From: Herbidospora cretacea
Lineage (GTDB): Bacteria > Actinomycetota > Actinomycetes > Streptosporangiales > Streptosporangiaceae
Length of the DNA: 64,000 bases
Assembly: GCF_001570605.1 (NCBI RefSeq)
Contig: NZ_BBXG01000004.1
Coordinates: forward strand, 62,001 to 126,000
Direction: 5' to 3'
Of the stretch, positions 1-64,000 are shown piece by piece (the stretch's first letter is position 1; each line of letters begins with the position of its first letter). The notes below the pieces were generated by a model. The model made no database searches, was not told the origin of the DNA, and saw nothing but the letters and a program-made list of their open reading frames with translations. The translations under genes were made by a program, and so were the position numbers.

Positions 1-215
1 CGGGGCGCCCCCGGACTGCGCGCGATCGACGGCCGCCGCGCGAACGCGTAGACGACACGGGACACCGCGCCGCGGCCCATCGTGAGATGGACGCCGGGCG
101 AGCGCTTGATGGCACGGGCGAGCAGATCCGCGCCGGAGTGGGGAGCGGCGAGCACGAAGACCGGCTGACGGACCTTGACGCCGTTTACCACGAGAATGTG
201 GGTCGGTGGTCGCAT
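1..215 (-). CDS. Sulfotransferase family protein, N-terminal part (cut by window edge)
   Basis: Only the first 71 codons are present; the gene runs off the left edge. After an ATG start the protein reads PVFVLAAPHSGADLLARAI at residues 18-36. This matches the 5'-phosphosulfate loop of bacterial PAPS-dependent sulfotransferases (usual form V-F-V-x-G-A-P-R-S-G-T-T-L-L), which move sulfate from PAPS to a hydroxyl or amine. The usual Arg of that loop is His26 and the Thr pair is Ala-Asp, so the cofactor loop is atypical. The gene is divergent from the LD-carboxypeptidase with only 31 bases between start codons. The acceptor substrate cannot be told from this piece. Confidence 0.6.
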   Translation of the reverse strand, partial: MRPPTHILVVNGVKVRQPVFVLAAPHSGADLLARAIKRSPGVHLTMGRGAVSRVVYAFARRPSIARSPGAP

Positions 216-246
216 AGGTAGCGCCTAGTCTGACACTCTTTGGGGG

Positions 247-1164
247 GTGTCCGAACGAACTCCACCCCGCCTCCGGCACGGTGACACCGTGGCCGTCGTC
301 GCGCCCTCCGGTCCGGTCGACCTCGATCGGCTCAACCGCGGCCGCCACGTGCTCACCGGCCTCGGCCTGAACGTCCGGTTCGGGCCCCGCATGCTGATCC
401 GCCGCGGCTACCTCGCCGGGCCCGACCAGGCCCGCGCCGCCGATCTGCAGGAGGCCTGGTGCGATCCGGAGATCGCGGCCGTGATCTGCGCCCGCGGCGG
501 TTACGGCGCGACCCGGGTCCTCGACCACCTCGACTGGGACAAGATGGAGGCCGTCCGGCCCAAGCCCCTCCTGGGATCGAGCGACATCACCGCCCTCCAC
601 CTGGCCTTCCAGCGCCGTCTCGGGGTGGCCTCGCTGTTCGGCCCGATGCCGGCCTGCGCCACGATCAGCGACGAGGACGGCCCGGAGCCCCGCTCGCTGT
701 CCCACCTCAAGGCCTCGCTCATCTCCAGCCTGGAGCCCCGGCCGGTCAAGGGCGACCAGGTGCTGGTGCCCGGATCGGCCATCGGGCCGGTCACCGGCGG
801 AAATCTGACGATGCTCGCGGCGCTGTGCGGCACGCCCCACCAGATGGAGGCGCGCGGCCGGATCGTGCTGCTGGAGGACGTCCGGGAGGAGCCGTACCGA
901 ATCGACCGTATGCTGACCCAGCTGCTGCAGGCCGGCTGCCTCGACGGCGTGGCCGGCTTCGCCCTCGGCTCGTGGATCGACTGCGGCGAGGCGCTCCCGG
1001 TGCTGGTGGAGCGGCTCGGACCGCTGGGAGTGCCGATCATCGCGGGGCTGCCGATCGGTCACGGGACACCACAGTTCAGTGTGTGGCTGGGGGCTGATGG
1101 TGTCATTGATACCGAATCGTGCTCTCTGACAGGCCTCATCGGCAACCAGGACAAGGCACCCTGA
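247..1164 (+). CDS. Muramoyltetrapeptide (LD-)carboxypeptidase, peptidase family S66
   Basis: This 305-residue protein has the usual length and layout of S66 peptidases, which remove the terminal D-Ala from tetrapeptide stems during peptidoglycan recycling, or cleave related amide bonds in MccF-type members. The N-terminus (LRHGDTVAVVAPSGPVD) is the family signature. The Ser-Glu-His triad is visible: Ser112 in GSSDIT, Glu210 in LLEDV and His272 in LPIGHG. There is no signal peptide, so it is cytoplasmic. The GTG start lies directly behind a G run, with no well-spaced ribosome site, so a very short leader is possible. Recycling LdcA is more likely than an MccF-type self-immunity enzyme because no peptide antibiotic genes are nearby. 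Confidence 0.85.
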   Translation: MSERTPPRLRHGDTVAVVAPSGPVDLDRLNRGRHVLTGLGLNVRFGPRMLIRRGYLAGPDQARAADLQEAWCDPEIAAVICARGGYGATRVLDHLDWDKMEAVRPKPLLGSSDITALHLAFQRRLGVASLFGPMPACATISDEDGPEPRSLSHLKASLISSLEPRPVKGDQVLVPGSAIGPVTGGNLTMLAALCGTPHQMEARGRIVLLEDVREEPYRIDRMLTQLLQAGCLDGVAGFALGSWIDCGEALPVLVERLGPLGVPIIAGLPIGHGTPQFSVWLGADGVIDTESCSLTGLIGNQDKAP

Positions 1165-1201
1165 AACCTGGCAACACGCCACGTTTGTAAGGGGATGAGC
1201 C

Positions 1202-2107
1202 TTGGGTCTGTTGCGGCGGCTCCGCAGCCGGATACGGCCTGACCAGCCTGTGCAGCCCGTCTCCCGGCCCGTCGAGGACGTCGATCTTGACTCGCTCCTC
1301 GCCCTGGTCGTCGAGACGATGGGATACACCTGCGCGTTCGAGGACGACGGCGCCACCCTGATCATGGGCGGCGACGAGACGTCCCGTACCGTCAATCTGG
1401 TCGGGCTCCGCCGTGAGGCGGCCCGCAGGTCGCGCGAGGACTGGCCGATGCTGGTCTCCGAGCACCTGTCCCACGCCGTGTCGGGCGAGCCGTTCGACGC
1501 GTGCAACCTGGCCAGGATCAAACCGCTGCTGCGCACCCGGCTGCACGCGGCCGACGACCCGGCGATCCCCGACCCCTCGCGCATCATCGGCCGCCACCTG
1601 AGCGCCGACCTGATCGAGGTGCTGACGATCGGCGGCCGTCCGGTCCGGCCGGAGGAGGCCTTCTGCTGGCCGATCCCGCCCGCCGAGGCGCTCGACGTCG
1701 CGCTCGACAACGCGCTGGCCGACGAGCGGATCACCGCCGAGTATCTCCAGCTCGGCGGGGTGAGCGTGCGGATGATCAGCGCGCCCACGGCCGTGGCGCA
1801 CCTGCGGCGGCTGCCCGGCCCGGCCGACGGGCTGCTGGTCGTGCTGCTCCACCCGGGGGCCATGGCGATCCACCCCATCGAGGGCATCGGGGTGGTCCGC
1901 GCCCTGGAGCGGATGCGCGTCTTCGCCCAGCGCGAGTTCGACGACCGCGACGGCGGCCTCAGCCCCCACGTCTACTGGTGGCACCGCGACCGGCTGACCC
2001 GCATCCAGGCCGACCTGGTTCCCCAGGACGGTCAGGTGCGGCTCGTGGTCACCCCGCCCGCCGACTTCGCCCGGCTGCTGGCCCGCCTGGCTGGAGACGC
2101 CAACTAG
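1202..2107 (+). CDS. Conserved actinobacterial protein of unknown function
   Basis: The 301-residue soluble protein has no signal peptide or membrane segment and I do not recognise its family. A basic N-terminus (GLLRRLRSRIRP) leads into an acidic alpha/beta stretch. Near residues 185-260 it alternates hydrophobic strands with charged loops (GLLVVLLHPGAMAIHP; ERMRVFAQREFDD). I chose the TTG start because GGGGA sits about 7 bases upstream; the ATG at 1195 is in another frame with no long reading frame, and the next in-frame ATG is at 1319. It lies 37 bases after the carboxypeptidase and is probably co-transcribed. Its end overlaps the convergent GH15 gene by 4 bases. Confidence 0.6.
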   Translation: MGLLRRLRSRIRPDQPVQPVSRPVEDVDLDSLLALVVETMGYTCAFEDDGATLIMGGDETSRTVNLVGLRREAARRSREDWPMLVSEHLSHAVSGEPFDACNLARIKPLLRTRLHAADDPAIPDPSRIIGRHLSADLIEVLTIGGRPVRPEEAFCWPIPPAEALDVALDNALADERITAEYLQLGGVSVRMISAPTAVAHLRRLPGPADGLLVVLLHPGAMAIHPIEGIGVVRALERMRVFAQREFDDRDGGLSPHVYWWHRDRLTRIQADLVPQDGQVRLVVTPPADFARLLARLAGDAN

Positions 2108-3861
2108 CTGAGGGCCTGCGCCGTGTGGATCAGCGGCACGTGGCTGAACGCCTGGGGGAAGTTGCCCACCAGGCGGCCCTGCACGGGGTCGTACTCCTCG
2201 GAGAGGAGGCCGACGTCGTTGCGCAGGCCGAGCAGCCGGTCGAACAGGTCGCAGGCCTCCTTGCGCAGGCCCATCCGGGCCTTGGCCTCGGCGAGCCAGA
2301 AGCTGCAGGCCAGGAACGCGCCCTCGCGGCCGGGCAGGCCGTCGACCGGGTTGTGCTCGCTGGTCGAGTAGCGCAGCACGAAGCCTTCGGGCGTGGTCAG
2401 CTCGCGCTCGATGGCGTTGATCGTGCCGATCACCCGGGAGTCGTCGGCGGGCAGGAAGCCCATGGTCGGGATGAGCAGGGTCGCGGCGTCGAGTTCGGTG
2501 GAGCCGTAGGACTGGGTGAAGGTGTTGCGGTCGGGGTCGTAGGCCTTCTCGCAGACCTCCTTGTGGATCCGGTCGCGCAGCGCCTTCCACTTCTCGATCG
2601 GGCCCGAGCGCTGCTGGCGCTCCATCGTCCTGATCGCGCGGTCGCAGGCGACCCAGACCATGACCTTGGAGTGGGTGAACTGGCGGCGCGGGCCGCGCAC
2701 CTCCCACAGGCCCTCGTCGGGCTGGTTCCAGCCGGTCTCCAGGAAGTCCATCATCTTGCGGGTCAGCTTCCAGGCGTGGTCGTCGGGCGGCAGCCCGCCC
2801 TGGCCCGCGTGGTAGAGCGAGTTCACGACCTCGCCGTAGACGTCGAGCTGGAGCTGCCCGGCGGCGCTGTTGCCGATGCGGGCCGGCAGGGAGTTCTCGT
2901 AGCCGGGCAGCCAGTCGAGGGTCATCTCGGGGAGGCGGCGCTCGCCGGCGACGCCGTACATGATCTGGAGGTCCTGGGGGCGTCCGGCGATCGCGCGCAG
3001 CAGCCACTCGCGCCAGGCCTTGGCCTCGTCGAGATAGCCGCTGGTCAGCAGGGCGTCGAGGATCATCGAGGCGTCGCGCAGCCAGCAGAACCGGTAGTCC
3101 CAGTTGCGGACGCCGCCGAGGTCCTCGGGCAGGCTCGTCGTGGCGGCGGCGACGATGCCCCCGGTGGGGGCGTAGGTCAGCCCCTTCAGGGTGATCATCG
3201 AGCGGACGACGGCGTCGCGCCAGGCGCCCGCGTGGGTGCCCTTGGAGACCCAGTCCTCCCAGATCTCCCGGGTGTAGTCGAGCTCGTCGAGCGGGTCGAC
3301 CAGCGGCGGCGCGGCCGCGTGGGAGGGGTGCCAGCCGAAGACGAAGGGGACCTTGTCGCCCGCCTCGACCCGGAAGGTGGCCTTGTGGGCGTAGTCGCTG
3401 CCGTGGAGGTGGACGGGCGAGTGGATCCACACCGAGTCGGGGCCGCCGACCGCCTGGAGGCTGCCGTCGCGCTTGCGCACCCACGGCACGATCCGGCCGT
3501 AGTCGAACCGGATGCGGATCTCGCAGTTCATCTCGACCGATCCGGCCACGCCCTCGACGACCCGGATCAGGCGGGGGTGCTCATGGCGTACCGGCATGAA
3601 GTCGATCACCCGGGCGGTGCCGGTCGGGGTGTCCCAGGTCGATTCGAGGACGAGCGTGTCGCCCCAGTAGCGGCGGCTGGAGGCGGTCTCCAGCCCGGAG
3701 GCCCAGATTCGCCAGGCCCCGTGGCGCTGGTTGCCCAGCAGCGCCGCGAAGCAGGCGGGGGAGTCGAAACGGGGCAGGCAGAGCCAGTCGACCGAGCCGT
3801 CACGGCTCACCAGAGCCGCCGACTGCATGTCGCCGATCAGCGCGTAGTCCTCGATCCGCAT
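2104..3861 (-). CDS. Glycoside hydrolase family 15 (glucoamylase/trehalase-like)
   Basis: The 585-residue cytoplasmic protein has the two-domain GH15 layout: an N-terminal beta-sandwich (from IEDYALIGDMQSAALV) and a C-terminal (alpha/alpha)6 barrel. The family signature NWDYRFCWLRDAS starts at residue 253. A QPDEGLWEVRGPR segment holds the likely general acid, and SEEYD near residue 554, followed by GNFPQAFSH, holds the likely general base. Members hydrolyse alpha-glucosidic bonds by inversion; actinobacterial proteins of this type have been shown to be trehalases or glucoamylases, and sequence alone does not decide. It starts 4 bases after the YczE gene ends, so the two form one transcript. 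Confidence 0.88.
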   Translation of the reverse strand: MRIEDYALIGDMQSAALVSRDGSVDWLCLPRFDSPACFAALLGNQRHGAWRIWASGLETASSRRYWGDTLVLESTWDTPTGTARVIDFMPVRHEHPRLIRVVEGVAGSVEMNCEIRIRFDYGRIVPWVRKRDGSLQAVGGPDSVWIHSPVHLHGSDYAHKATFRVEAGDKVPFVFGWHPSHAAAPPLVDPLDELDYTREIWEDWVSKGTHAGAWRDAVVRSMITLKGLTYAPTGGIVAAATTSLPEDLGGVRNWDYRFCWLRDASMILDALLTSGYLDEAKAWREWLLRAIAGRPQDLQIMYGVAGERRLPEMTLDWLPGYENSLPARIGNSAAGQLQLDVYGEVVNSLYHAGQGGLPPDDHAWKLTRKMMDFLETGWNQPDEGLWEVRGPRRQFTHSKVMVWVACDRAIRTMERQQRSGPIEKWKALRDRIHKEVCEKAYDPDRNTFTQSYGSTELDAATLLIPTMGFLPADDSRVIGTINAIERELTTPEGFVLRYSTSEHNPVDGLPGREGAFLACSFWLAEAKARMGLRKEACDLFDRLLGLRNDVGLLSEEYDPVQGRLVGNFPQAFSHVPLIHTAQALS

Positions 3862-3865
3862 GTGA

Positions 3866-4459
3866 TCAAGCTACCCGCCGGGCCCGCATGAAGAACTGCG
3901 TGATGGGGCCGATCATCAGCGCGAACACCAGCGTGCCGATCCCGGCGACGCCGCCGAGCGTCCAGCCGATCGCCAGCACGGTGAGCTCGATGATCACCCG
4001 GGCGGCCCGGATCGACAGCCCGAGCCGGTGGAGCCCGGTCATCAGGCCGTCGCGCGGCCCGGGGCCGAAGCCCGCGCCGATGTAGAGCGCGGTCGCGCCG
4101 CCCACGGTGACCACGCCGATCAGCAGGTACGCCCACTGGACGACCCAGTGCCCGGGGGCCGGGGCCAGCCAGACGGTCAGGTCGAAGAACCAGCCGAGCA
4201 GCAGGACGTTGCTGATCGTGCCAAGGCCCGGCCGCTGCCGCAGGGGGATCCAGAGCAGCATCACCGCCGCTCCGACGATGATCACCCAGGCGCCGATGCT
4301 GAGCCCGAAATGGCGGGAGAGGCCCTGGTGGAAGACGTCCCAGGGGGCGCTGCCGAGGTTCGACTCGATCTGCAGGCCGGAGCCTGCGCCGTAGAGAAAG
4401 AGTCCCACGTAGAGGCGGACCAGCCTGCTAGAGGTAGGACGAGTGGATGTCTGCACCAT
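3866..4459 (-). CDS. YczE-type integral membrane protein
   Basis: The 197-residue protein has about five hydrophobic helices and the family hallmarks: a Gly-rich first helix (LFLYGAGSGLQIESNLG) followed by SAPWDVFHQGLS, and an internal repeat of that element (IGAGFGPGPRDGLMTGLHR). YczE proteins are membrane proteins of unknown transport function, typically encoded beside MocR regulators. A longer in-frame start at 4531 exists, but it would leave 2 bases to the divergent regulator. The ATG at 4459 follows a GGGG patch and leaves room for a promoter. It is the upstream partner of the GH15 gene. Confidence 0.8.
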   Translation of the reverse strand: MVQTSTRPTSSRLVRLYVGLFLYGAGSGLQIESNLGSAPWDVFHQGLSRHFGLSIGAWVIIVGAAVMLLWIPLRQRPGLGTISNVLLLGWFFDLTVWLAPAPGHWVVQWAYLLIGVVTVGGATALYIGAGFGPGPRDGLMTGLHRLGLSIRAARVIIELTVLAIGWTLGGVAGIGTLVFALMIGPITQFFMRARRVA

Positions 4460-4499
4460 AATCGCCCCAGTGTCGCGGTGGCGGGCAGGCCAGAAAAGA

Positions 4500-4569
4500 G
4501 CCAATCGGGGAAATTGGCCTGTTCTGATCAAGCTTGTCTGGAACGGTGCAAGCGATGAGAACTGGTTCT
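4500..4569. promoter_or_regulatory. Candidate MocR operator region between yczE and its regulator
   Basis: Two inverted repeats lie in the divergent spacer. GCCAAT and ATTGGC are separated by 7 bases (4500-4518), and AGAAC and GTTCT by 2 bases (4558-4569), with CAAGCTTG between them at 4529-4536. MocR regulators commonly bind such spacers and control both the neighbouring transporter and themselves. The repeats are directly visible; the link to this regulator is inference. Confidence 0.4.
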
Positions 4570-4581
4570 ACTGTGGTCGGC

Positions 4582-5970
4582 ATGCCGCGCCACATCGCCC
4601 CGGAGCAGCTCGCCCGACTCCTGCACGTCCCGCCGGGGGCCCGCCCCTACTACCGGGCGCTGGCCGAGGCCCTGCGGGGCCGGCTGCACGACGGCGCGAT
4701 CCCGGTCGGGGTGCGGCTCCCGGCCGAACGCCACCTCGCCACCGCCCTGGGCGTCAGCCGGACCACCGTCACCGCCGCCTACGACCTGCTGAAAGAGCAG
4801 GGATACGTCACCGCGCGGCAGGGCTCGGGCAGCACCACCGCGCTGCCCGCCGGAGGCGACACCCCCTGGACGATCCCCGTCCCGGGCGACGGCATGATCC
4901 CCCTCCACGTCGCCTCGATGCCGGCCGCCTCCGGGGTCGCCGCGGCGGTGGAGAACGCCGCCGCCGGTTACCACCGCCACCTGCTCGGCATCGGCTACGA
5001 GCCCGTCGGGCTGCTCGCGCTGCGGGAGGCGGTGGCGCGGCGCTACACGGACCGGGGGGTGGCCACCCGGCCGGAGCAGATCCTCATCACGCCCGGCTCC
5101 CAGCAGGCCATGCACCTGCTGTTCACGCTGCTGCTCCGCCAGGGCGACCCGGTGCTCCTGGAGTCGCCGACCTACGCCCACGCGATCCAGTGCGTCCGGC
5201 TCCACGGGGCCAGGGCGGTGGCGGCGGGGGAGCTGATGGAGAGCTCGCTGCCCCAGGCCAAGGTGGCCTACGTGCTGCCCGACTTCCACAACCCCACCGG
5301 CTCCCTGATGGGGGCCGAGGAGCGGGCCGCGCTGGTGGCCGCCGCGCGGCGGCACGACGTCACGCTGATCTGCGACGAGACGTGGGGCGAGGTGGCCGTC
5401 GACGACGTGGTCATGCCGCCGCCGCTGGCCCGCTGGGACACCGACAACCGGGTGATCACGATCGGGTCGGCCTCGAAGCTGTGGTGGGGCGGGCTGCGGG
5501 TCGGCTGGCTGCGGGGGACCGCCGACCTGGTCGAGCGGCTGTCGGTGCTGCGGTCGGGCATCGACCTGGCCACGGCGGTGTTCGACCAGCTCGTCGTGGC
5601 CGACCTGTTCCCGCAGGTGGAGGAGGCGCGGGCCGAGCGCCGGGCCTGGCTGGCGACCTCGCGCGACACCCTGATGGCCGAGCTCGCCGAGCACCTGCCG
5701 GCGTGGACGTATCCGAAGCCGGTCGGCGGCGGGTCGATCTGGGCCAAACTCGACGTCCCGTCGGCCGCGCCGATGGTCGCGGCGGCCGCCGCGCAGGGGG
5801 TCAGGCTCGCGCCCGGCCGGTGGTTCGGGGTCGACGGCGCCAGTGAGGGCTACCTGCGGCTGTCGTACTGCCATCCGCCCCACGTGCTGGCCGACGCCGT
5901 CCGGCGGATCGCCGCCGCCCGGCCGGGGATGGCGCCGGTCACCGAGAACCGGCTCACGATGAGTCTGTGA
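4582..5970 (+). CDS. MocR-family (GntR/aminotransferase fusion) transcription regulator
   Basis: The 462-residue protein has a GntR winged helix at the N-terminus (LPAERHLATALGVSRTTVTA) joined to a fold-type I aminotransferase-like domain. It keeps the PLP lysine, Lys299, in GSASKLWWGG, and substrate-binding motifs such as DFHNPTGS and CDETWGE. MocR proteins use PLP or an amino compound as signal rather than catalysing transamination. A TTG 16 codons upstream is possible, but ATG at 4582 sits where the winged helix begins. It is divergent from yczE, a pairing seen in many actinobacteria, and probably controls the yczE-GH15 transcript. Its end overlaps the convergent TRIC gene by 17 bases. Confidence 0.85.
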   Translation: MPRHIAPEQLARLLHVPPGARPYYRALAEALRGRLHDGAIPVGVRLPAERHLATALGVSRTTVTAAYDLLKEQGYVTARQGSGSTTALPAGGDTPWTIPVPGDGMIPLHVASMPAASGVAAAVENAAAGYHRHLLGIGYEPVGLLALREAVARRYTDRGVATRPEQILITPGSQQAMHLLFTLLLRQGDPVLLESPTYAHAIQCVRLHGARAVAAGELMESSLPQAKVAYVLPDFHNPTGSLMGAEERAALVAAARRHDVTLICDETWGEVAVDDVVMPPPLARWDTDNRVITIGSASKLWWGGLRVGWLRGTADLVERLSVLRSGIDLATAVFDQLVVADLFPQVEEARAERRAWLATSRDTLMAELAEHLPAWTYPKPVGGGSIWAKLDVPSAAPMVAAAAAQGVRLAPGRWFGVDGASEGYLRLSYCHPPHVLADAVRRIAAARPGMAPVTENRLTMSL

Positions 5971-6568
5971 CCCCGCGCGCCAGCGGGGCCCGCCAGCCCA
6001 GCCGCATCGCCGCGAACCGGAACGAGAAGGCCAGGACGGCGGCGGCCAGGACGGCCAGCGGGCCGCGTACACCGAACTCGAAGAGCATCGCGAGCACGGT
6101 CGCGCCCAGGAACGCGGGCACCGCGTAGAGCTGGCGGTCGTAGAGCAGCTTCGGGCGCGAGCCCGAGAGCACGTCGCGCAGCACACCCCCGCCTACGGCC
6201 GTGACCACGCCGAGCAGGACGGCGTGCAGCGGCGAGAGGCCGAACAGCAGCGCCTTCTCCGTGCCGGTCGCGCAGAACAGGCCGAGCCCGGCCGCGTCGA
6301 AGATCAGGATGCTCGGCAGCACCCGCGTGACCTGCGGATGCCAGAAGAACACGATCGCCGACGCCAGCAGCGGCACCAGCACGTAGCCCGCCTCGTGGAG
6401 CGCGGCCGGCTGCACCCCCAGGAACACGTCCCGCAGAATGCCGCCGCCCACGGCGGTGAAGAACGCCAGCACCGCCATGCCCACCACGTCGAGACGGGTC
6501 TGGACCCCGGCCAGCGCCCCGGAGATGGCGAAAACGAAGATCCCGGCCAGGTCGAGCACCCATGTCAC
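5954..6568 (-). CDS. Trimeric intracellular cation channel (TRIC/UPF0126) family protein
   Basis: The 204-residue protein has seven predicted helices arranged as two repeats, each carrying the family motif VGGGxLRDV (AFFTAVGGGILRDVFLG and GVVTAVGGGVLRDVLSG). The repeats and length are typical of bacterial TRIC/UPF0126 proteins, which are trimeric K+/monovalent cation channels; some relatives have been linked to glycine uptake. It is divergent from the fadD gene, and the two share an 81-base spacer with a CRP-like palindrome. Confidence 0.87.
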   Translation of the reverse strand: MTWVLDLAGIFVFAISGALAGVQTRLDVVGMAVLAFFTAVGGGILRDVFLGVQPAALHEAGYVLVPLLASAIVFFWHPQVTRVLPSILIFDAAGLGLFCATGTEKALLFGLSPLHAVLLGVVTAVGGGVLRDVLSGSRPKLLYDRQLYAVPAFLGATVLAMLFEFGVRGPLAVLAAAVLAFSFRFAAMRLGWRAPLARGVTDSS

Positions 6569-6601
6569 CAGGACATCTTGTCAGGGTTGACTTACTGATG
6601 A

Positions 6602-6617
6602 TGTGATGCGGGTCACT
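6602..6617. promoter_or_regulatory. CRP-like operator (TGTGA-N6-TCACT)
   Basis: The 16-base site TGTGATGCGGGTCACT matches the CRP consensus TGTGA-N6-TCACA at nine of ten specified positions. It is centred about 40 bases before the fadD start, in the spacer shared with the TRIC gene. A TTGACT hexamer lies just upstream at 6584-6589. The match is seen in the sequence; binding by a cAMP receptor protein is inferred. Confidence 0.45.
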
Positions 6618-6649
6618 CTGTGCAGGAGCAGCCCTACAGGAGGCGCGGA

Positions 6650-8473
<1,824 letters not shown>

Positions 8474-8579
8474 TCTTCCGACCCCGACGCGCGAGCCGGG
8501 GCTCCCGTTGCCAAGTTGTGATCACTTTTTCCGCGACCACCACGCAACTTTTGGGGCGTAGTTTCCGTCTATGACGTAG

Positions 8580-8603
8580 GCGCGCTTCATGCCGGAAGCG
8601 CGC
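8580..8603 (+). promoter_or_regulatory. Stable stem-loop in the leader of the secreted protein gene
   Basis: GCGCGCTTC pairs perfectly with GAAGCGCGC across a 6-base loop, ending 26 bases before the next start codon. No T run follows. It may stabilise the mRNA leader of the next gene or act as a weak terminator for fadD. The 106-base stretch between fadD and the hairpin also holds the palindrome GTGATCAC at 8518-8525. Confidence 0.45.
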
Positions 8604-8629
8604 AGAACGGGGAGAGGAAGCACCCTCTT

Positions 8630-9574
8630 ATGATCAAGCGCATCGCCACCGCTCTGGTGGCGGCCGCCGCGATGAGCGCCTCGGCGCTCGTCGGGGCGAC
8701 TCCCGCCTTAGCGAATCCGGGTCACGGGCACGGTCACCACGACGGCCCCGACCCGAAGATCACGGCACTCGTGGTCAACCCCACCTCGGTCGTCCTCAAG
8801 GGCAAGTACGACTCCGAAGTCGTGACGGTGACGGTCAAGGGCGTGGACATCAAGCACGCCCGGATCGTGATCGATCACAAGGGCAGCTGGGGTCGTGACG
8901 ATTGGGACGGTCACGGCTGGGACGACAAGTCGGCGGACAGCACCACCGCCGACACGTCGGAGGAGAAGAAGAAGCCCGAGTGGAAGCCCCAGTGGTTCTC
9001 CGCCTCGGAGAGCGTGAAGATCGACACGAAGGACCCCAAGGGGTTCTACTCCGTGAAGGTGTACGCGCGTGGCTTCGACGGCAAGCTCTACACCGACTCC
9101 TCGGGTTTCACGGTCAAGCACGACACCTGGCGTCCGAAGCCCCCGAAGGGCCCCAAGGCGACCCGGATCGTCGACTTCAACGCGGGCCCTGAGCCGGTGA
9201 AGAAGGGCCGTCACCTGACCCTGACCGGCAAGCTTCAGGTCGCCCAGTGCTACGGCGACTGGTACTACGAGTACGACCGCGCTTACGTCGAGCTCGACGG
9301 CTACCCCAAGGCCGATTGGGGTGGCGGCGACTGCTACGACAACCGCGACTACTGGCACGGCTGGTACAAGCTGGGCTGGCAGGACATCGACGTCTACTTC
9401 CTCCCCGCGGGTTCGCACAAGTGGAAGTACGTGAAGACGATCGAGACCAACCCCAGCGGATCCTTCTACACCAAGGTCAAGGCCTGGGGTAGCGGCACCT
9501 GGGGTGTCCGGTACGACGGCAGCCACGGTTTCGGCTCCGCCGAGGCGAGCGACTACGTGAAGGTCGTCAAGTAG
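8630..9574 (+). CDS. Secreted Trp/Tyr/Asp-rich protein of unknown family
   Basis: The 314-residue protein starts with a Sec signal peptide (IKRIATALVAAAAMSASALVGATPALA, cleavage after about residue 29). The mature part begins with a His-rich patch, then a probable Ig-like strand domain (ITALVVNPTSVVLKGKYDSEVVTVTVKG, split here only for description). A very aromatic, acidic second half contains WYYEYDRAYVELDGYPKADW-type text. Lys use is high for this genome and codon choice is strongly biased to C-ending codons, which suggests high expression. GAGGAAG precedes the ATG by 9 bases, and a strong terminator follows. I do not recognise the family; an extracellular structural or binding role is only a guess. 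Confidence 0.7.
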   Translation: MIKRIATALVAAAAMSASALVGATPALANPGHGHGHHDGPDPKITALVVNPTSVVLKGKYDSEVVTVTVKGVDIKHARIVIDHKGSWGRDDWDGHGWDDKSADSTTADTSEEKKKPEWKPQWFSASESVKIDTKDPKGFYSVKVYARGFDGKLYTDSSGFTVKHDTWRPKPPKGPKATRIVDFNAGPEPVKKGRHLTLTGKLQVAQCYGDWYYEYDRAYVELDGYPKADWGGGDCYDNRDYWHGWYKLGWQDIDVYFLPAGSHKWKYVKTIETNPSGSFYTKVKAWGSGTWGVRYDGSHGFGSAEASDYVKVVK

Positions 9575-9585
9575 TTTTCTCTACG

Positions 9586-9618
9586 AGCCCGGGCCTCCCC
9601 TCCACGGAGGCCCGGGCT
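9586..9618 (+). terminator. Strong terminator after the secreted protein gene
   Basis: A perfect 13-bp stem (AGCCCGGGCCTCC with its complement) closes a 7-base loop 11 bases after the stop codon. No clear T tract follows, as is common in high-GC actinomycetes. Confidence 0.85.
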
Positions 9619-9638
9619 TCCCCGTGTCAGAAGTGGTT

Positions 9639-9647
9639 GAAAGTTTC
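9639..9647. promoter_or_regulatory. GAAAGTTTC inverted repeat upstream of the CBM2 dehydrogenase
   Basis: A perfect GAAA-G-TTTC inverted repeat lies 77 bases before the start codon. Short GAAA/TTTC palindromes are seen in promoters of polysaccharide-degradation genes in several actinomycetes. I cannot name the regulator. Confidence 0.3.
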
Positions 9648-9724
9648 CTTACCTCGCGCAGGTCAGCGGCCGGCGTACCTGGTGATCGTTGTCAGGATTT
9701 TTCGTGCCTTCGTATGGTTCCGAA

Positions 9725-11203
9725 ATGTCCAGACACGTTAGGCACGTCATCGCCGTGGCGATCCTGCTCCTCGGAGTCATGATCGCCCTACCGGCCCGGG
9801 CCGCCGTGGTCGGCGGCTTCGACTTCGACAGGGCCCAGGTGTCGGTCACCGGGCTCCAGGTCCCGTGGGGATTCGCCTTCCTCCCCGACGGGAGCGCCCT
9901 GGTCACCGAGCGGAACACCGGCCGCGTCATGCAGGTGAGACCAGGTCAGACCCCGGTCGCCGTGGCCACCGTCAATGGGGTGTCGGCCTCGGGCGAGAGC
10001 GGCCTGCTCGGCATCGCCGTCTCCCCGACGTACGCGCAGGACCAGTGGATCTACGTCTACTTCACCACGGCCAGCGACAACCGGCTGGCCCGCTTCCGCC
10101 TCAGCGCGCCGCAGACCCAGAACGTGCTGCTGTCGGGCATCCCGCGCGCCACCGTCCACGACGGCGGCCGCATCGCCTTCGGCCCCGACGGCATGCTCTA
10201 CCTGGCCACCGGCGACGCCGGCACCACGTCGAACGCCCAGAACGCGAGCTCGCCCGCCGGGAAGATCCTCCGGATGAACCCCGACGGGAGCATCCCCGCG
10301 AGCAACCCGACCGCCGGTTCGCGGGTCTACAGCCTGGGCCACCGCAACGTCCAGGGCCTGGCCTGGGACGGTCAGGGCCGCCTGTACGCCACCGAGTTCG
10401 GCCAGAACACCACCGACGAGATCAACCAGATCGTGCCCGGCGGCAACTACGGCTGGCCGACCTGCGAGGGCGTCTGCGGCAACCCGGCGTTCCGCAACCC
10501 GATCGTCACCTGGACGACCGCCGAGGCCTCCCCGAGCGGCCTCGCGTACGCCAACAACACCCTGTTCGCCGCCGCCCTGCGCGGCACCCGCCTGTGGGCC
10601 GTCTCGCTGAACGGCTCCGGCGGCTCGGCCGGCGCCTCCGCCCAGCTCCAGGGCCAGTACGGCCGCCTGCGGGCGGTCGCCGTCGGCCCGGACGGCTGGC
10701 TGTGGATCGGCACCAGCAACCGCGACGGCCGGGGCACCCCGGTCGCGGCGGACGACCGCATCATCCGCGTCCCCCCGGCGGGCGTGAACCCGTCGCCGTC
10801 GCCTTCCCCCAGCCCGTCGCCCAGCCCGTCGCCCTCGCCCAGCCCCTCGCCCTCCCCGTCACCGTCGCCTTCGCCCAGCCCGCAGCCCGGCGGTCCGTGC
10901 TCGGCGAGCGGGACGGTCCAGACGCAGTGGGGCAACGGCTACGTCGTGCAGCCCGTGACGGTCACCAACACCGGAACCTCGGCCCTGAGCGGCTGGCGGG
11001 TGACCTTCACCCTCCCGGCCGGGCACACCCTGTCGGGCTCGTGGAACGCCGCCGTCACCGTCTCGGGCCAGACCGTGACCGCCCGCAACCAGGCCTACAA
11101 CGGCAACCTCGCCCCGAACGCGAGCACCACGTTCGGCTTCCAGGTCACCCGCCCCAACGGCGACACGGCCACGGCGAACGGCTACACCTGCGCCTCCGCG
11201 TGA
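9725..11203 (+). CDS. Secreted PQQ-type glucose/sorbosone dehydrogenase with C-terminal CBM2
   Basis: The 492-residue exported protein has three parts. A signal peptide (SRHVRHVIAVAILLLGVMIA, cleaved near the ALPARAA site) precedes a six-bladed soluble glucose dehydrogenase-type propeller at about residues 30-355, with the family strings VPWGFAFLPDGSALVTER, GLLGIAVSP, ATGDAG and LGHRNVQGLAWD. Next comes a Pro-Ser repeat linker (about 358-388), then a cellulose-binding CBM2 whose two end cysteines (GPCSASG and GYTCASA) are present. The enzyme part should oxidise sugars with PQQ; the CBM tethers it to cellulose or chitin. The ATG at 9725 starts a complete signal peptide, so in-frame TTG/GTG codons upstream are less likely. 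Confidence 0.85.
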   Translation: MSRHVRHVIAVAILLLGVMIALPARAAVVGGFDFDRAQVSVTGLQVPWGFAFLPDGSALVTERNTGRVMQVRPGQTPVAVATVNGVSASGESGLLGIAVSPTYAQDQWIYVYFTTASDNRLARFRLSAPQTQNVLLSGIPRATVHDGGRIAFGPDGMLYLATGDAGTTSNAQNASSPAGKILRMNPDGSIPASNPTAGSRVYSLGHRNVQGLAWDGQGRLYATEFGQNTTDEINQIVPGGNYGWPTCEGVCGNPAFRNPIVTWTTAEASPSGLAYANNTLFAAALRGTRLWAVSLNGSGGSAGASAQLQGQYGRLRAVAVGPDGWLWIGTSNRDGRGTPVAADDRIIRVPPAGVNPSPSPSPSPSPSPSPSPSPSPSPSPSPSPSPQPGGPCSASGTVQTQWGNGYVVQPVTVTNTGTSALSGWRVTFTLPAGHTLSGSWNAAVTVSGQTVTARNQAYNGNLAPNASTTFGFQVTRPNGDTATANGYTCASA

Positions 11204-11206
11204 GGC

Positions 11207-11980
11207 TCAGCCCCTGAGGAACGCCGCGACGATCGGCCCGGTCACCTCCGGGTCGATCGTGTGGGTCTGGCCGTCGAGGGCGATCACCCGTGCGCCGTCG
11301 ACGGCCGTGCCCAGCGCGCCCACCATGCCGCGCAGCCGGTCGGGGCTGGCCGCGCCGTCGAGGACCAGCGTGGGCGGCGGGCGCAGGGCGGCCAGCTCGT
11401 CGGGCAGCTCGCGGTCGCTCACGAGCAGCGCGTCGTAGACCGCCGAAGGGGCCAGGGCCTCCAGCGCCAGCCAGAAGGGGGCGCGCCTGGCCTGCTCCAC
11501 CATCGGGGGCGGCATGCCGATGATCTTCAGCTGGAAGTATTCGACCGCCTCCGAGCGCCGCCCCTGGGAGATCAGCTCGGTCAGGTGGCCGGCGTGGTCG
11601 GCGGGGGAGGGGTTCTCGTTCTGGTAGGGCGGCTCGTAGAGGGCCAGCCGGGTGATGGCGGCCCCCGCGATCAGCGCCTTCAGGGCCAGCAGGCCGCCCG
11701 AGGAGTAGCCGAACACGGCCGCCTCGCCGCCCGCGACCTCGATCATGGCCTTCAGGTCGTCGACCTCGTCGTCGATCCGGTAGGGGAGGGCGACCTCGCC
11801 GCTGCCGCCGCGCCCGCGCCGGTCGTAGACGAAGACCGTGAAGTCGCGGGCCAGCGCCTCGGCCAGCGGCAGCCCGGTGGCGCGCTCGTTGAAGACCCCC
11901 ACCACGACGATCACCGGCGGCCCCTCGCCGATCTTGTCGTAGGCGATGGTGGTGCCGTCTCGCGAGGTCGTAATCTCCAT
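11207..11980 (-). CDS. Alpha/beta hydrolase
   Basis: The 257-residue cytoplasmic protein is of typical length for a small alpha/beta hydrolase. The nucleophile elbow is GYSSGG with Ser93. An acid lies in the VLDGAASPDRL stretch and the catalytic His in DGQTHTIDP near the C-terminus. An oxyanion strand (VIVVVGVFNERATG) and the YDRRGRGGSG loop are also seen. The substrate is unknown; the fold covers esterases, lipases and epoxide hydrolases. A longer start at 12013 would add 11 residues without a ribosome site. Confidence 0.8.
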   Translation of the reverse strand: MEITTSRDGTTIAYDKIGEGPPVIVVVGVFNERATGLPLAEALARDFTVFVYDRRGRGGSGEVALPYRIDDEVDDLKAMIEVAGGEAAVFGYSSGGLLALKALIAGAAITRLALYEPPYQNENPSPADHAGHLTELISQGRRSEAVEYFQLKIIGMPPPMVEQARRAPFWLALEALAPSAVYDALLVSDRELPDELAALRPPPTLVLDGAASPDRLRGMVGALGTAVDGARVIALDGQTHTIDPEVTGPIVAAFLRG

Positions 11981-12039
11981 GACAACCGTTCTATCAGCCG
12001 GTACCGTCGTCACTCAGTCGAGCAAAACGAGGAGAGGCC

Positions 12040-12060
12040 ATGGCCACCCGTCCGGTGTGA
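12040..12060 (+). other. Possible leader peptide ORF (MATRPV) before the methyltransferase
   Basis: An ATG with the best ribosome site in the area (GAGGAGAG, 3 bases away) opens a six-codon frame, Met-Ala-Thr-Arg-Pro-Val, followed by TGA. It ends 74 bases before the methyltransferase start. Chance cannot be excluded, and the SD-to-ATG spacing is short. Confidence 0.25.
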
Positions 12061-12134
12061 CCGGGGTGGTTGAACGCTGTCCCGGTCGAGACGAGAAACA
12101 GGTTTTTTCGTACTTCTGACTGGAGCATTTCCCA

Positions 12135-12842
12135 ATGCCGTGGTACACGGATTTCTTCACCGAGCTTCCCAACACCTTCTGGCGCGCCGCCGTCCCGATC
12201 GAGTCGACGACCGCCGAGATCGACTTCCTGATGAAACTGCCGGGCGACCACGTCCTCGACGTGGCCTGCGGCAGCGGGCGGCACGCCCTCGAACTGGCCG
12301 CGCGGGGCCGCCGGGTGACCGGCGTCGACGTGTCGGCCGAGGCCGTCGCCCATGCCACCGACGCCGCGCGCGAGCGGGGCCTGAGCGCCGAGTTCCTCGT
12401 CGGCGACATGCGGGCGCTGCCCGTGACGACCGCCGACACGGCGATCTGCATGGGCAACGCCTTCGGCTACCTCGACCACGACCAGACGCGCGCCTTCCTG
12501 GCCGGGCTGGACGTCGGGACGCTGGTCCTCGACTACGGCTTCGCCGCCGAGTCGTTCCTCCCGGGCGTCGCCCTGGAGGAGGAGCCGCTCACCATCGGCG
12601 GCGTCACCGCCGAGCAGATCAACGAGTACGACGTGGCCCGGAGCCGCTGGATCACCCACTTCACCTTCACCCGGGGCGAAGAGGTGCACCGGGGGACCTC
12701 GGTCCAGCACGTCTACACCGCCGCCGAGGTCGGCCGCATGGTCACCGAGGCGGGTTTCGGCACCATTGAGATGTACGCCGATCCTGACGGCGCCCCCTAC
12801 GAGCTCAGGTCAGCCCGCCTGATCCTGGTGGCCCGCCGCTAG
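12135..12842 (+). CDS. Class I SAM-dependent methyltransferase
   Basis: The 235-residue protein has a Rossmann methyltransferase core: motif I is VLDVACGSGRHAL (about residues 40-52), the acidic loop is VTGVDVSAEAV, and post-I GDMRALP and AICMGNAFGYL mark the cofactor pocket. The C-terminal half is beta-rich, as in glycine/sarcosine-like and small-molecule O- or N-methyltransferases. The substrate is unknown. GGAG lies 10 bases before the ATG. Its end overlaps the convergent flavin oxidoreductase by 4 bases, but it is on the other strand from the polyketide operon, so a shared pathway is not implied. Confidence 0.8.
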   Translation: MPWYTDFFTELPNTFWRAAVPIESTTAEIDFLMKLPGDHVLDVACGSGRHALELAARGRRVTGVDVSAEAVAHATDAARERGLSAEFLVGDMRALPVTTADTAICMGNAFGYLDHDQTRAFLAGLDVGTLVLDYGFAAESFLPGVALEEEPLTIGGVTAEQINEYDVARSRWITHFTFTRGEEVHRGTSVQHVYTAAEVGRMVTEAGFGTIEMYADPDGAPYELRSARLILVARR

Positions 12843-13855
12843 GCGAGAAGGGCGACGGCCGCGCGGAAGGCCCACGGGAGCCGCCGCGCGGCCGGCGCGA
12901 TGAGGTCCCCGGTGACCCGGTTGCCCCGGACGGCCACCAGCGCCTCCGTGAGCAGCCGGTGACGCCACGACAGACGTCTCCACGACCGGGCGTACATTTC
13001 CGGATTTTCCTGTCTTAGAGCTGAAATGAGCGCCTCGGCCGACCGGACGGCCAGCGAGATCCCCTCACCGGTGAGCGCGTCCACGTATCCGGCGGCGTCG
13101 CCGACGAGCAGCACCCGCCCGGCCACCTGGGCGGCCGCCGTCTGCCGCAGCGGCCCCGCCCCCCTGACCGGCGAGCACGGCGGGCCGAGCCGGTCGCGTA
13201 ACGCCGGGAAGGCGGCCAGATGCTCGTCGAACGGCACTCGCCGCGAGCTCAGCACCGCCACCCCGACCAGCTCGGGCCCGACGGGCGTCACGTAGGCCTC
13301 CGCGCCCGGCGACCAGTGCACCTCGACATGGGAACTCCACGGGGCGACCGCGAAATGGCGGCGCAGACCATGGCGGCGTACCCGACGGGACGTGGTCGTC
13401 AGCCCCAGGGACGCGCGGACGGGGGAGTGCAGCCCGTCGGCCGCGACCAGCCAGCGGGCCCGGCCGAACCCGTCGGCCTCGACGGCGTCGGGCCGCTGCC
13501 GGAACCGGCCGACCCGCCCGGCGACCACCCGGACGCCCAGCTCGGCCGCCCGTTTGGCGAGCGTCTCGTGCAGGATCGTGCGGCGGACGCCGAGCCCGGA
13601 CAGGCCGCGCGGGAAGGGGGCGGTCACCGACCCGGCGGCGTCGAGGTAGGCGATGCCGCGTAAGGGCCACCCTTCGGGCCGCACGCCGAGCGATCGCAGC
13701 GCCTCGGCGCCGGTGGGCATCAACCCCTCGCCGCAGGCCTTGTCGACCGGGGTCGCCCGGGGTTCGACGACGACGGCCTCCATCCCGGCCAGCGCGGCGT
13801 GGCAGGCGGTGGCGAGCCCGGCCGGCCCGCCACCGGCGATCAGGACGTCGATCAC
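12839..13855 (-). CDS. FAD-dependent oxidoreductase/monooxygenase of the type III PKS operon
   Basis: The 338-residue protein has an N-terminal FAD site (IAGGGPAGLATACHAALAG, residues 5-23), and a second FAD contact, VGDAAGYVDALTGEGI, near residue 245. This is the layout of geranylgeranyl-reductase-like and aromatic hydroxylase-like flavoproteins. Its GTG start overlaps the stop of the methyltransferase gene (GTGA), so the two are coupled. In the SrsABC and AgqABCD systems the third gene is a flavin monooxygenase that hydroxylates the alkylresorcinol ring to a quinol; this is the likely role here. Reduction of a prenyl chain is the alternative. Confidence 0.78.
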   Translation of the reverse strand: MIDVLIAGGGPAGLATACHAALAGMEAVVVEPRATPVDKACGEGLMPTGAEALRSLGVRPEGWPLRGIAYLDAAGSVTAPFPRGLSGLGVRRTILHETLAKRAAELGVRVVAGRVGRFRQRPDAVEADGFGRARWLVAADGLHSPVRASLGLTTTSRRVRRHGLRRHFAVAPWSSHVEVHWSPGAEAYVTPVGPELVGVAVLSSRRVPFDEHLAAFPALRDRLGPPCSPVRGAGPLRQTAAAQVAGRVLLVGDAAGYVDALTGEGISLAVRSAEALISALRQENPEMYARSWRRLSWRHRLLTEALVAVRGNRVTGDLIAPAARRLPWAFRAAVALLA

Positions 13856-14367
13856 GCGGTGCCCAGCCGGGCCAGCGCGGCCTCCTCACTCCGGATCCGG
13901 ACCACCATCAGCCCGGCGTTCAGCACCGTGAACACCAGCGCGGTGACCCACGCCGAATGGACGAGGGGAAGGGCGGCGCCCTCGACGGCGACCGCGACGT
14001 AGTTGGGGTGGCGCAGGAAACGGTAGGGGCCGCCGGTCACCGCCGTCAGCCCGGGGACGACCACGACCTGCGTGTTCCACTGGTGGCCCAGGGTCCTGAT
14101 GCACCACCACCGCAGCCCCTGGGAGGCGATCACGAGCGCCAGCATCGGCCAGCCCAGCGCGGGCAGGAAGGGGCGGCCGGCGGCGTACACCTCGATCAGG
14201 CAGCCGGCCAGCAGCCCGGTGTGCAGGACGACCATGAACGGATAGTGACCCTGACCGGTGACGACCCCACCCCGGGCCAGGCTCCACCGCAGGTTCCGCT
14301 TCGCCACGACGAGCTCGGCGAGGCGCTCGGCCCCGACGAGGGCGACCAGAACGGCGTACCAGCCCAT
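13852..14367 (-). CDS. Isoprenylcysteine carboxyl methyltransferase (ICMT)-family membrane protein
   Basis: The 171-residue membrane protein has four or five hydrophobic helices. It carries the ICMT/PEMT C-terminal signature, GPYRFLRHPNYVAV followed by a conserved RIRSEEAAL stretch, which binds S-adenosylmethionine. Its ATG immediately follows the stop of the polyketide synthase (TGA-ATG) and its end overlaps the flavoprotein start. Homologous proteins in type III PKS operons, such as SrsB, O-methylate the alkylresorcinol product. I infer the same here. Confidence 0.8.
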   Translation of the reverse strand: MGWYAVLVALVGAERLAELVVAKRNLRWSLARGGVVTGQGHYPFMVVLHTGLLAGCLIEVYAAGRPFLPALGWPMLALVIASQGLRWWCIRTLGHQWNTQVVVVPGLTAVTGGPYRFLRHPNYVAVAVEGAALPLVHSAWVTALVFTVLNAGLMVVRIRSEEAALARLGTA

Positions 14368-15411
14368 TCACCACTCCAGCAGGACGAGTTCCGAGCAGAA
14401 GCCGGGGCCCATCGCGATCATCAGGCCCGGGGTCCCCTTCGGCGGGTCGAGTGCCATCGTGTCACCCAGCACCCGCAGCACCGACGACGACGAGAGGTTC
14501 CCCACCTCGGCCAGCGACCGCCACGTCACGTCGAGGGCGTCCGGCGGCAGATCCAGGGTCTCGATGACCGCCTCCAGCACGCGGGGGCCGCCGGGGTGGC
14601 AGACCCAGGCGGTGATGTCCTTCCTGGTCAGGCCGTGGTCGGCCAGGAAGCCGTCGACGTCGCCGGGGAGATAGGTCCGGACCACGCCGGGGACGCCGGC
14701 GTCGAGGACCACCCGGAAGCCGCCGTTGGTGATGTCCCAGCCCATGACCTGCTCGGAGTCGGGATAGAGGTGCGAGCGGGAGTCGACCACGCGCGGGCCG
14801 GGGCCCCCCGACGTGGTGGCCACCACGGCGGTCACGCCGTCGCCGAACAGGCCGCCCGCCACCAGGTTGGCGATCGAGTGGTCGTCGCGCTGGACGGTCA
14901 GCGAGCAGAACTCCACCGACAGCAGCACCGCGACCTGGTCGGGCCCGCCGGACAGGTAGTCGTGGGTGCGGGCGATCCCGGCCGCGCCGCCGACGCACCC
15001 GAGGCCGAACATCGGCATCCGCTTCAGGTCGGGCCGCATGCCCAGCCGGGACGCGATGCGCGCCTCGATCGAGGGGGCCGCGATGCCGGTCACCGACATG
15101 AACAGGAACATGTCGACGTCGCGCGGGGTCAGCCCGGCCGCGTCCAGGGCCTCGGCCACCGCCTGGGAACCCAGCTCGACCGCCGCCCCCACGAACACGT
15201 CGTTCGCCGCGCCGAAACCGTCGAGTTTGGCGTAGTCGTCGAGGGGAAGCACGAGATGCCGGAAGTCGACCTTGGCGTGCCGGTGGAGCCGGTCGAGCAC
15301 CCGGCGCTCGGCAGCGTCGAGGAAGCCCATCCGGGCGATCGCCTCGGTGATCTCGGCCTGCGCGTAGCGGTTCGGCGGCAGGACGCCCTGAACAGCGGCG
15401 ATACGTGACAT
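14368..15411 (-). CDS. Type III polyketide synthase (alkylresorcinol/alkylpyrone-type)
   Basis: The 347-residue chalcone-synthase-fold enzyme has a complete catalytic triad: Cys139 in FGLGCVGGAAG, His272 in WVCHPGGPRV and Asn305 in EVGNLSSSSVL. Length and motifs match bacterial long-chain type III synthases that condense acyl-CoA starters with malonyl-CoA to give alkylresorcinols or alkylpyrones. I use the ATG at 15411 because GGGAG sits 4 bases upstream and the following text (SRIAAVQGVLPPNRY) aligns with the usual N-terminus. It leads a three-gene operon and is divergent from the UbiA gene. A GGAAC and TATAT pair upstream could be part of a promoter. Confidence 0.92.
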   Translation of the reverse strand: MSRIAAVQGVLPPNRYAQAEITEAIARMGFLDAAERRVLDRLHRHAKVDFRHLVLPLDDYAKLDGFGAANDVFVGAAVELGSQAVAEALDAAGLTPRDVDMFLFMSVTGIAAPSIEARIASRLGMRPDLKRMPMFGLGCVGGAAGIARTHDYLSGGPDQVAVLLSVEFCSLTVQRDDHSIANLVAGGLFGDGVTAVVATTSGGPGPRVVDSRSHLYPDSEQVMGWDITNGGFRVVLDAGVPGVVRTYLPGDVDGFLADHGLTRKDITAWVCHPGGPRVLEAVIETLDLPPDALDVTWRSLAEVGNLSSSSVLRVLGDTMALDPPKGTPGLMIAMGPGFCSELVLLEW

Positions 15412-15471
15412 CGCACTCCCATATAGGCAGAAAACATCCCGTTCCGATCTCTGCCCACCCCTCACGGGTTC

Positions 15472-16272
15472 ATGTGCGTGCCGATGGGAACCCCAACCTC
15501 TGTGCTTCTGGGCTTAGTACGGGCGTGTCATCCGGGGCCGACGCTGGCCGTCACCGCGCTGGTGACCGCGCTGGCCGCCGGGTCGGGGCGGGACCTCGCG
15601 GGGTGCCTGCTCGTGGCGGCCGCGGTGCTGGCCGGGCAGTTGTCGGTCGGCTGGAGCAACGACGCCGTGGACGCGGGGCGGGACCGGGCCCTGGGCCGTA
15701 CCGACAAACCAGCCGTTTCCGGGCTAGTGCCGGTCAGGGCGCTGTGGGTGGCCGCCGGGGTGGCGCTGGTGGCGTGCGTGCCGTTGTCGCTGGCGAGCGG
15801 GGTGGCGGCCGGTGGGTTCCATCTGCTCGGGGTGGCGGCGGCGTGGGCGTACAACCTCGGGGTGAAGGCCACGGTCTTCTCGTGGGTGCCCTATGTGATC
15901 GGCTTCGGGCAGTTCCCGGTGTTCGTCTCCCTCGGGCTGCCCGGCCAGCCGTGGCCCGCGTGGTGGTCGGTGCTCGCCGGCGCGCTGCTCGGCGTCGGGG
16001 CCCATCTGGCCAACGTGCTGCCCGACATCGACGGCGACCGGAAGACGGGGGTGCACGGCCTGCCCCAGCGTCTCGGCCCCCGCCGGACCCGGGTGCTCAC
16101 CGCCGTCTTCCTGGTCGCCGCCGTCGCCGTGCTCTGGTGGCCCGCCGTCGTCGTGGCGCTCGCGCTGGCACTGGCACCCCGCTACGCGCGCGGCGACGGC
16201 GCCCCTTTCCTGAGCGCCGTCGCCGTCGCCGCGCTGGCCGTCGCGCTCCTGCTCGTGCGCGGAACCGGCTAG
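15472..16272 (+). CDS. UbiA-family prenyltransferase
   Basis: The 266-residue integral membrane protein has about eight helices and both Asp-rich prenyl-diphosphate motifs of UbiA enzymes: NDAVDAGRD near residue 62 and DIDGDRKTG near residue 183. UbiA enzymes transfer an isoprenoid chain to an aromatic or related acceptor at the membrane. It is divergent from the type III PKS operon with 60 bases between starts, which suggests shared control and prenylation of the polyketide. This set matches the known AgqA-D gene content. ATG codons at 15472 and 15484 are both possible; neither has a good ribosome site. It overlaps the end of rtcB by 4 bases. Confidence 0.82.
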   Translation: MCVPMGTPTSVLLGLVRACHPGPTLAVTALVTALAAGSGRDLAGCLLVAAAVLAGQLSVGWSNDAVDAGRDRALGRTDKPAVSGLVPVRALWVAAGVALVACVPLSLASGVAAGGFHLLGVAAAWAYNLGVKATVFSWVPYVIGFGQFPVFVSLGLPGQPWPAWWSVLAGALLGVGAHLANVLPDIDGDRKTGVHGLPQRLGPRRTRVLTAVFLVAAVAVLWWPAVVVALALALAPRYARGDGAPFLSAVAVAALAVALLLVRGTG

Positions 16273-17423
16273 CCCTTGTAGTTGAACACCTGGCGGAGCG
16301 TGTGCTGCACGGTCACCAGATCCGTCTGGTCGGCCATCACCCGGTCGATCGGCTTGTAGGCCTCCGGGTGCTCGTCGACCAGCGACGACGCCCGGTCGGC
16401 GTTCCAGGTCCGGCCCTCCATCGCCTTCTTCAGCGACGAGGCCGTCAGGGTCCGCTTCGCCTGGCCGCGCGACATCCGCCGGCCCGCGCCGTGGGAGCAC
16501 GAGTGGTAGGAGTCGGCGTTGCCCTTCCCGCGCACGATGTAGGACCGCGTCCCCATCGAGCCCGGGATGACGCCCTCGTCGCCGGTGTCGGCCTTGATGG
16601 CGCCCTTGCGGGTGATCCACAGCGACTTGCCGTGGTGCGTCTCCTGCTGGGTGAAGTTGTGGTGGCAGTTGATCGTCCGGACCCGGCGGCCCTTCCCGAC
16701 CACCGAGAACAGCGCGTTCGACAGCACCGCGTCCATCCGCGCCCGCGAGGCCATCGCGTAGGCCTGCGACCACAGCATGTCGTCGATGTAGGCGGCGAAC
16801 TCGGGCGTCCCCTGGGTGAAGTAGGCCAGGTCGGGGTCCTCCAGCCCGATCGCCGCCTGCTTCATCGCCTTCTTCGCGCCGGCGATGTGGCGGGTCGCGA
16901 GCTGGTTCCCGATCCCCCGCGAGCCGGAGTGGAGCACCGTCCACACCCGGTCGCGCTCGTCGAGGCAGACCTCCACGAAGTGGTTGCCCGACCCGAGGGT
17001 GCCGAACTGCGTCGCCACCGTCTTGTCCTGCTTCGGGGTCAGTTCCGTGTACGGCCGCCCGATCGCCTCCAGCGCCCGGTCGACGGCCCGGTCGTCGTGG
17101 CCCTTGCCCACGCCGGCCGGGATCCGCCGCTCCACCAGCGGCATCAGCGCGCCGAGGTCGTCCGGCAGGTCGCGGGCGGTCAGATCGGTCTCGGTCGCGA
17201 TCATCCCGCAGCCGATGTCGACCCCGACGGCGGCCGGGATGATCGCGCCCTCGGTGGGGATGACGGAGCCGACGGTCGCGCCGATCCCGATGTGCGCGTC
17301 GGGCATGAGGGCGACGTGCCCGGACACGAACCGCAGCCGGGCGGTCCGGGCCGCCTGCTCGATCGTGGCGGGGTCGATGTCGCTGGCCCAGGACAGCAGG
17401 TTGTGGGCGACTTCCTTCGGCAT
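16269..17423 (-). CDS. rtcB: RtcB-type tRNA/RNA ligase
   Basis: The 384-residue protein is of RtcB length. It has the GTP/Mn2+-dependent ligase motifs: Asp69 and Cys72 in GVDIGCGM, GSGNHFVEV, HSGSRGIGNQ, NCHHNFTQ, and His311 in SCSHGAGR, the residue guanylylated in the family. RtcB joins 2',3'-cyclic phosphate or 3'-phosphate RNA ends to 5'-OH ends in tRNA repair or RNA recovery. ATG at 17423 has AGGAG 7 bases upstream, so the longer frame from 17468 is rejected. No archease or RtcR gene is next to it. Confidence 0.93.
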   Translation of the reverse strand: MPKEVAHNLLSWASDIDPATIEQAARTARLRFVSGHVALMPDAHIGIGATVGSVIPTEGAIIPAAVGVDIGCGMIATETDLTARDLPDDLGALMPLVERRIPAGVGKGHDDRAVDRALEAIGRPYTELTPKQDKTVATQFGTLGSGNHFVEVCLDERDRVWTVLHSGSRGIGNQLATRHIAGAKKAMKQAAIGLEDPDLAYFTQGTPEFAAYIDDMLWSQAYAMASRARMDAVLSNALFSVVGKGRRVRTINCHHNFTQQETHHGKSLWITRKGAIKADTGDEGVIPGSMGTRSYIVRGKGNADSYHSCSHGAGRRMSRGQAKRTLTASSLKKAMEGRTWNADRASSLVDEHPEAYKPIDRVMADQTDLVTVQHTLRQVFNYKG

Positions 17424-17519
17424 GATGATCTCCTGTTCGGTGCGACCAGTGTGCCGAACCGGGGTCAATCGTTCCCAATGGTTTTAGACCCGGCGGAATC
17501 CCCGTTGATCGCGCCTGGT

Positions 17520-17544
17520 TGTATGTGTTTTAAGGTGGCATACA
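17520..17544. promoter_or_regulatory. Inverted repeat TGTATG-N13-CATACA before moaA
   Basis: Two perfect 6-base arms lie 16 bases upstream of the moaA GTG, in the 137-base spacer shared with rtcB. The position, over the expected promoter or ribosome-loading region, would suit an operator. No molybdenum-cofactor riboswitch fold is evident. Confidence 0.3.
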
Positions 17545-17560
17545 GAATGGAGATGGTGAC

Positions 17561-18544
17561 GTGCTGGTCGACTCGTTCGGGCGTGTCGCGACAGACCTCC
17601 GGGTGTCGCTGACCGACCGATGCAACCTTCGGTGCAGCTACTGCATGCCGCCGGAAGGTCTCGACTGGCTGCCCAAACCCGACCTGCTGACGGCCGACGA
17701 GATCGTCCGCCTGGTCACCGTCGGCGTGCGGGACCTGGGCATCACCGAGGTCCGCTACACCGGCGGGGAGCCGCTGCTGCGGCGCGAGCTGGTCGAGATC
17801 GTCTCCCGCACCTCCGCCCTGGGCGCCGAGATCTCCCTGACGACCAACGGCATCGGCCTGGCCCGCCTGGCCGCCCCGCTGGCCGAGGCGGGCCTCCACC
17901 GGGTGAACGTGTCCCTCGACACGATCGACCGCGAGACGTTCAAGAAGCTGGCCCACCGCGACCGCCTCCCCGACGTCCTGGCCGGTCTGGAGGCCGCCGA
18001 CGCGGCCGGTCTGCGCCCCGTGAAGGTCAACGCGGTGCTGATGCGCGATGTGAACGACCACGAGGCCGCCGGCCTGCTGCGCTACTGCCTCGACCGCGGC
18101 TACCAGCTCAGGTTCATCGAGCAGATGCCGCTCGACGCCCAGCACGGCTGGAGCCGCGAGAACATGATCACCGCCGACGAGATCCTGGCCACCCTCAGCA
18201 AGGAGTTCACGCTCGTCGACGCCGACCCCCGCGAGCGGGGCAGCGCCCCCGCCGAGCTGTTCCTCGTCGAGGGCGGCCCGGCGACGGTCGGCGTGATCGG
18301 CTCGGTGACCCGGCCCTTCTGCGGCGCCTGCGACCGCGTGCGGCTGACCGCCGACGGCCAGATCCGCAACTGCCTGTTCGCCACCGAGGAATCCGACCTG
18401 CGCGCCGCCCTCCGCTCGGGGGCCACCGACGAGGAACTCGCGGCCCGCTGGCTGGCGTCCGTGGCCCGCAAGAAGCCGGGCCACGGCATCGACAACCCGG
18501 AGTTCCTCCAGCCCGCCCGTCCCATGAGCGCCATCGGTGGCTGA
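17561..18544 (+). CDS. moaA: GTP 3',8-cyclase MoaA (molybdenum cofactor biosynthesis)
   Basis: The 327-residue radical SAM enzyme has both iron-sulfur sites: the N-terminal SAM cluster at Cys21, Cys25 and Cys28 (CNLRCSYC) and the C-terminal substrate cluster at Cys254, Cys257 and Cys271 (CGACDRV and NCLF). It ends in the Gly-Gly tail needed by this family (SAIGG). It starts molybdopterin synthesis by converting GTP to 3',8-cyclo-7,8-dihydro-GTP, and so supports the nitrate reductase at 49.5 kb. The start is GTG. A DUF6457 gene linked to the same cofactor follows after 19 bases. Confidence 0.96.
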   Translation: MLVDSFGRVATDLRVSLTDRCNLRCSYCMPPEGLDWLPKPDLLTADEIVRLVTVGVRDLGITEVRYTGGEPLLRRELVEIVSRTSALGAEISLTTNGIGLARLAAPLAEAGLHRVNVSLDTIDRETFKKLAHRDRLPDVLAGLEAADAAGLRPVKVNAVLMRDVNDHEAAGLLRYCLDRGYQLRFIEQMPLDAQHGWSRENMITADEILATLSKEFTLVDADPRERGSAPAELFLVEGGPATVGVIGSVTRPFCGACDRVRLTADGQIRNCLFATEESDLRAALRSGATDEELAARWLASVARKKPGHGIDNPEFLQPARPMSAIGG

Positions 18545-18563
18545 CCTACCTGGAGGATGTTCC

Positions 18564-18797
18564 GTGAACGTGCTGGAGGAGTGGACCGCCCTGGTCTGCC
18601 GCGAGCTCGGCATCGACCCGGCGACCGTCGACCGCGACCTGGTGCTCGACCTGACCCGCGACGTCGCCCACGGGGTCGCCCGCCCGGCCGCGCCGCTGAC
18701 GGCCTACCTCCTCGGCCTGGCCCAGGGAGCGGGCACCGCGCCCCCGGACGCGGCGGCCCTGCTGTCGGCCAAAGCGGCCGAATGGACCCGCGACTAG
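18564..18797 (+). CDS. DUF6457 domain protein
   Basis: The 77-residue, mostly helical acidic protein begins NVLEEWTALVCRELGIDP and contains DLVLDLTRDVAHGVARPAAPL. This is the pattern of DUF6457, found in actinobacteria as a free protein or fused to MobA-type molybdopterin nucleotidyltransferases. GTG at 18564 has GGAGG 8 bases upstream, so it is a better start than the in-frame GTG at 18537. Its place directly behind moaA agrees with a role in molybdenum cofactor work, but no activity is known to me. Confidence 0.75.
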   Translation: MNVLEEWTALVCRELGIDPATVDRDLVLDLTRDVAHGVARPAAPLTAYLLGLAQGAGTAPPDAAALLSAKAAEWTRD

Positions 18798-18874
18798 GCC
18801 GGTTTCCCCGCGCGACGCCACGCGCTTTGGGAAGATCCCTCAGGTCGTCCTTCCTGACGAGGGGTTCGCCGATC

Positions 18875-20797
18875 ATGGACGCGCTGCTGCCCGACGATCC
18901 CGACCGGATCGGGCCCTACCGGCTGGAGGGGCGGCTCGGCGCGGGCGGCATGGGCGAGGTCTTCCTGGCCCGGTCGCCGGGCGGCCGGGTCGTCGTGGTC
19001 AAGCGCATCCACGGCCACCACGCGGGCGACCCCGAATACCGCGCCCGCTTCGCCCGGGAGATCGACGCCGCCGGCCGCGTCGGCGGGCACCACACCGCCC
19101 AGGTGGTCGCGGCCGACCCCGGCGCCGACCGGCCGTGGATGGTCACCGCCCACATCCCCGGCCCGTCGCTCCACGCGCTGGTCTCCGGCCGGGGTCCCCT
19201 CACCGCCGACGCGGTCGCCGCCCTGGGCGCCGGGCTCGCCGAGGGCCTGGCGGCGATCCACGAGCGCGGGCTGGTCCACCGCGACCTCAAGCCCGGCAAC
19301 GTGATCTGCGCCGACGACGGCCCCCGCATCATCGACTTCGGCATCGCCCGCCCACTGGACGCGAGCACCCTCACCGAGACCGGCGCGCTCGTCGGCACCT
19401 GCGCCTACATGTCCCCCGAGCAGCTCAACGGCCACCCGGCGACCCCGGCCGCCGACGTCTTCGCTCTCGGCTGCGTCCTGGCCTTCGCCGCCACCGGCCA
19501 GAGCCCCTTCCACGCCCCGTCGCCACCCGCCGTCGTCCACCGCGTCACCGCCGACGCCCCCGACCTGACGAGGGTCCCCACCACCCACGGCCTCCGCGAT
19601 CTGGTCGCCGCCTGCCTCGCGAAACCCCCCGCCGACCGCCCCACCCCAGCCGACATCCTGACCCGCCTCGCCCCGGCTCACCCTCTCGGGCAGACGGTCG
19701 CCGTCCCGCCTGGTGATGGCATCGCCGGTCTGTCCAGCGGTGAGGGCGGTGGTGGGCGTGTGGATGGTTCCGCGGGCCGGGTGATCAGTCGTCGTGTGCT
19801 GCTGGCCGGAGGGCTCGGGGTGGGGGCGGTGCTCGCGGGTGTGGGGGTCTTCCGGGCGTTCGAGCTCGGGGACGCCGCGTCGGACACTCCTGCCCCCGAA
19901 GCGACGAAGAGGTCGGTCGTGGTGGGTCATGCCGCCACGCTCACCCGCGAGGGCGGGGTGTTCGCGCTGGCGTTCAGCCCTGACGGGACGCTGCTGGCCA
20001 CCGGCGGCAGCGGCGATCCGTCGGTGGAGCTGTGGAGCGTGGCGGCCGGTGAGCGGGTGGCCGCGCTCAAGGGGCACACGATGGGGGTGAACGCGGTGGC
20101 GTTCCACCCCCAGGGATCACTGCTGGTCACGGCTGGCGGCGACAGGGAAGCAATGGTCTGGGATGTGGTCGGCCGCGTCCGTGTGGGCGTCCTGAAAAAT
20201 CCGGACATGGTGACGTCGGCGGCGTTCAGTCCCGACGGGACCCTGCTGGCTGCGGCCTGCGGCGAGAAGGGGGTGCGCGTGTGGGACATGTCCGGCCGCA
20301 CCCTCAAGGACACCTTCGACGGCCACGCCGGGGGAGCCGCCTCGGTGGCGTTCAGCCACGACGGCACGCTGCTGGCCAGTGGCGGGTCCAGCCCCTCGGT
20401 GCTGCTGTGGGACCTGCCCGCAGGGGCCCGCCCGCTCAGCCTGCTGACCACCGCGTCGGTCCACGGGGTGGCCTTCAACCCCGGCGGCACCCTGCTCGCC
20501 ACCGTCGGCGGCGAACTGCCGGTGCGCCTGTGGGACGTGGCCGCCCGCAGGGAGGCGGCGGTCCTGCCAGGTCACACCGACTCGGTGTCCGCGGTCGCGT
20601 TCAGCCCCGACGGGACCCTGCTCGCCACGGCCGGCGCCGACAGGACGGTGCGCCTGTGGGACGTGGCGGGCCGTTCTCTCGTGGACGTCCTCACCGGCTT
20701 CGGCGACCGGGTCGGCACGGTCGCCTTCAACCGCGACGGGACGCTGCTGGCCGCCGGGAGCTTCGACCGCACGGTCCAGCTGTGGAAGATCATGTGA
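18875..20797 (+). CDS. Ser/Thr protein kinase with C-terminal seven-bladed WD40 propeller
   Basis: The 640-residue protein has a Hanks-type kinase domain (about residues 8-270): glycine loop LGAGGMGEVFLA, catalytic VHRDLKPGN with Asp137, IDFG with Asp154, and SPEQLNG. One hydrophobic segment near residues 308-326, preceded by SRR, separates it from the C-terminal part. From about 348 there are seven WD40 repeats, each with an AFSPDGTLLATGG-like strand and a closing VRLWDV-like strand, the last ending at the C-terminus. The kinase should be cytoplasmic and the propeller outside, making a sensor or scaffold. It stands alone after DUF6457 and is followed by a strong hairpin. Confidence 0.9.
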   Translation: MDALLPDDPDRIGPYRLEGRLGAGGMGEVFLARSPGGRVVVVKRIHGHHAGDPEYRARFAREIDAAGRVGGHHTAQVVAADPGADRPWMVTAHIPGPSLHALVSGRGPLTADAVAALGAGLAEGLAAIHERGLVHRDLKPGNVICADDGPRIIDFGIARPLDASTLTETGALVGTCAYMSPEQLNGHPATPAADVFALGCVLAFAATGQSPFHAPSPPAVVHRVTADAPDLTRVPTTHGLRDLVAACLAKPPADRPTPADILTRLAPAHPLGQTVAVPPGDGIAGLSSGEGGGGRVDGSAGRVISRRVLLAGGLGVGAVLAGVGVFRAFELGDAASDTPAPEATKRSVVVGHAATLTREGGVFALAFSPDGTLLATGGSGDPSVELWSVAAGERVAALKGHTMGVNAVAFHPQGSLLVTAGGDREAMVWDVVGRVRVGVLKNPDMVTSAAFSPDGTLLAAACGEKGVRVWDMSGRTLKDTFDGHAGGAASVAFSHDGTLLASGGSSPSVLLWDLPAGARPLSLLTTASVHGVAFNPGGTLLATVGGELPVRLWDVAARREAAVLPGHTDSVSAVAFSPDGTLLATAGADRTVRLWDVAGRSLVDVLTGFGDRVGTVAFNRDGTLLAAGSFDRTVQLWKIM

Positions 20798-20862
20798 AGC
20801 GGGGAAAAATCTTCGTCCAGAACGAGGCGGAGTAAAGGCGCCTGCAAAGGTCTGGGAATAGG

Positions 20863-20903
20863 GCGACGCCGGGTGGTTACGGGGGCAAACCACCCGGCGT
20901 CGC
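20863..20903 (+). terminator. Terminator-like hairpin after the kinase gene (bidirectional)
   Basis: A perfect 16-bp stem beginning GCGACGCCGGG closes a 9-base loop (ACGGGGGCA), 66 bases after the kinase stop. It can end the kinase transcript on the plus strand and the candidate small RNA on the minus strand. Confidence 0.85.
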
Positions 20904-20973
20904 TTCATCGGCGTTCCGACGGGGGCCCGGAACGCCGGCACCAGCGCTCCGACGGGGGACCAGAGCGCTTGGC
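20863..20973 (-). ncRNA. Candidate 6C-like small RNA (C-rich loop hairpins)
   Basis: Read on the minus strand, three perfect hairpins follow one another. Their stems are AGCGCTC (20969-20943), GGCGTTCC (20936-20910) and a 16-bp terminator stem (20903-20863). The stems differ, but every loop holds CCCCCGT, and the first two share CCCCCGTCG. Two hairpins with C-run loops followed by a terminator is the architecture of the actinobacterial 6C RNA, although that family usually shows six or more Cs and here there are five. A TTGACG/TGTACA promoter-like pair places the start near 20973, giving about 111 bases. No protein frame explains the conserved loops. Confidence 0.55.
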
Positions 20974-20978
20974 TAAAC

Positions 20979-21008
20979 TGTACACCTACCACCCTTAGGA
21001 TGCGTCAA
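20979..21008 (-). promoter_or_regulatory. Candidate promoter of the 6C-like RNA
   Basis: On the minus strand TTGACG (21008-21003) is followed after 18 bases by TGTACA (20984-20979). The overlapping TACAGT would have a 20-base spacer. Transcription would start near 20974-20973, just before the first hairpin. The -35 is good and the -10 is mediocre. Confidence 0.4.
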
Positions 21009-21015
21009 GACTTAG

Positions 21016-21333
21016 TCACGACCCGATCTCGCGTCGATGCCGTGGTATCTCGTTTTGGTTAGCCCCGCCCATGTCCTGAGGTGGAGGAAGGTCCTTTCCC
21101 CGCTCGTTGGCACCGATCACGGCAAGGTACGGCAAAAGCACGGCGCCGGCGATGAAGGCGACCCTCAGCCACACCGGCGCCCCCGGCCACGCCACCGCGA
21201 GGATCAGGCAGACGACCCGGATCGACATCTTGATCACGTAGCTGATCTCACGTCTGCGGATGTCGGCCGACAGGGACGGCTGCGCGTCGGTCACCTGATG
21301 AACGGTCGGCTGCCGCCGATGAAACAGGTTCAC
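21016..21333 (-). CDS. DUF3099 family small membrane protein
   Basis: The 105-residue protein has two adjacent hydrophobic helices (IRVVCLILAVAWPG and VWLRVAFIAGAVLLPYLAVIGAN) between an N-terminal SLSADIRRREISYVIKM stretch and a polar tail. This is the DUF3099 pattern, a small actinobacterial membrane family of unknown role. The start is GTG. It lies just upstream of the candidate 6C-like RNA on the same strand, so some readthrough into the RNA is possible. Confidence 0.8.
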   Translation of the reverse strand: MNLFHRRQPTVHQVTDAQPSLSADIRRREISYVIKMSIRVVCLILAVAWPGAPVWLRVAFIAGAVLLPYLAVIGANERGKDLPPPQDMGGANQNEIPRHRREIGS

Positions 21334-21411
21334 GGTTCAAGACTAATCCCGGGCCCCGGAGGTCCTCCGGGCGGCGGGTTATGATCAACTCCGCGACGAC
21401 AGGGAGGCACG

Positions 21412-21627
21412 ATGTCTGACCGCACCTACCGGGTGACCGAGATCGTGGGAACGTCGGGGGACTCCGTCGACCAGGCCATTCGCAACGGGATCAGGCGGGC
21501 GTCGCAGACGCTGCGCCATCTCGACTGGTTCGAGGTGACGGAGGTCCGCGGCCACATCCAGGACGGCGAGGTCGCCCACTTCCAGGTGGGCATGAAGGTC
21601 GGGTTCCGGCTGGAAGACTCCGAATAG
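21412..21627 (+). CDS. Dodecin (flavin-binding dodecameric protein)
   Basis: The 71-residue protein is a full-length dodecin: TYRVTEIVGTSGDSVDQAIRNGI, then RHLDWFEVTEVRGHI with the flavin-stacking Trp, then HFQVGMKVGFRLED. Dodecins are hollow dodecamers that store or shield flavins, and in some bacteria CoA. GGGAGG lies 4-5 bases before the ATG. A very strong terminator follows directly, so it is monocistronic. Confidence 0.93.
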   Translation: MSDRTYRVTEIVGTSGDSVDQAIRNGIRRASQTLRHLDWFEVTEVRGHIQDGEVAHFQVGMKVGFRLEDSE

Positions 21628-21631
21628 CAGA

Positions 21632-21666
21632 AAGGGGCGGTCCCGTGCAACACGGGACCGCCCCTT
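21632..21666 (+). terminator. Strong terminator after dodecin
   Basis: A perfect 16-bp stem (beginning AAGGGGCGG) with a 3-base CAA loop starts 4 bases after the dodecin stop. Its right arm ends CCCCTT. It also lies just beyond the convergent tldE stop and could serve both strands. Confidence 0.92.
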
Positions 21667-21681
21667 GACAGCCTTGTCAGA

Positions 21682-23045
21682 TCAGTTGGCCTGGCTCACG
21701 GTCGACATGTTGAAGTCGGGGACCCGCAGCGGCGGCATGATCGTCCGGGTGAAGTAGTCGTTCCACTCGCGCGGCAGGGTCTGCGAGGCCGCGCCGACCT
21801 CGGTGATCCGGCCGAGCAGGTCGACCGGCGACTCGTTGAAGCGGAAGTTGTTCACCTCGCCCGTCACCTCGCCGTTCTCGACCAGGTAGACGCCGTCGCG
21901 GGTCAGTCCGGTGAGCAGGAGCGTCTGCGGGTCGACCTCGCGGATGTACCACAGGCAGGTCAGCAGCAGCCCGCGCTCGGTGGCCGCGATCATCTCCTCC
22001 AGCGACCGGCCGCCCGACGGGCCCTCCATGATCAGGTTGTCGATCGCGGGGGTCTCGGCCAGGCCGGTGACCTCGGCCGAGTGACGGGTCTGGATCAGGT
22101 TCTCCAGCCTGCCGTCGGCGATCCACTTCGTCCGGCCCAGGTCGAAGCCGTTGTCGAAGACCGACTGCTCGCGGCTGGAGGTGTGGGCCACGGTGAAGCC
22201 GCCGCACTCCACGCCCGCCCGCGCGGGGTCGCTGTAGAGGTCGATCGGCAGCTTGGCCAGCTCCTCGCCGACGCGGGTGCCGCCGCCGGGCTTGGCGAAG
22301 ACGGTGCGGCCGTCGAAGGCGTCGCGGGCGCCCGCCGACCAGTAGAGGTAGATCATCAGGTCGGCCACCGCGCCGGGGGGCAGCAGGGTCTCGTAGCGGC
22401 CCGGGGGCAGGTCGATCTTGCGCTTGGCCCATTCGAGGCGCTGGGCCAGCGTGGCGTCGAGAGCGGCGATGTCGACGTCGGTGAAGTCGCGGGTGGCCGC
22501 GCCGACCCACGCCGAGCGGGTCATGTCGGGCGACTTGGCGTTGAGCTCCAGGCGGCCGGTCGGCTGGTCGTGGCGGCGGCGCAGGCCGGTGCTGGTGCCG
22601 ACGAAGACCGAGTTGACCAGGTGTTCGGCGAAGCCGTAGAGCCGCCCCCCGCCTGATTCGGCCGCCGCGAACGCCTCGCCGAGCGCCGGGGCCAGGTCGC
22701 GGAAGACCGCGATCGAGGTCTCCTCGGCCGGGCGGTCCCAGTCGGCCGCCACCTCGCCCGCGACCAGCGGGCGCGCGTCCTCGGACGGCTGCGCGTCGCG
22801 CGCCGCCTGGTCGGCCGCGCCCACCACGTCGGCGATCTGCTCGGGCGTGACACCCGAGCGCGAGACCACGCCGGTCCCGGCGCCGACGATCGAGACGACG
22901 GTCAGCCGGGAGCCCCGGGCCACGCCGTTGGTCGTCAGGGTGTTCCCGGCGAACCGCAGGTTGGCGGTGGTGTCTTCGTCGACGATGACGACGCGGTCGT
23001 CGGCGCCGGGCAGCGCCAGCGCGCGCTCGACTACTTCCTGCGGGG

Positions 23046-23049
<4 letters not shown>
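21682..23049 (-). CDS. TldE/PmbA-family metalloprotease subunit
   Basis: The 455-residue protein has the family's long alpha/beta domain and C-terminal metalloprotease-type domain, with strings such as AGNTLTTNG, FVGTSTGLRRRHDQPTGR, IMEGPSGGRSLEEMI and TRDGVYLVENGEVTGEVNNFRFNES (quoted in parts from one region). It has no HExxxH motif, as expected for the TldE partner. TldD/TldE form a heterodimeric protease that trims unfolded peptides and matures some modified peptides. Its GTG start overlaps the tldD stop (GTGA), so the two are made together. Confidence 0.9.
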
Positions 23050-24539
<1,490 letters not shown>

Positions 24540-24553
24540 GGAGGGGATCCTAG

Positions 24554-25363
<810 letters not shown>

Positions 25364-25365
25364 CC

Positions 25366-26130
25366 ATGGGAATCCTCGAGGGCAAGCGCATCCTCGTCAG
25401 CGGCGTCCTGACCGACGCCTCGATCGCCTTCAACGTGGCCAAGCTGGCCCAGGAGGAGGGCGGCCAGATCGTCCTCACCGGGTTCGGCCGCCTCAGCCTG
25501 GTCGAGCGCATCGCCAAGCGGCTGCCCGAGCCGCCGCCGGTGCTGGAGCTCGACGTCAGCAACGTCGAACACCTCGACAGCCTGGCCGAGCGGGTCGGCG
25601 AACACCTCGGCGGGCTCGACGGCGTCGTCCACTCCATCGGGTTCGCGCCGCAGACCGCCCTGGGCGGCAACTTCCTCAACACCTCGTGGGAGGACGTCGC
25701 CACCGCCTTCCAGATCTCCACCTTCTCCTACAAGTCGCTGGCGATGGCCTGCCTGCCGCTGATGAAGCAGGGCAGCTCGGTCGTCGGCCTCGACTTCGAC
25801 GCCTCCAAGGCCTGGCCGGTCTACGACTGGATGGGCGTGGCCAAGGCCGGTCTCGAGGCGACCAACCGCTATCTCGCCCGCGACCTGGGCAAACACGGGA
25901 TCCGCGCCAACCTGGTGGCGGCCGGGCCGCTGCGCACGATGGCCGCCAAGAGCATCCCCGGCTTCAAGGAGTTCGAGGACTCCTGGCCCGCCAAGGCCCC
26001 GCTGGGCTGGGACCTGGCCGACACCCTGCCGGCCGCCAAGGCCTGCGTGGCCCTGCTGAGCGACTGGTTCCCGGCCACCACCGGAGAGATCGTCCACGTC
26101 GACGGCGGCGTCCACGCCATGGGCGCCTAG
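25366..26130 (+). CDS. inhA: Enoyl-[ACP] reductase FabI/InhA
   Basis: The 254-residue NADH-dependent enoyl reductase has the InhA/FabI features: N-terminal LEGKRILVSGVLTDASIAF, VHSIGFAP, and the catalytic Tyr153/Lys160 pair in VYDWMGVAKAG, spaced as in InhA. It catalyses the last reduction of each fatty-acid elongation cycle and is the target type hit by isoniazid adducts and triclosan. The order fabG-inhA with a 2-base gap is the conserved actinobacterial arrangement. Its end is convergent with the secreted protein gene 10 bases away. Confidence 0.93.
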   Translation: MGILEGKRILVSGVLTDASIAFNVAKLAQEEGGQIVLTGFGRLSLVERIAKRLPEPPPVLELDVSNVEHLDSLAERVGEHLGGLDGVVHSIGFAPQTALGGNFLNTSWEDVATAFQISTFSYKSLAMACLPLMKQGSSVVGLDFDASKAWPVYDWMGVAKAGLEATNRYLARDLGKHGIRANLVAAGPLRTMAAKSIPGFKEFEDSWPAKAPLGWDLADTLPAAKACVALLSDWFPATTGEIVHVDGGVHAMGA

Positions 26131-26140
26131 GAGTGCCGAC

Positions 26141-27049
26141 CTAGGCGATGCGCTGACGCCTGCGCGAGGCAGGCGGGAGCCCGGAGAGCGGCAGCACCTC
26201 CGGGCACATCGCCTCCAGCTCTTCCTTCCTGGCCCGCTTGAGCCACGCGACCCGCGCGGCCAGCACCGCCGACACCAGCAGCAGCGTCGTCAGCCCGGTC
26301 GCGACGGGGTCGTAGGCCTGCCTCGGCCGGACCGGCGCCTTGCGGGTGTCGCTCATGAGCTCGGGGATCAGCTGGCCCGGCCACAGCAGCGGCGGGGCGA
26401 CCTCGCCGACGCGGACCGGCTCGGGCTCGGCGCCCGGCGGGGGCGTCGGCTCGGGCGAGGCGGTGATCGACTCGCCCGTGGTGACGAACTGGGGGCGGGG
26501 TTCCGGCCGCCGCTCCCGGTGGTTCCCGCGCCGGCCCGTCGTGGCGGGCTCGGTGGACTCATCGGAGTCGGCGGACCCGGTGGCCTCGGCGGGCTTCACC
26601 CGCACCGGCTCGGCGTCGAGCGTGGGCGCCGGGCTGTGGCCGCAGGTGGTCCCGCAGACGCTGCTCGCGTCGCTGTCCGTCCCGCCGGAGTCGGCGCCGG
26701 TCGACGAGTCGTTCTTCCCGTTGTTCTTCTGCTCTTTGCCGGGCTTGCCGGAGTCCTTGTTCTGGCCGGGAGCCGTCGACGACTTCGAGTTGTCGCTGCC
26801 GGTCACCCCGCCGACGACGTCGTCGACCGTGTCGGTGACGTCACCGAGGCCGCCCTTGGTCACGTCGTCGACGATGTCGGTCGCGCCGTCGACCACCTTG
26901 CACAGCGCGTCGGTCACCCCGGGAAGCAGGCCGCCCCGGTCGCAGTCGGCGGCCCGGGCGGCCTCCGCGGCGAGAAGCGGGAAGGTGGCGCCGATGGCCA
27001 CGGCCAGCAGGCCGGCTCCGAGGTTGGACGCGCGCCGTCCGATCCTCAT
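26141..27049 (-). CDS. Membrane-anchored extracellular protein with long disordered region
   Basis: The 302-residue protein has a signal peptide ending near AAEAARA (about residue 34). A short Asp/Val-rich helical stretch with two Cys follows, then about 150 disordered residues rich in Ser, Asp, Gly, Lys and Pro with a second CGTTCGH Cys pair. One membrane helix (TTLLLVSAVLAARVAW, about 253-270) precedes a basic tail. It looks like a type I surface protein; I do not recognise a family. GGGAGGGG lies 3 bases before the ATG. It shares a 205-base divergent spacer with the CBM2 gene. Confidence 0.65.
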   Translation of the reverse strand: MRIGRRASNLGAGLLAVAIGATFPLLAAEAARAADCDRGGLLPGVTDALCKVVDGATDIVDDVTKGGLGDVTDTVDDVVGGVTGSDNSKSSTAPGQNKDSGKPGKEQKNNGKNDSSTGADSGGTDSDASSVCGTTCGHSPAPTLDAEPVRVKPAEATGSADSDESTEPATTGRRGNHRERRPEPRPQFVTTGESITASPEPTPPPGAEPEPVRVGEVAPPLLWPGQLIPELMSDTRKAPVRPRQAYDPVATGLTTLLLVSAVLAARVAWLKRARKEELEAMCPEVLPLSGLPPASRRRQRIA

Positions 27050-27254
27050 GTGCCCCTCCCCAGCTCGTTGGCGCGGTCCAGTGTCTCTCCACCGGGTGAT
27101 GAATTTCGCGCTCTGTCGCCCTTCGGTATCCAGGTGTGATACGCGAGACCATTTCTCGTTCGGTTCTGAACCTTTCAGGGGTCACCTGCTGCGGGCCGGA
27201 CCGCGACGGCCCGCTCGTTGACTGCGGGCTCGGCCGATCCAGACGATCGGGTCC

Positions 27255-28268
27255 ATGCAGATCACCGCTGTGGTACTCGCCGCCGCTCTGCTCGCGGCCC
27301 CGGCGCCGTCGCCGACCCCGTCTCCCACGGGGAGCCCCGTCCCCATGACGTGCCGGACCGGCCCGATCCCCCCGAACCCGCCCGTCAACGCCCCGCCGAC
27401 CGCGCCGGGCGCGCCGGAGGTCGTCTGGTGGTTCTTCAACGGCGCGTCCCTGCGCTGGGCGCCGTCGACCGACGACCACGGCGTGGCCTGTTACGAGGTC
27501 TACCAGGACGACGGCGCGAACGGGATCATCCGGGCCGTCTTCCAGGGGCCCAACGAGGGCTGGGTCAACCTCCCGACCCCCATCGGGACCAGGATCTATC
27601 CCCTCTACGTGGTCGCCGTCGACCGCTACGGCGTGCGCAGCGCCCGGTCGCCGGTCACCCAGGTGTCCATCAGCAACGACATCGTGCAGCCGCAGCCGAG
27701 CCGCCCGGTCGCGGCCCCGCTGAGCCCCACCAGCGTGCGGCTGTCGTGGACGCTTCCCTCCTACAGCTCACCGGCCACGGCCTGGCAGGTCTTCTCGGGC
27801 GGGCAGCTGCTCACGACGGTCCCCGGCACCACCGCGACCCTCACCGGGCTGACGCCGGGCACCGAGTACTCCGTCACGGTCCGCCCCATCTACACGGACC
27901 GCAGCTGGGGACCCCAATCACTGCCGGTGGTCTTCACGCCCAGCGCGCCCGCCGTGTCGTGCCAGGTCTCCTACTCGGCCAGGACCTGGGGCGCCGGGAT
28001 GAGCGCCAACGTCGCGATCAAGAACACGGGCGACGAGCCGATCGAGGACTGGGAGCTCGCGTTCACCTTCCCGTCGAGCGGGCAGCGGGTGGAGCGGGGC
28101 TGGTCGGCGGACTGGGCGCAGAGCGGCCAGCGGGTCACCGCCACCGGCGTGAGCTGGAACGAGGACATCGCGCCCGGCCGGACCCTGTGGATCGGTTTCA
28201 ACGGTGAGCACACCGGCGCGAACCCCGCCCCGGCCGACTTCACCGTCAACGGCTCCGCCTGCGCCTGA
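27255..28268 (+). CDS. Secreted FnIII/CBM2 protein without a catalytic domain
   Basis: The 337-residue exported protein has a short signal peptide (QITAVVLAAALLAAPAPSP) and a Pro-rich stretch. Two fibronectin-type III-like modules follow; the second (about 150-232) has the classic TSVRLSWTLP and TGLTPGTEYSVTV text. A C-terminal cellulose-binding CBM2 (about 237-337) is closed by Cys in VSCQVSYSARTWGAGM and NGSACA. No hydrolase or oxidase domain is present. It may anchor cells or other proteins to cellulose. A 7-bp hairpin (27192-27213) lies in the upstream region, and the ribosome site is weak. Confidence 0.8.
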   Translation: MQITAVVLAAALLAAPAPSPTPSPTGSPVPMTCRTGPIPPNPPVNAPPTAPGAPEVVWWFFNGASLRWAPSTDDHGVACYEVYQDDGANGIIRAVFQGPNEGWVNLPTPIGTRIYPLYVVAVDRYGVRSARSPVTQVSISNDIVQPQPSRPVAAPLSPTSVRLSWTLPSYSSPATAWQVFSGGQLLTTVPGTTATLTGLTPGTEYSVTVRPIYTDRSWGPQSLPVVFTPSAPAVSCQVSYSARTWGAGMSANVAIKNTGDEPIEDWELAFTFPSSGQRVERGWSADWAQSGQRVTATGVSWNEDIAPGRTLWIGFNGEHTGANPAPADFTVNGSACA

Positions 28269-28306
28269 CCCGCGGGCGGCGTTCACCGGGGGCCCTGGTC
28301 GGCGTG

Positions 28307-29239
28307 TCAGGACGACACGTCGTCCAGGGCCTCGCGGATCTCCCAGGGGAGCACGAGCTTCTCCGCCTCCAGCACGCCCAGCAGCTGGGCGTGGGTGCGG
28401 GCCCCCACGATCGCCGAGGCGACGCCGGGCCGGTCGCGGACCCAGGCCAGCGCCACCGCCAGGGGGGAGGCGCCGAGGCCCTCGGCCGCCGTCACGCACG
28501 ACTCGACGATCCGGCGGGACCGCTCGTCGAGGTAGGGCTGGATGAAGTCGGCGAAATGGGGCGTCGCGGCGCGCGAGTCGGCCGGGATGCCGGTGCGGTA
28601 CTTGCCGGTCAGCACGCCCCGCCCCAGCGGCGACCAGGCCAGCACCCCCGCGCCGACGTGACCGGCGGCGGGGATCAGCTCGTCTTCGGCCTCCCGTGCC
28701 ACCAGGGAGTATTCGACCTGCGCGGCCACGATCGGGGACCGGCCGGGCGCCGAGCGCTGGTGCACCCCGGCCGCCGCGAGCTGCCAGCCGGCGTAGTTGC
28801 ACACCCCGGCGTAGGCGGCCCGCCCGGTCGCGACGGCGATGTCGACGGCCGAGAGGGTCTCCTCCAGCGGCACGTCGGGATCGAAGGCGTGGAGCTGCCA
28901 CAGGTCGACCTCGTCGACGCCCAGGCGGTCGAGCGAGGCGTCGAGGGCGCGGATCAGGTGACGGCGCGAGCCGTTCGTCCCGCCGGGGGTCAGCACGGCC
29001 TTGGTGGCGATCACCAGGTCCTCCCGGGGGACGACCTCCTTGATCAGCCGGCCGATCAGCCGCTCGGCGTCGCCGCCGGCGTAGACGTCGGCGGTGTCGA
29101 TCAGCGTGCCGCCCTCGTCGGCGAAGGTCATGAGCTGGGCGGAGGCCTCCTCGGCCGACGTGTCGCGGGCCCAGGTCATCGTGCCCAGGCCGACGCGCGA
29201 CACGGACAGGCCGCTGCGCCCGACATATCGCTGATCCAT
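28307..29239 (-). CDS. Aldo/keto reductase
   Basis: The 310-residue (beta/alpha)8 NADPH-dependent oxidoreductase has family text at the right places: GLGTMTWARD, DTADVYAGG with the catalytic Asp and Tyr, the Lys in ATKAVL, WQLHAFDPDVP with the His, and SPLGRGVLTGKY. It belongs to the bacterial AKR11/12-like group. The substrate is unknown. It is divergent from uppP with 43 bases between starts. Confidence 0.88.
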   Translation of the reverse strand: MDQRYVGRSGLSVSRVGLGTMTWARDTSAEEASAQLMTFADEGGTLIDTADVYAGGDAERLIGRLIKEVVPREDLVIATKAVLTPGGTNGSRRHLIRALDASLDRLGVDEVDLWQLHAFDPDVPLEETLSAVDIAVATGRAAYAGVCNYAGWQLAAAGVHQRSAPGRSPIVAAQVEYSLVAREAEDELIPAAGHVGAGVLAWSPLGRGVLTGKYRTGIPADSRAATPHFADFIQPYLDERSRRIVESCVTAAEGLGASPLAVALAWVRDRPGVASAIVGARTHAQLLGVLEAEKLVLPWEIREALDDVSS

Positions 29240-29282
29240 TGCGAGTCAGAGTATCGTGTCCGAGGCTCTAAGCTGGCCGACC

Positions 29283-30101
29283 GTGAACGTCTTCGAGGCG
29301 GTCATCCTCGGCATCGTCCAGGGGCTGACCGAGTTTCTGCCGATCTCCAGCTCGGCGCACCTGCTCATCGTGCCGAAGCTGGCCGGCTGGGCAGACCCCG
29401 GGGCCGCGTTCACCGCCGTCATCCAGCTCGGCACCATGCTGGCCGTGCTGATCTTCTTCTGGCGCGACATCCTGCGGATCACCGCCGTCTGGCTGCGCAG
29501 CCTGACCGACAAGGACCTGCGCGGCGACCTCGACGCCCGCATGGGCTGGTACATCATCCTCGGCACGATCCCGATCTCGGTCGCCGGCCTGCTGTTCTCC
29601 GACGCGATCGAGGGCCCGGCCCGGAACCTGTGGCTCAACTCGGCCATGCTCATCGTGTTCGGCCTGATCCTGCTGGCCGCCGAGCAGTTCGGCAAGAAGG
29701 CCAAGCAACTGTCCGACCTGGGCCTGAAAGACGGTCTCATCATCGGCGCCTGGCAGATGCTGCCGCTCATCCCGGGGGCCTCCCGGTCGGGCTCGACCAT
29801 GACCGGCGCGATGTTCCTCGGCTACACCCGCGAGGCGGCGGCCCGCTACTCGTTCCTGCTGTCGATCCCGGCGGTGGTGCTGTCGGGCGTCTACGAGATG
29901 CGCCACGTCGGCGACGGCGGCGGCCCGCCGCTGGTGGCGACCGCCGTCGCGACCGTGGTGTCGTTCGCGGTCGGCTACGCCTCGATAGCCTGGTTGCTGA
30001 AATGGGTGGCGAAGAACTCGGTCAACATCTTCGTGATCTACCGGGTGTTCGCCGGGACCCTGCTGCTGACCCTGCTCGGTCTGGGAGTGATCACGGCATG
30101 A
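29283..30101 (+). CDS. uppP: Undecaprenyl-diphosphatase UppP (BacA)
   Basis: The 272-residue, eight-helix membrane enzyme has both active-site signatures, LTEFLPISSSAHL near the N-terminus and PGASRSGSTM near residue 165. It dephosphorylates undecaprenyl diphosphate to recycle the lipid carrier for cell wall and polysaccharide synthesis. I use GTG at 29283, which gives the usual short lead before FEAVILGIVQG; GTG at 29256 would add nine residues. It is coupled by a 4-base overlap to the phosphatase gene and probably leads the operon that runs to mshC. Confidence 0.93.
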   Translation: MNVFEAVILGIVQGLTEFLPISSSAHLLIVPKLAGWADPGAAFTAVIQLGTMLAVLIFFWRDILRITAVWLRSLTDKDLRGDLDARMGWYIILGTIPISVAGLLFSDAIEGPARNLWLNSAMLIVFGLILLAAEQFGKKAKQLSDLGLKDGLIIGAWQMLPLIPGASRSGSTMTGAMFLGYTREAAARYSFLLSIPAVVLSGVYEMRHVGDGGGPPLVATAVATVVSFAVGYASIAWLLKWVAKNSVNIFVIYRVFAGTLLLTLLGLGVITA

Positions 30102-30775
30102 CGACCCTGCTGCTGCTGCGCCACGGGCTGACCCCGCTGACCGGGCCGGTCCTGGCCGGGCGCGCGCCGGGCGTCCACCTCGACGAACGGGGCCGCAGGC
30201 AGGCCGCCGACGCCGCCGAGCGCCTCCACGAGGTGACCCTCGACGCGGTCGTCTCCAGCCCGCTGGAGCGCTGCCTGGAGACCGTGGAGCCCTTCGGGAA
30301 GGACGTCCGCCGCGACGACCGGTTCGCCGAGTGCGACTACGGCGACTGGACCGGCCGGAAGCTCGGCGACCTCGCCAAGGAGCCCGAGTGGCGGGTGGTG
30401 CAGTCCCACCCCAGCGCGGCGGTCTTCCCGGGCGGGGAGTCGCTGGCCGCCGTGTCGGCGCGGGCGGTCGCGGCCGTGCGCGACTGGAACGCCCGGCTGG
30501 GGGAGCGGGCGACCTATCTGGTCTGCTCCCACGGCGACGTGATCAAGGCGATCGTGGCCGACGCGCTCGGTCTGCACCTCGACCAGTTCCAGCGGATCAA
30601 CGTCGACCCAGGATCGGTCACAGTGATTGAATACACCCCCCTGCGCCCCTTTCTTCGCAGACTTAACGACACCCGAAATTTCGGGCTTCCGGAGCCGCCT
30701 CCGGAGCACAAAGATGGAGGAGAAAACATCGCCGGGAGCGACGCCGCCGTCGGCGGCGGAGCCGGGACCACGTAA
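30098..30775 (+). CDS. Histidine phosphatase family protein (phosphoglycerate mutase-like)
   Basis: The 225-residue enzyme has the RHG motif at Arg8-His9-Gly10 (LLRHGLTP), SSPLERCLET, FAECDYGDWTG and the second His in VCSHGDVIKA. Actinobacterial members in this neighbourhood carry the label MSMEG_4193-type phosphatase; the substrate is unknown. ATGA overlap couples it to uppP. The last 30 residues are disordered. It belongs to the conserved set with DUF3090, the SCO1664-type protein and mshC. Confidence 0.88.
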   Translation: MTTLLLLRHGLTPLTGPVLAGRAPGVHLDERGRRQAADAAERLHEVTLDAVVSSPLERCLETVEPFGKDVRRDDRFAECDYGDWTGRKLGDLAKEPEWRVVQSHPSAAVFPGGESLAAVSARAVAAVRDWNARLGERATYLVCSHGDVIKAIVADALGLHLDQFQRINVDPGSVTVIEYTPLRPFLRRLNDTRNFGLPEPPPEHKDGGENIAGSDAAVGGGAGTT

Positions 30776-30784
30776 GGTCGGGCT

Positions 30785-31354
30785 ATGCCGGTCTTCGACT
30801 ACGATCCGCCAGAGAGGTTCGTGGCCGGTGCCGTGGGGCAACCGGGCGCACGCACCTTCTTCCTGCAGGCCAGGGCGCAGGGGCGCATCACCACGGTCTC
30901 GTTGGAGAAATTCCAGGTCGCCGTGCTGGCCGACCGGCTCGACGAGCTGCTCGACGAGGTGCTGCGCCGCAGCGGCGGCCGCGCCCCCGTCCCCGCCGTG
31001 GCCGTCGGCGAGACCTCCGACGAGGGACCGCTCGACACCCCCATCGAAGAGGACTTCCGCGTCGGCACCATGGCCCTCGCCTGGGACCCGGACACCGCAC
31101 AGGTGATCATCGAGGCACAGGAGGCCACCGCCGAGGAGGAGGAAGACCCGATCTTCGGCGATCCCGACCGGCCCGAGCCCGCCGTCCTGCGCGTGCGCAT
31201 CAGCGCCGCCGCCGCGCGCGCCTTCAGCCGCCGCGCGCTCGACGTCGTGGCCGCCGGCCGGCCTCCCTGCCCGCTGTGCGGGCAACCCCTCGATCCCGAG
31301 GGTCACATCTGCGTCAGGCTCAACGGACACCACCCCGGGGGACTCACCGCATGA
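30785..31354 (+). CDS. DUF3090 family protein
   Basis: The 189-residue soluble protein is of standard DUF3090 length: FDYDPPERFVAGAVGQPGAR at the start, an acidic middle (EATAEEEED) and a conserved C-terminal CPLCGQPLDPEGHICVRLNGH, which could hold zinc through Cys and His. DUF3090 is always found near MshC and a TIGR03843/SCO1664 protein in actinobacteria and its role is unknown to me. It overlaps the next gene by 4 bases. Confidence 0.88.
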   Translation: MPVFDYDPPERFVAGAVGQPGARTFFLQARAQGRITTVSLEKFQVAVLADRLDELLDEVLRRSGGRAPVPAVAVGETSDEGPLDTPIEEDFRVGTMALAWDPDTAQVIIEAQEATAEEEEDPIFGDPDRPEPAVLRVRISAAAARAFSRRALDVVAAGRPPCPLCGQPLDPEGHICVRLNGHHPGGLTA

Positions 31355-32097
31355 CCGCTGAGAACGCGGAAGAGGGGACTCAACTCGACGACGCGGCGGC
31401 CATGCGCCTGCTGCGCGGCGGGCGCCTGGAGGTGGCCGGCCGTCTGGTCGAGGCCACCAACATGACCCTCTACTGCACGATCAGCCAGGGCGATCAGGTC
31501 GCGGCCTGCGTCTACAAGCCGGTCAAGGGGGAGCGCCCGCTGTGGGACTTCCCCGACGGCACTCTGGCCAACCGTGAGGTCGCCGCCTACGAGGTGGCCG
31601 TGGCCACCGGCTGGCGGCTGGTCCCGCCCACGGTCTACCGCGACGGCCCGTTCGGCCCCGGCATGGTCCAGCTCTGGATCGACGCCGACCCCGACGCCGA
31701 CCTGATGGCCGTCATGCGCAGCCGCCAGCCCGCGCTGCGCCGCATGTCGGTCTTCGACGCCGTGATCAACAACGCCGACCGCAAGGGCGGCCACCTCCTG
31801 CCGCTGCCCGACGGCCACGTCTACGGCGTCGACCACGGTGTCTGCTTCTCCGTCGACACCAAGCTCCGCACCGTGCTGTGGCAGTGGAAGGGCCGTCCGC
31901 TCTCCCGCGAGGCGGTCGCCGTCCTGGTCCATCTCGACCAGGAACTGGAGAGAGGACGACTCGGGCGAAGATTGCGAGAACTGCTCACCTCCGCCGAGGT
32001 GGAGGCCACCTGGAACCGGGTACGCAAGCTTCTGGACACCGGAATCCACCCTTACCCCTCGGGCGACTGGCCCGCGATCCCCTGGCCCCCGATATAA
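31351..32097 (+). CDS. SCO1664-family protein (PI3/4-kinase-like fold)
   Basis: The 248-residue protein fits the TIGR03843 family: LLRGGRLEVAGRLVEATNMTLYC, YKPVKGERPLWDFPDGTLANRE with a probable nucleotide-binding Lys, and VFDAVINNADRKGGHLL with the catalytic-loop-like NNADRKGGH. HGVCFS acts as the metal-loop equivalent. The pattern is that of phosphatidylinositol 3/4-kinase-like enzymes, but the activity is unproven. ATG overlaps the DUF3090 stop. The co-occurrence with DUF3090 and mshC suggests a shared, possibly thiol-related, task. Confidence 0.82.
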   Translation: MTAENAEEGTQLDDAAAMRLLRGGRLEVAGRLVEATNMTLYCTISQGDQVAACVYKPVKGERPLWDFPDGTLANREVAAYEVAVATGWRLVPPTVYRDGPFGPGMVQLWIDADPDADLMAVMRSRQPALRRMSVFDAVINNADRKGGHLLPLPDGHVYGVDHGVCFSVDTKLRTVLWQWKGRPLSREAVAVLVHLDQELERGRLGRRLRELLTSAEVEATWNRVRKLLDTGIHPYPSGDWPAIPWPPI

Positions 32098-32183
32098 CGT
32101 CCCTGGAGCCTCGCTGAGCTGGACGGAGCACGATATTTCCGGCACTCTGCATGAGTCTCTACCGATAGTGGAGGGAACGGGCA

Positions 32184-32939
32184 TTGTGTACGGTCATCGT
32201 GAGCTTCGACCCCGATGCGGAGGCGCCGATCCTGCTCGCCGGGATCCGCGACGAGTTCGTCAACCGGCCCTGGATGTCCCCGGGCGCTTACTGGCCCCAA
32301 TACCAGGGCGTGCTCGGCGGCCGTGACCTGCTGGCCGGGGGCACGTGGCTGGCCGTCAACCCCGCCGCCCGCCGCTGCGCGGCCCTGCTCAACGGCCACG
32401 GCCTGCTGACCGGCGCCCGCAACCGCGCCACCCGCGGCGACCTGCCGCTCCTGGCCGCCTCCAGCGGGGAGATGCCCCTGGTCGAACTGGTCCGCTACGA
32501 CCCCTTCCACCTCGTGCTCGCCGGGCTCGACGGCGTCCGCCTGTGGACGTGGACGGGCGACCGGCTCACCGAGGAGAAGCTCCGCCCCGGCACCTACGTC
32601 ATCGTCAACGCCGGCCTGCCCGAGCCCGACGAGAACCCCCGGGTGGCCCGCTTCCAGCCCGCCTTCGCCAAGGCGACCCGGCCCGGCCGTCCCGCCGGGG
32701 GGAGCCCCGAACGCTACTGGGGCGAGTGGCTCCCCCTCGCCTCCGGCGACGGCCTGCCCTACGAAGACCCGGCCGCCCTGCTGGTCCGCCACGAGCTGAG
32801 CGACGGCCGGCTGTTCATGTCGCTGTCGGTCAGCCTCGTCGCGCTGGCCGAGCCGGCCGTCCGCTACGACTTCCTCCCCACCCCCGACGACCCCCGGACC
32901 TGGCATCCCGTGGACATTCCGCGCGAGGCACGTGGATAG
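32184..32939 (+). CDS. NRDE (TANGO2-like) family protein
   Basis: The 251-residue protein has the NRDE family mark, here GIRDEFVNRPW, and the TANGO2-like N-terminus in which Met is followed by Cys2 (CTVIVSFDP). In this fold an N-terminal Cys could serve as an Ntn-type nucleophile after Met removal. The start is TTG, supported by GGAGGG 8 bases upstream. Function is uncertain; eukaryotic relatives affect lipid and heme handling. It lies between the SCO1664-type gene and mshC in the same direction, 9 bases before mshC. Confidence 0.8.
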   Translation: MCTVIVSFDPDAEAPILLAGIRDEFVNRPWMSPGAYWPQYQGVLGGRDLLAGGTWLAVNPAARRCAALLNGHGLLTGARNRATRGDLPLLAASSGEMPLVELVRYDPFHLVLAGLDGVRLWTWTGDRLTEEKLRPGTYVIVNAGLPEPDENPRVARFQPAFAKATRPGRPAGGSPERYWGEWLPLASGDGLPYEDPAALLVRHELSDGRLFMSLSVSLVALAEPAVRYDFLPTPDDPRTWHPVDIPREARG

Positions 32940-32948
32940 GCTCACACC

Positions 32949-34154
32949 ATGCATTCGTGGTCTTCGTCGAACGTCCCCAGCCTGCCGGGCCAAGGTCACC
33001 CGCTCCGCCTCTACGACACCGCCGCCCGCGAGATCCGGACCACGGAGCCCGGCCCGGTGGCGCGCATGTACGTCTGCGGCATCACCCCCTACGACGCGAC
33101 CCACATCGGCCACGCCAACACCTATCTGGCGTTCGACCTGGTGAACCGGGCCTGGCGGGACGCCGGCCACGAGGTGCACTACACGCAGAACGCGACCGAC
33201 GTCGACGACCCGCTGCTGGAGCGGGCCCAGCGCGACGGGCAGGACTGGCGTGAGCTGGCCGAAGACCAGATCGAGCTGTTCCGCACCGACATGGCCGCGC
33301 TGCGCGTCCTCCCCCCGGCCGAGTACGTCGGCGTCACCGAGGTCGTCGACCAGGTGGCGGCGCTGATCGAGCGGCTGGGCGAGGCGACGTACACGATCGA
33401 CGGCGACGTCTACTTCGCCCGCACCGCCGCCCCCAAGTTCGGCGCGGTCTCCGGCTACGACGAGGAGACCATGCTGGCCCTGTTCGGCGAGCGCGGCGGC
33501 GACCCCGAGCGGCCCGGCAAGCGCGACCCGCTCGACTGGCTGCTCTGGCGGGCCGAGCGCCCCGGCGAGCCGTCGTGGCCCTCGCCCTTCGGCCCCGGCC
33601 GCCCCGGCTGGCACATCGAGTGCACCACGATCGCGCTGAACAACCTCGGCCCCGGCTTCGACGTCTCGGGCGGCGGCACCGACCTGATCTTCCCCCACCA
33701 CGAGATGGGCGCCTGCGAGGGCCATGTGGCGACCGGCGAGTGGCCGTTCGCGAAGGCCTACGTCCACTCCGGCATGGTCGGGCTCGACGGCGAGAAGATG
33801 TCGAAGTCGCGCGGCAACCTCGTCTTCGTCTCCCGGCTCCGCCAGGACACCGACCCGATGGCGATCCGGCTGGCCCTGCTGGGCCACCACTACCGCGCCG
33901 ACTGGGAGTGGACCGGGCGCGACCTCGCCGACGCGGTCGCCCGGCTCGGCCGCTGGCGCGCCGCCGCCGCTCGGCCGACCGGCCCGTCGGGCGCCGAGCT
34001 GCTGGAGAGCGTCCGGAGCAGGCTCGCCGACGACCTCGACGCCCCCGGCGCGCTGGCCGCGATCGACGCCTGGGCCGCCGCCGAGGGCGACGACCCGCAG
34101 GCCCCCGGACTCATGCGGGATCTGGCCGACGCGCTGCTCGGGATCGCTCTCTGA
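32949..34154 (+). CDS. mshC: Cysteine:glucosaminyl-inositol ligase MshC (mycothiol synthesis)
   Basis: The 401-residue protein is a cysteinyl-tRNA-synthetase-like ligase without the tRNA-binding region. It has [16 protein letters not shown] with zinc-ligand Cys43 and the HIGH motif at 52-55, [20 protein letters not shown], and the [10 protein letters not shown] loop. It joins cysteine to GlcN-Ins with ATP, the third committed step in mycothiol synthesis. The conserved neighbourhood (phosphatase, DUF3090, SCO1664-type) supports MshC over CysS. It should be cytoplasmic. Confidence 0.94.
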
Positions 34155-34172
34155 TCGGTACGCTGCACCGTG

Positions 34173-35510
34173 ATGAAGCGGTTAATGGTGGCACTTGTCC
34201 TGACAGCGGGCTGCACGACCGCACCGTCCACCCCGCCCACTCCGGCGTCCACTCCGGTGACCTCCAAGAGCGCCCCGGCGCCTGAGTTCACGATCACGCC
34301 CGGTCTGCGGCACGTCGCCAGCGTGCCGCCCGGCGCGCCGTTCGACACCCCGGAGTCCTTCGGCACCGACCTGGCCTTCCAGGGGAAGTACGCCTTCGCC
34401 GGGAACTACGACGGCTTCACCGTCTACGACATCGGCGACCCCGCCCGGCCCGCCGTGGTGACCCGGGTGCTCTGCCCCGCCGGGCAGAACGACGTGTCGG
34501 TCTACAACGACCTGCTGTTCCTGTCGGTCGACGAGCCCCGGGCGGGCGCGGAGTGTTCGAGCGGGCCGGGCGACCCCTCGCGGGAGACCTCGTTCGAGGG
34601 GGTCCGGATCTTCGACATCTCCGACGTCGGGCATCCGCGTTACGTGACCGCCGTCCGCACGCCGTGCGGTTCCCACACGAACACGATCATCCCGGGCGAG
34701 GGCGTCCACCACGTCTACGTCTCCTCGCCGGGACCGATGCCCGACACGGCCGGCTGCCCCCCGCCGCACGAGCTCATCTCGATCATCGAGGTCCCCGCCG
34801 CCAACCCCGCCGCCGCGAGGGTCGTGGCCACGCCGACGCTGTTCACCGACCGGGACCCCGGCCGGTTCGGCGGCTGCCACGACGTGACCGCGTTCCCGGC
34901 GAAGAACCTGGCGGTGGCCGCCTGCTACGGCGACGGCCTGCTGCTCGACATCACCGACCGGGCCGCGCCGAAGGTCCTCCAGCGGGTCACCGACCGGAGG
35001 AACTTCTCGATCTGGCACTCGGCGGCCTTCACCCCCGACGGGACGAAGGTCGTCTTCATGGACGAACTGGGCGGTGGCACCACCCCGATGTGCACGGCCG
35101 ACGTGCCGAGGAACAAGGGCGGGAACGCCGTCTACGAACTGAAGGACGGGCGGCTCAGCCCGCTCGGGCTGTTCAAGATCCCGCGGCCGCAGGGCGAGAC
35201 GGAGAACTGCGTCGCGCACAACGGCAACGTGATCCCCGTGGAGGGCCGGGACCTGATGGTCCAGGCCTGGTATCAGGGCGGGGTCTCGGTCTGGGACTTC
35301 ACCGACCCGGCCCATGCCCGCGAGGTCGCCTCGTTCGACCGGGAGCCGCTCGCGCCCGGCGTGCCCGGCGGGTCGTGGTCGGCCTACTTCTACAACGGCT
35401 ACATCTACTCCAGCGACATCACCCGGGGGCTGGACGTGCTGGAACTCACCGATCCGGCGGTCAGGGGGGCCGCGCGGCTGCCGGGGCTCAATCCGCAGAC
35501 GCAGGAGTAG
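34173..35510 (+). CDS. LVIVD-repeat lipoprotein (beta-propeller)
   Basis: The 445-residue protein begins with a lipoprotein signal (lipobox LTAGC, Cys about residue 14), then a Pro/Thr linker. The body has repeated blades of the form FEGVRIFDISDVGHPRYVTAV, YDGFTVYDIGDPARPAVVT, LLLDITDRAAPKVLQ and GVSVWDFTDPAHAREVA. These are LVIVD/WD40-like repeats forming a surface propeller. Paired Cys and His residues (CHDVTAF, HSAAFTPDGTKVVF) suggest disulfides and perhaps metal sites. Binding or enzymatic role is unknown. GTG at 34170 is an equally possible start. Its end overlaps the convergent GNAT gene by 23 bases. Confidence 0.78.
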   Translation: MKRLMVALVLTAGCTTAPSTPPTPASTPVTSKSAPAPEFTITPGLRHVASVPPGAPFDTPESFGTDLAFQGKYAFAGNYDGFTVYDIGDPARPAVVTRVLCPAGQNDVSVYNDLLFLSVDEPRAGAECSSGPGDPSRETSFEGVRIFDISDVGHPRYVTAVRTPCGSHTNTIIPGEGVHHVYVSSPGPMPDTAGCPPPHELISIIEVPAANPAAARVVATPTLFTDRDPGRFGGCHDVTAFPAKNLAVAACYGDGLLLDITDRAAPKVLQRVTDRRNFSIWHSAAFTPDGTKVVFMDELGGGTTPMCTADVPRNKGGNAVYELKDGRLSPLGLFKIPRPQGETENCVAHNGNVIPVEGRDLMVQAWYQGGVSVWDFTDPAHAREVASFDREPLAPGVPGGSWSAYFYNGYIYSSDITRGLDVLELTDPAVRGAARLPGLNPQTQE

Positions 35511-36561
35511 CGCCGCGCCGGGCCGCCGCCCACCGGGCCGCGCGGTCGGCGGCGCCGTACAGGACCGGGGTGGAGAGCACCAGGTTCACGGCGCGGCGGC
35601 GGGGCTCGTGGACCAGCCAGTGGCGGGCCGCCGCGACCGACGGGCGGGCCAGGCGGCCCTCGGCGACCAGGTGGTCGCCCGTCTTGAGGCTGTCCTTGTA
35701 GCCCTTCTCACCCCTCCCGAGGTCCATCAGCGTGACCCCCGCCTCCGCCACGGCCCGGCACAGGCGCAGGCGGTGGATCAGGCCGGGGGAGTAGAACGCG
35801 AAGGCGGGGTCGTAGACGGGGAACCAGGCGATGATCGTCGTCTCGGTGCGGACGCCGAAGTTGCCCGCGATCAGGGTGTCGCCCGCGTAGAGCAGGCCGA
35901 GGGTGCCGGTGAAGACGGGGGTCCTGACGTCGTGGAGGCGCTCGGTGACGGCGACGACCCACGGCTCGGCGAAGCGGTCGGGGCGGCCGGTGCGGCGGTA
36001 CTGCGCCGACTTCCAGCGCTGGAGGGTGCGCAGCGCCGCGCGGTCGGGGGAGTCGAGCTCGAAACGGACCTCGCCCACCTCGCGGGCCAGCCGCCTCTCC
36101 TTCTTCAGGGTCGACTTGTAGATCTTGTTCGACCGCTCGGCCAGGCCCTTCGCGTAGAGGTCGTAGCCGCCGGTCAGGTCGATGACCGGGGAGGGGTGCA
36201 GTTCCTTCTGGCTCTGGACGAACTGGGCGGGGTCGAGATGGTCGAAGGCCCAGACCTTGAGGTCACAGGCTCTGAGCAGGTCTCTCGGCGGAACGACCAG
36301 GCCGGGTTCGGCGGCCATGCCCTGGAGGTCGGACAGCACCGACCCGATCGGAAGGCCGATCGGACCTCGCTTCTCGAAGGGGAAGAACCCCCGGCCGCCG
36401 TCGATCACGGCCACGTGGGCGTCGTCGCGCACCGAACCGACGGCCTGGGCGTACTCGGGAGCCAGGAACGGGTTCGGGCGGCGGTCGAGCCGCTCCAGCG
36501 CCCGCCAGTCGGCCAGATGGGCCTCGGTGAGCTGCGCGGGACGGAACACGTCAATCCTCAC
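35488..36561 (-). CDS. GNAT/FemAB-like acyl- or aminoacyltransferase (copy 2)
   Basis: The 357-residue protein is of the Acetyltransf_6 (CelD/BcsL, FemAB-like) group, with two GNAT folds. The region SNKIYKSTLKKERRLAREVGE is followed by LQRWKSAQYRRTGRPDRFAEPW and by FGVRTETTIIAWFPVYDPAFA and YSPGLIHRLRL, the usual C-terminal core. It is about 40% identical by eye to the neighbouring copy. Such proteins occur in polysaccharide clusters and probably acylate a sugar or lipid-linked intermediate. The GTG start overlaps the stop of a 22-codon frame, so translation is coupled. Confidence 0.82.
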   Translation of the reverse strand: MRIDVFRPAQLTEAHLADWRALERLDRRPNPFLAPEYAQAVGSVRDDAHVAVIDGGRGFFPFEKRGPIGLPIGSVLSDLQGMAAEPGLVVPPRDLLRACDLKVWAFDHLDPAQFVQSQKELHPSPVIDLTGGYDLYAKGLAERSNKIYKSTLKKERRLAREVGEVRFELDSPDRAALRTLQRWKSAQYRRTGRPDRFAEPWVVAVTERLHDVRTPVFTGTLGLLYAGDTLIAGNFGVRTETTIIAWFPVYDPAFAFYSPGLIHRLRLCRAVAEAGVTLMDLGRGEKGYKDSLKTGDHLVAEGRLARPSVAAARHWLVHEPRRRAVNLVLSTPVLYGAADRAARWAAARRGATPASAD

Positions 36562-36626
36562 AAGCGGGCTCCGGTCTCCGGCGCGTCGCGGATGATCCGC
36601 CGCGGGCGTGCGATCTCGATCCTCAT
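36558..36626 (-). pseudogene. 22-codon relic of a third GNAT copy, coupling its two neighbours
   Basis: The frame starts at the ATGA overlap with the upstream GNAT stop and ends at a GTGA overlap with the downstream GNAT start. It reads MRIEIARPRRI then RDAPETGARL. The first 11 residues match the starts of both flanking proteins (MKIDVIRPRDL and MRIDVFRPAQL). I read this as the N-terminal stub of a third tandem copy, reduced to a coupler. A small translated coupler peptide with no ancestry is the alternative. Confidence 0.5.
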
Positions 36627-37675
36627 GAGCGGCCTCGTGCCTTCAGCGCTCGGTCGGCGAGGGCGTGGAGCCGGGGGCTCTCGACGATCGTCTTCTTGAC
36701 CTTCCGGGCGGGGGCGGTGCGCAGCCAGTGGAGGGCCGAGGCCGCGCTCGGCCGGGCCGCCACGCCCTCCGACAGGGGCAGCGTGCCGTTGCAGATGGTC
36801 TGTTTGTAGTCGCCGGCGGTGCCGGTGTCGATGTGCCGGAGCCCGTGGGAGGCGGCGGCCTCGACGAGGCGTAAATGGTGAATGAGACCGGGGGAATAAG
36901 AGCCCAGCGACGGATCGTAAGCGGGGAACCAGCCCGCCATGACCCCTTCGCTGACCAGGCCGAAATGCGCGGCGATCGGGCGGTCGCCGATCGACAGGAC
37001 CGACAGCGGGGCGCTGAATTCGGGGGTCTGAATGTCGCGCAGCCGTTCGGCCAAAGCGGCCACCCACGGTTCCGCGGTGCGGTCGGCGCGGCCGATGCGG
37101 CGATACTGGTCGGACTTCCAGCGCAGCAGCGTGCCGAAATGATCATTCGACGCGTATTCGTAGGTCAGCGGGCCGAGGTCCCGCTGGAGCTTGCGCTCTT
37201 TGTAGGTGATGGTCTTGTACGACTTCGGCGATGTCTCGCGAAAGAACTTGATATATCCGTCATATCCGGATTCGAGATCGAGCAGCATCGCCGTCCGATT
37301 CTCCTCCGACGTGAACCACGGCTGACCGCCCACCAGATATTCGAACTCGAAGACGTCGAGCCCGCAGCCTTTCAGCAGGTCGCCGCGTTTCACCTCGAAA
37401 TCCGGCCGGTGGACGACGCCCTGCGCCAGGGTGATCCACGCCGCCAGCGGCCGGCCCGCCCGGGGCCCGCACGGCTCGAACGGCAGGAACCCCGCTATCT
37501 CGGTGTTCTCCCAGATCACAGCCACTCTGGCGTCGTCGCGGACCGCGCTGACCGCCTGCGCGAACTCGGGCGCCAGCCACGGGCTGGCGAGGTGCGGGGA
37601 GGCCCGGCGCATCGACCGCCAGGCCGATAATTCCGGCTCGCCGAGATCGCGGGGGCGTATGACATCGATCTTCAT
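36623..37675 (-). CDS. GNAT/FemAB-like acyl- or aminoacyltransferase (copy 1)
   Basis: The 350-residue protein of the same family as its neighbour has SPKSYKTITYKERKLQRDLG, LLRWKSDQYRRIGRADRTAEPW, HFGLVSEGVMAGWFPAYDP, and YSPGLIHHLRLVEAA. The central KS-x-K-E-R/K pattern and the RWKSxQYRRxGRxDR box are shared by both copies. It is the first gene of the minus-strand pair, divergent from the P450. Codons around 36,850-37,680 use more A/T-ending forms than most of the window. Function in polysaccharide or glycolipid modification is inferred. Confidence 0.82.
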   Translation of the reverse strand: MKIDVIRPRDLGEPELSAWRSMRRASPHLASPWLAPEFAQAVSAVRDDARVAVIWENTEIAGFLPFEPCGPRAGRPLAAWITLAQGVVHRPDFEVKRGDLLKGCGLDVFEFEYLVGGQPWFTSEENRTAMLLDLESGYDGYIKFFRETSPKSYKTITYKERKLQRDLGPLTYEYASNDHFGTLLRWKSDQYRRIGRADRTAEPWVAALAERLRDIQTPEFSAPLSVLSIGDRPIAAHFGLVSEGVMAGWFPAYDPSLGSYSPGLIHHLRLVEAAASHGLRHIDTGTAGDYKQTICNGTLPLSEGVAARPSAASALHWLRTAPARKVKKTIVESPRLHALADRALKARGRS

Positions 37676-37732
37676 ATGCGATGAATTCCGGTGACCTAGG
37701 AGGCGATGACCGCGCCATACTAAAGCGAGACG

Positions 37733-37753
37733 CGGCCGGCCGAAGGCCGGCCG
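37733..37753. promoter_or_regulatory. 9-bp stem-loop in the GNAT/P450 divergent spacer
   Basis: CGGCCGGCC and GGCCGGCCG flank a GAA loop, 75 bases before the P450 start. It may be a leader hairpin or an operator. The rest of the 153-base spacer shows AT-rich ATACTAAAG at 37718-37726, where a promoter could lie. Confidence 0.35.
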
Positions 37754-37828
37754 TGGCTCGCGTGGTGAATCTGCCGCAAAAGACACTGCGAATAGCGTCC
37801 CGTCCCCCGACCCGAGGTGCCGCCCCTT

Positions 37829-39073
37829 ATGACTGTCGTTCAGGACATCGACCTGGGCAGCCTGTCCTTCTGGGGCCGGCCCCACCCGGAGAGGCTGGCG
37901 GCCTTCGAGCGGCTGCGGCAGATCGAGCGGCCGATGTACTTCGGCGAGCCGCGCGTCCCGGGCCTGCGGTCGGGCAAGGGCTTCTACGCGCTGGTCCGGC
38001 ACCAGGAGATCACCGACGCGCTGCGCAACCCCGGGGTGTTCAGCAGCTACCCCTCGGTGTCGATCCCGCCGCCGCCGTTCTGGGCGAAGTACATCTTCGG
38101 CAACTCGATGGTGAACCTCGACGACCCCCAGCACGGCCGCCTGCGCCGCATCATCGCCCGCGCGTTCACCCCCCGCATGCTCGACAAGAGCGAGCAGGAC
38201 GTCACCGCCAACGTCAACCGCATCATCGACGGCGTCGTCGCCGCGGGGCCGGGCGGCGACTTCATCACCCAGGTCGCCAACCCCATCGCGGCGGGCGTCA
38301 TCTGCGACATCGTCGGCGTGCCCGAGGAGCACCGCGGCCTGGTCATCGAGCGGGTGCACACCTGGGCCGACTACACGGGCGTGCGGCCCGGGTTCGTCTC
38401 CTCCCTGCGCCTGGCCGCCAAGAACACCCTGGGACTGGTCGGCCTGCGGCGCATGGTGATCGAGCTCGGCAAGGAGCGCCGCAGGGACCCCCGCGAGGAC
38501 GTCATCTCCCAGCTCGTCACCGCCAACATCGACGGCGAGAAGCTGACCAGCATGGAGCTCGGGGCGTTCTTCACCCTGCTGGTCACCGCCGGCATCAACA
38601 CCGCCAGCAACGCCATGGCCCACGGCCTGAAGCTCCTCACCGCCCATCCCGAGCAGCGCGAACTCCTCGTCAACGACTTCGACAAGCACATCGGCACCTG
38701 CATCGAGGAGATCGTCCGCTACGTCACCCCCGGCATGCGCACCGGCCGGACGATCAAGGTCGAGCACGAGGTCGGCGGCCAGGTCTTCAAACCGGGCGAC
38801 AAGGTCGTCCTCTACTTTCTCTCCGCCAATCGCGACGATTCGGTCTTCGCTGATCCCGACGCGTTCGACATCACCCGTGACCCGAATCCACATGTCGGGT
38901 TCGGCGCGCCGGGTATCCACTTCTGCCTCGGTGCGAATCTCGTCCGGAAAGAACTCACTGTGGCGTTCAGGGAACTTCTGCATCGCCTTCCGGACATCCA
39001 CGCCATCGGTGACGGACGCCAACTGCGTTCCAACTTCGAGAACGGTCTGACCGAGTTGCGATTCGGCTTCTAG
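37829..39073 (+). CDS. Cytochrome P450
   Basis: The 414-residue bacterial class I P450 has the heme motif FGAPGIHFCLG with the axial thiolate at Cys366, the EEIVRY ExxR helix, and a helix C contact at PQHGRLRRIIARAFTP. The I-helix reads TAGINTASN, with Thr258 kept but Asn257 where an acidic residue is usual. It needs a ferredoxin and reductase, which are not nearby. I start at ATG 37829; GTG four codons upstream is possible. The substrate is unknown; its place among polysaccharide and GNAT genes gives no clear hint. Confidence 0.93.
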   Translation: MTVVQDIDLGSLSFWGRPHPERLAAFERLRQIERPMYFGEPRVPGLRSGKGFYALVRHQEITDALRNPGVFSSYPSVSIPPPPFWAKYIFGNSMVNLDDPQHGRLRRIIARAFTPRMLDKSEQDVTANVNRIIDGVVAAGPGGDFITQVANPIAAGVICDIVGVPEEHRGLVIERVHTWADYTGVRPGFVSSLRLAAKNTLGLVGLRRMVIELGKERRRDPREDVISQLVTANIDGEKLTSMELGAFFTLLVTAGINTASNAMAHGLKLLTAHPEQRELLVNDFDKHIGTCIEEIVRYVTPGMRTGRTIKVEHEVGGQVFKPGDKVVLYFLSANRDDSVFADPDAFDITRDPNPHVGFGAPGIHFCLGANLVRKELTVAFRELLHRLPDIHAIGDGRQLRSNFENGLTELRFGF

Positions 39074-39122
39074 ATTCACGGGTGGGCCGGGATTTCTTTC
39101 TTTCGCCCGATATCGTGTCGGG

Positions 39123-40529
39123 GTGGCTCGAGAGAATCGGCGGCACTGGCGGCACGCGCGCCGTTCCCTCCGCACCAGGCTCGTCATGCTCTTCGCGACC
39201 GTCACGGTCGCCGGCGCCGTCGGCGCCCTCATCGTCGCGACGGCCGGGCCCCCGGCCGTGCCGTGGCAGCCGTTGGGCGACCAGGGCGAGTCGGCGCCCG
39301 AGGCGGTGGCCGGTCCGGCGGCGGCCAGGCCGATCGTGATCGGCGGCGGCGCGCCCTCCGGCTTCCCGATCTGGGGCTTCTCGCACACCCGCTTCAGCGT
39401 CGACTCGGGCCCGCCCGAGGTCACCGCGATCGCCGAGCGCAGCCTGAGCCGCGGCCGGATCATCCAGAACCAGCACATCATGGGCTTCGGCACCCTCAAC
39501 CCGGAGCCCTCGCCCGGCAAGTACGACTGGGCCAGCATGGACAGCCGGATGGCCGCCATCAGGCGGTCGGGCGGCCTCCCGGTCATCACGCTCTGCTGCG
39601 CCCCCGACTGGATGGTCGGCGGCAAGCCCGGCGAGACCGACTGGGAGAACAACTTCACCCAGTCGCCGCTGCGCAAGCACTACAAGGACTTCGCGAAACT
39701 GGCCGCCGCCGCGGCCAAGCGCTATCCGTACGTCCGCCACTTCATCGTCTGGAACGAGTTCAAGGGCTTCTTCAACGAGGGCCTGAAGCGGTGGGACTAC
39801 GAGGGCTACACCGAGATGTACAACCTCGTGTACGACGCCCTGAAGAAGGTCAACCCGAAGATCCAGGTCGGCGGCCCCTACGTCAACGTCACCGACCGGC
39901 CCGGCTGGAAGTCCGAGGTGTCCGGCCCGTGGGGCAGCCAGGACCAGCGCGGCCTCGACGCCATCAGGTTCTGGCTGAAGAACAAGCACGGCGCCGACTT
40001 CATCGTGGTCGACGGCACCTCCGAGTCGTCCAAGGGCATGTACCCCGACGAGTTCCGGGCGCTGGCGAAGTTCTCTGCCGTCAACGGGTGGCTGAAGAAG
40101 CAGACCAGGCTGCCGATCTGGTGGGCCGAGTGGTACTTCGAGCCCGCCGAGTCCGACTGGACGACCGGCCGCCGCCTGGCCGTCCAGGCCGCCGCGATGA
40201 TCGAGTTCGCCAAGAGCGGCACCGCCGCCGCCCTCTACTGGTCGCCCCAGGGCGAGGGCCGCCGGTGCGACGGCTGCCTGTGGACCAACCTCGACCAGCC
40301 GAAGGCCGGTCAGCCGCTGCCCGCCCTCACCATGCTCCAGGACTTCGCGCGCTGGTTCCCGGCCGGGACCCGGCTGGCCAGCGTGCCGACGGCCCATCCG
40401 GCGATCCGGGTGCTGGCGTCGTCGAAGAAGCTGGTCGTGGTCAACACGCGGGGCGAGGAGACCAGGGCGTCGGTCGACGGGAGACAGCTCACGCTCAAGT
40501 CCTACGAGGTCCGGTGGGTGAGCCGATGA
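39123..40529 (+). CDS. Membrane-anchored GH39-like glycosidase
   Basis: The 468-residue protein has a basic N-terminus and one hydrophobic anchor or signal segment (LVMLFATVTVAGAVGALIVA). A (beta/alpha)8 barrel of clan GH-A follows, with the acid/base Glu212 in VWNEFKGF and the nucleophile Glu336 in WWAEWYF. The best match is GH39 (beta-xylosidase/iduronidase-like) or an uncharacterised relative. A short beta domain ends the protein. Its stop overlaps the glycosyltransferase start by 4 bases, so it probably trims or remodels the glycan made by this cluster. Confidence 0.78.
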   Translation: MARENRRHWRHARRSLRTRLVMLFATVTVAGAVGALIVATAGPPAVPWQPLGDQGESAPEAVAGPAAARPIVIGGGAPSGFPIWGFSHTRFSVDSGPPEVTAIAERSLSRGRIIQNQHIMGFGTLNPEPSPGKYDWASMDSRMAAIRRSGGLPVITLCCAPDWMVGGKPGETDWENNFTQSPLRKHYKDFAKLAAAAAKRYPYVRHFIVWNEFKGFFNEGLKRWDYEGYTEMYNLVYDALKKVNPKIQVGGPYVNVTDRPGWKSEVSGPWGSQDQRGLDAIRFWLKNKHGADFIVVDGTSESSKGMYPDEFRALAKFSAVNGWLKKQTRLPIWWAEWYFEPAESDWTTGRRLAVQAAAMIEFAKSGTAAALYWSPQGEGRRCDGCLWTNLDQPKAGQPLPALTMLQDFARWFPAGTRLASVPTAHPAIRVLASSKKLVVVNTRGEETRASVDGRQLTLKSYEVRWVSR

Positions 40530-41428
40530 CCTGGCCCGCGGTCAGCGTGGTCGTCTGCACGACCGGCAACCGGCCCGAGATGCTGCGCGAGGCCCTCGCC
40601 TCGATCCGCGCCCAGGACTACCCCGGTGACATCACCGCCGTCATCGTCTTCGACCGGTGCGAGCCCGACAAGGAGGTCCTGTCGGACGGCCCGCACCGCC
40701 GGGTGACCTGGACGACCAACGAACGCGTCCCCAACGTCGCGGGCAGCCGCAACAGCGGCATCCTCGCAGCCCCCGACGACCTGGTCGCCTTCTGCGACGA
40801 CGACAACACCTGGCGGCCGGCGAAACTGCGCTCGCAGGTCGAGGCGCTCCGGGCGAACCCCGACGCGGCGCTGGTCTCGTGCGGGATGGTGTCCACGCAG
40901 GAGCGCCTCTGGCCCGCTTCTCACATCACCTTCGACGACCTGCTGCGCTCCCGCATCCCGGCGGCGACGACGTCGTCGTTCCTGATGCGGCGTGACCTGC
41001 TGCTCGGCCCGGTCGGGATCTTCTCCGAGGAGATCCCGCGCGGCTTCGCCGAGGACTACGAGCTGCTGCTGCGCTGCGCCCGGCACGCTCCGATCCCCTA
41101 CGTGCCGGAGATCCTCGTCGAGGTGCCCCCGCACGAGGGCTCCCACTTCTACGGCCGCTGGTCGATGATCGCCGACTCCCACGAGTGGCTGCTGGACCAC
41201 TACCCCGAGTTCCAGCGCGACCGCAGGGGCTACGCCCGCCTGGCCGGGCAGGTCGCCTTCGAGAGCTCGATGGCCCGCGACTGGGGCCGGTCCTTGAAGT
41301 GGGCCCGCCGGGCGTTCCTCACCTCGCCGCTGGAGCCGCGCACCTACGCGGCCCTGGCCGTCACCTCCCGGCTGGTTTCGGGCGAGTGGGTCATCCGCAA
41401 GGTTCAGGCCCGGGGGAGCGGCACGTGA
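40526..41428 (+). CDS. Glycosyltransferase family 2
   Basis: The 300-residue GT-A enzyme has the usual start VSVVVCTTGNRPEMLREALAS, an N-terminal nucleotide-sugar fold, the metal-binding AFCDDDNTW motif near residue 92, and the catalytic Glu-Asp in GFAEDYELLLR. There is no membrane helix. It is coupled to the GH39-like gene by ATGA. It likely adds a sugar to a lipid-linked or surface polysaccharide. A 13-codon open frame coupled to its stop suggests that a further gene once followed. Confidence 0.88.
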   Translation: MTWPAVSVVVCTTGNRPEMLREALASIRAQDYPGDITAVIVFDRCEPDKEVLSDGPHRRVTWTTNERVPNVAGSRNSGILAAPDDLVAFCDDDNTWRPAKLRSQVEALRANPDAALVSCGMVSTQERLWPASHITFDDLLRSRIPAATTSSFLMRRDLLLGPVGIFSEEIPRGFAEDYELLLRCARHAPIPYVPEILVEVPPHEGSHFYGRWSMIADSHEWLLDHYPEFQRDRRGYARLAGQVAFESSMARDWGRSLKWARRAFLTSPLEPRTYAALAVTSRLVSGEWVIRKVQARGSGT

Positions 41429-41466
41429 AGCGCACCCTGCTGCTCTGGAGCGCTGGGATCCCATAG
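41425..41466 (+). pseudogene. 13-residue relic frame coupled to the GT2 stop
   Basis: A GTG overlaps the GT2 stop as GTGA and opens VKRTLLLWSAGIP followed by TAG. The basic-hydrophobic text looks like the beginning of a signal or membrane protein. It is followed at once by a terminator hairpin. I infer a truncated third gene of the operon; chance is possible for so short a frame. Confidence 0.35.
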
Positions 41467-41481
41467 CCCGGCGTCGCCGGG
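41467..41481. terminator. Short bidirectional terminator hairpin
   Basis: CCCGGC and GCCGGG pair around a 3-base loop, exactly between the plus-strand operon end and the stop codon of the convergent 1,227-residue gene. Confidence 0.5.
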
Positions 41482-44400
41482 TCAGACGCTCAGGAGCATG
41501 AACCTCTCCAGGACGACCCAGCCCGCGAGCAGCAGGAACGGGATCGACAGCCAAGCCAGGCGGCGGCTCCAGTACCAGGTCCCCGGCCGGTCCCTGATCC
41601 GGATGATCTCCCGGGTGATCACCAGCAGCACGAAGACCGCCAGCGCGATCAGCCCGTAGGGCGTCCACGGCGTCTCGCCGATCCGGAACGGCGTCCCGCG
41701 CAGCTGCGGGGCGATCCGGCCGGTCGGCTGTTCCTTCAGCGCGTAGACGGCCGCGTCGTCGTTCCAGACCAGGGTCTCCAGGTCGGGGTGCTGGGCCAGC
41801 GACACCCGGATCTTCGGGCCCCAATCGGCCGGGTAGTTGGCGTCGATCTCCAGCGACGCCTCCTGGCTCCGCGTCGCCAAGATGAACGAGCCGGGCCCCG
41901 CGTCGCGCAGCTGCTCGACCACGTTGTCGACCTTGTAGGGGTCACGCCCGGCCGTCGCCCTGATCTGGCGGACCCGTTCGACCCCGGTCAGGCTCCACGA
42001 GATCGACGAGCCGCCGTCGCCCTCGGGGACCAGGTAGAGGATGCGGGTCGTCTCCAGGTCGCGTTCGTAGATGTAGTCGATCGCGGCGCGTTCCTGGGGG
42101 GAGGTCCACTCGTACTTCTCGTTGCCGAACCGGGCCAGCAGGAACGCGCCCGCCAGCCCCAGCACGAGACCGCAGGCGATGACCGGCCGCAGCTTGGCGA
42201 GGACCGGGAAGCGGCGCTTCGGGGCGACCTTGCTCGGCAGGTCGGGGTAGAAGAGGTAGGCCACCAGGATGCTGGTGGCCGGGAGCGTGAACAGGTAGAC
42301 GCGCAGGCCCAGCTCGCCGCCGTAGCTGAGCATGGCGAGCGACAGGACCGGCACGACCATCATCACGAAGACGACCCGGTCGCCGATGCCCTTCTTGAGC
42401 CTGCGCAGCAGGCCGAGCCCGGCCAGGCCGAGGATCACCCCGGTGATGGCCAGGCGCGTGTACAGGACGATCAGGCGCTCGGGGTTGGTGGAGCTGATCC
42501 GGCCGGTGGTCTGCGAGGTGAGGTTGCCGCCGACCTGCCCGACCGAGCCGACCATCGCGTCGAGGTGGCCCGACCAGTAGGCGACGGCCATGTAGTTGAC
42601 GTACGCCGCCACGATCGCGCCGAACAGCACGACCATCATGAAGCTGAGCCGGGTCCGCCGGAACACCACGAAGCCGAGCAGCACCCCGCACATCATGAAC
42701 GGGGTGATCTGGTGGGACGTCGCGGTCGCCACGAAGATCAGCACGATGAGGACCAGGATGATGATCCGGTCGGTGGTCGTGGTCCGGCGCGGGGCCCGCT
42801 CGCCCGGCCGCAGCGTCCAGCGGCGCCGCCAGAACGACGAGACCGGGTCGACCTTGACGAACCAGGTCAGCAGGATCGCGACGAAGAGCATGTAGAGCAG
42901 GTACGTCATGCCCTGCGGCGAGAAGTAGTCCTGCCCGACCCACTGCGACACCACGAAGACCATCAGGGCCAGCCACTTGGCCCGGCGGTCGGCCTGGAGC
43001 CGCCTGACGATGACGATCAGCGGGATCAGGTAGGCCACGTTGGAGATCAGCGGCCACCAGTTGAGCAGCGCCGCCGCGTCCTCGACGCCGGCCGCCCTGA
43101 TCATGAACGCGGAGAAGACCGAGAAGCCGGGCCAGTTGAAGCGGGCGTCGAGGGCGACCAGGGTCTCGCCGGTGCGGGCGATGTAGTCGACGAAGCCGCC
43201 GATCGTCCAGGCGACCGGGAACCGGGGGAGGGGTTCGACCAGGACCGCCGCGCCGTGCAGGGCGAACATGACGGCCAGGATCTGGAACAGCAGCAGGATC
43301 GGGCGGTTGCGCTTCTGGGTGAGGGTGTCGAAGAAGCTGAGGATCAGCAGCGCGACGGCGAACAGGGCGACCGGCGGCATGACCGACACCAGGCCGAGGC
43401 CGGTCATCGCGTAGAGGTCCACGCCGACCAGGCCGGTGGGGCGGGCCTTCATCGCCAGCACGTACATGACCAGGGCCTGGACGGTGATCGCGGCGCCCAG
43501 CCATTCGCGGGGCTGCCGCAGCACCAGGAGAGCGGCCCCCCGCCAGTCTCTTCGCGGTTTCTCCGGCGGCTGCACCCGTTCGGGGACCACGACGAGTTCT
43601 CCGGCGGGGGCGACCTCCCAGCCCGGCGCGACGATCCGGAACTCCTGCGTCTTCAGCCCGAATTCGGAGTCGCTCCAGTCGACCTGTTCTTCCGCGTCCT
43701 TCTCCGGTTCGGCCGGGTCTTCGCCGGGTGGCGGCGCGTCCTCGGCGGGAATGTCCGGATCGTCGACGATCGGGTGGGCGAAGGCGGCGCTTCTGAGCCG
43801 GCGGATGCCGCCGAAGGGGAGGGCTGAGGGTTTGATGGTGTCCGCCGTTTCCGGAACGTCAGGCGAATCGTCGAGGGTGCGAGGAGGGCGGCACAGGCGG
43901 ATCAGGGCCGGCGCGACCCCGGCCGCCGTCACGCTCTGCGTGATCACCAGGGCGATCCCGACGCCCTCGATGCCGAACCGGGGCAGCAGCAGCCACGTCA
44001 GCCCGAGCGCCAGCGCGCACCGCGCCGCCTGGACGCACAGCAGCGCCCGGCCGCGCCCCATGGCCCGCAGCGCGCCGAGGTACAGCTCGACGAACGCCCG
44101 CGCCAGGGTGGCCAGCGCGATCAGCCGCAGCAGCGTGGTGCCGTTGTCGGCGAACTCCGCGCCGAAGACGCTCAGCACGAGCGGCGCGGCCAGCACCACC
44201 AGGGCGATCATCGGGATCAGCACGGTCAGGCTGCGGTGCAGCGCCCGCCGGGTGTGGCGGCCGAGCGCGGCGGGGTCGAAGGAGCCCTCGACGGTCAGGC
44301 TGGTCGCCATCGTGAACGCGAAGATCTCCAGCAGGCCGCCGACGGTGACCGCGATGCCGTAGTAGGCGTAGGTCCGGTGGTCGACCTGGGTGGCCACCAC

Positions 44401-45165
44401 GACCGGGACCAGGTAGATCGCGGCCAGCGTGAAGACCGAGCCGAAGTAGTCGCCGCCCGCGAACCGGGCGATCCGCTTGAGCGAGGGCGGAGCGCGGTGG
44501 GCCGTCTCGGCGACGTGGCGCGGGATCACCCGGGCGAAGAGCAGGTAGTTGACCGGGAGCACGGCCAGCGCGCACGGCACGATCCAGGCCAGGAACACCT
44601 GCCAGGAGACCACGTCGCCGCGCGCCGCCACCAGGAACGCGCAGGCCGCCACGGCGGCGACCTTCACGAACCCGACGGCCACGTTCACCACGGGCACCCA
44701 CGTCGAGCGCCGCAGCGCCGACAGCACCACTTCCTGCAGCGTGTAGACCGACCACACGGTCACGACCAGCGCGAACACCCCGGCGGGGAGCCACCCCCAC
44801 AGGATGCGGAACCCGGGCTCGTCCTTGGTCACCACGACGAACACCGCCGTGGCGGCCAGGCCGAGCGCGCCGCCGAGCAGGTAGACCGCCCCGACGAACC
44901 GCCCGGTCGCCCGCCCGGTCTCCGGCACGAACCGGGTCAGCGCCCCCACGAACCCGAACGAGGTCAGCGCCGCCAGCATCCGCATCGCGTTGATGAGCGC
45001 CTGGCCCTCGCCCACGTCGGCGGCGGGGAAGAGCCGGGCCGCGATGACCCAGTAGCCCACGCCGAGCGCCGCCCCGATGCCCGCGTTGACGATCAGGGCG
45101 TAGGCGTTGCGCAGAAGGGGGTCCTGGAGGTCGGCGGGCAGCCGACGGCGGAGCGTCTCGGTCAC
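41482..45165 (-). CDS. Flippase/polymerase-like fusion membrane protein (MOP-type + GT-C/Wzy-like)
   Basis: The single frame encodes 1,227 residues. Residues about 15-425 form a 12-14-helix MOP-superfamily flippase (Wzx/MurJ-like: NAGIGAALGVGYWVIAARLF; ALRAMGRGRALLCVQAARCA). An acidic Pro-rich linker (about 430-540) follows. Residues about 545-1227 form a second polytopic domain with a large extracellular C-terminal part (FNWPGFSVFSAFMIRAAG; WVGQDYFSPQGMTYLLYML), like a GT-C transferase or O-antigen polymerase. It would export and extend an undecaprenyl-linked glycan. The start is GTG. It lies 47 bases after the GT2 gene on the same strand. Confidence 0.8.
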   Translation of the reverse strand: MTETLRRRLPADLQDPLLRNAYALIVNAGIGAALGVGYWVIAARLFPAADVGEGQALINAMRMLAALTSFGFVGALTRFVPETGRATGRFVGAVYLLGGALGLAATAVFVVVTKDEPGFRILWGWLPAGVFALVVTVWSVYTLQEVVLSALRRSTWVPVVNVAVGFVKVAAVAACAFLVAARGDVVSWQVFLAWIVPCALAVLPVNYLLFARVIPRHVAETAHRAPPSLKRIARFAGGDYFGSVFTLAAIYLVPVVVATQVDHRTYAYYGIAVTVGGLLEIFAFTMATSLTVEGSFDPAALGRHTRRALHRSLTVLIPMIALVVLAAPLVLSVFGAEFADNGTTLLRLIALATLARAFVELYLGALRAMGRGRALLCVQAARCALALGLTWLLLPRFGIEGVGIALVITQSVTAAGVAPALIRLCRPPRTLDDSPDVPETADTIKPSALPFGGIRRLRSAAFAHPIVDDPDIPAEDAPPPGEDPAEPEKDAEEQVDWSDSEFGLKTQEFRIVAPGWEVAPAGELVVVPERVQPPEKPRRDWRGAALLVLRQPREWLGAAITVQALVMYVLAMKARPTGLVGVDLYAMTGLGLVSVMPPVALFAVALLILSFFDTLTQKRNRPILLLFQILAVMFALHGAAVLVEPLPRFPVAWTIGGFVDYIARTGETLVALDARFNWPGFSVFSAFMIRAAGVEDAAALLNWWPLISNVAYLIPLIVIVRRLQADRRAKWLALMVFVVSQWVGQDYFSPQGMTYLLYMLFVAILLTWFVKVDPVSSFWRRRWTLRPGERAPRRTTTTDRIIILVLIVLIFVATATSHQITPFMMCGVLLGFVVFRRTRLSFMMVVLFGAIVAAYVNYMAVAYWSGHLDAMVGSVGQVGGNLTSQTTGRISSTNPERLIVLYTRLAITGVILGLAGLGLLRRLKKGIGDRVVFVMMVVPVLSLAMLSYGGELGLRVYLFTLPATSILVAYLFYPDLPSKVAPKRRFPVLAKLRPVIACGLVLGLAGAFLLARFGNEKYEWTSPQERAAIDYIYERDLETTRILYLVPEGDGGSSISWSLTGVERVRQIRATAGRDPYKVDNVVEQLRDAGPGSFILATRSQEASLEIDANYPADWGPKIRVSLAQHPDLETLVWNDDAAVYALKEQPTGRIAPQLRGTPFRIGETPWTPYGLIALAVFVLLVITREIIRIRDRPGTWYWSRRLAWLSIPFLLLAGWVVLERFMLLSV

Positions 45166-45212
45166 CGGTTCTCAGTCATCACGGGTCATGGCGGGGCGGG
45201 CCCGTCCGGAGG

Positions 45213-45953
45213 TCAGGCGGCGCCCTGGTCGGCGGTCACTCCCGTCTCCGCCTTCATCTCGGCGGGGGCGGGCAGGCGGGTGTCGCGCTCGCGCAGGATG
45301 GTCTTCAGCACCCGCCAGCCGTCGCGGAACGTGCGCAGGTTGCTGGTGCCGTGGATGCGGCCGCGTTCGTGGCTGGGCACCTCGTGGACCTTCAGCCCGG
45401 CCTTGGCGGCGCGGATGTTCATCAGGGTCTCGACCTCGAAGCCGGCGCAGTCGGGCGCGAGCACGTCGAGGTTGCCGGCCCAGAAGGCGTTGTAGCCGTA
45501 GCAGAGGTCGGTGTAGCGGGTCCGGTAGATCAGGTTGACCAGGCCGGACAGGACCAGGTTGCCGAGGCGGCGGCCGAGGGTGATGTCGTCGCTGCCGCCC
45601 CCGGCGGTGAAGCGCGAGCCCTTGGCGTAGTCGGCCCCGGCGACCAGCGCGGCGACGAAGCGGACGATCTCCCGGCCGTCGGTCGACCCGTCGGCGTCGA
45701 TCATCACGATGATCTCGCCGGTGCAGGCGGCGAACCCGGCGGCCAGCGCGTCGCCCTTGCCCCGGCCCGGCTGGGTCACCACCCGCAGCCCCGGGCGCAG
45801 CCGCCGGGCCACCGCCACCGTGTCGTCGGTGGAGTCGCCGTCGACCAGGACGACCTCGTGAACCCAGCGGGGCAGCGTCGCGAAGACGTGGGGCAGGTTC
45901 TCGGCCTCGTTCATCGCGGGCACCACGACGCTCACCCGAGGAGCAATGGCCAT
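45213..45953 (-). CDS. Glycosyltransferase family 2, dolichol-phosphate-mannose-synthase-like
   Basis: The 246-residue GT-A enzyme has VSVVVPAMNEAENLPHVFATLP, VDGDSTDDTVAVARR, GRGKGDALAAG and the DXD-type IDADGSTDG motif. It ends with RIHGTSNLRTFRDGWRVLK, as in polyprenyl-phosphate sugar synthases, and lacks the C-terminal helices of GtrB. It probably makes a lipid-linked sugar donor for the polymerase-like gene behind it. A longer frame exists upstream, but ATG at 45953 is where similarity starts; ATG at 46022 with a distant GGAGG is the alternative. Confidence 0.85.
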   Translation of the reverse strand: MAIAPRVSVVVPAMNEAENLPHVFATLPRWVHEVVLVDGDSTDDTVAVARRLRPGLRVVTQPGRGKGDALAAGFAACTGEIIVMIDADGSTDGREIVRFVAALVAGADYAKGSRFTAGGGSDDITLGRRLGNLVLSGLVNLIYRTRYTDLCYGYNAFWAGNLDVLAPDCAGFEVETLMNIRAAKAGLKVHEVPSHERGRIHGTSNLRTFRDGWRVLKTILRERDTRLPAPAEMKAETGVTADQGAA

Positions 45954-46280
45954 TAAAGGGGTGATTGTGGTGAACGACCCTAAATGGGATATAGGACGAG
46001 AAATGCTGCTCTCGGGATTCATGGTGCGGGGATCCTCCGGGGCAAGGTGCGTGCTGCTTCGTTGCAAGGGGGCACGATTGCCTTCGCGAGCTGCGAGGAC
46101 GTGAAACGTACCAGGGGTGGCGTCCGGTTGCGTCCGGGCGGGGGCGCGGTCCGAAACAAGGAGCGCTAAGACGCTACATGTCCTGATCTCGTGCCGGGTG
46201 GAGATCCCGCCGAAACACGCCAGGACGTCAAGAAGATCTTCATTCGGCCCCCACCTCACATCACCAGGAAGTTCCCTCGC

Positions 46281-46305
46281 TGGACGTTAGGCGCATATAC
46301 GTCCA
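46281..46305. promoter_or_regulatory. Inverted repeat TGGACGT-N11-ACGTCCA
   Basis: Two perfect 7-base arms with an AT-rich 11-base spacer form a 25-base site in the non-coding spacer. This is the size and form of a dimeric regulator site. It lies 328 bases from the GT2 start. Confidence 0.4.
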
Positions 46306-46325
46306 CATTCCAGGTGTATTAGAAC

Positions 46326-46337
46326 GATGTATACATC
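46326..46337. promoter_or_regulatory. Perfect 12-bp palindrome GATGTATACATC
   Basis: A perfect palindrome, AT-rich in a GC-rich genome, lies 20 bases after the previous inverted repeat. GTCAA-CC-TTGAC, another small inverted repeat, follows at 46359-46370. Together they suggest a regulated promoter region. Confidence 0.4.
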
Positions 46338-46390
46338 TGAGCAAGTCTGATCACTTCGGTCAACCTTGACGACCAATTCTGGTCAGATCC

Positions 46391-47176
46391 CTATGGGGAG
46401 TCCGAAACGCCCAGCGCGGGACCGTGGTCGAAGACGCGCTCCGGCCGTTCGGCGAACAGCACGCCCCGGCGCGGGAACGACTGCTGCTCCAGCTCCCAGG
46501 CGGCCGGGTCGAACCGGCGGCCGAGCATCCGGTGCCAGACCCGCTCGCGCAGTTCGGGCAGCAGCTCGTAGAGGTAGTCGCCGGGGCAGCGCGTGTTGTT
46601 GAGGTCGCGGTGGCCGACGATCGCCTCGTAGGGGTTGAGCTCGTACTGCTCGCAGAGCCAGGCGGTCAGTTTGACCAGGGAGCCGAGCAGGGCCAGCGGC
46701 GGGCCGGTGCGCGCGTAGGTGCCCTCGTTCTCGATGCCGATCGCGGACCGGTTGTGGTCGGCGGTGTGGGCGCCGACGGCGTGCATGCGGCGGGAGACCG
46801 CGTAGAGGGTGCGGTTGCGGCCCTCCATGATGTGGCCGCCCCGGCTGACGGTGAACTGCTCGCCGATGTCGTCCCAGCGGTTGCGGCGCATGTGGTGCTT
46901 CTGGATCGCCCGGGAGAGCCGGTAGGCGTGCTCCAGGGTGTCGTCCATCGTGTTGGACGTCGCGGTGTGGTGGATCACGATGAACTCGGGGGCCCGGCGG
47001 ACGACCGTGGCGATCTCGCGCGGGTCGCGGGCCTCCCATTCGAGCCGTTCGTGGATGCGGGGGCGGATCGGGCCCACCCCCGCCGCCGCCGTCCCGGCGC
47101 CCAGCAGGGGGACCGCGGCGCCCGCGAGGCCGAGGGAGAATCCGAGCGTCAGGGCGTGGCGGCGGTCCAGCGGCAT
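46391..47176 (-). CDS. Tat-exported N-acetylmuramoyl-L-alanine amidase (PGRP-like)
   Basis: The 261-residue protein begins with a Tat-type signal (LDRRHALTLGFSLGLAGAAV, cleavage near TAAAG). The amidase_2/PGRP domain follows, with zinc ligands His69 or His70 in VIHHTAT, the second His in IVGHRDLNNTRCPGD and the family Cys in the same stretch. It should cut the bond between muramic acid and the stem peptide outside the cell. GGAGGAG lies 5 bases before the ATG. The C-terminal 60 residues have no recognised domain. Confidence 0.88.
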   Translation of the reverse strand: MPLDRRHALTLGFSLGLAGAAVPLLGAGTAAAGVGPIRPRIHERLEWEARDPREIATVVRRAPEFIVIHHTATSNTMDDTLEHAYRLSRAIQKHHMRRNRWDDIGEQFTVSRGGHIMEGRNRTLYAVSRRMHAVGAHTADHNRSAIGIENEGTYARTGPPLALLGSLVKLTAWLCEQYELNPYEAIVGHRDLNNTRCPGDYLYELLPELRERVWHRMLGRRFDPAAWELEQQSFPRRGVLFAERPERVFDHGPALGVSDSP

Positions 47177-47328
47177 ACGGGCTCCTCCGAGGGCGGGAGG
47201 AGACGGTCTTCTTGGGGCCGTTTCACCACGCGAGCCACGGCCGGTTCACGGCCGTCCGCGACTCGCTCGGTTACACAACGTGACAGGTAGGAGGAATACC
47301 TCAAGAACGCCGCGCCCAAACCGGGCGA

Positions 47329-47802
47329 TCACACCTGCGCCAGGAACCTCTCCCGCTCTTCGGGCGCGAGCCGGTCGCTGAAGAGCATTCCGTCGAGGTG
47401 GTCGGCCTCGTGCTGCAGCACCCGGGCGAGCAGTCCGACGGCGCGCACGGTCACCGGCTTGCCGAACATGTCACGGCCACGCGCGGTGACCGAGAAGGAG
47501 CGTTCCAGCGGCCACCACACCCCGGCGGCCGACAGGCACGCCTCGTCGGCGACGACCGTCCGCTCCGACGTCTCCAGGCGGGGGTTGACGAGATGGCCCG
47601 CCCGGCCGTCGAGGTCGAAGGCGAAGACCCGGAGCGGCACTCCGAGCTGCGGCGCGGCGAGACCGGCCCGGCCGGCTCCGGCGCGCAGGGTCCGCGTGAG
47701 CGACTTGACCAGCTCACGTAGTTCCTTGTCGAAGGTGGTCACGTGATCGGCTACGGTGCGTAGTGCGGGATCGGTGAACGGGACGATCCGATGGGCTGTC
47801 AT
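47329..47802 (-). CDS. def: Peptide deformylase
   Basis: The 157-residue enzyme has the three deformylase motifs: GLAAPQLG (motif 1), DEACLSAAG (motif 2, normally EGCLS, with Ala in place of Gly) and QHEADHLDG (motif 3, HExxH). Cys and both His residues that bind the metal are kept. It removes the formyl group from new proteins. GGGGAG lies 5 bases before ATG 47802. Being short and away from fmt, it may be a second, alternative deformylase of the genome. A triple 12-bp repeat lies in its promoter region. Confidence 0.88.
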   Translation of the reverse strand: MTAHRIVPFTDPALRTVADHVTTFDKELRELVKSLTRTLRAGAGRAGLAAPQLGVPLRVFAFDLDGRAGHLVNPRLETSERTVVADEACLSAAGVWWPLERSFSVTARGRDMFGKPVTVRAVGLLARVLQHEADHLDGMLFSDRLAPEERERFLAQV

Positions 47803-47833
47803 GCACGCTCCCCGCGGGCGCATTCATCAGGTC

Positions 47834-47869
47834 AGAATCACAGCGAGAATCACATCGAGAATCACAGCG
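47834..47869. repeat. Three tandem 12-bp repeats AGAATCACA(G/T)CG
   Basis: Three head-to-tail units differ at a single base. On the minus strand they read TGTGATTCTCG-type units, ending 32 bases before the def start. Direct repeats with a 12-bp period in a promoter suggest cooperative regulator binding or slippage. The region is the 291-base spacer between def and narK. Confidence 0.8.
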
Positions 47870-47981
47870 CGAGCCGCGGTCGTCCCGCGTCCCGCTTCGA
47901 CACCCCAACGAAATGCCCGGCCCGCCCTTCACCTAATCGCGGTTAAATCCGTGTTGCGGCGGTGCGTCGTATGAGTTGCAT

Positions 47982-47997
47982 GTTTCGTACGTGCGAC
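47982..47997. promoter_or_regulatory. GlnR-like half box upstream of narK
   Basis: On the minus strand GTCGC-N6-GAAAC fits the GlnR a/b-site pattern gTnAC-n6-GAAAC with one mismatch. It lies about 100 bases before narK. GlnR controls nitrate genes in actinomycetes, and the neighbouring second half (CTCAT) is poor, so the site is tentative. Confidence 0.3.
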
Positions 47998-48054
47998 TCA
48001 CTTAACGGGCGCACCGTCACCGATCGTCAGTGTGCGTAACGGCGGCCTCCTAGG

Positions 48055-48072
48055 TTCCAGGCAACCCTGGAA
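48055..48072 (+). promoter_or_regulatory. Leader hairpin next to the narK ribosome site
   Basis: TTCCAGG and CCTGGAA pair around a 4-base loop, directly before GAGGAAGGA and 21 bases before the ATG. Its stability and place would let it affect translation of narK. Confidence 0.4.
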
Positions 48073-48093
48073 ACCGAGGAAGGACCCCACCTC

Positions 48094-49419
48094 ATGGCAC
48101 GCTGGATCGCCGACTGGCGCCCCGACGACCCCGACTTCTGGGCCACCACGGGGCGGCCCGTGGCCCGCCGCAACCTGATCTACTCGATCTTCGCCGAGCA
48201 CCTCGGGTTCACGCTCTGGACGGTGTGGAGCATCGTCGCGGTGCGGCTGAGCTCCTACGAGTTCACGACCGACCAGCTCTTCTGGATCGTCGCCCTGCCG
48301 AACCTCGTGGGGTCGGCGCTGCGGCTGCCGTACACCTTCGGGCCCGCGAAGTTCGGCGGGCGGAACTTCACGGTGGTCAGCGCGCTGCTGCTGCTCGTGC
48401 CGGCGGGGCTGCTCGCGGTCGCGGTGAGCGACCCGGCGACGCCCTACTGGATGTTCCTCGTCATCGCCGCCACGGCCGGTCTCGGCGGCGGCAACTTCGC
48501 CTCCAGCATGGCCAACATCACCTACTTCTACCCGCAGTCCCGGCAGGGCGCGGCGCTCGGGCTGAACGCGGCCGGGGGCAACATCGGGGTCTCCTCGGTG
48601 CAGCTCGTGATGCCGCTGGTGATCGGCGCCTTCGGGCTCGCCGCGGCGGGGCTGTTCTGGGTGCCCTTCATCCTGGCCGCGGCGCTGGGGGCCTTCTTCT
48701 TCATGGACAACCTGACCGTCGCCAAGGCCGAGCCGCGCGAGATGGCCAAGGCGGCGGGCCGGCCGCAGACCTGGATCATGTCGGTGCTCTACATCGGCAC
48801 CTTCGGCTCGTTCATCGGCTACTCCACCGCGTTCCCGCTGCTCATCACCTCGCAGTTCCCCGAGCAGAAGGGGCTGATCTCGCTGGCGTTCCTGGGCGCG
48901 CTGCTCGGCTCGCTGATCCGGCCGGTGGGCGGCTGGCTGTCCGACCGGCTCGGCGGGGCGAAGGTCACGCTGTGGAACTTCGCCGCGATGGCGGGCGCGG
49001 TCCTTCTCGTGTACGCGGGTCTCGCGACCCACAACGTGGTGCTTTTCTTCGTCGCCTACCTCCTGCTCATCGGCTCGGCCGGGGTGGGGAACGGGTCGAC
49101 GTACCGGATGATCCCGGCGATCTTCCGGGCCAAGGCGATCGAGGGCCTGGAGCCCGGCACGCAGGCCTACGACGACGCGCTGGCGGGCGGGCGCCGGGAC
49201 GCGGCGGCGGCCATCGGTTTCATCTCCGCCGTGGGCGCTTTCGGCGGATTCTTCATCAATCGCGGTTTCGGTTCGTCCATCGGCGCGACCGGGGGAGCCG
49301 GCGCGGCGATTTCCGCTTTCGCCATTTTCTACGGCGTTTGTTTCGCTCTGACCTGGTTCTGCTACCTGCGCCGCTACTCCACCGGGACCACCCCCAGCCT
49401 CGCCGCCGCCCGTGTCTAG
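48094..49419 (+). CDS. narK: Nitrate/nitrite transporter NarK (MFS)
   Basis: The 441-residue, 12-helix major facilitator has both nitrate-signature motifs: GGGNFASSMANITYFYP in helix 5 and GSAGVGNGSTYRMIP in helix 11, plus Arg residues expected to bind nitrate. It brings nitrate in, or exchanges it for nitrite, for the reductases encoded behind it. A leader hairpin and a possible GlnR half box precede it. The nitrate reductase gene starts 48 bases after its stop, in the same direction. Confidence 0.93.
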   Translation: MARWIADWRPDDPDFWATTGRPVARRNLIYSIFAEHLGFTLWTVWSIVAVRLSSYEFTTDQLFWIVALPNLVGSALRLPYTFGPAKFGGRNFTVVSALLLLVPAGLLAVAVSDPATPYWMFLVIAATAGLGGGNFASSMANITYFYPQSRQGAALGLNAAGGNIGVSSVQLVMPLVIGAFGLAAAGLFWVPFILAAALGAFFFMDNLTVAKAEPREMAKAAGRPQTWIMSVLYIGTFGSFIGYSTAFPLLITSQFPEQKGLISLAFLGALLGSLIRPVGGWLSDRLGGAKVTLWNFAAMAGAVLLVYAGLATHNVVLFFVAYLLLIGSAGVGNGSTYRMIPAIFRAKAIEGLEPGTQAYDDALAGGRRDAAAAIGFISAVGAFGGFFINRGFGSSIGATGGAGAAISAFAIFYGVCFALTWFCYLRRYSTGTTPSLAAARV

Positions 49420-49467
49420 GAAACGACCGGCAGTTTGTAGCACAGCGGTAACAGAAGGGACCCAGCG

Positions 49468-51570
49468 GTGAAACCCCCTGAAAGCACCATCGGACCCATG
49501 CCGTTCTCACTTTCCGCTCCGGCGTCTGTGATGTCGCCGCTGCCCGAGGGGACGGCCACGCACTGCCCGTACTGCGCCCTGCAGTGCGGCATGCACGTCA
49601 CAGCAGGCACGATCACTCCGCGCGAGGACGTCCCGGCCAACCAGGGCGGACTCTGCCAGAAGGGCTGGACGGCCGGGGCCCTGCTCCGCTCCCCGCACCG
49701 CCTGACCACCCCGCTCATCCACGGCGAGCCCGCCGGATGGGACGAGGCCCTCGGGTACGCCGCCCAGCGGATCGCGCGCATCCAGGACGTCCACGGCCCC
49801 GACGCGATCGGGGTCTTCGGCGGCGGCGGGCTGACCAACGAGAAGGCCTACCTGCTCGGCAAGTTCGCCCGGGTCGCGCTGCGCACCAGCCAGATCGACT
49901 ACAACGGCCGGTTCTGCATGTCGTCGGCCGCCGCGGCGTCCAACCGCGCCTTCGGGCTCGACCGGGGGCTGCCCTTTCCGATCACCGACCTGGCCGAGGC
50001 GGGGGCGGTGCTGCTGGCGGGCGGCAACGTCGCCGAGACCATGCCGCCGTTCGTGCGCCACCTCAACCCGGCCGGGCTCGTCGTCGTCGACCCGCGCGAG
50101 ACCGCGACCGCCCGCCTGGCCGCGCTGCACCTGCAGAACGCGCCGGGCACCGACCTGGCGCTCGCCCTCGCGCTGCTGCACATCGCCATCGCCGACGGCC
50201 ACGCCGACGCCGCCTATCTGGAGGCCCGGACGACCGGCTTCGAGGCGGTCCGCGACAGCGTGTCGGCCTGGTGGCCCGAGCGCGCCGAGCGGGTGACCGG
50301 GGTGCCGGTCGCGCTCATGCGGCGGGCCGTGGCGATGCTCGCCGAGGCCGGCAACGCCGTCGTCCTCACCGGGCGCGGCGCCGAGCAGCACGCCAAGGGC
50401 ACCGACACGGTGACCGCCTACATCAACCTGGCGCTCACGCTCGGCCTGCCCGGCCGCCCCGGCTCCGGCTACGGCTGCGTCACCGGCCAGGGCAACGGCC
50501 AGGGCGGCCGCGAACACGGCCAGAAGGCCGACCAGCTCCCCGGCTACCGCAAGATCGACGACCCGGCGGCCCGCGCCCACGTCGCCGCCGTCTGGGGCGT
50601 CGACCCCGCCGACCTGCCCGGCCCCGGGAAGTCGGCCTACGAGCTGCTCGACTCCCTCGGCACCGCCGACGGGCCGAAGGGCCTGCTGCTGTTCGGCTCG
50701 AACCCGGTGGTCTCCGCACCCCGTTCCGGGCACATCGCCGGGCGGCTCGCGGCGCTCGACCTGCTGGTCGTGGCCGACCTCGTGCTCTCCGACACCGCCG
50801 AGCTGGCCACCGTCGTCCTGCCCACGGCCCAGTGGGCCGAGGAGGCCGGCACGATGACCAACCTCGAAGGGCGCGTGTCCCTGCGCCGCCGGGCCGTCGC
50901 TCCGCCCTCGGGGGTGCGGAGCGACCTGGAGATCCTCTCCGGCCTGGCCGACCGGCTCGGCCGGGGCGGCTCGTTCCCGGCCGACCCCCGCACCGTGTTC
51001 GACGAGCTGCGCCGGGCCAGCGCGGGCGGTCCGGCCGACTACTCGGGGATCACGTACGAGAAGATCGCCGCCCAGGGCGGGGTCTTCTGGCCGTGCCCCT
51101 CCGACGACCACCCCGGCACCCCCCGGATCTTCCTCGACCGCTTCCCCACGCCCGACGGGAGAGCCCGGATGGTCGCCGTCGACCACCGGCCCCCGGCCGA
51201 GGACGTCGACGCCGACTACCCCTACTACCTCACCACCGGCCGCCTGCTGGCCCACTACCAGAGCGGCGCGCAGACCCGCCGGATCGCCGACCTGAACGAG
51301 GCCGCCCCCGAGCCGTTCCTCGAACTCCATCCCGACCTGGCCGACCATCTCGGCATCCGCCCCGGCGACCTGGTCAGGGTCACCGGACGGCGGGGGGTCA
51401 CCGAGGCGACGGCCCGGATCAGCGCGGCGATCCGGGCCGACACCGTTTTCCTGCCCTTCCACTGGGAGGGCGCCAACCGGCTGACCAACCCGGCCCTCGA
51501 CCCGGTCTCGCGGATGCCCGAGTTCAAGGTGTGCGCGGTCAACCTCGCCGTCGTCGGCGGTGTCCGATGA
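49468..51570 (+). CDS. nasA: Assimilatory nitrate reductase, molybdenum catalytic subunit
   Basis: The 700-residue bis-MGD molybdoenzyme has an N-terminal 4Fe-4S site at Cys33, Cys36, Cys40 and Cys63 (HCPYCALQC and GLCQKG). The molybdenum ligand is Cys150 in NGRFCMSSAA, and GQGNGQGGREHGQKADQLPG is the cofactor-binding region of assimilatory NasA/NarB enzymes. It has no signal peptide, so nitrate is reduced in the cytoplasm. The GTG start has GAAGGGA upstream; Met11 is an alternative. It overlaps the flavoprotein gene by 4 bases. The cofactor depends on moaA. Confidence 0.93.
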   Translation: MKPPESTIGPMPFSLSAPASVMSPLPEGTATHCPYCALQCGMHVTAGTITPREDVPANQGGLCQKGWTAGALLRSPHRLTTPLIHGEPAGWDEALGYAAQRIARIQDVHGPDAIGVFGGGGLTNEKAYLLGKFARVALRTSQIDYNGRFCMSSAAAASNRAFGLDRGLPFPITDLAEAGAVLLAGGNVAETMPPFVRHLNPAGLVVVDPRETATARLAALHLQNAPGTDLALALALLHIAIADGHADAAYLEARTTGFEAVRDSVSAWWPERAERVTGVPVALMRRAVAMLAEAGNAVVLTGRGAEQHAKGTDTVTAYINLALTLGLPGRPGSGYGCVTGQGNGQGGREHGQKADQLPGYRKIDDPAARAHVAAVWGVDPADLPGPGKSAYELLDSLGTADGPKGLLLFGSNPVVSAPRSGHIAGRLAALDLLVVADLVLSDTAELATVVLPTAQWAEEAGTMTNLEGRVSLRRRAVAPPSGVRSDLEILSGLADRLGRGGSFPADPRTVFDELRRASAGGPADYSGITYEKIAAQGGVFWPCPSDDHPGTPRIFLDRFPTPDGRARMVAVDHRPPAEDVDADYPYYLTTGRLLAHYQSGAQTRRIADLNEAAPEPFLELHPDLADHLGIRPGDLVRVTGRRGVTEATARISAAIRADTVFLPFHWEGANRLTNPALDPVSRMPEFKVCAVNLAVVGGVR

Positions 51571-52970
51571 GGGGCATCGTCGTGGTGGGGAACGGCATGG
51601 CCGGATCCCGCCTGGTCAGCGAGATCCGGGCCCGCGACAGGAAGACGCGGATCACCGTCTTCGGGGCGGAGGAGCGGGCGCCGTACAACCGGGTGCTGCT
51701 GTCCAACGTGCTGGCCGGCACCACCCGGGCCGACCAGGTGCGCCTGCACGCCCCCTCCTGGTACGCCGACCACGACGTCACCGCCCACCTGGGCACCGAG
51801 GTCGTCGGGGTCGACCGGGAGACCCGGTGCGTGCTGACGGCCGACGGGCGGCGCACCCCCTACAGCGTGCTGGTGCTGGCCACCGGCAGCCGTCCGGTCG
51901 TCCCGGACGTGCCCGGCGCCGAACGGGCCATCGCGTTCCGCACGATGGACGACTGCGAGCGCATCCTCGCGGCGGCGAAGGGCGCCCGGCGGGCCGTCGT
52001 GATCGGCGGCGGGCTGCTCGGCGTCGAGGCCGCGCGCGGCCTGGCCGGGCGGGGCCTGCCGGTCACGCTGCTCCACGTCAAGGGGCATCTGATGGACCGC
52101 CAGCTCGACCACGAGGCCGGGCTGGTGCTCGGCGACACCCTCGAAGGACTCGGCGTCGAGATCATGACGGGCGTCGTGGTCACCGGGATCACCGAGGGCA
52201 AGGTCGAGCTGACCAGCGGCCACGTCGAGGCCGACCTGGTCGTGGCGGCCTGCGGCGTCCGGCCGCTCACCGCCCTGGCGCACGACGCGGGCCTGCACGT
52301 CGAACGCGGGATCGTGGTGGACGACGAGATGCGCACCGACGACCCGGCGATCTTCGCCATCGGCGAGTGCGCCCAGCACGACGGCCAGGTCTACGGCCTG
52401 GTCGCGCCCTGCTGGGACCAGGCCGCCATCGTGGCCGACCTGATCACCGGCGCCGACGCGCGGGCCCGCTACCGGGGGTCGCGCCTGGTCACCCGGCTCA
52501 AGGCCAAGAGCGTCGAGCTGGCCGCGATGGGCGAGACCCACCTGACCGACGCCGACGCCGAGATCGTCCGCTTCACCCACCGGCGCGGCGGCACCTACCG
52601 CAAGCTCGTCATCCGCGACGACCGCCTGGTCGGCGCCATCCTCGTGGGCGACCCGGCGGCGGTCGGCACGCTCACCCAGCTCTTCGACCGGGGCGGGCCG
52701 CTGCCCGCCGACCGGGCCGGGCTGCTGTTCCCGGCCCTGTCCGGCGCGGTGCCGGTCAGCGCCAGCCCGGTGCGCATGCCGGACGCGGCGCAGGTCTGCC
52801 GCTGCAACAACGTGACCAAGGGACAGATCAGGGCCTGCTGGGAGGCCGGAGCGCGTGACGTCGCCGCCGTGGCGGCGGCGACCCGGGCGACCACCGGCTG
52901 TGGGAGTTGCGCCGAAACGGTCGGCGGGCTCGTGGAGTGGCTGTGCGAACAGGAAGGGGCGAGCGCATGA
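51567..52970 (+). CDS. NAD(P)H-nitrite/nitrate reductase flavoprotein with BFD-like [2Fe-2S] domain
   Basis: The 467-residue protein is a pyridine nucleotide-disulfide-type FAD reductase. FAD binds at VVVGNGMAGSRL (residues 4-15), NAD(P)H at VVIGGGLLGVEAA, and a second FAD contact is AIGECAQHDG. A C-terminal BFD-like iron-sulfur domain has Cys411 and Cys413 (VCRCNNVT) and CGSC. It looks like the N-terminal half of NirB or NasB and probably feeds electrons to the nitrate reductase. Coupled at both ends by ATGA overlaps. Confidence 0.85.
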   Translation: MRGIVVVGNGMAGSRLVSEIRARDRKTRITVFGAEERAPYNRVLLSNVLAGTTRADQVRLHAPSWYADHDVTAHLGTEVVGVDRETRCVLTADGRRTPYSVLVLATGSRPVVPDVPGAERAIAFRTMDDCERILAAAKGARRAVVIGGGLLGVEAARGLAGRGLPVTLLHVKGHLMDRQLDHEAGLVLGDTLEGLGVEIMTGVVVTGITEGKVELTSGHVEADLVVAACGVRPLTALAHDAGLHVERGIVVDDEMRTDDPAIFAIGECAQHDGQVYGLVAPCWDQAAIVADLITGADARARYRGSRLVTRLKAKSVELAAMGETHLTDADAEIVRFTHRRGGTYRKLVIRDDRLVGAILVGDPAAVGTLTQLFDRGGPLPADRAGLLFPALSGAVPVSASPVRMPDAAQVCRCNNVTKGQIRACWEAGARDVAAVAAATRATTGCGSCAETVGGLVEWLCEQEGASA

Positions 52971-55381
52971 CCCGCGTTCTCATCGTAGGCAACGGCCCGT
53001 CCGCGCAGCGGCTGGCCGAGACGCTCACGACCAAGGGCTTCACCGGAACGGTCACGATCCTGGGCGAGGAGCCCCGGGGCGCCTACGACCGGGTGGCCCT
53101 CACCTCCTACCTCACCGAGGGCCGCGACCTCGCCTACCCCGCGGTCGCGGGCGTCGAGGTCCTCACGGGAGTGAAGGCGACGTCGATCGAGCCCGAGGCC
53201 AAGACGGTCAACGGCACCATCCCCTACGACGTGCTGGTGCTGGCCACCGGCTCGGCGCCGTTCGTGCCGCCGGTCCCCGGCCGGGACCTCGACGGCTGTC
53301 ACGTCTACCGGACCATCGACGACCTCGACGCCATCAGGGCGTCGGCGGCGCGGGCCACGGCGGGCGTCGTCGTGGGCGGCGGCCTGCTCGGGCTGGAGGC
53401 GGCCGACGCGCTGCGCGGGCTCGGGCTGGAGACGCACATCGTCGAGATGAGCCCGTGGCTGATGCCCCGCCAGGTCGACGAGGGCGGCGGCGCGGTGCTG
53501 AAGAGGCACGTGGAGGCCCTCGGGCTGACCGTGCACACGAGTTCCGGCGTCGCGTGCGTCGAGGGGGAGTCCCGGGTCACCGGGCTGCGCACCCCCGACG
53601 GCCTCATCGAGGCGCAGGTCGTGGTGTTCTCCGCCGGCATCCGCCCGCGCGACGAACTGGCCCGCGCGGCGGGCGTCAAGGTCGGCGAGCGCGGCGGCAT
53701 CGTGGTCGACGACGGCATGCGCACCAGCGACCCCGCGATCTACGCCATCGGCGAGTGCGCGCTGCACGACGGCCAGATCTACGGCCTGGTCGCGCCGTGC
53801 ATGACGATGGCCGAGACCGTCGCCGACCGCATCATGGGCGGCCAGGCGGAGTTCAAGGGCGCCGACCTGTCGACCAAGCTGAAGCTGCTCGGCGTGGAGG
53901 TCGCCCAGTTCGGCGCGATGACGGGCGCGCTCGACGTCACCTATCTCGACCCGGTCGCCGGGGTCTACAAGAAGCTGTTCGTCAGCGACGACGCCTCGAC
54001 CCTGCTCGGCGGCATCTGCGTCGGCGACGCCGCGCCCTACGCCACACTGCGCCCGTTCGTCGGCGCGGCCCTGCCCGCCGCCCCGAGCGACCTGCTGTTC
54101 AGCCCGGTCGCCGTGGAGCTGCCGGGGGACGCGCCGGTCTGTTCGTGCAACGGCGTGACCAAGAACGACGTCACCACGGCCATCAAGGACGAGGGCCTCA
54201 CCGACGTCGCCGGGATCAAGGCCTGCACCCGGGCCGGCACCACCTGCGGGAGCTGCATCCCGCTGCTGAAGAAGATCCTCACCGAGTCGGGCGTCGACGT
54301 CGGGACCGGGCTGTGCGAGCACTTCACGTACAGCAGGGCCGAGCTCTTCTCGATCGTGCAGGTGCGCGGGATCACCACGTTCACCCAGCTCATCGACGAG
54401 CACGGGACCGGCCGGGGCTGCGACATCTGCAAGCCCGTGGTGGCCTCGATCCTCGCCTCGCTGCACAACGGCCACGTCCTGGAGGGCGAGCACGCCACGC
54501 TCCAGGACACCAACGATCATTTCCTGGCTAACCTACAAAAAAATGGGACATATTCGATCGTGCCCCGCATCCCCGGGGGCGAGATCACACCCGAGAAACT
54601 GATCGTGATCGGCGAGGTCGCCCGCGACTTCGGCCTGTACACCAAGATCACTGGAGGCCAGCGCATCGACCTTTTCGGCGCCCGCGTCGAAGAGCTGCCG
54701 CGCATCTGGCGGCGCCTGGTCGACGCCGGGTTCGAGTCGGGCCACGCCTACGGCAAGGCCCTGCGCACGGTGAAGTCGTGCGTCGGGTCCACCTGGTGCC
54801 GGTACGGCGTCCAGGACTCGGTGACCCTCGCCATCGACCTGGAGCTGCGCTACCGGGGCCTGCGCTCGCCCCACAAGCTCAAGTCGGCGGTCAGCGGCTG
54901 CGCCCGCGAGTGCGCCGAGGCCCGTTCGAAGGACTTCGGCATCATCGCCACCGAGAAGGGCTGGAACCTCTACGTCGGCGGCAACGGCGGCTTCACCCCC
55001 CGCCACGCCGACCTGCTGGTCCAGGACGTGGACACCCCGACCCTGCTCCGCACGATCGACCGGTTCCTGATGTTCTACATCCGCACCGCCGACCGCCTCC
55101 AGCGCACCTCCGCGTGGCTGGAGAACCTCGAAGGCGGCCTCGACCGGCTCCGCGAGATCGTCATGGACGACGCGCTGGGGATCTGCGCCGACCTCGACGC
55201 CCAGATGGCCGCCCACGTCGCGACCTACGCCGACGAGTGGCGCGCCACCCTCGACGACCCGGTGAAGCTGCGCCGCTTCGTCAGCTTCGTGAACGCGCCC
55301 GGCACGCCCGACCCGTCGATCAGCTTCACCACCGAGCGCGACCAGATCAAGCCCGAGATCCTGCAGGTGACGAGCCGATGA
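52967..55381 (+). CDS. nirB: Nitrite reductase (NAD(P)H) large subunit NirB
   Basis: The 804-residue enzyme has an FAD/NAD(P)H half (VLIVGNGPSAQRLAETL, VVVGGGLLGLEAA), BFD-like iron-sulfur region (VCSCNGVT and CGSC near residue 425), and a siroheme/4Fe-4S half with Cys605, Cys611, Cys645 and Cys649 (SCVGSTWC and SGCARECAEA), spaced as in other NirB. It reduces nitrite to ammonium with six electrons in the cytoplasm. It overlaps the preceding flavoprotein and nirD by 4 bases each. Confidence 0.96.
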   Translation: MTRVLIVGNGPSAQRLAETLTTKGFTGTVTILGEEPRGAYDRVALTSYLTEGRDLAYPAVAGVEVLTGVKATSIEPEAKTVNGTIPYDVLVLATGSAPFVPPVPGRDLDGCHVYRTIDDLDAIRASAARATAGVVVGGGLLGLEAADALRGLGLETHIVEMSPWLMPRQVDEGGGAVLKRHVEALGLTVHTSSGVACVEGESRVTGLRTPDGLIEAQVVVFSAGIRPRDELARAAGVKVGERGGIVVDDGMRTSDPAIYAIGECALHDGQIYGLVAPCMTMAETVADRIMGGQAEFKGADLSTKLKLLGVEVAQFGAMTGALDVTYLDPVAGVYKKLFVSDDASTLLGGICVGDAAPYATLRPFVGAALPAAPSDLLFSPVAVELPGDAPVCSCNGVTKNDVTTAIKDEGLTDVAGIKACTRAGTTCGSCIPLLKKILTESGVDVGTGLCEHFTYSRAELFSIVQVRGITTFTQLIDEHGTGRGCDICKPVVASILASLHNGHVLEGEHATLQDTNDHFLANLQKNGTYSIVPRIPGGEITPEKLIVIGEVARDFGLYTKITGGQRIDLFGARVEELPRIWRRLVDAGFESGHAYGKALRTVKSCVGSTWCRYGVQDSVTLAIDLELRYRGLRSPHKLKSAVSGCARECAEARSKDFGIIATEKGWNLYVGGNGGFTPRHADLLVQDVDTPTLLRTIDRFLMFYIRTADRLQRTSAWLENLEGGLDRLREIVMDDALGICADLDAQMAAHVATYADEWRATLDDPVKLRRFVSFVNAPGTPDPSISFTTERDQIKPEILQVTSR

Positions 55382-55725
55382 CGACGATGCCGCTGCCCCA
55401 GCGCGTGTGGACGCCCGTGTGTCCCCTTCCCGACCTGCTGCCCGAGCGCGGCGCCTGCGCCCTCGTCGAGGGAGAGCAGGTGGCCGTCTTCCGAACCCAC
55501 GACGGGTCCCTGTACGCCATCGGCAACCGGGACCCCTTCAGCGGCGCCTACGTCCTTTCCCGGGGGATCGTCGGCACCAGGAACGGGGAGCCCACCGTGG
55601 CCTCCCCGATGCACAAACAGGTGTTCTCGCTCACCAGCGGGGTCTGCCTGGACGATCCCGGGACTGTGATTCCGATATTTCCGATTCGCGTCACCATGGG
55701 GATGGTTGAGGTGAGCGTCAAATGA
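55378..55725 (+). CDS. nirD: Nitrite reductase small subunit NirD
   Basis: The 115-residue Rieske-fold protein has the NirD text WTPVCPLPDLLPERGACALV, GNRDPFSGAYVLSRGIVG, and SPMHKQVFSLTSGVCLDD. The Rieske cluster ligands are absent, as is normal in NirD. It is needed with NirB for nitrite reduction. ATGA overlaps on both sides bind it tightly into the operon. Confidence 0.94.
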   Translation: MTTMPLPQRVWTPVCPLPDLLPERGACALVEGEQVAVFRTHDGSLYAIGNRDPFSGAYVLSRGIVGTRNGEPTVASPMHKQVFSLTSGVCLDDPGTVIPIFPIRVTMGMVEVSVK

Positions 55726-56906
55726 CCGCACTACTTGAAGAGGCGCAATTGGCCGCACTGGCCGAGGGGCTGTCACCAGAGACCGCGCCGAACGCTCTGG
55801 CCGGGTTCACCATCGGCGTCACCGCCACCCGCCGCCGTGAGGAGTTCTCCGCGCTGCTCGAACGCCGGGGCGCGCGCGTGGTGCGGGCGCCCGCGATCCG
55901 GCTCGTCCCTCTCTCCGAGGACGTCGACCTGATGAGCGCCACCCGCGAGTGCCTCGCCGAGCCGGTCGACGACGTGGTCGTCACCACCGGCGTCGGGTTC
56001 CGGGGCTGGGTGGCGGCGGCCGAGGGCTGGGGCCTGGCGAGCCACCTGACCGCCCGGCTGGCCGACGCCCGGCTGCTCACCCGCGGCCCCAAGGCGCGCG
56101 GCGCCGTCCGGGCCGCCGGGCTCACCGACCACTGGACCCCGGCGACCGAGTCGTGCGAGGAGGTGCTCCGGTACCTGCTGTCCCAGAACCTGCACGGCCG
56201 CCGCATCGCGATCCAGCTGCACGGCGAGCCGCTGCACGGCTTCGTCGCCGACCTGCGCGCCGCCGGGGCGACCGTCATCGAGGTTCCGGTCTACCAGTGG
56301 CTGCCCTACCGCGACACCTCACCGCTGCGCCGCCTGGTCAGCCAGGCGGCCTCGGGGGCGATCGACGCGGTGGCGTTCACCAGCGCGCCGGCCGTGCACG
56401 CCATGCTCAACGCGGCCCGCGCCGACGGGCTGGAGGACGCCCTGCTGGCGGCCTTCCGCGGGCCGGTGGTGGCGGCCTGCGTCGGGCCGGTCACCGCGCA
56501 GCCGCTGGTCGCCAAGGGCGTGCCGGTGATCCAGCCCGACCGGTCCCGGCTCGGCTCGCTGGCCCGCACCCTGGCCCGGCACCTGCCCGACAAGAGCGTC
56601 ACCCGGCTCACCGCCGGCGGCCACGACCTGGAGATCCGGGGCCACGCGGTGGTCGTCGACGGCGACCTCAAGCCGCTGCCCCCGGCGCCGATGGCCGTGC
56701 TGAAGCGGCTGGCCGACCGGCCCGGACACGTCGTGGCCCGCGCCGACCTGCGGATGGTGCTGCCCGGCGGCCCGTCCCGCGACTCGGCCGAGCACGCCGT
56801 CGAGATGGCCATCACCCGGCTGCGCCGCGCCCTCGGCCCGAGCGGCATCGTCGAGACGGTCGTCAAGCGCGGCTACCGCCTGGCCTGCGACCGGGACGAC
56901 GTGTGA
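55722..56906 (+). CDS. nnaR: NnaR-like regulator: uroporphyrinogen-III synthase domain with winged helix
   Basis: The 394-residue protein has two parts. Residues about 25-275 follow the HemD fold (FTIGVTATRRREEFSALLERRG; TTGVGFRGW; CVGPVTAQPL). Residues about 290-390 form an OmpR/PhoB-type winged helix (LKPLPPAPMAVLKRLADRPGH, ITRLRRALG, ETVVKRGYRL). This is the build of NnaR, which co-activates nitrate/nitrite genes with GlnR in Streptomyces; whether the HemD part also makes uroporphyrinogen III is not certain. It sits between nirD and the chelatase-like gene, overlapping both by 4 bases. Confidence 0.85.
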   Translation: MTALLEEAQLAALAEGLSPETAPNALAGFTIGVTATRRREEFSALLERRGARVVRAPAIRLVPLSEDVDLMSATRECLAEPVDDVVVTTGVGFRGWVAAAEGWGLASHLTARLADARLLTRGPKARGAVRAAGLTDHWTPATESCEEVLRYLLSQNLHGRRIAIQLHGEPLHGFVADLRAAGATVIEVPVYQWLPYRDTSPLRRLVSQAASGAIDAVAFTSAPAVHAMLNAARADGLEDALLAAFRGPVVAACVGPVTAQPLVAKGVPVIQPDRSRLGSLARTLARHLPDKSVTRLTAGGHDLEIRGHAVVVDGDLKPLPPAPMAVLKRLADRPGHVVARADLRMVLPGGPSRDSAEHAVEMAITRLRRALGPSGIVETVVKRGYRLACDRDDV

Positions 56907-57691
56907 CGACTCTCGTGATGGCCGCCCACGGCGCCCGCAGCGCCGAATGGGACGCCGTCCTCGCCGGCCTGGCCGCGCGGGTGCGGCGGACCCGCCCGGG
57001 GGTGACGGCCAAGCTGGCCTTCCTGGAGCTGAGCGACCCGCCGCTGGAGCGGGTGCTCGCCGAGGTGGCGGGCCCGGTCGTGGTGGTGCCGCTGCTGCTC
57101 GCGGGGGGCTACCACGTCCACATCGACCTGCCCGAGGTGGTCGCACGGGTGCGGCCCGACGCGGTCGTCGCGGGCCCGCTGGGCCCGCACCCGCTGCTGA
57201 CCTCGGTGCTGGCCCGCCGGCTGGCCGCCGCCGGGCTCCGCTCCGGCGACGCGGTGATCCTGGGCGCGGCCGGCTCGTCGGACCCCGCCGCCCTCGCCGC
57301 CGTCCGCGCGGCCGCCCGCCTCCTGTCGGTACGCCTGGCCCGCCCCGTGACGGCCGCGTTCGCGTCGACCGGCGAGCCGGGGATCGACCGGGCCCTGGCC
57401 ACGATCAGGACAGGCCCCGCCCCCCGGACGGCGGTGGCCTCCTACCTGCTGGCCCCCGGCCTGTTCCACACGCGTCTGGTCGAGAGCGGGGCCGAGGTCG
57501 TCAGCGCCCCGCTGGGCGTCGACGACGACCTGGCCGCTCTGGTCTGGCACCGCCACGACGAGGCGCTCCAGGCTGCGGGTCAGGTTTCGGGTCAGGGCTC
57601 GGGTCAGGGTTCCAGGCGCAGCTCCCGGACGATGGCGTCGGCCGCCTCCGGCCGCGACGGCTCGGAGTCGGCGCCGGTGAAGATCTCGTAG
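56903..57691 (+). CDS. Sirohydrochlorin chelatase-like protein (CbiX family)
   Basis: The 262-residue protein has two CbiX-type halves. The metal-binding His9 lies in VMAAHGARSAEW, and GGYHVHIDLPEVV carries the other expected His. The second half (AILGAAGSSDP) is degenerate. It should insert Fe(II) into sirohydrochlorin to give siroheme for NirB. The last 30 residues, after a GQVSGQGSGQGS repeat, run 88 bases into the convergent TetR-like gene, so the true functional end may lie earlier. It is coupled by GTGA to the NnaR-like gene. Confidence 0.82.
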   Translation: MTTLVMAAHGARSAEWDAVLAGLAARVRRTRPGVTAKLAFLELSDPPLERVLAEVAGPVVVVPLLLAGGYHVHIDLPEVVARVRPDAVVAGPLGPHPLLTSVLARRLAAAGLRSGDAVILGAAGSSDPAALAAVRAAARLLSVRLARPVTAAFASTGEPGIDRALATIRTGPAPRTAVASYLLAPGLFHTRLVESGAEVVSAPLGVDDDLAALVWHRHDEALQAAGQVSGQGSGQGSRRSSRTMASAASGRDGSESAPVKIS

Positions 57692-58200
57692 TAGGCGTGC
57701 CGGAAGCAGCCGGCCAGCAGCAGCCGGGCGCTGGACTCGGGGTGCACGTCGGCCCTGACCCGCCCGAGCTCCTGCTCGCCGGCCAGGTACGCCGCGAGCG
57801 GCAGCACCTCGCCCTCGGGCCCGAGCTCCGAGTCGCGCATGGCCTGCCGGAAGCGCACCGTGAGCAGCGGCGACACGAACGCCGGCAGGGCGGCGGCCTG
57901 GATCTCCGTGTAGTAGTGGATCCCGGCCAGCGCGACCGGCCGCAGGTTCCCGCCCACGTCGCCGTGTCCCGGGCGGAGCTCGTGGAGCAGCCGGAGCCAG
58001 CCGGGCAGCCGATCTTGCAGCAGCGCGAGAAAGGTCTCCACGGCCTGGGCCGGGGTGGTGCCCCGGATCTGGGGGGTGGCCCCGCCGGTCGGCTCACCGT
58101 TCATGGCCGGCCCGCCGGTCTTCATCCGCATCGCCATGTCGAGGACACGCCGACGGGTTTCCTGAGAGGAATGGTGCGGTTGTGATGAGGGAGTTACCAT
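57604..58200 (-). CDS. TetR-like ligand-binding domain lacking its helix-turn-helix
   Basis: The 198-residue protein ends in a typical TetR C-terminal helical domain (about 52-198: VETFLALLQDRLPGWLRLLHEL; AGIHYYTEIQAAALPAF; LLLAGCFRHAYYEIFTG). The first 26 residues (QETRRRVLDMAMRM) look like TetR helix 1. About 40 residues that should hold the helix-turn-helix are missing and are replaced by a short Gly/Pro stretch. It could be an inactive remnant or a non-DNA-binding modulator. AAGGG lies before the ATG. Its end overlaps the chelatase-like gene by 88 bases. Confidence 0.65.
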   Translation of the reverse strand: MVTPSSQPHHSSQETRRRVLDMAMRMKTGGPAMNGEPTGGATPQIRGTTPAQAVETFLALLQDRLPGWLRLLHELRPGHGDVGGNLRPVALAGIHYYTEIQAAALPAFVSPLLTVRFRQAMRDSELGPEGEVLPLAAYLAGEQELGRVRADVHPESSARLLLAGCFRHAYYEIFTGADSEPSRPEAADAIVRELRLEP

Positions 58201-58295
58201 TTTCGCCCTTGTGTGCGCAGTCCACAGAAGACGCTTGTGAGGAGGGAAGCGCTCATTATTACCTCACAGGGGCTATGAAGTGCGAGGAAATTGAG

Positions 58296-58315
58296 CATCC
58301 GGTTTCCACCGGATG
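58296..58315 (-). terminator. Hairpin terminator behind the eroded two-component locus
   Basis: CATCCGGT and ACCGGATG pair perfectly around 4 bases, 5 bases beyond the last stop codon on the minus strand. The sequence after it is AT-rich. The remainder of 58201-58320 holds the upstream region of the TetR-like gene and no further feature that I can see. Confidence 0.5.
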
Positions 58316-58320
58316 AATTC

Positions 58321-58485
58321 TCACGGTGTCAAGCCCGGACCGCTCCGCCGGATGCCCGCCCAGACGGCGACGGCGACCGCCACCAGCAGGTCGGCGGACA
58401 GGTGGATCACCCGAACGGCACCCTCTCCGGGCCCGCGCCCCCAGCTCGCCGCCACCCGGCAGCCGTAGTCCTCGCCCGCCGACTG
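58321..58485 (-). pseudogene. C-terminal fragment of a membrane protein
   Basis: A frame of about 54 codons without its own start reads SAGEDYGCRVAASWGRGP, then VIHLSADLLVAVAVAVWAGI and a basic tail with a stop. The last part is a clean membrane helix. The frame joins, out of register, to the response regulator start at about 58486. This looks like the 3' end of another gene brought here by a deletion. Confidence 0.45.
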
Positions 58486-58517
58486 CAATCGTCGTCGGCG
58501 ACCAGGATGCGGATCAC
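58486..58517 (-). pseudogene. 5' fragment of a response regulator gene
   Basis: GTG at 58517 opens VIRILVADDD, the standard beginning of a NarL/LuxR-type receiver domain with its acidic Asp pair. After ten codons the expected sequence is lost and a frame of 26 unrelated codons leads to a stop. It sits 7 bases behind the sensor kinase remnant, as in intact DesK/NarL-type pairs. Confidence 0.5.
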
Positions 58518-58524
58518 GCGAGGA

Positions 58525-58978
58525 TCACACCGGGACCACGGCTTCCAGCAGGAAACGGTCGCCCTCGCGGCGGGCCGTGACGTGTCCGCCGAGCGCCTCG
58601 ATCCGCTCGGACAGCGCCTTCAGCCCCGTCCCGGAACCGGGGTCCGTCTCCGGGTCCGGTCGCTGGCGATCACGAGGCGGATCCCGCCGTCCTCGGCCGT
58701 CGTGGTGAGCGTGACCTCGGTGGCCGCCGAGTGGCGCAGCACGCTGGTGACCCCTTCCCGGACGACCCGGGCGAGCGCGAGCGCCGCCCGGTCGACGTGG
58801 GCGCGCTGCGGCTCGCGCAGCACCTGCAGTAGCCGGCGACGAGGGCGAACGTGAACACGACCACGGCGATCGACGACCCGGCGAGGAGAACGGCGACCGG
58901 GGTGGCGACGGCGACGTAGGCCGACCACCGGACGTGGGTCTCGAACCGTCGCGCGCTGACGGCCGGCCATTCCCCCAT
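58525..58978 (-). pseudogene. Frameshifted sensor histidine kinase remnant (NarL/DesK type)
   Basis: Kinase text is spread over three frames. From ATG 58978 one frame gives GEWPAVSARRFETHVRWSAY and two hydrophobic segments. A second frame (about 58830-58660) gives the helix and N-box ALARVVREGVTSVLRHSAAT and EVTLTTTAEDGGIRLVIASD. A third (58660-58525) gives the G-box GSGTGLKALSERIEALGGH and a proper C-terminus. At least two frameshifts or a deletion and a frameshift are needed. The dimerisation helix with the phospho-His is missing. Sequencing error could explain one shift, but not the missing parts. Confidence 0.65.
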
Positions 58979-59009
58979 GAACCTCGGTCTGCCGCCGCTG
59001 ACCTGAGCC

Positions 59010-59867
59010 TCAGCCCGAGTCGGTGCCCCGGTCGCGCCGTCGCAGGTACCGCTCGAACTCGGCCGCGATCGCGTCGCCGCTCGCCTCGGGGAGGTCGGCG
59101 GCGTCCTTGCGCTCCTCGAGCTCCTTGACGTATTCGGCCACCTCGGAGTCCTGGGCGGCCAGCTCGTCGACGCCGGTCTCCCAGGCGCGGGCCTCCTCGG
59201 GCAGGTCGCCGTAGGGCATCGGGATGTCGAGGAGGTCTTCGACCCGGCTCAGCAGGGCCAGGGTCGCCTTCGGGTTGGGCGGCTGGGCGACGTAGTGGGG
59301 GACCGAGGCCCACAGCGAGATGGTCTGGAGCCCCGAGTGGCCCAGGGTGTGCTGGAGCACGCCGATGATCCCCGTCGGGCCCTCGTACTTGGTGAGGTCG
59401 AGGTTGAGCACCCGGGCCAGGCCCGGGTCGCTGACCGAGCCCACGATGGGCACCGGCCGGGTGTGGGGGGAGTCGTTCAGCAGGGCGCCCAGGAGGAGGG
59501 CCAGCTCGATGCCGAGCTCGTGGCAGAGGCCGACGATCTCCTGGCAGAAGGTGCGCCAGCGCATGTTGGGCTCGATGCCGCGCAGCAGGACGACGTCACG
59601 CTTGGCGCCCGGCGGGCGGGCCACCAGCAGGCGGGTGGTGGGCCAGGTGATCGACCTGGTCATGCCCTCGCCCAGCTCCACGATCGGCCGCGTGACCTGG
59701 AAGTCGTAATAGTCTTCCGGGTCGAGCTCCACCAGGGGGGTGGCCTTCCACTCGGCCTCCAGGTGAGCGAGCACCGCGCTCGACGCCTCGCCCGCGTCGT
59801 TCCAGCCTTCGAACGCGGCGATCAGCACCGGGTCGACGAGCTCAGGGAGCCCTTCGAGCTCGATCAA
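59010..59867 (-). CDS. PAC2 family protein
   Basis: The 285-residue protein follows the bacterial PAC2 pattern: LVDPVLIAAFEGWNDAGEASS at the start, LLRGIEPNMRWRTFCQEIV, LLGALLNDSPHTRPVPIVG, GPTGIIGVLQHTLGHSG and a helical acidic C-terminus. PAC2 proteins share a fold with proteasome assembly chaperones, and actinobacteria have proteasomes, but a direct role is unproven. A TTG start is supported by AGGAGG 4 bases upstream. It is divergent from the HAD hydrolase gene. Confidence 0.87.
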   Translation of the reverse strand: MIELEGLPELVDPVLIAAFEGWNDAGEASSAVLAHLEAEWKATPLVELDPEDYYDFQVTRPIVELGEGMTRSITWPTTRLLVARPPGAKRDVVLLRGIEPNMRWRTFCQEIVGLCHELGIELALLLGALLNDSPHTRPVPIVGSVSDPGLARVLNLDLTKYEGPTGIIGVLQHTLGHSGLQTISLWASVPHYVAQPPNPKATLALLSRVEDLLDIPMPYGDLPEEARAWETGVDELAAQDSEVAEYVKELEERKDAADLPEASGDAIAAEFERYLRRRDRGTDSG

Positions 59868-59986
59868 GCCGCCTCCTCACATAGTCGTGGGGCCAGCCTA
59901 GTTGCAGTGCGCCCCCGAGCGTTATCCGTGGCCACCGATAAGCTTTACCCCCGACACGCCGTCTGCTCCCCGAGGCCGGAACTTCA

Positions 59987-60637
59987 ATGTCTGAACAACT
60001 GCACGCCGTCCTCTTCGACATGGACGGCCTGCTGGTCGACACCGAGAAGGTGTGGGGCCTCGTCGAGGCCGAGGTCGTCGAGCGGCTCGGCGGCGAGTGG
60101 GGCCCCGAACACCAGGAGCGCCTGGTCGGCGGCTCGTGGGACACCACGGTCGCCTACATGCTCGGCCTGACCGGTTCCGACGTCGCCCCCGAGGTGGTGG
60201 GCGAGTGGCTCCTCGACGGCATGCTGACCCGGCTGGCGTCGGGGGTCGAGCCGCTGCCCGGCGCGATCGAGCTCCTCACCGAGGTCAAGGCGGCCGGGGT
60301 GCGCACCGCCCTGGTCACCGCCTCGCTGCGGCGGATGGCCGACGCCGTGCTCGCCTCGATCGGCCGCCACCACTTCGACGTGGTGGTCACCGCCGACGAC
60401 GTGTCCCGCACCAAGCCCGACCCGGAGCCCTACGAACTGGCGCTGCGCCTGCTCGGCGCCGACCCCCGGCACACCGTGGTGTGCGAGGACTCGCCGAACG
60501 GCGTGGCCGCGGCCACCGCCGCCGGCTGCCACGTCATCGCGGTGCCCAACCTGCTGCCGATCACGGCGGCCCCCCGCCGCACGGTCGTCGAGTCGCTCCT
60601 CGACGTCGACCTGCCGTTCATCCGCACTCTTATCTAG
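59987..60637 (+). CDS. HAD-superfamily hydrolase (beta-phosphoglucomutase-like)
   Basis: The 216-residue protein has HAD motif I FDMDGLLVDT (Asp11 and Asp13), the motif II region LVTASLRRM, Lys in TKPDPEPYE, and the motif IV acidic EDSPNGVAAA. The cap is of the small helical kind as in phosphatases/phosphoglucomutases of this group. The substrate is not evident. It is divergent from PAC2 with 119 bases between, and its end overlaps the LuxR gene by 4 bases. Confidence 0.88.
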   Translation: MSEQLHAVLFDMDGLLVDTEKVWGLVEAEVVERLGGEWGPEHQERLVGGSWDTTVAYMLGLTGSDVAPEVVGEWLLDGMLTRLASGVEPLPGAIELLTEVKAAGVRTALVTASLRRMADAVLASIGRHHFDVVVTADDVSRTKPDPEPYELALRLLGADPRHTVVCEDSPNGVAAATAAGCHVIAVPNLLPITAAPRRTVVESLLDVDLPFIRTLI

Positions 60638-61740
60638 GCGGCGAGCAGAGGGGCCAGGTCGGCCCGGTTGTTCACGCCCAGCTTCGTGTAGACCCGGCAC
60701 AGGTGGTTGGCGACCGTCCGGGGCGACAGCACCAGCCAGTCGGCGATCTCGCGGTTGGTCAGGTTCCAGGAGGCCAGCCGGGCGACCTCGGCCTCGCGGG
60801 CGCTCAGCCCCTCGACGCGGGGGGTGGCCCCTCCGATCAGCGCGAGCCCGTCGCGCACGCCCAGCGCGGTGGCCCGCTCGCGGACCACGTGGGCGTGCAG
60901 CGGGCAGGCCAGCCGCACGCGCGGGGGAGAGGTGTCGCGCACCACGGTGACCAGGCCCCGCCGTTCCAGCAGGGTGACGGCCGCCTGGTCGGCCAGTCCG
61001 AGCAGCACGTCCAGGTCGACCGGCTCGGTGAGGGCGACCAGGTCGATCGCGGCGGTCTCGGCCGGGGTCAGCCCGGCCAGTTCGGCCTCCAGGAGATGGC
61101 GCAGCCGGGGCGGCAGGGTCAGCTCGCCGTCCCACCGCCAGACCCCGCCGTCGCGGACCATCGCGGTGCCCGGCAGCAGTTCGGTGAAGAGGCGGAGGTT
61201 GCCGCCGGTGGTGTGGTGGAGGCGGCGTACCGTCGCGATCTCGGCGGGCGCGCCCAGGGCGGCGGCGAGCAGGCGGCCGGTCTCCCGGACGGTCAGCGCC
61301 GCCAGGTCGATCCGGGTCAGCGCGCCGTCGCGCCACAGGGCCGCGATCGGCTCCGGCAGCGGGGCCCCCGCCCTGGCGGTGAGGACCGGCGTGGTCCCGT
61401 GGTGCTCGGCCAGGTGGGCGACCAGCGCGGCCGAGCTCGGGTCGAGCAGGTGGGCGTCGTCGACGGCCAGCACCGGCGGGATCGGCCCGAGGGCGCGGGC
61501 GGCCCAGACGACGGGGTTGACCGGTGTGCAGGAGGGCTCGGGTAAGAGGTGGGCGAAGGCCCCGAACGGCACGTCCACCGCGCGGGCCCGTACGGGCAGG
61601 AAGCGCAGCGGTGCGAGCGCCTCGGTGAGCAGGCGGCTGCGGCCCGACCCGGCCGGGCCCGCCACCAGCACCCCGCCCCCGTCGCGGGCCACCGCCCTGA
61701 TCTGATCGACTTCGGCCATACGCCCCATGAAAGGCCACAT
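60634..61740 (-). CDS. LuxR-type regulator with an N-terminal ATPase domain (short LAL-like)
   Basis: The 368-residue protein has a P-loop VAGPAGSGRSRLL (about residues 25-37), Walker B VLAVDDAHLLD, a helical middle, and a C-terminal LuxR helix-turn-helix (LSAREAEVARLASWNLTNRE and LSPRTVANHLCRVYTKLGV). It resembles LAL regulators but lacks the long TPR-like middle of the usual 900-residue forms. ATG at 61740 is preferred over the upstream frame; ATG at 61728 is also possible. Targets are unknown. Confidence 0.85.
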   Translation of the reverse strand: MWPFMGRMAEVDQIRAVARDGGGVLVAGPAGSGRSRLLTEALAPLRFLPVRARAVDVPFGAFAHLLPEPSCTPVNPVVWAARALGPIPPVLAVDDAHLLDPSSAALVAHLAEHHGTTPVLTARAGAPLPEPIAALWRDGALTRIDLAALTVRETGRLLAAALGAPAEIATVRRLHHTTGGNLRLFTELLPGTAMVRDGGVWRWDGELTLPPRLRHLLEAELAGLTPAETAAIDLVALTEPVDLDVLLGLADQAAVTLLERRGLVTVVRDTSPPRVRLACPLHAHVVRERATALGVRDGLALIGGATPRVEGLSAREAEVARLASWNLTNREIADWLVLSPRTVANHLCRVYTKLGVNNRADLAPLLAA

Positions 61741-61924
61741 GCCACCGACGTTAGGAAGACGGCGGCCCGGGCGGATCCGAGTGAACCCCACGGTCCCCCA
61801 GGGCTAACCCGGGGGAGTGCCTAGGGGTCGCGCCCTCCTCAGGGAGGAGCGCACGCCGGAGACCCGCGTGACAGGATGGAAATCAGGGCGTGGGCATCTG
61901 CCCCGGACGATTGAGGGGGCCGGA

Positions 61925-62419
61925 ATGACTTTCGAACAGATCGCGTGGCTGCCGCTGTGCGTGGCGCTGACCGCCGCCGGAGTGGTGTTCGCGTTCTTCG
62001 CGTTCCGGCGCCGGGGCGCGGCGGCGGGGCTGCGGGCCACCGCGTGGGCGCTGCTGCCGCTGGCGGCTTACCTGACCGGGGCGCTGAAGACGATCTGGAA
62101 CATCGTCAGCTCGATCGTCGGTTTCGTGACCGGGCTGGTGCTCTCGCCCATGGTGTGGTCGGGGGTTGCGCTGGCCGGGCTGTCCGTGATCTTGTTCCTG
62201 GTGTCGGGGGTGCTGCGGGGCCGTACGCTCCGGGTCGGCCGCAGGGCGAAGACGGGGAAGACGGAGCCCGCGGCCGTGACGACGACCGCGCCCGGCCGGC
62301 CGGCCGACGTCACCAAGCCGATGAGCCGGCCCGCCGCTCGGCCCGCCCAGCCCGTCGAGGCCAAGAACGACGATTTCTCCGACATCGAGGACATCTTGAA
62401 GAAGCGCGGCATCAATTGA
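61925..62419 (+). CDS. Small membrane protein with acidic C-terminal tail, unknown function
   Basis: The 164-residue protein has three hydrophobic helices in its first 95 residues (FEQIAWLPLCVALTAAGVV; TAWALLPLAAYLTGALKTIW; LAGLSVILFLVSGVLRG). A disordered Lys/Pro/Ala linker ends with the charged motif DDFSDIEDILKKRGIN. GAGGGGG lies 5 bases before the ATG. I do not recognise a named family. The end motif looks like a short helical docking peptide. It stands alone; a small stem-loop follows. Confidence 0.65.
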   Translation: MTFEQIAWLPLCVALTAAGVVFAFFAFRRRGAAAGLRATAWALLPLAAYLTGALKTIWNIVSSIVGFVTGLVLSPMVWSGVALAGLSVILFLVSGVLRGRTLRVGRRAKTGKTEPAAVTTTAPGRPADVTKPMSRPAARPAQPVEAKNDDFSDIEDILKKRGIN

Positions 62420-62434
62420 GCCGGGCTCGGGAAA

Positions 62435-62449
62435 TCTCGCATAGCGAGA
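62435..62449 (+). terminator. Small stem-loop after the membrane protein gene
   Basis: TCTCGC and GCGAGA pair around ATA, 15 bases behind the stop codon. The stem is short, so termination would be weak. Confidence 0.35.
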
Positions 62450-62647
62450 CCTAAGTTACTCATCAGTGCAATGTCACAGTTCCGCGACAGAACCGAAACG
62501 GGACTCCGACATTCTCTTCAAGATCAACACGAATGAGTTTCGCGTGAATCACAGTTGGGCCACATAGCGCCTACTGGGTCTTGTTTACGCAGATCAGCAC
62601 ATAGATTCTGCCTCCGAGACCCGCTCACCCTGTGGGTCGCATCCACA

Positions 62648-62661
62648 TGGGAGCGCTCCGG
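62648..62661. promoter_or_regulatory. CebR/CelR-like operator before the ABC transporter
   Basis: TGGGAGCGCTCCGG matches the CebR/CelR operator TGGGAGCGCTCCCA at 12 of 14 positions, including the full GGAGCGCTCC palindrome. It lies 54 bases before the permease start. CebR-type LacI regulators release such sites when cellobiose is present. The site is visible; the regulator is inferred. The rest of the 296-base upstream region shows no gene. Confidence 0.5.
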
Positions 62662-62715
62662 ACGCGTCGTGCTCCCGTCGGCACAACGTCGTCTGGAACC
62701 CAGGGGGCCCAACGC

Positions 62716-63717
62716 ATGACCGCACCACTTGACGTCTCCGGTGGCGAGCTGAAAGCCACTCCGGAGTCCGTTACCGAGGGAGCGGGCGCGAAGGCGATCC
62801 AGGGGCGGTCGCTCGGCCAGATCGCCTGGATGCGTCTGAAGCGTGACAAGGTCGCCCTCACCGGTGCCGGCGTCATCATCTTCCTGATCCTCGTCGCCAT
62901 CTTCGCGCCGCTGATCGTCGGCTGGTTCGGCCATCCGCCCAACCAGTTCAACCAGGACATGATCGACACGATGACGATGACGCCCAAGGGCGGCACCGGC
63001 ATCAGCTGGGACTACCTGTTCGGGGTCGAGCCCGTCAACGGCCGCGACCTGTTCAGCCGGGTCGTGTACGGCGCCCGGATCTCCCTGCTCATCGCGTTCT
63101 TCGCCACCCTCCTGTCGGTGGTCATCGGCACCACCATGGGCGTCATCGCCGGTTACTTCGGCGGCTGGGTCGACACGATCATCAGCCGGCTCATGGACGT
63201 CTTCCTCGCCTTCCCCGTCCTGGTCTTCGCCATGGCGCTGGTGGGCGTGCTCGGCCAGTTCGAGACGCAGCTCCAGGTGAAGGGCGACACGCTCCGCATC
63301 CTGCTGCTGATCTTCGTCATCGGCTTCTTCAACTGGGGTTACATCGCCCGCATCATCCGGGGCCAGACCCTGTCGCTGCGCGAACGAGAGTTCGTCGACG
63401 CGTCGCGGAGCCTGGGCGCGCGGGGCCCGTACATCCTGTTCCGGGAGATCCTGCCGAACCTCATCGCGCCGATCCTGATCTACGCGACGCTGCTGATCCC
63501 GACCAACGTGCTCTTCGAGGCCGCGCTGTCGTTCCTGGGGGTGGGCATCCAGCCGCCCACCGCGACCTGGGGCGGCATGCTCGCGGCGGCCACGAAGTAC
63601 TACACCGTTCCGCACTTCATGTTCTTCCCCGGCATGGCGATCTTCATCACCGTGCTCGCCTTCAACCTCTTCGGCGACGGCCTGCGCGACGCGCTCGACC
63701 CACGGTCGGGCCGCTGA
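62716..63717 (+). CDS. ABC transporter permease, DppC/OppC type
   Basis: The 333-residue permease has an N-terminal cytoplasmic lead, a first helix (GAGVIIFLILVAIFAPLIVGW), a periplasm-side loop, and the binding-protein-dependent permease core with the EAA-loop text REREFVDASRSLGARGPYILFREILPNL. It ends FGDGLRDALDPR, typical of DppC/OppC. It imports peptides or, in some actinomycetes, oligosaccharides, with a DppB partner and ATPases not seen here. The solute-binding protein gene follows after 46 bases. The CebR-like site upstream hints at sugar. Confidence 0.9.
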   Translation: MTAPLDVSGGELKATPESVTEGAGAKAIQGRSLGQIAWMRLKRDKVALTGAGVIIFLILVAIFAPLIVGWFGHPPNQFNQDMIDTMTMTPKGGTGISWDYLFGVEPVNGRDLFSRVVYGARISLLIAFFATLLSVVIGTTMGVIAGYFGGWVDTIISRLMDVFLAFPVLVFAMALVGVLGQFETQLQVKGDTLRILLLIFVIGFFNWGYIARIIRGQTLSLREREFVDASRSLGARGPYILFREILPNLIAPILIYATLLIPTNVLFEAALSFLGVGIQPPTATWGGMLAAATKYYTVPHFMFFPGMAIFITVLAFNLFGDGLRDALDPRSGR

Positions 63718-63763
63718 TCCTTTATCCCTGTTCCCCCGGCTCCTACCAACAAGGGGTTTACGA

Positions 63764-64000
63764 ATGAAGAAGAAAGCACTGGTCGTCTCGGCCGCCGGTG
63801 CCGTCCTCGCCCTGGCCCTGTCGGCCTGTGGCGGCGGCGGAACCGAAACGCCGGCCAACGAGACCGGAGGCAACGCCTCCGCTCCCGCGGCCGGCGCGGC
63901 GGGCTTCAACGCCGGTCTCGAGAACGTGACCAACCCTTCTGACAAGAAGGGCGGCACGCTCAAGATGGCCGTCACCGAGGACTGGGACTCGGTGGACCCC
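63764..64000 (+). CDS. ABC transporter solute-binding lipoprotein (family 5), N-terminal part
   Basis: The first 79 codons are present; the gene runs off the right edge. A lipoprotein signal (KKKALVVSAAGAVLALALSACG, lipobox LSAC with Cys about residue 22) is followed by a Gly/Thr/Ala linker and then KKGGTLKMAVTEDWDSVDP. This is the usual start of family 5 peptide/nickel/oligosaccharide-binding proteins. AAGGGG lies 8 bases before the ATG. It is the partner of the preceding DppC-type permease. Confidence 0.88.
   Translation, partial: MKKKALVVSAAGAVLALALSACGGGGTETPANETGGNASAPAAGAAGFNAGLENVTNPSDKKGGTLKMAVTEDWDSVDP

Follow-up and report, generated by a model that had tools for sequence, protein, structure and literature searches.

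A predicted minus-strand small RNA with repeated CCCCCGU loops in Herbidospora cretacea and related actinobacteria

The stretch of Herbidospora cretacea DNA analysed here (64,000 nucleotides, hereafter the window) contains three consecutive hairpins on the minus strand, running from 20969 to 20863 and perfect or near-perfect in their pairing, in each of which the sequence CCCCCGU is read at the loop. Comparison with homologous loci leaves us in very little doubt that this is a functional RNA of the minus strand, and it looks like a conserved C-loop small RNA (sRNA) that has so far gone uncatalogued—a new family of a familiar kind, without an Rfam entry. What the comparison of relatives establishes is a conserved structure and its strand, fixed loop seeds, promoter-like boxes, a recurrent gene order, and a difference from 6C RNA.

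Structure, strand, and predicted transcript

The predicted transcript (20855..20970, minus strand; the sRNA lies at 82855-82977 of its own contig, C4) would be about 111-116 nt long and consist of three hairpins and a 3' tail, a delineation based on the folding z-score, homologues, and covariation, with the 5' end placed from the -10 box. Hairpin 1 (20943..20969) has 10 bp, 20969-20960 with 20952-20943, around the loop UCCCCCG at 20953-20959; hairpin 2 (20909..20937) has 11 bp, 20937-20927 with 20919-20909, around GCCCCCG at 20920-20926; and hairpin 3 (20863..20903), the terminator stem, has 16 bp, 20903-20888 with 20878-20863, around UGCCCCCGU at 20879-20887. Each loop holds five Cs, and the CCCCCGU reading includes the base that follows. 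After hairpin 3 comes the tail CCCUAUUCC, a segment that is richer in U in many relatives. The whole folds at -71.8 kcal/mol, versus -48.0 ± 3.7 for shuffled sequences (z = -6.46; 0 of 200 shuffles as low). An initial annotation of this DNA had described three hairpins sharing a CCCCCGT loop with five Cs, a terminator as the last stem, and a minus-strand sRNA of about 111 nt; the hairpins are all where it placed them, the last stem is supported as a terminator hairpin, and the RNA is supported as a prediction.

With E 0.01 as the cut-off, a BLAST search with a 156-base region matched 78 of 120 relatives, and matches were found in 68 of the 72 relatives from the same family, at least one of them partial at contig ends. 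The same-family genomes without a match were G016, G035, G052, and G058; since the G016 assembly, at 99% completeness, still has 6C RNA, the sRNA may have been lost or have diverged there. For the alignment we used 59 of 69 homologous loci, setting aside near-identical loci from the same genus (L003-L008) and four from outside the family and order (L067-L070), while five further same-family genomes with matches (G017, G025, G040, G046, and G060) lay outside the locus set. Standard pairs occupied 99.1% of the 2181 pair cells (59 sequences, 37 pairs), and the stems, far from lacking conservation, are kept. Compensatory changes around a fixed loop, which the initial annotation had proposed looking for, were found in 19 of the 37 pairs (7 of 10, 5 of 11, and 7 of 16 pairs in hairpins 1, 2, and 3) and in 109 cells, versus 8.1 pairs and 27.8 cells after shuffling (0 of 500), a control that ignores relatedness. 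When the partner strand was instead slid along the alignment, paired cells fell to 34.9-53.9%, a comparison that leans in favour of the structure because the structure was derived from the same sequences. The exact loops UCCCCCG, GCCCCCG, and UGCCCCCGU were retained in 57 of 59 sequences, and the base 3' of CCCCCG was U in 55 (hairpin 1), 58 (hairpin 2), and 59 (hairpin 3) of the 59, and otherwise C. Stems that differ while the loop stays fixed had been taken as a mark of selection on RNA structure, and both the covariation and the loops agree with this.

The same alignment also indicates the strand. Read on the minus strand, the paired positions include 208 G-U and 4 A-C cells, and the proportions are reversed on the plus strand; because G-U so far exceeds A-C on the minus reading, we assign the RNA to that strand, contrary to a reading in which only the plus strand is transcribed. 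The sRNA varies from 118 to 125 nt among family members with indels that are not multiples of three, and these lengths and indel sizes argue against an open reading frame.

Upstream of hairpin 1 we identified a -35-like box, TTGACG (21003..21008, minus strand), and a -10-like box, TACAGT (20977..20982, minus strand), the latter fitting TAnnnT and lying inside a conserved GTGTAC. The arrangement TTGA[CT]-21 nt-TAnnnT recurred at one fixed spacing in all 65 aligned homologues (this genome, 63 same-family relatives, and one genome from a sister family), and the putative start site was placed from it. Housekeeping promoters usually have a shorter spacing than this, so the exact -10 register given here is provisional. 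Of the TTGACG/TGTACA pair noted originally, TTGACG stands at 21008-21003, and TGTACA overlaps the better -10 match.

Gene order and occurrence among actinobacteria

Directly upstream on the same strand is a DUF3099 gene (21016..21333, minus strand, stop codon at 21016-21018; PF11298, 83.3 bits), and convergent with the sRNA is moaA (17561..18544, plus strand; Pfam Radical_SAM and Mob_synth_C); both are conserved neighbours. Between moaA and the sRNA lie, on the plus strand, a DUF6457 gene (18537..18797; PF20058) and a gene for a protein kinase with WD40 repeats (reading frame 18866..20797; Pfam). Beside the predicted sRNA promoter, the last part of the DUF3099 gene (21016-21054) is unusually conserved as DNA among near relatives, which may reflect coding or regulatory constraint.

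Synteny was counted on the 243 of 258 loci that matched our script pattern with CCCCCGT. In the 217 distinct regions, a same-strand DUF3099 match preceded the sRNA in 147 and convergent moaA was present in 132, with both in 110 and neither in 48, some regions being too short or too diverged to show neighbours; 20 further loci taken by place had moaA in 13, DUF3099 in 13, and both in 12. Orthologues between DUF3099 and convergent moaA occur in Streptomyces, Jiangella, and others, in two- or three-hairpin forms, and by virtue of these shared neighbours we treat the two-hairpin form of Streptomyces and the three-hairpin form of the window as orthologous by position and sequence. The sRNA gene is old and its address mostly fixed. 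CCCCCG[TC] was present in three copies in 90 of the 217 regions, two in 101, one in 25, and four in 1.

With covariance models, run under stricter filters that lose weak matches, we searched 394 genomes of the class; model R1 matched 112 of them at E 0.01 and model R2, the terminator hairpin, 163 at E 0.001. Across the phylum R2 matched 25 of 396 genomes, and its 9 matches outside the class were weak, at most 37.9 bits. A pattern scan gave at least 117 named loci, and the matches listed include Streptomyces, Kitasatospora, Nonomuraea, Microbispora, Nocardiopsis, Jiangella, Micromonospora, Dactylosporangium, Actinoplanes, Geodermatophilus, Blastococcus, and others, with three-hairpin loci among those listed for Nonomuraea, Microbispora, and Nocardiopsis, a distribution that would point to Streptosporangiaceae in the broad sense as the family of the window. 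In an alignment of 37 diverse, hand-picked terminator hairpins (a 38th choice, L047, was left out), 9 of 16 pairs changed on both sides, in 48 cells versus 9.4 after shuffling, and CCCCCGT was invariant, partly by selection since the search pattern included it. Of 40 loci examined among the R1 matches, which were found without that pattern, 37 have the loop in their terminator hairpin; in one (L130) the loop has four Cs, and two weak matches without the loop (L137 and L138) were judged to be chance.

Other forms depart further from that of the window. In Micromonosporaceae and Geodermatophilaceae just one C-loop hairpin is present, directly after a -10-like box; these forms are related by sequence and lack moaA and DUF3099 as neighbours. 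At loci of this single-hairpin kind (L155, L168, L175, L206, L208, and similar) the -10-like box stands a few bases before the hairpin, and they are possibly sRNAs of about 45 nt. Streptomyces-type hairpins, for which we used 85 of 130 loci (among L102-L111 and L139-L258) picked by the exact hairpin string, are preceded by a GTGACATACT -10 and by an upstream region that is likewise conserved but different; GTGACATACT occurred 69 times in these upstream regions and GTGCCATACT 7 times. In 75 of the 85, CTCA repeats spaced 11 nt apart precede the sRNA (47 of 85 with a stricter motif). Direct repeats of eleven bases are typical of response-regulator sites, and from this resemblance the Streptomyces-type sRNA is probably regulated, the CTCA repeats being a possible response-regulator site.

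Proposed action and competing explanations

The account that we prefer, and consider fairly likely, is that the RNA acts in trans as an antisense RNA, its CCCCCGU seeds annealing to ACGGGGG close to mRNA starts, a reading that fits several hairpins with one exposed seed, the presence of that seed in the terminator, and a predicted private promoter. A stand-alone sRNA would be transcribed from a promoter just 3' of the DUF3099 stop codon, beginning at or beside hairpin 1 and ending at hairpin 3 as its intrinsic terminator. Every hairpin would expose the identical seed in an open loop, and the seeds would block translation by annealing to ACGGGGG stretches, whose most plausible location is a ribosome-binding site or its immediate surroundings; ACGGGGG can itself be, or overlap, a G-rich ribosome-binding site. 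Several copies of the seed may confer higher avidity or allow more than one site to be bound. Transcription as drawn, base-pairing, translational repression, and the identity of the targets are the parts of this account that we infer.

Searches for targets found none, which counts against this account, and gave the following. No consistent ACGGGGG was found near the starts of the conserved neighbours moaA (0 of 104 regions), TldE (0 of 79), and DUF3099 (6 of 166); the counts for other neighbours were 0 of 44 for DUF6457, 1 of 23 for TldD, 3 of 47 for FabG, and 0 of 5 for RtcB. We therefore rejected a cis target among the conserved neighbours, the motif appearing near the start in at most a few regions per gene. 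In the genome of H. cretacea, GACGGGGG near ATG, searched as GACGGGGGN{2,9}ATG, gave 50 matches, compared with 15 for the pattern read backwards, an unfair control as it lacks ATG. Among the 30 of these 50 loci that we examined, a few resemble true gene starts and most were unconvincing.

Evidence in favour of pairing came from a single family (f16), in which 11 of 12 genomes carry the C-loop terminator and the locus (L259-L269) is confirmed by its neighbours TldE (10 of 11) and moaA (6 of 11). About 47 nt upstream of the terminator, 6 of the 11 loci have ACGGGGG and 3 have GCGGGGG, the motif being absent from L261 and L264; we count this seed complement within the same RNA, (A/G)CGGGGG in 9 of 11 loci, in favour of pairing, with the caveat that the loci are related and the counts thus not independent. 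It is as if hairpin 1 had been swapped for its own complement, and intramolecular kissing—a loop-loop contact, which lies outside minimum-free-energy folding—is possible. Also counted against the antisense reading are several class-level loci (L126, L127, L129, and L133, for example) in which the hairpin preceding the terminator has no CCCCCGU.

Fixed loops would also suit protein binding. In that case the CCCCCGU loops would serve as a decoy, titrating an RNA-binding protein in the manner of multi-hairpin sponge RNAs known elsewhere, and mRNA pairing would not be the function. Stems of unrelated sequence that carry one identical loop, in one to three copies, are the anatomy of a protein sponge too, but the complementary G-rich element of family f16 points to base-pairing, and copy number goes down to one in some lineages; we think a decoy unlikely. 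Slightly less probable again is that the hairpins are the mere 3' end of the DUF3099 transcript, terminating and stabilising that mRNA with no role in trans. The 147 of 217 regions in which DUF3099 precedes the hairpins on their own strand agree with this. However, the fixed-spacing promoter-like boxes lie between the gene and the hairpins, Streptomyces-type loci have their other conserved upstream region and GTGACATACT -10, the loop sequence is fixed and not the stem alone, and no DUF3099 match was obtained in 70 of the 217 regions, some of them short or too diverged.

An antisense RNA might also have 16S rRNA as the partner of its seed, acting on 30S assembly or availability across actinobacteria instead of on individual mRNAs, and the seed would then be invariant because the partner itself is; we hold this to be improbable. 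Hairpin 2 (20918-20929) is an exact 12-nt complement of GACGGGGGCCCG in 16S rRNA, which we take to be the helix 28 region in E. coli numbering; none of the three 16S genes examined (L331, L332, and L333) contains a second ACGGGGG. In order-1 Markov sequences of one 16S composition (3000 draws), chance occurrence was 39% for ACGGGGG, 14% for GACGGGGG, 3.9% for the 9-mer GACGGGGGC, and 0.03% for the 12-mer, percentages uncorrected for the several loops and targets tried. Against this reading, the 12-mer is conserved no further than part of its own family, matches of 8 and 9 nt to a 16S gene are also obtained with loops of the 6C RNA as controls, and for some hairpin 3 loops the only matches lie elsewhere. 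A 13-nt match of hairpin 3 to 23S rRNA is identity, not complementarity, and hence gives no pairing. The H. cretacea assembly gave no 16S match (23S was found), and of four other genomes searched three gave 16S and one (G231) none, probably reflecting assembly gaps or masking. Were 16S the partner, the internal seed complement of family f16 would close the RNA in a loop-loop contact.

The initial annotation had proposed a 6C-type RNA, and the common architecture, C-run loops on hairpins, might suggest a true, if diverged, member of the 6C family; we regard this as very improbable. The check that it named, the Rfam 6C covariance model (RF01066), returned no match within E 10 in a permissive scan of 20700-21200, and a gathering-score scan of the whole window against Rfam gave 0 matches. 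The sRNA is likewise without a match in Rfam 15, and ten loci scanned (three of Streptomyces or Kitasatospora type) gave 0 matches with a 6C control locus (L001) recovered. Moreover, the 6C gene of H. cretacea lies on another contig (C28:14178-14253, 55.9 bits), 6C is present in 57 of 72 genomes searched, and the two RNAs occur in 39 genomes, including this one, always at different places. We rejected 6C membership on the missing model match, the separate 6C gene, and three stem-loops with five Cs followed by GU versus two with at least six; what survives of the proposal is the 6C-like design, hairpins with C-rich loops in what appears to be a real, selected sRNA. Least probable of all is that the structure terminates the kinase gene, as a plus-strand or bidirectional terminator; a long stem about 65 bases past the kinase stop codon would suit this, but we dismiss it since the kinase was matched in only 6 of 243 loci and the wobble counts (208 G-U versus 4 A-C) put the structure on the minus strand.

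Comparison with known small RNAs

In S. coelicolor numbering, moaA presumably lies near SCO1821. Two groups of Streptomyces sRNAs with C-rich loops, scr5583/sar2652/svr5279 and scr1434/sar6912/svr1031, are reported from Northern blots (PMC3765725) and share the loop character of our RNA; we set them apart by their locus numbers, which point away from moaA. The conserved streptomycete antisense sRNA scr5239 is similar in kind, but the cited excerpts describe five stem-loops, 159 nt, and the binding motif GCUGCGG (PMC7025569, PMC4365011), and we rejected identity on the stem-loops, the other motif, and the lack of an Rfam match at the ten loci. By covariance model, the best sRNA resemblance was to alphaproteobacterial ar7 (RF02342), likewise three hairpins with C-rich loops; at 17.2 bits versus a gathering score of 60 (E 0.37) this is chance level, and membership was rejected. 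An Rfam-based sRNA table for S. lividans gives other families in the part available (PMC8079986). We found no publication naming an sRNA at moaA/DUF3099; supplements were outside the search, so S. coelicolor catalogues (e.g., PMC4895711) may list the Streptomyces orthologue.

The closest parallel in design is 6C RNA (RF01066), like ours an sRNA of actinobacteria built from short hairpins whose loops contain runs of C. Going by the title of one paper, 6C sRNA reportedly binds mRNAs via its C-rich loops, which would be a precedent for the antisense reading. To our knowledge, few actinobacterial sRNAs are known beyond one genus. According to the passages available, 6C is defined by two stem-loops, each with at least six Cs (PMC8388888), and corresponds to scr3558 of S. 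coelicolor, where mutation had no effect according to a personal communication (PMC8539372), while roles in the SOS response and sporulation are cited elsewhere (PMC6789036, PMC9569102, PMC4046766). It is thus widespread, yet its function is still unsettled in what these sources state. The RNA described here would be a second C-loop RNA, matched in all but four of the 72 same-family relatives, found at this address in many Streptomyces too, and with a fixed 7-base seed in one to three copies, and the Streptomyces orthologue beside moaA would make C-loop RNA function directly testable in streptomycete genetics. The two differ in that 6C has two loops with six or more Cs, whereas the RNA of the window has three hairpins, each with five Cs plus GU.
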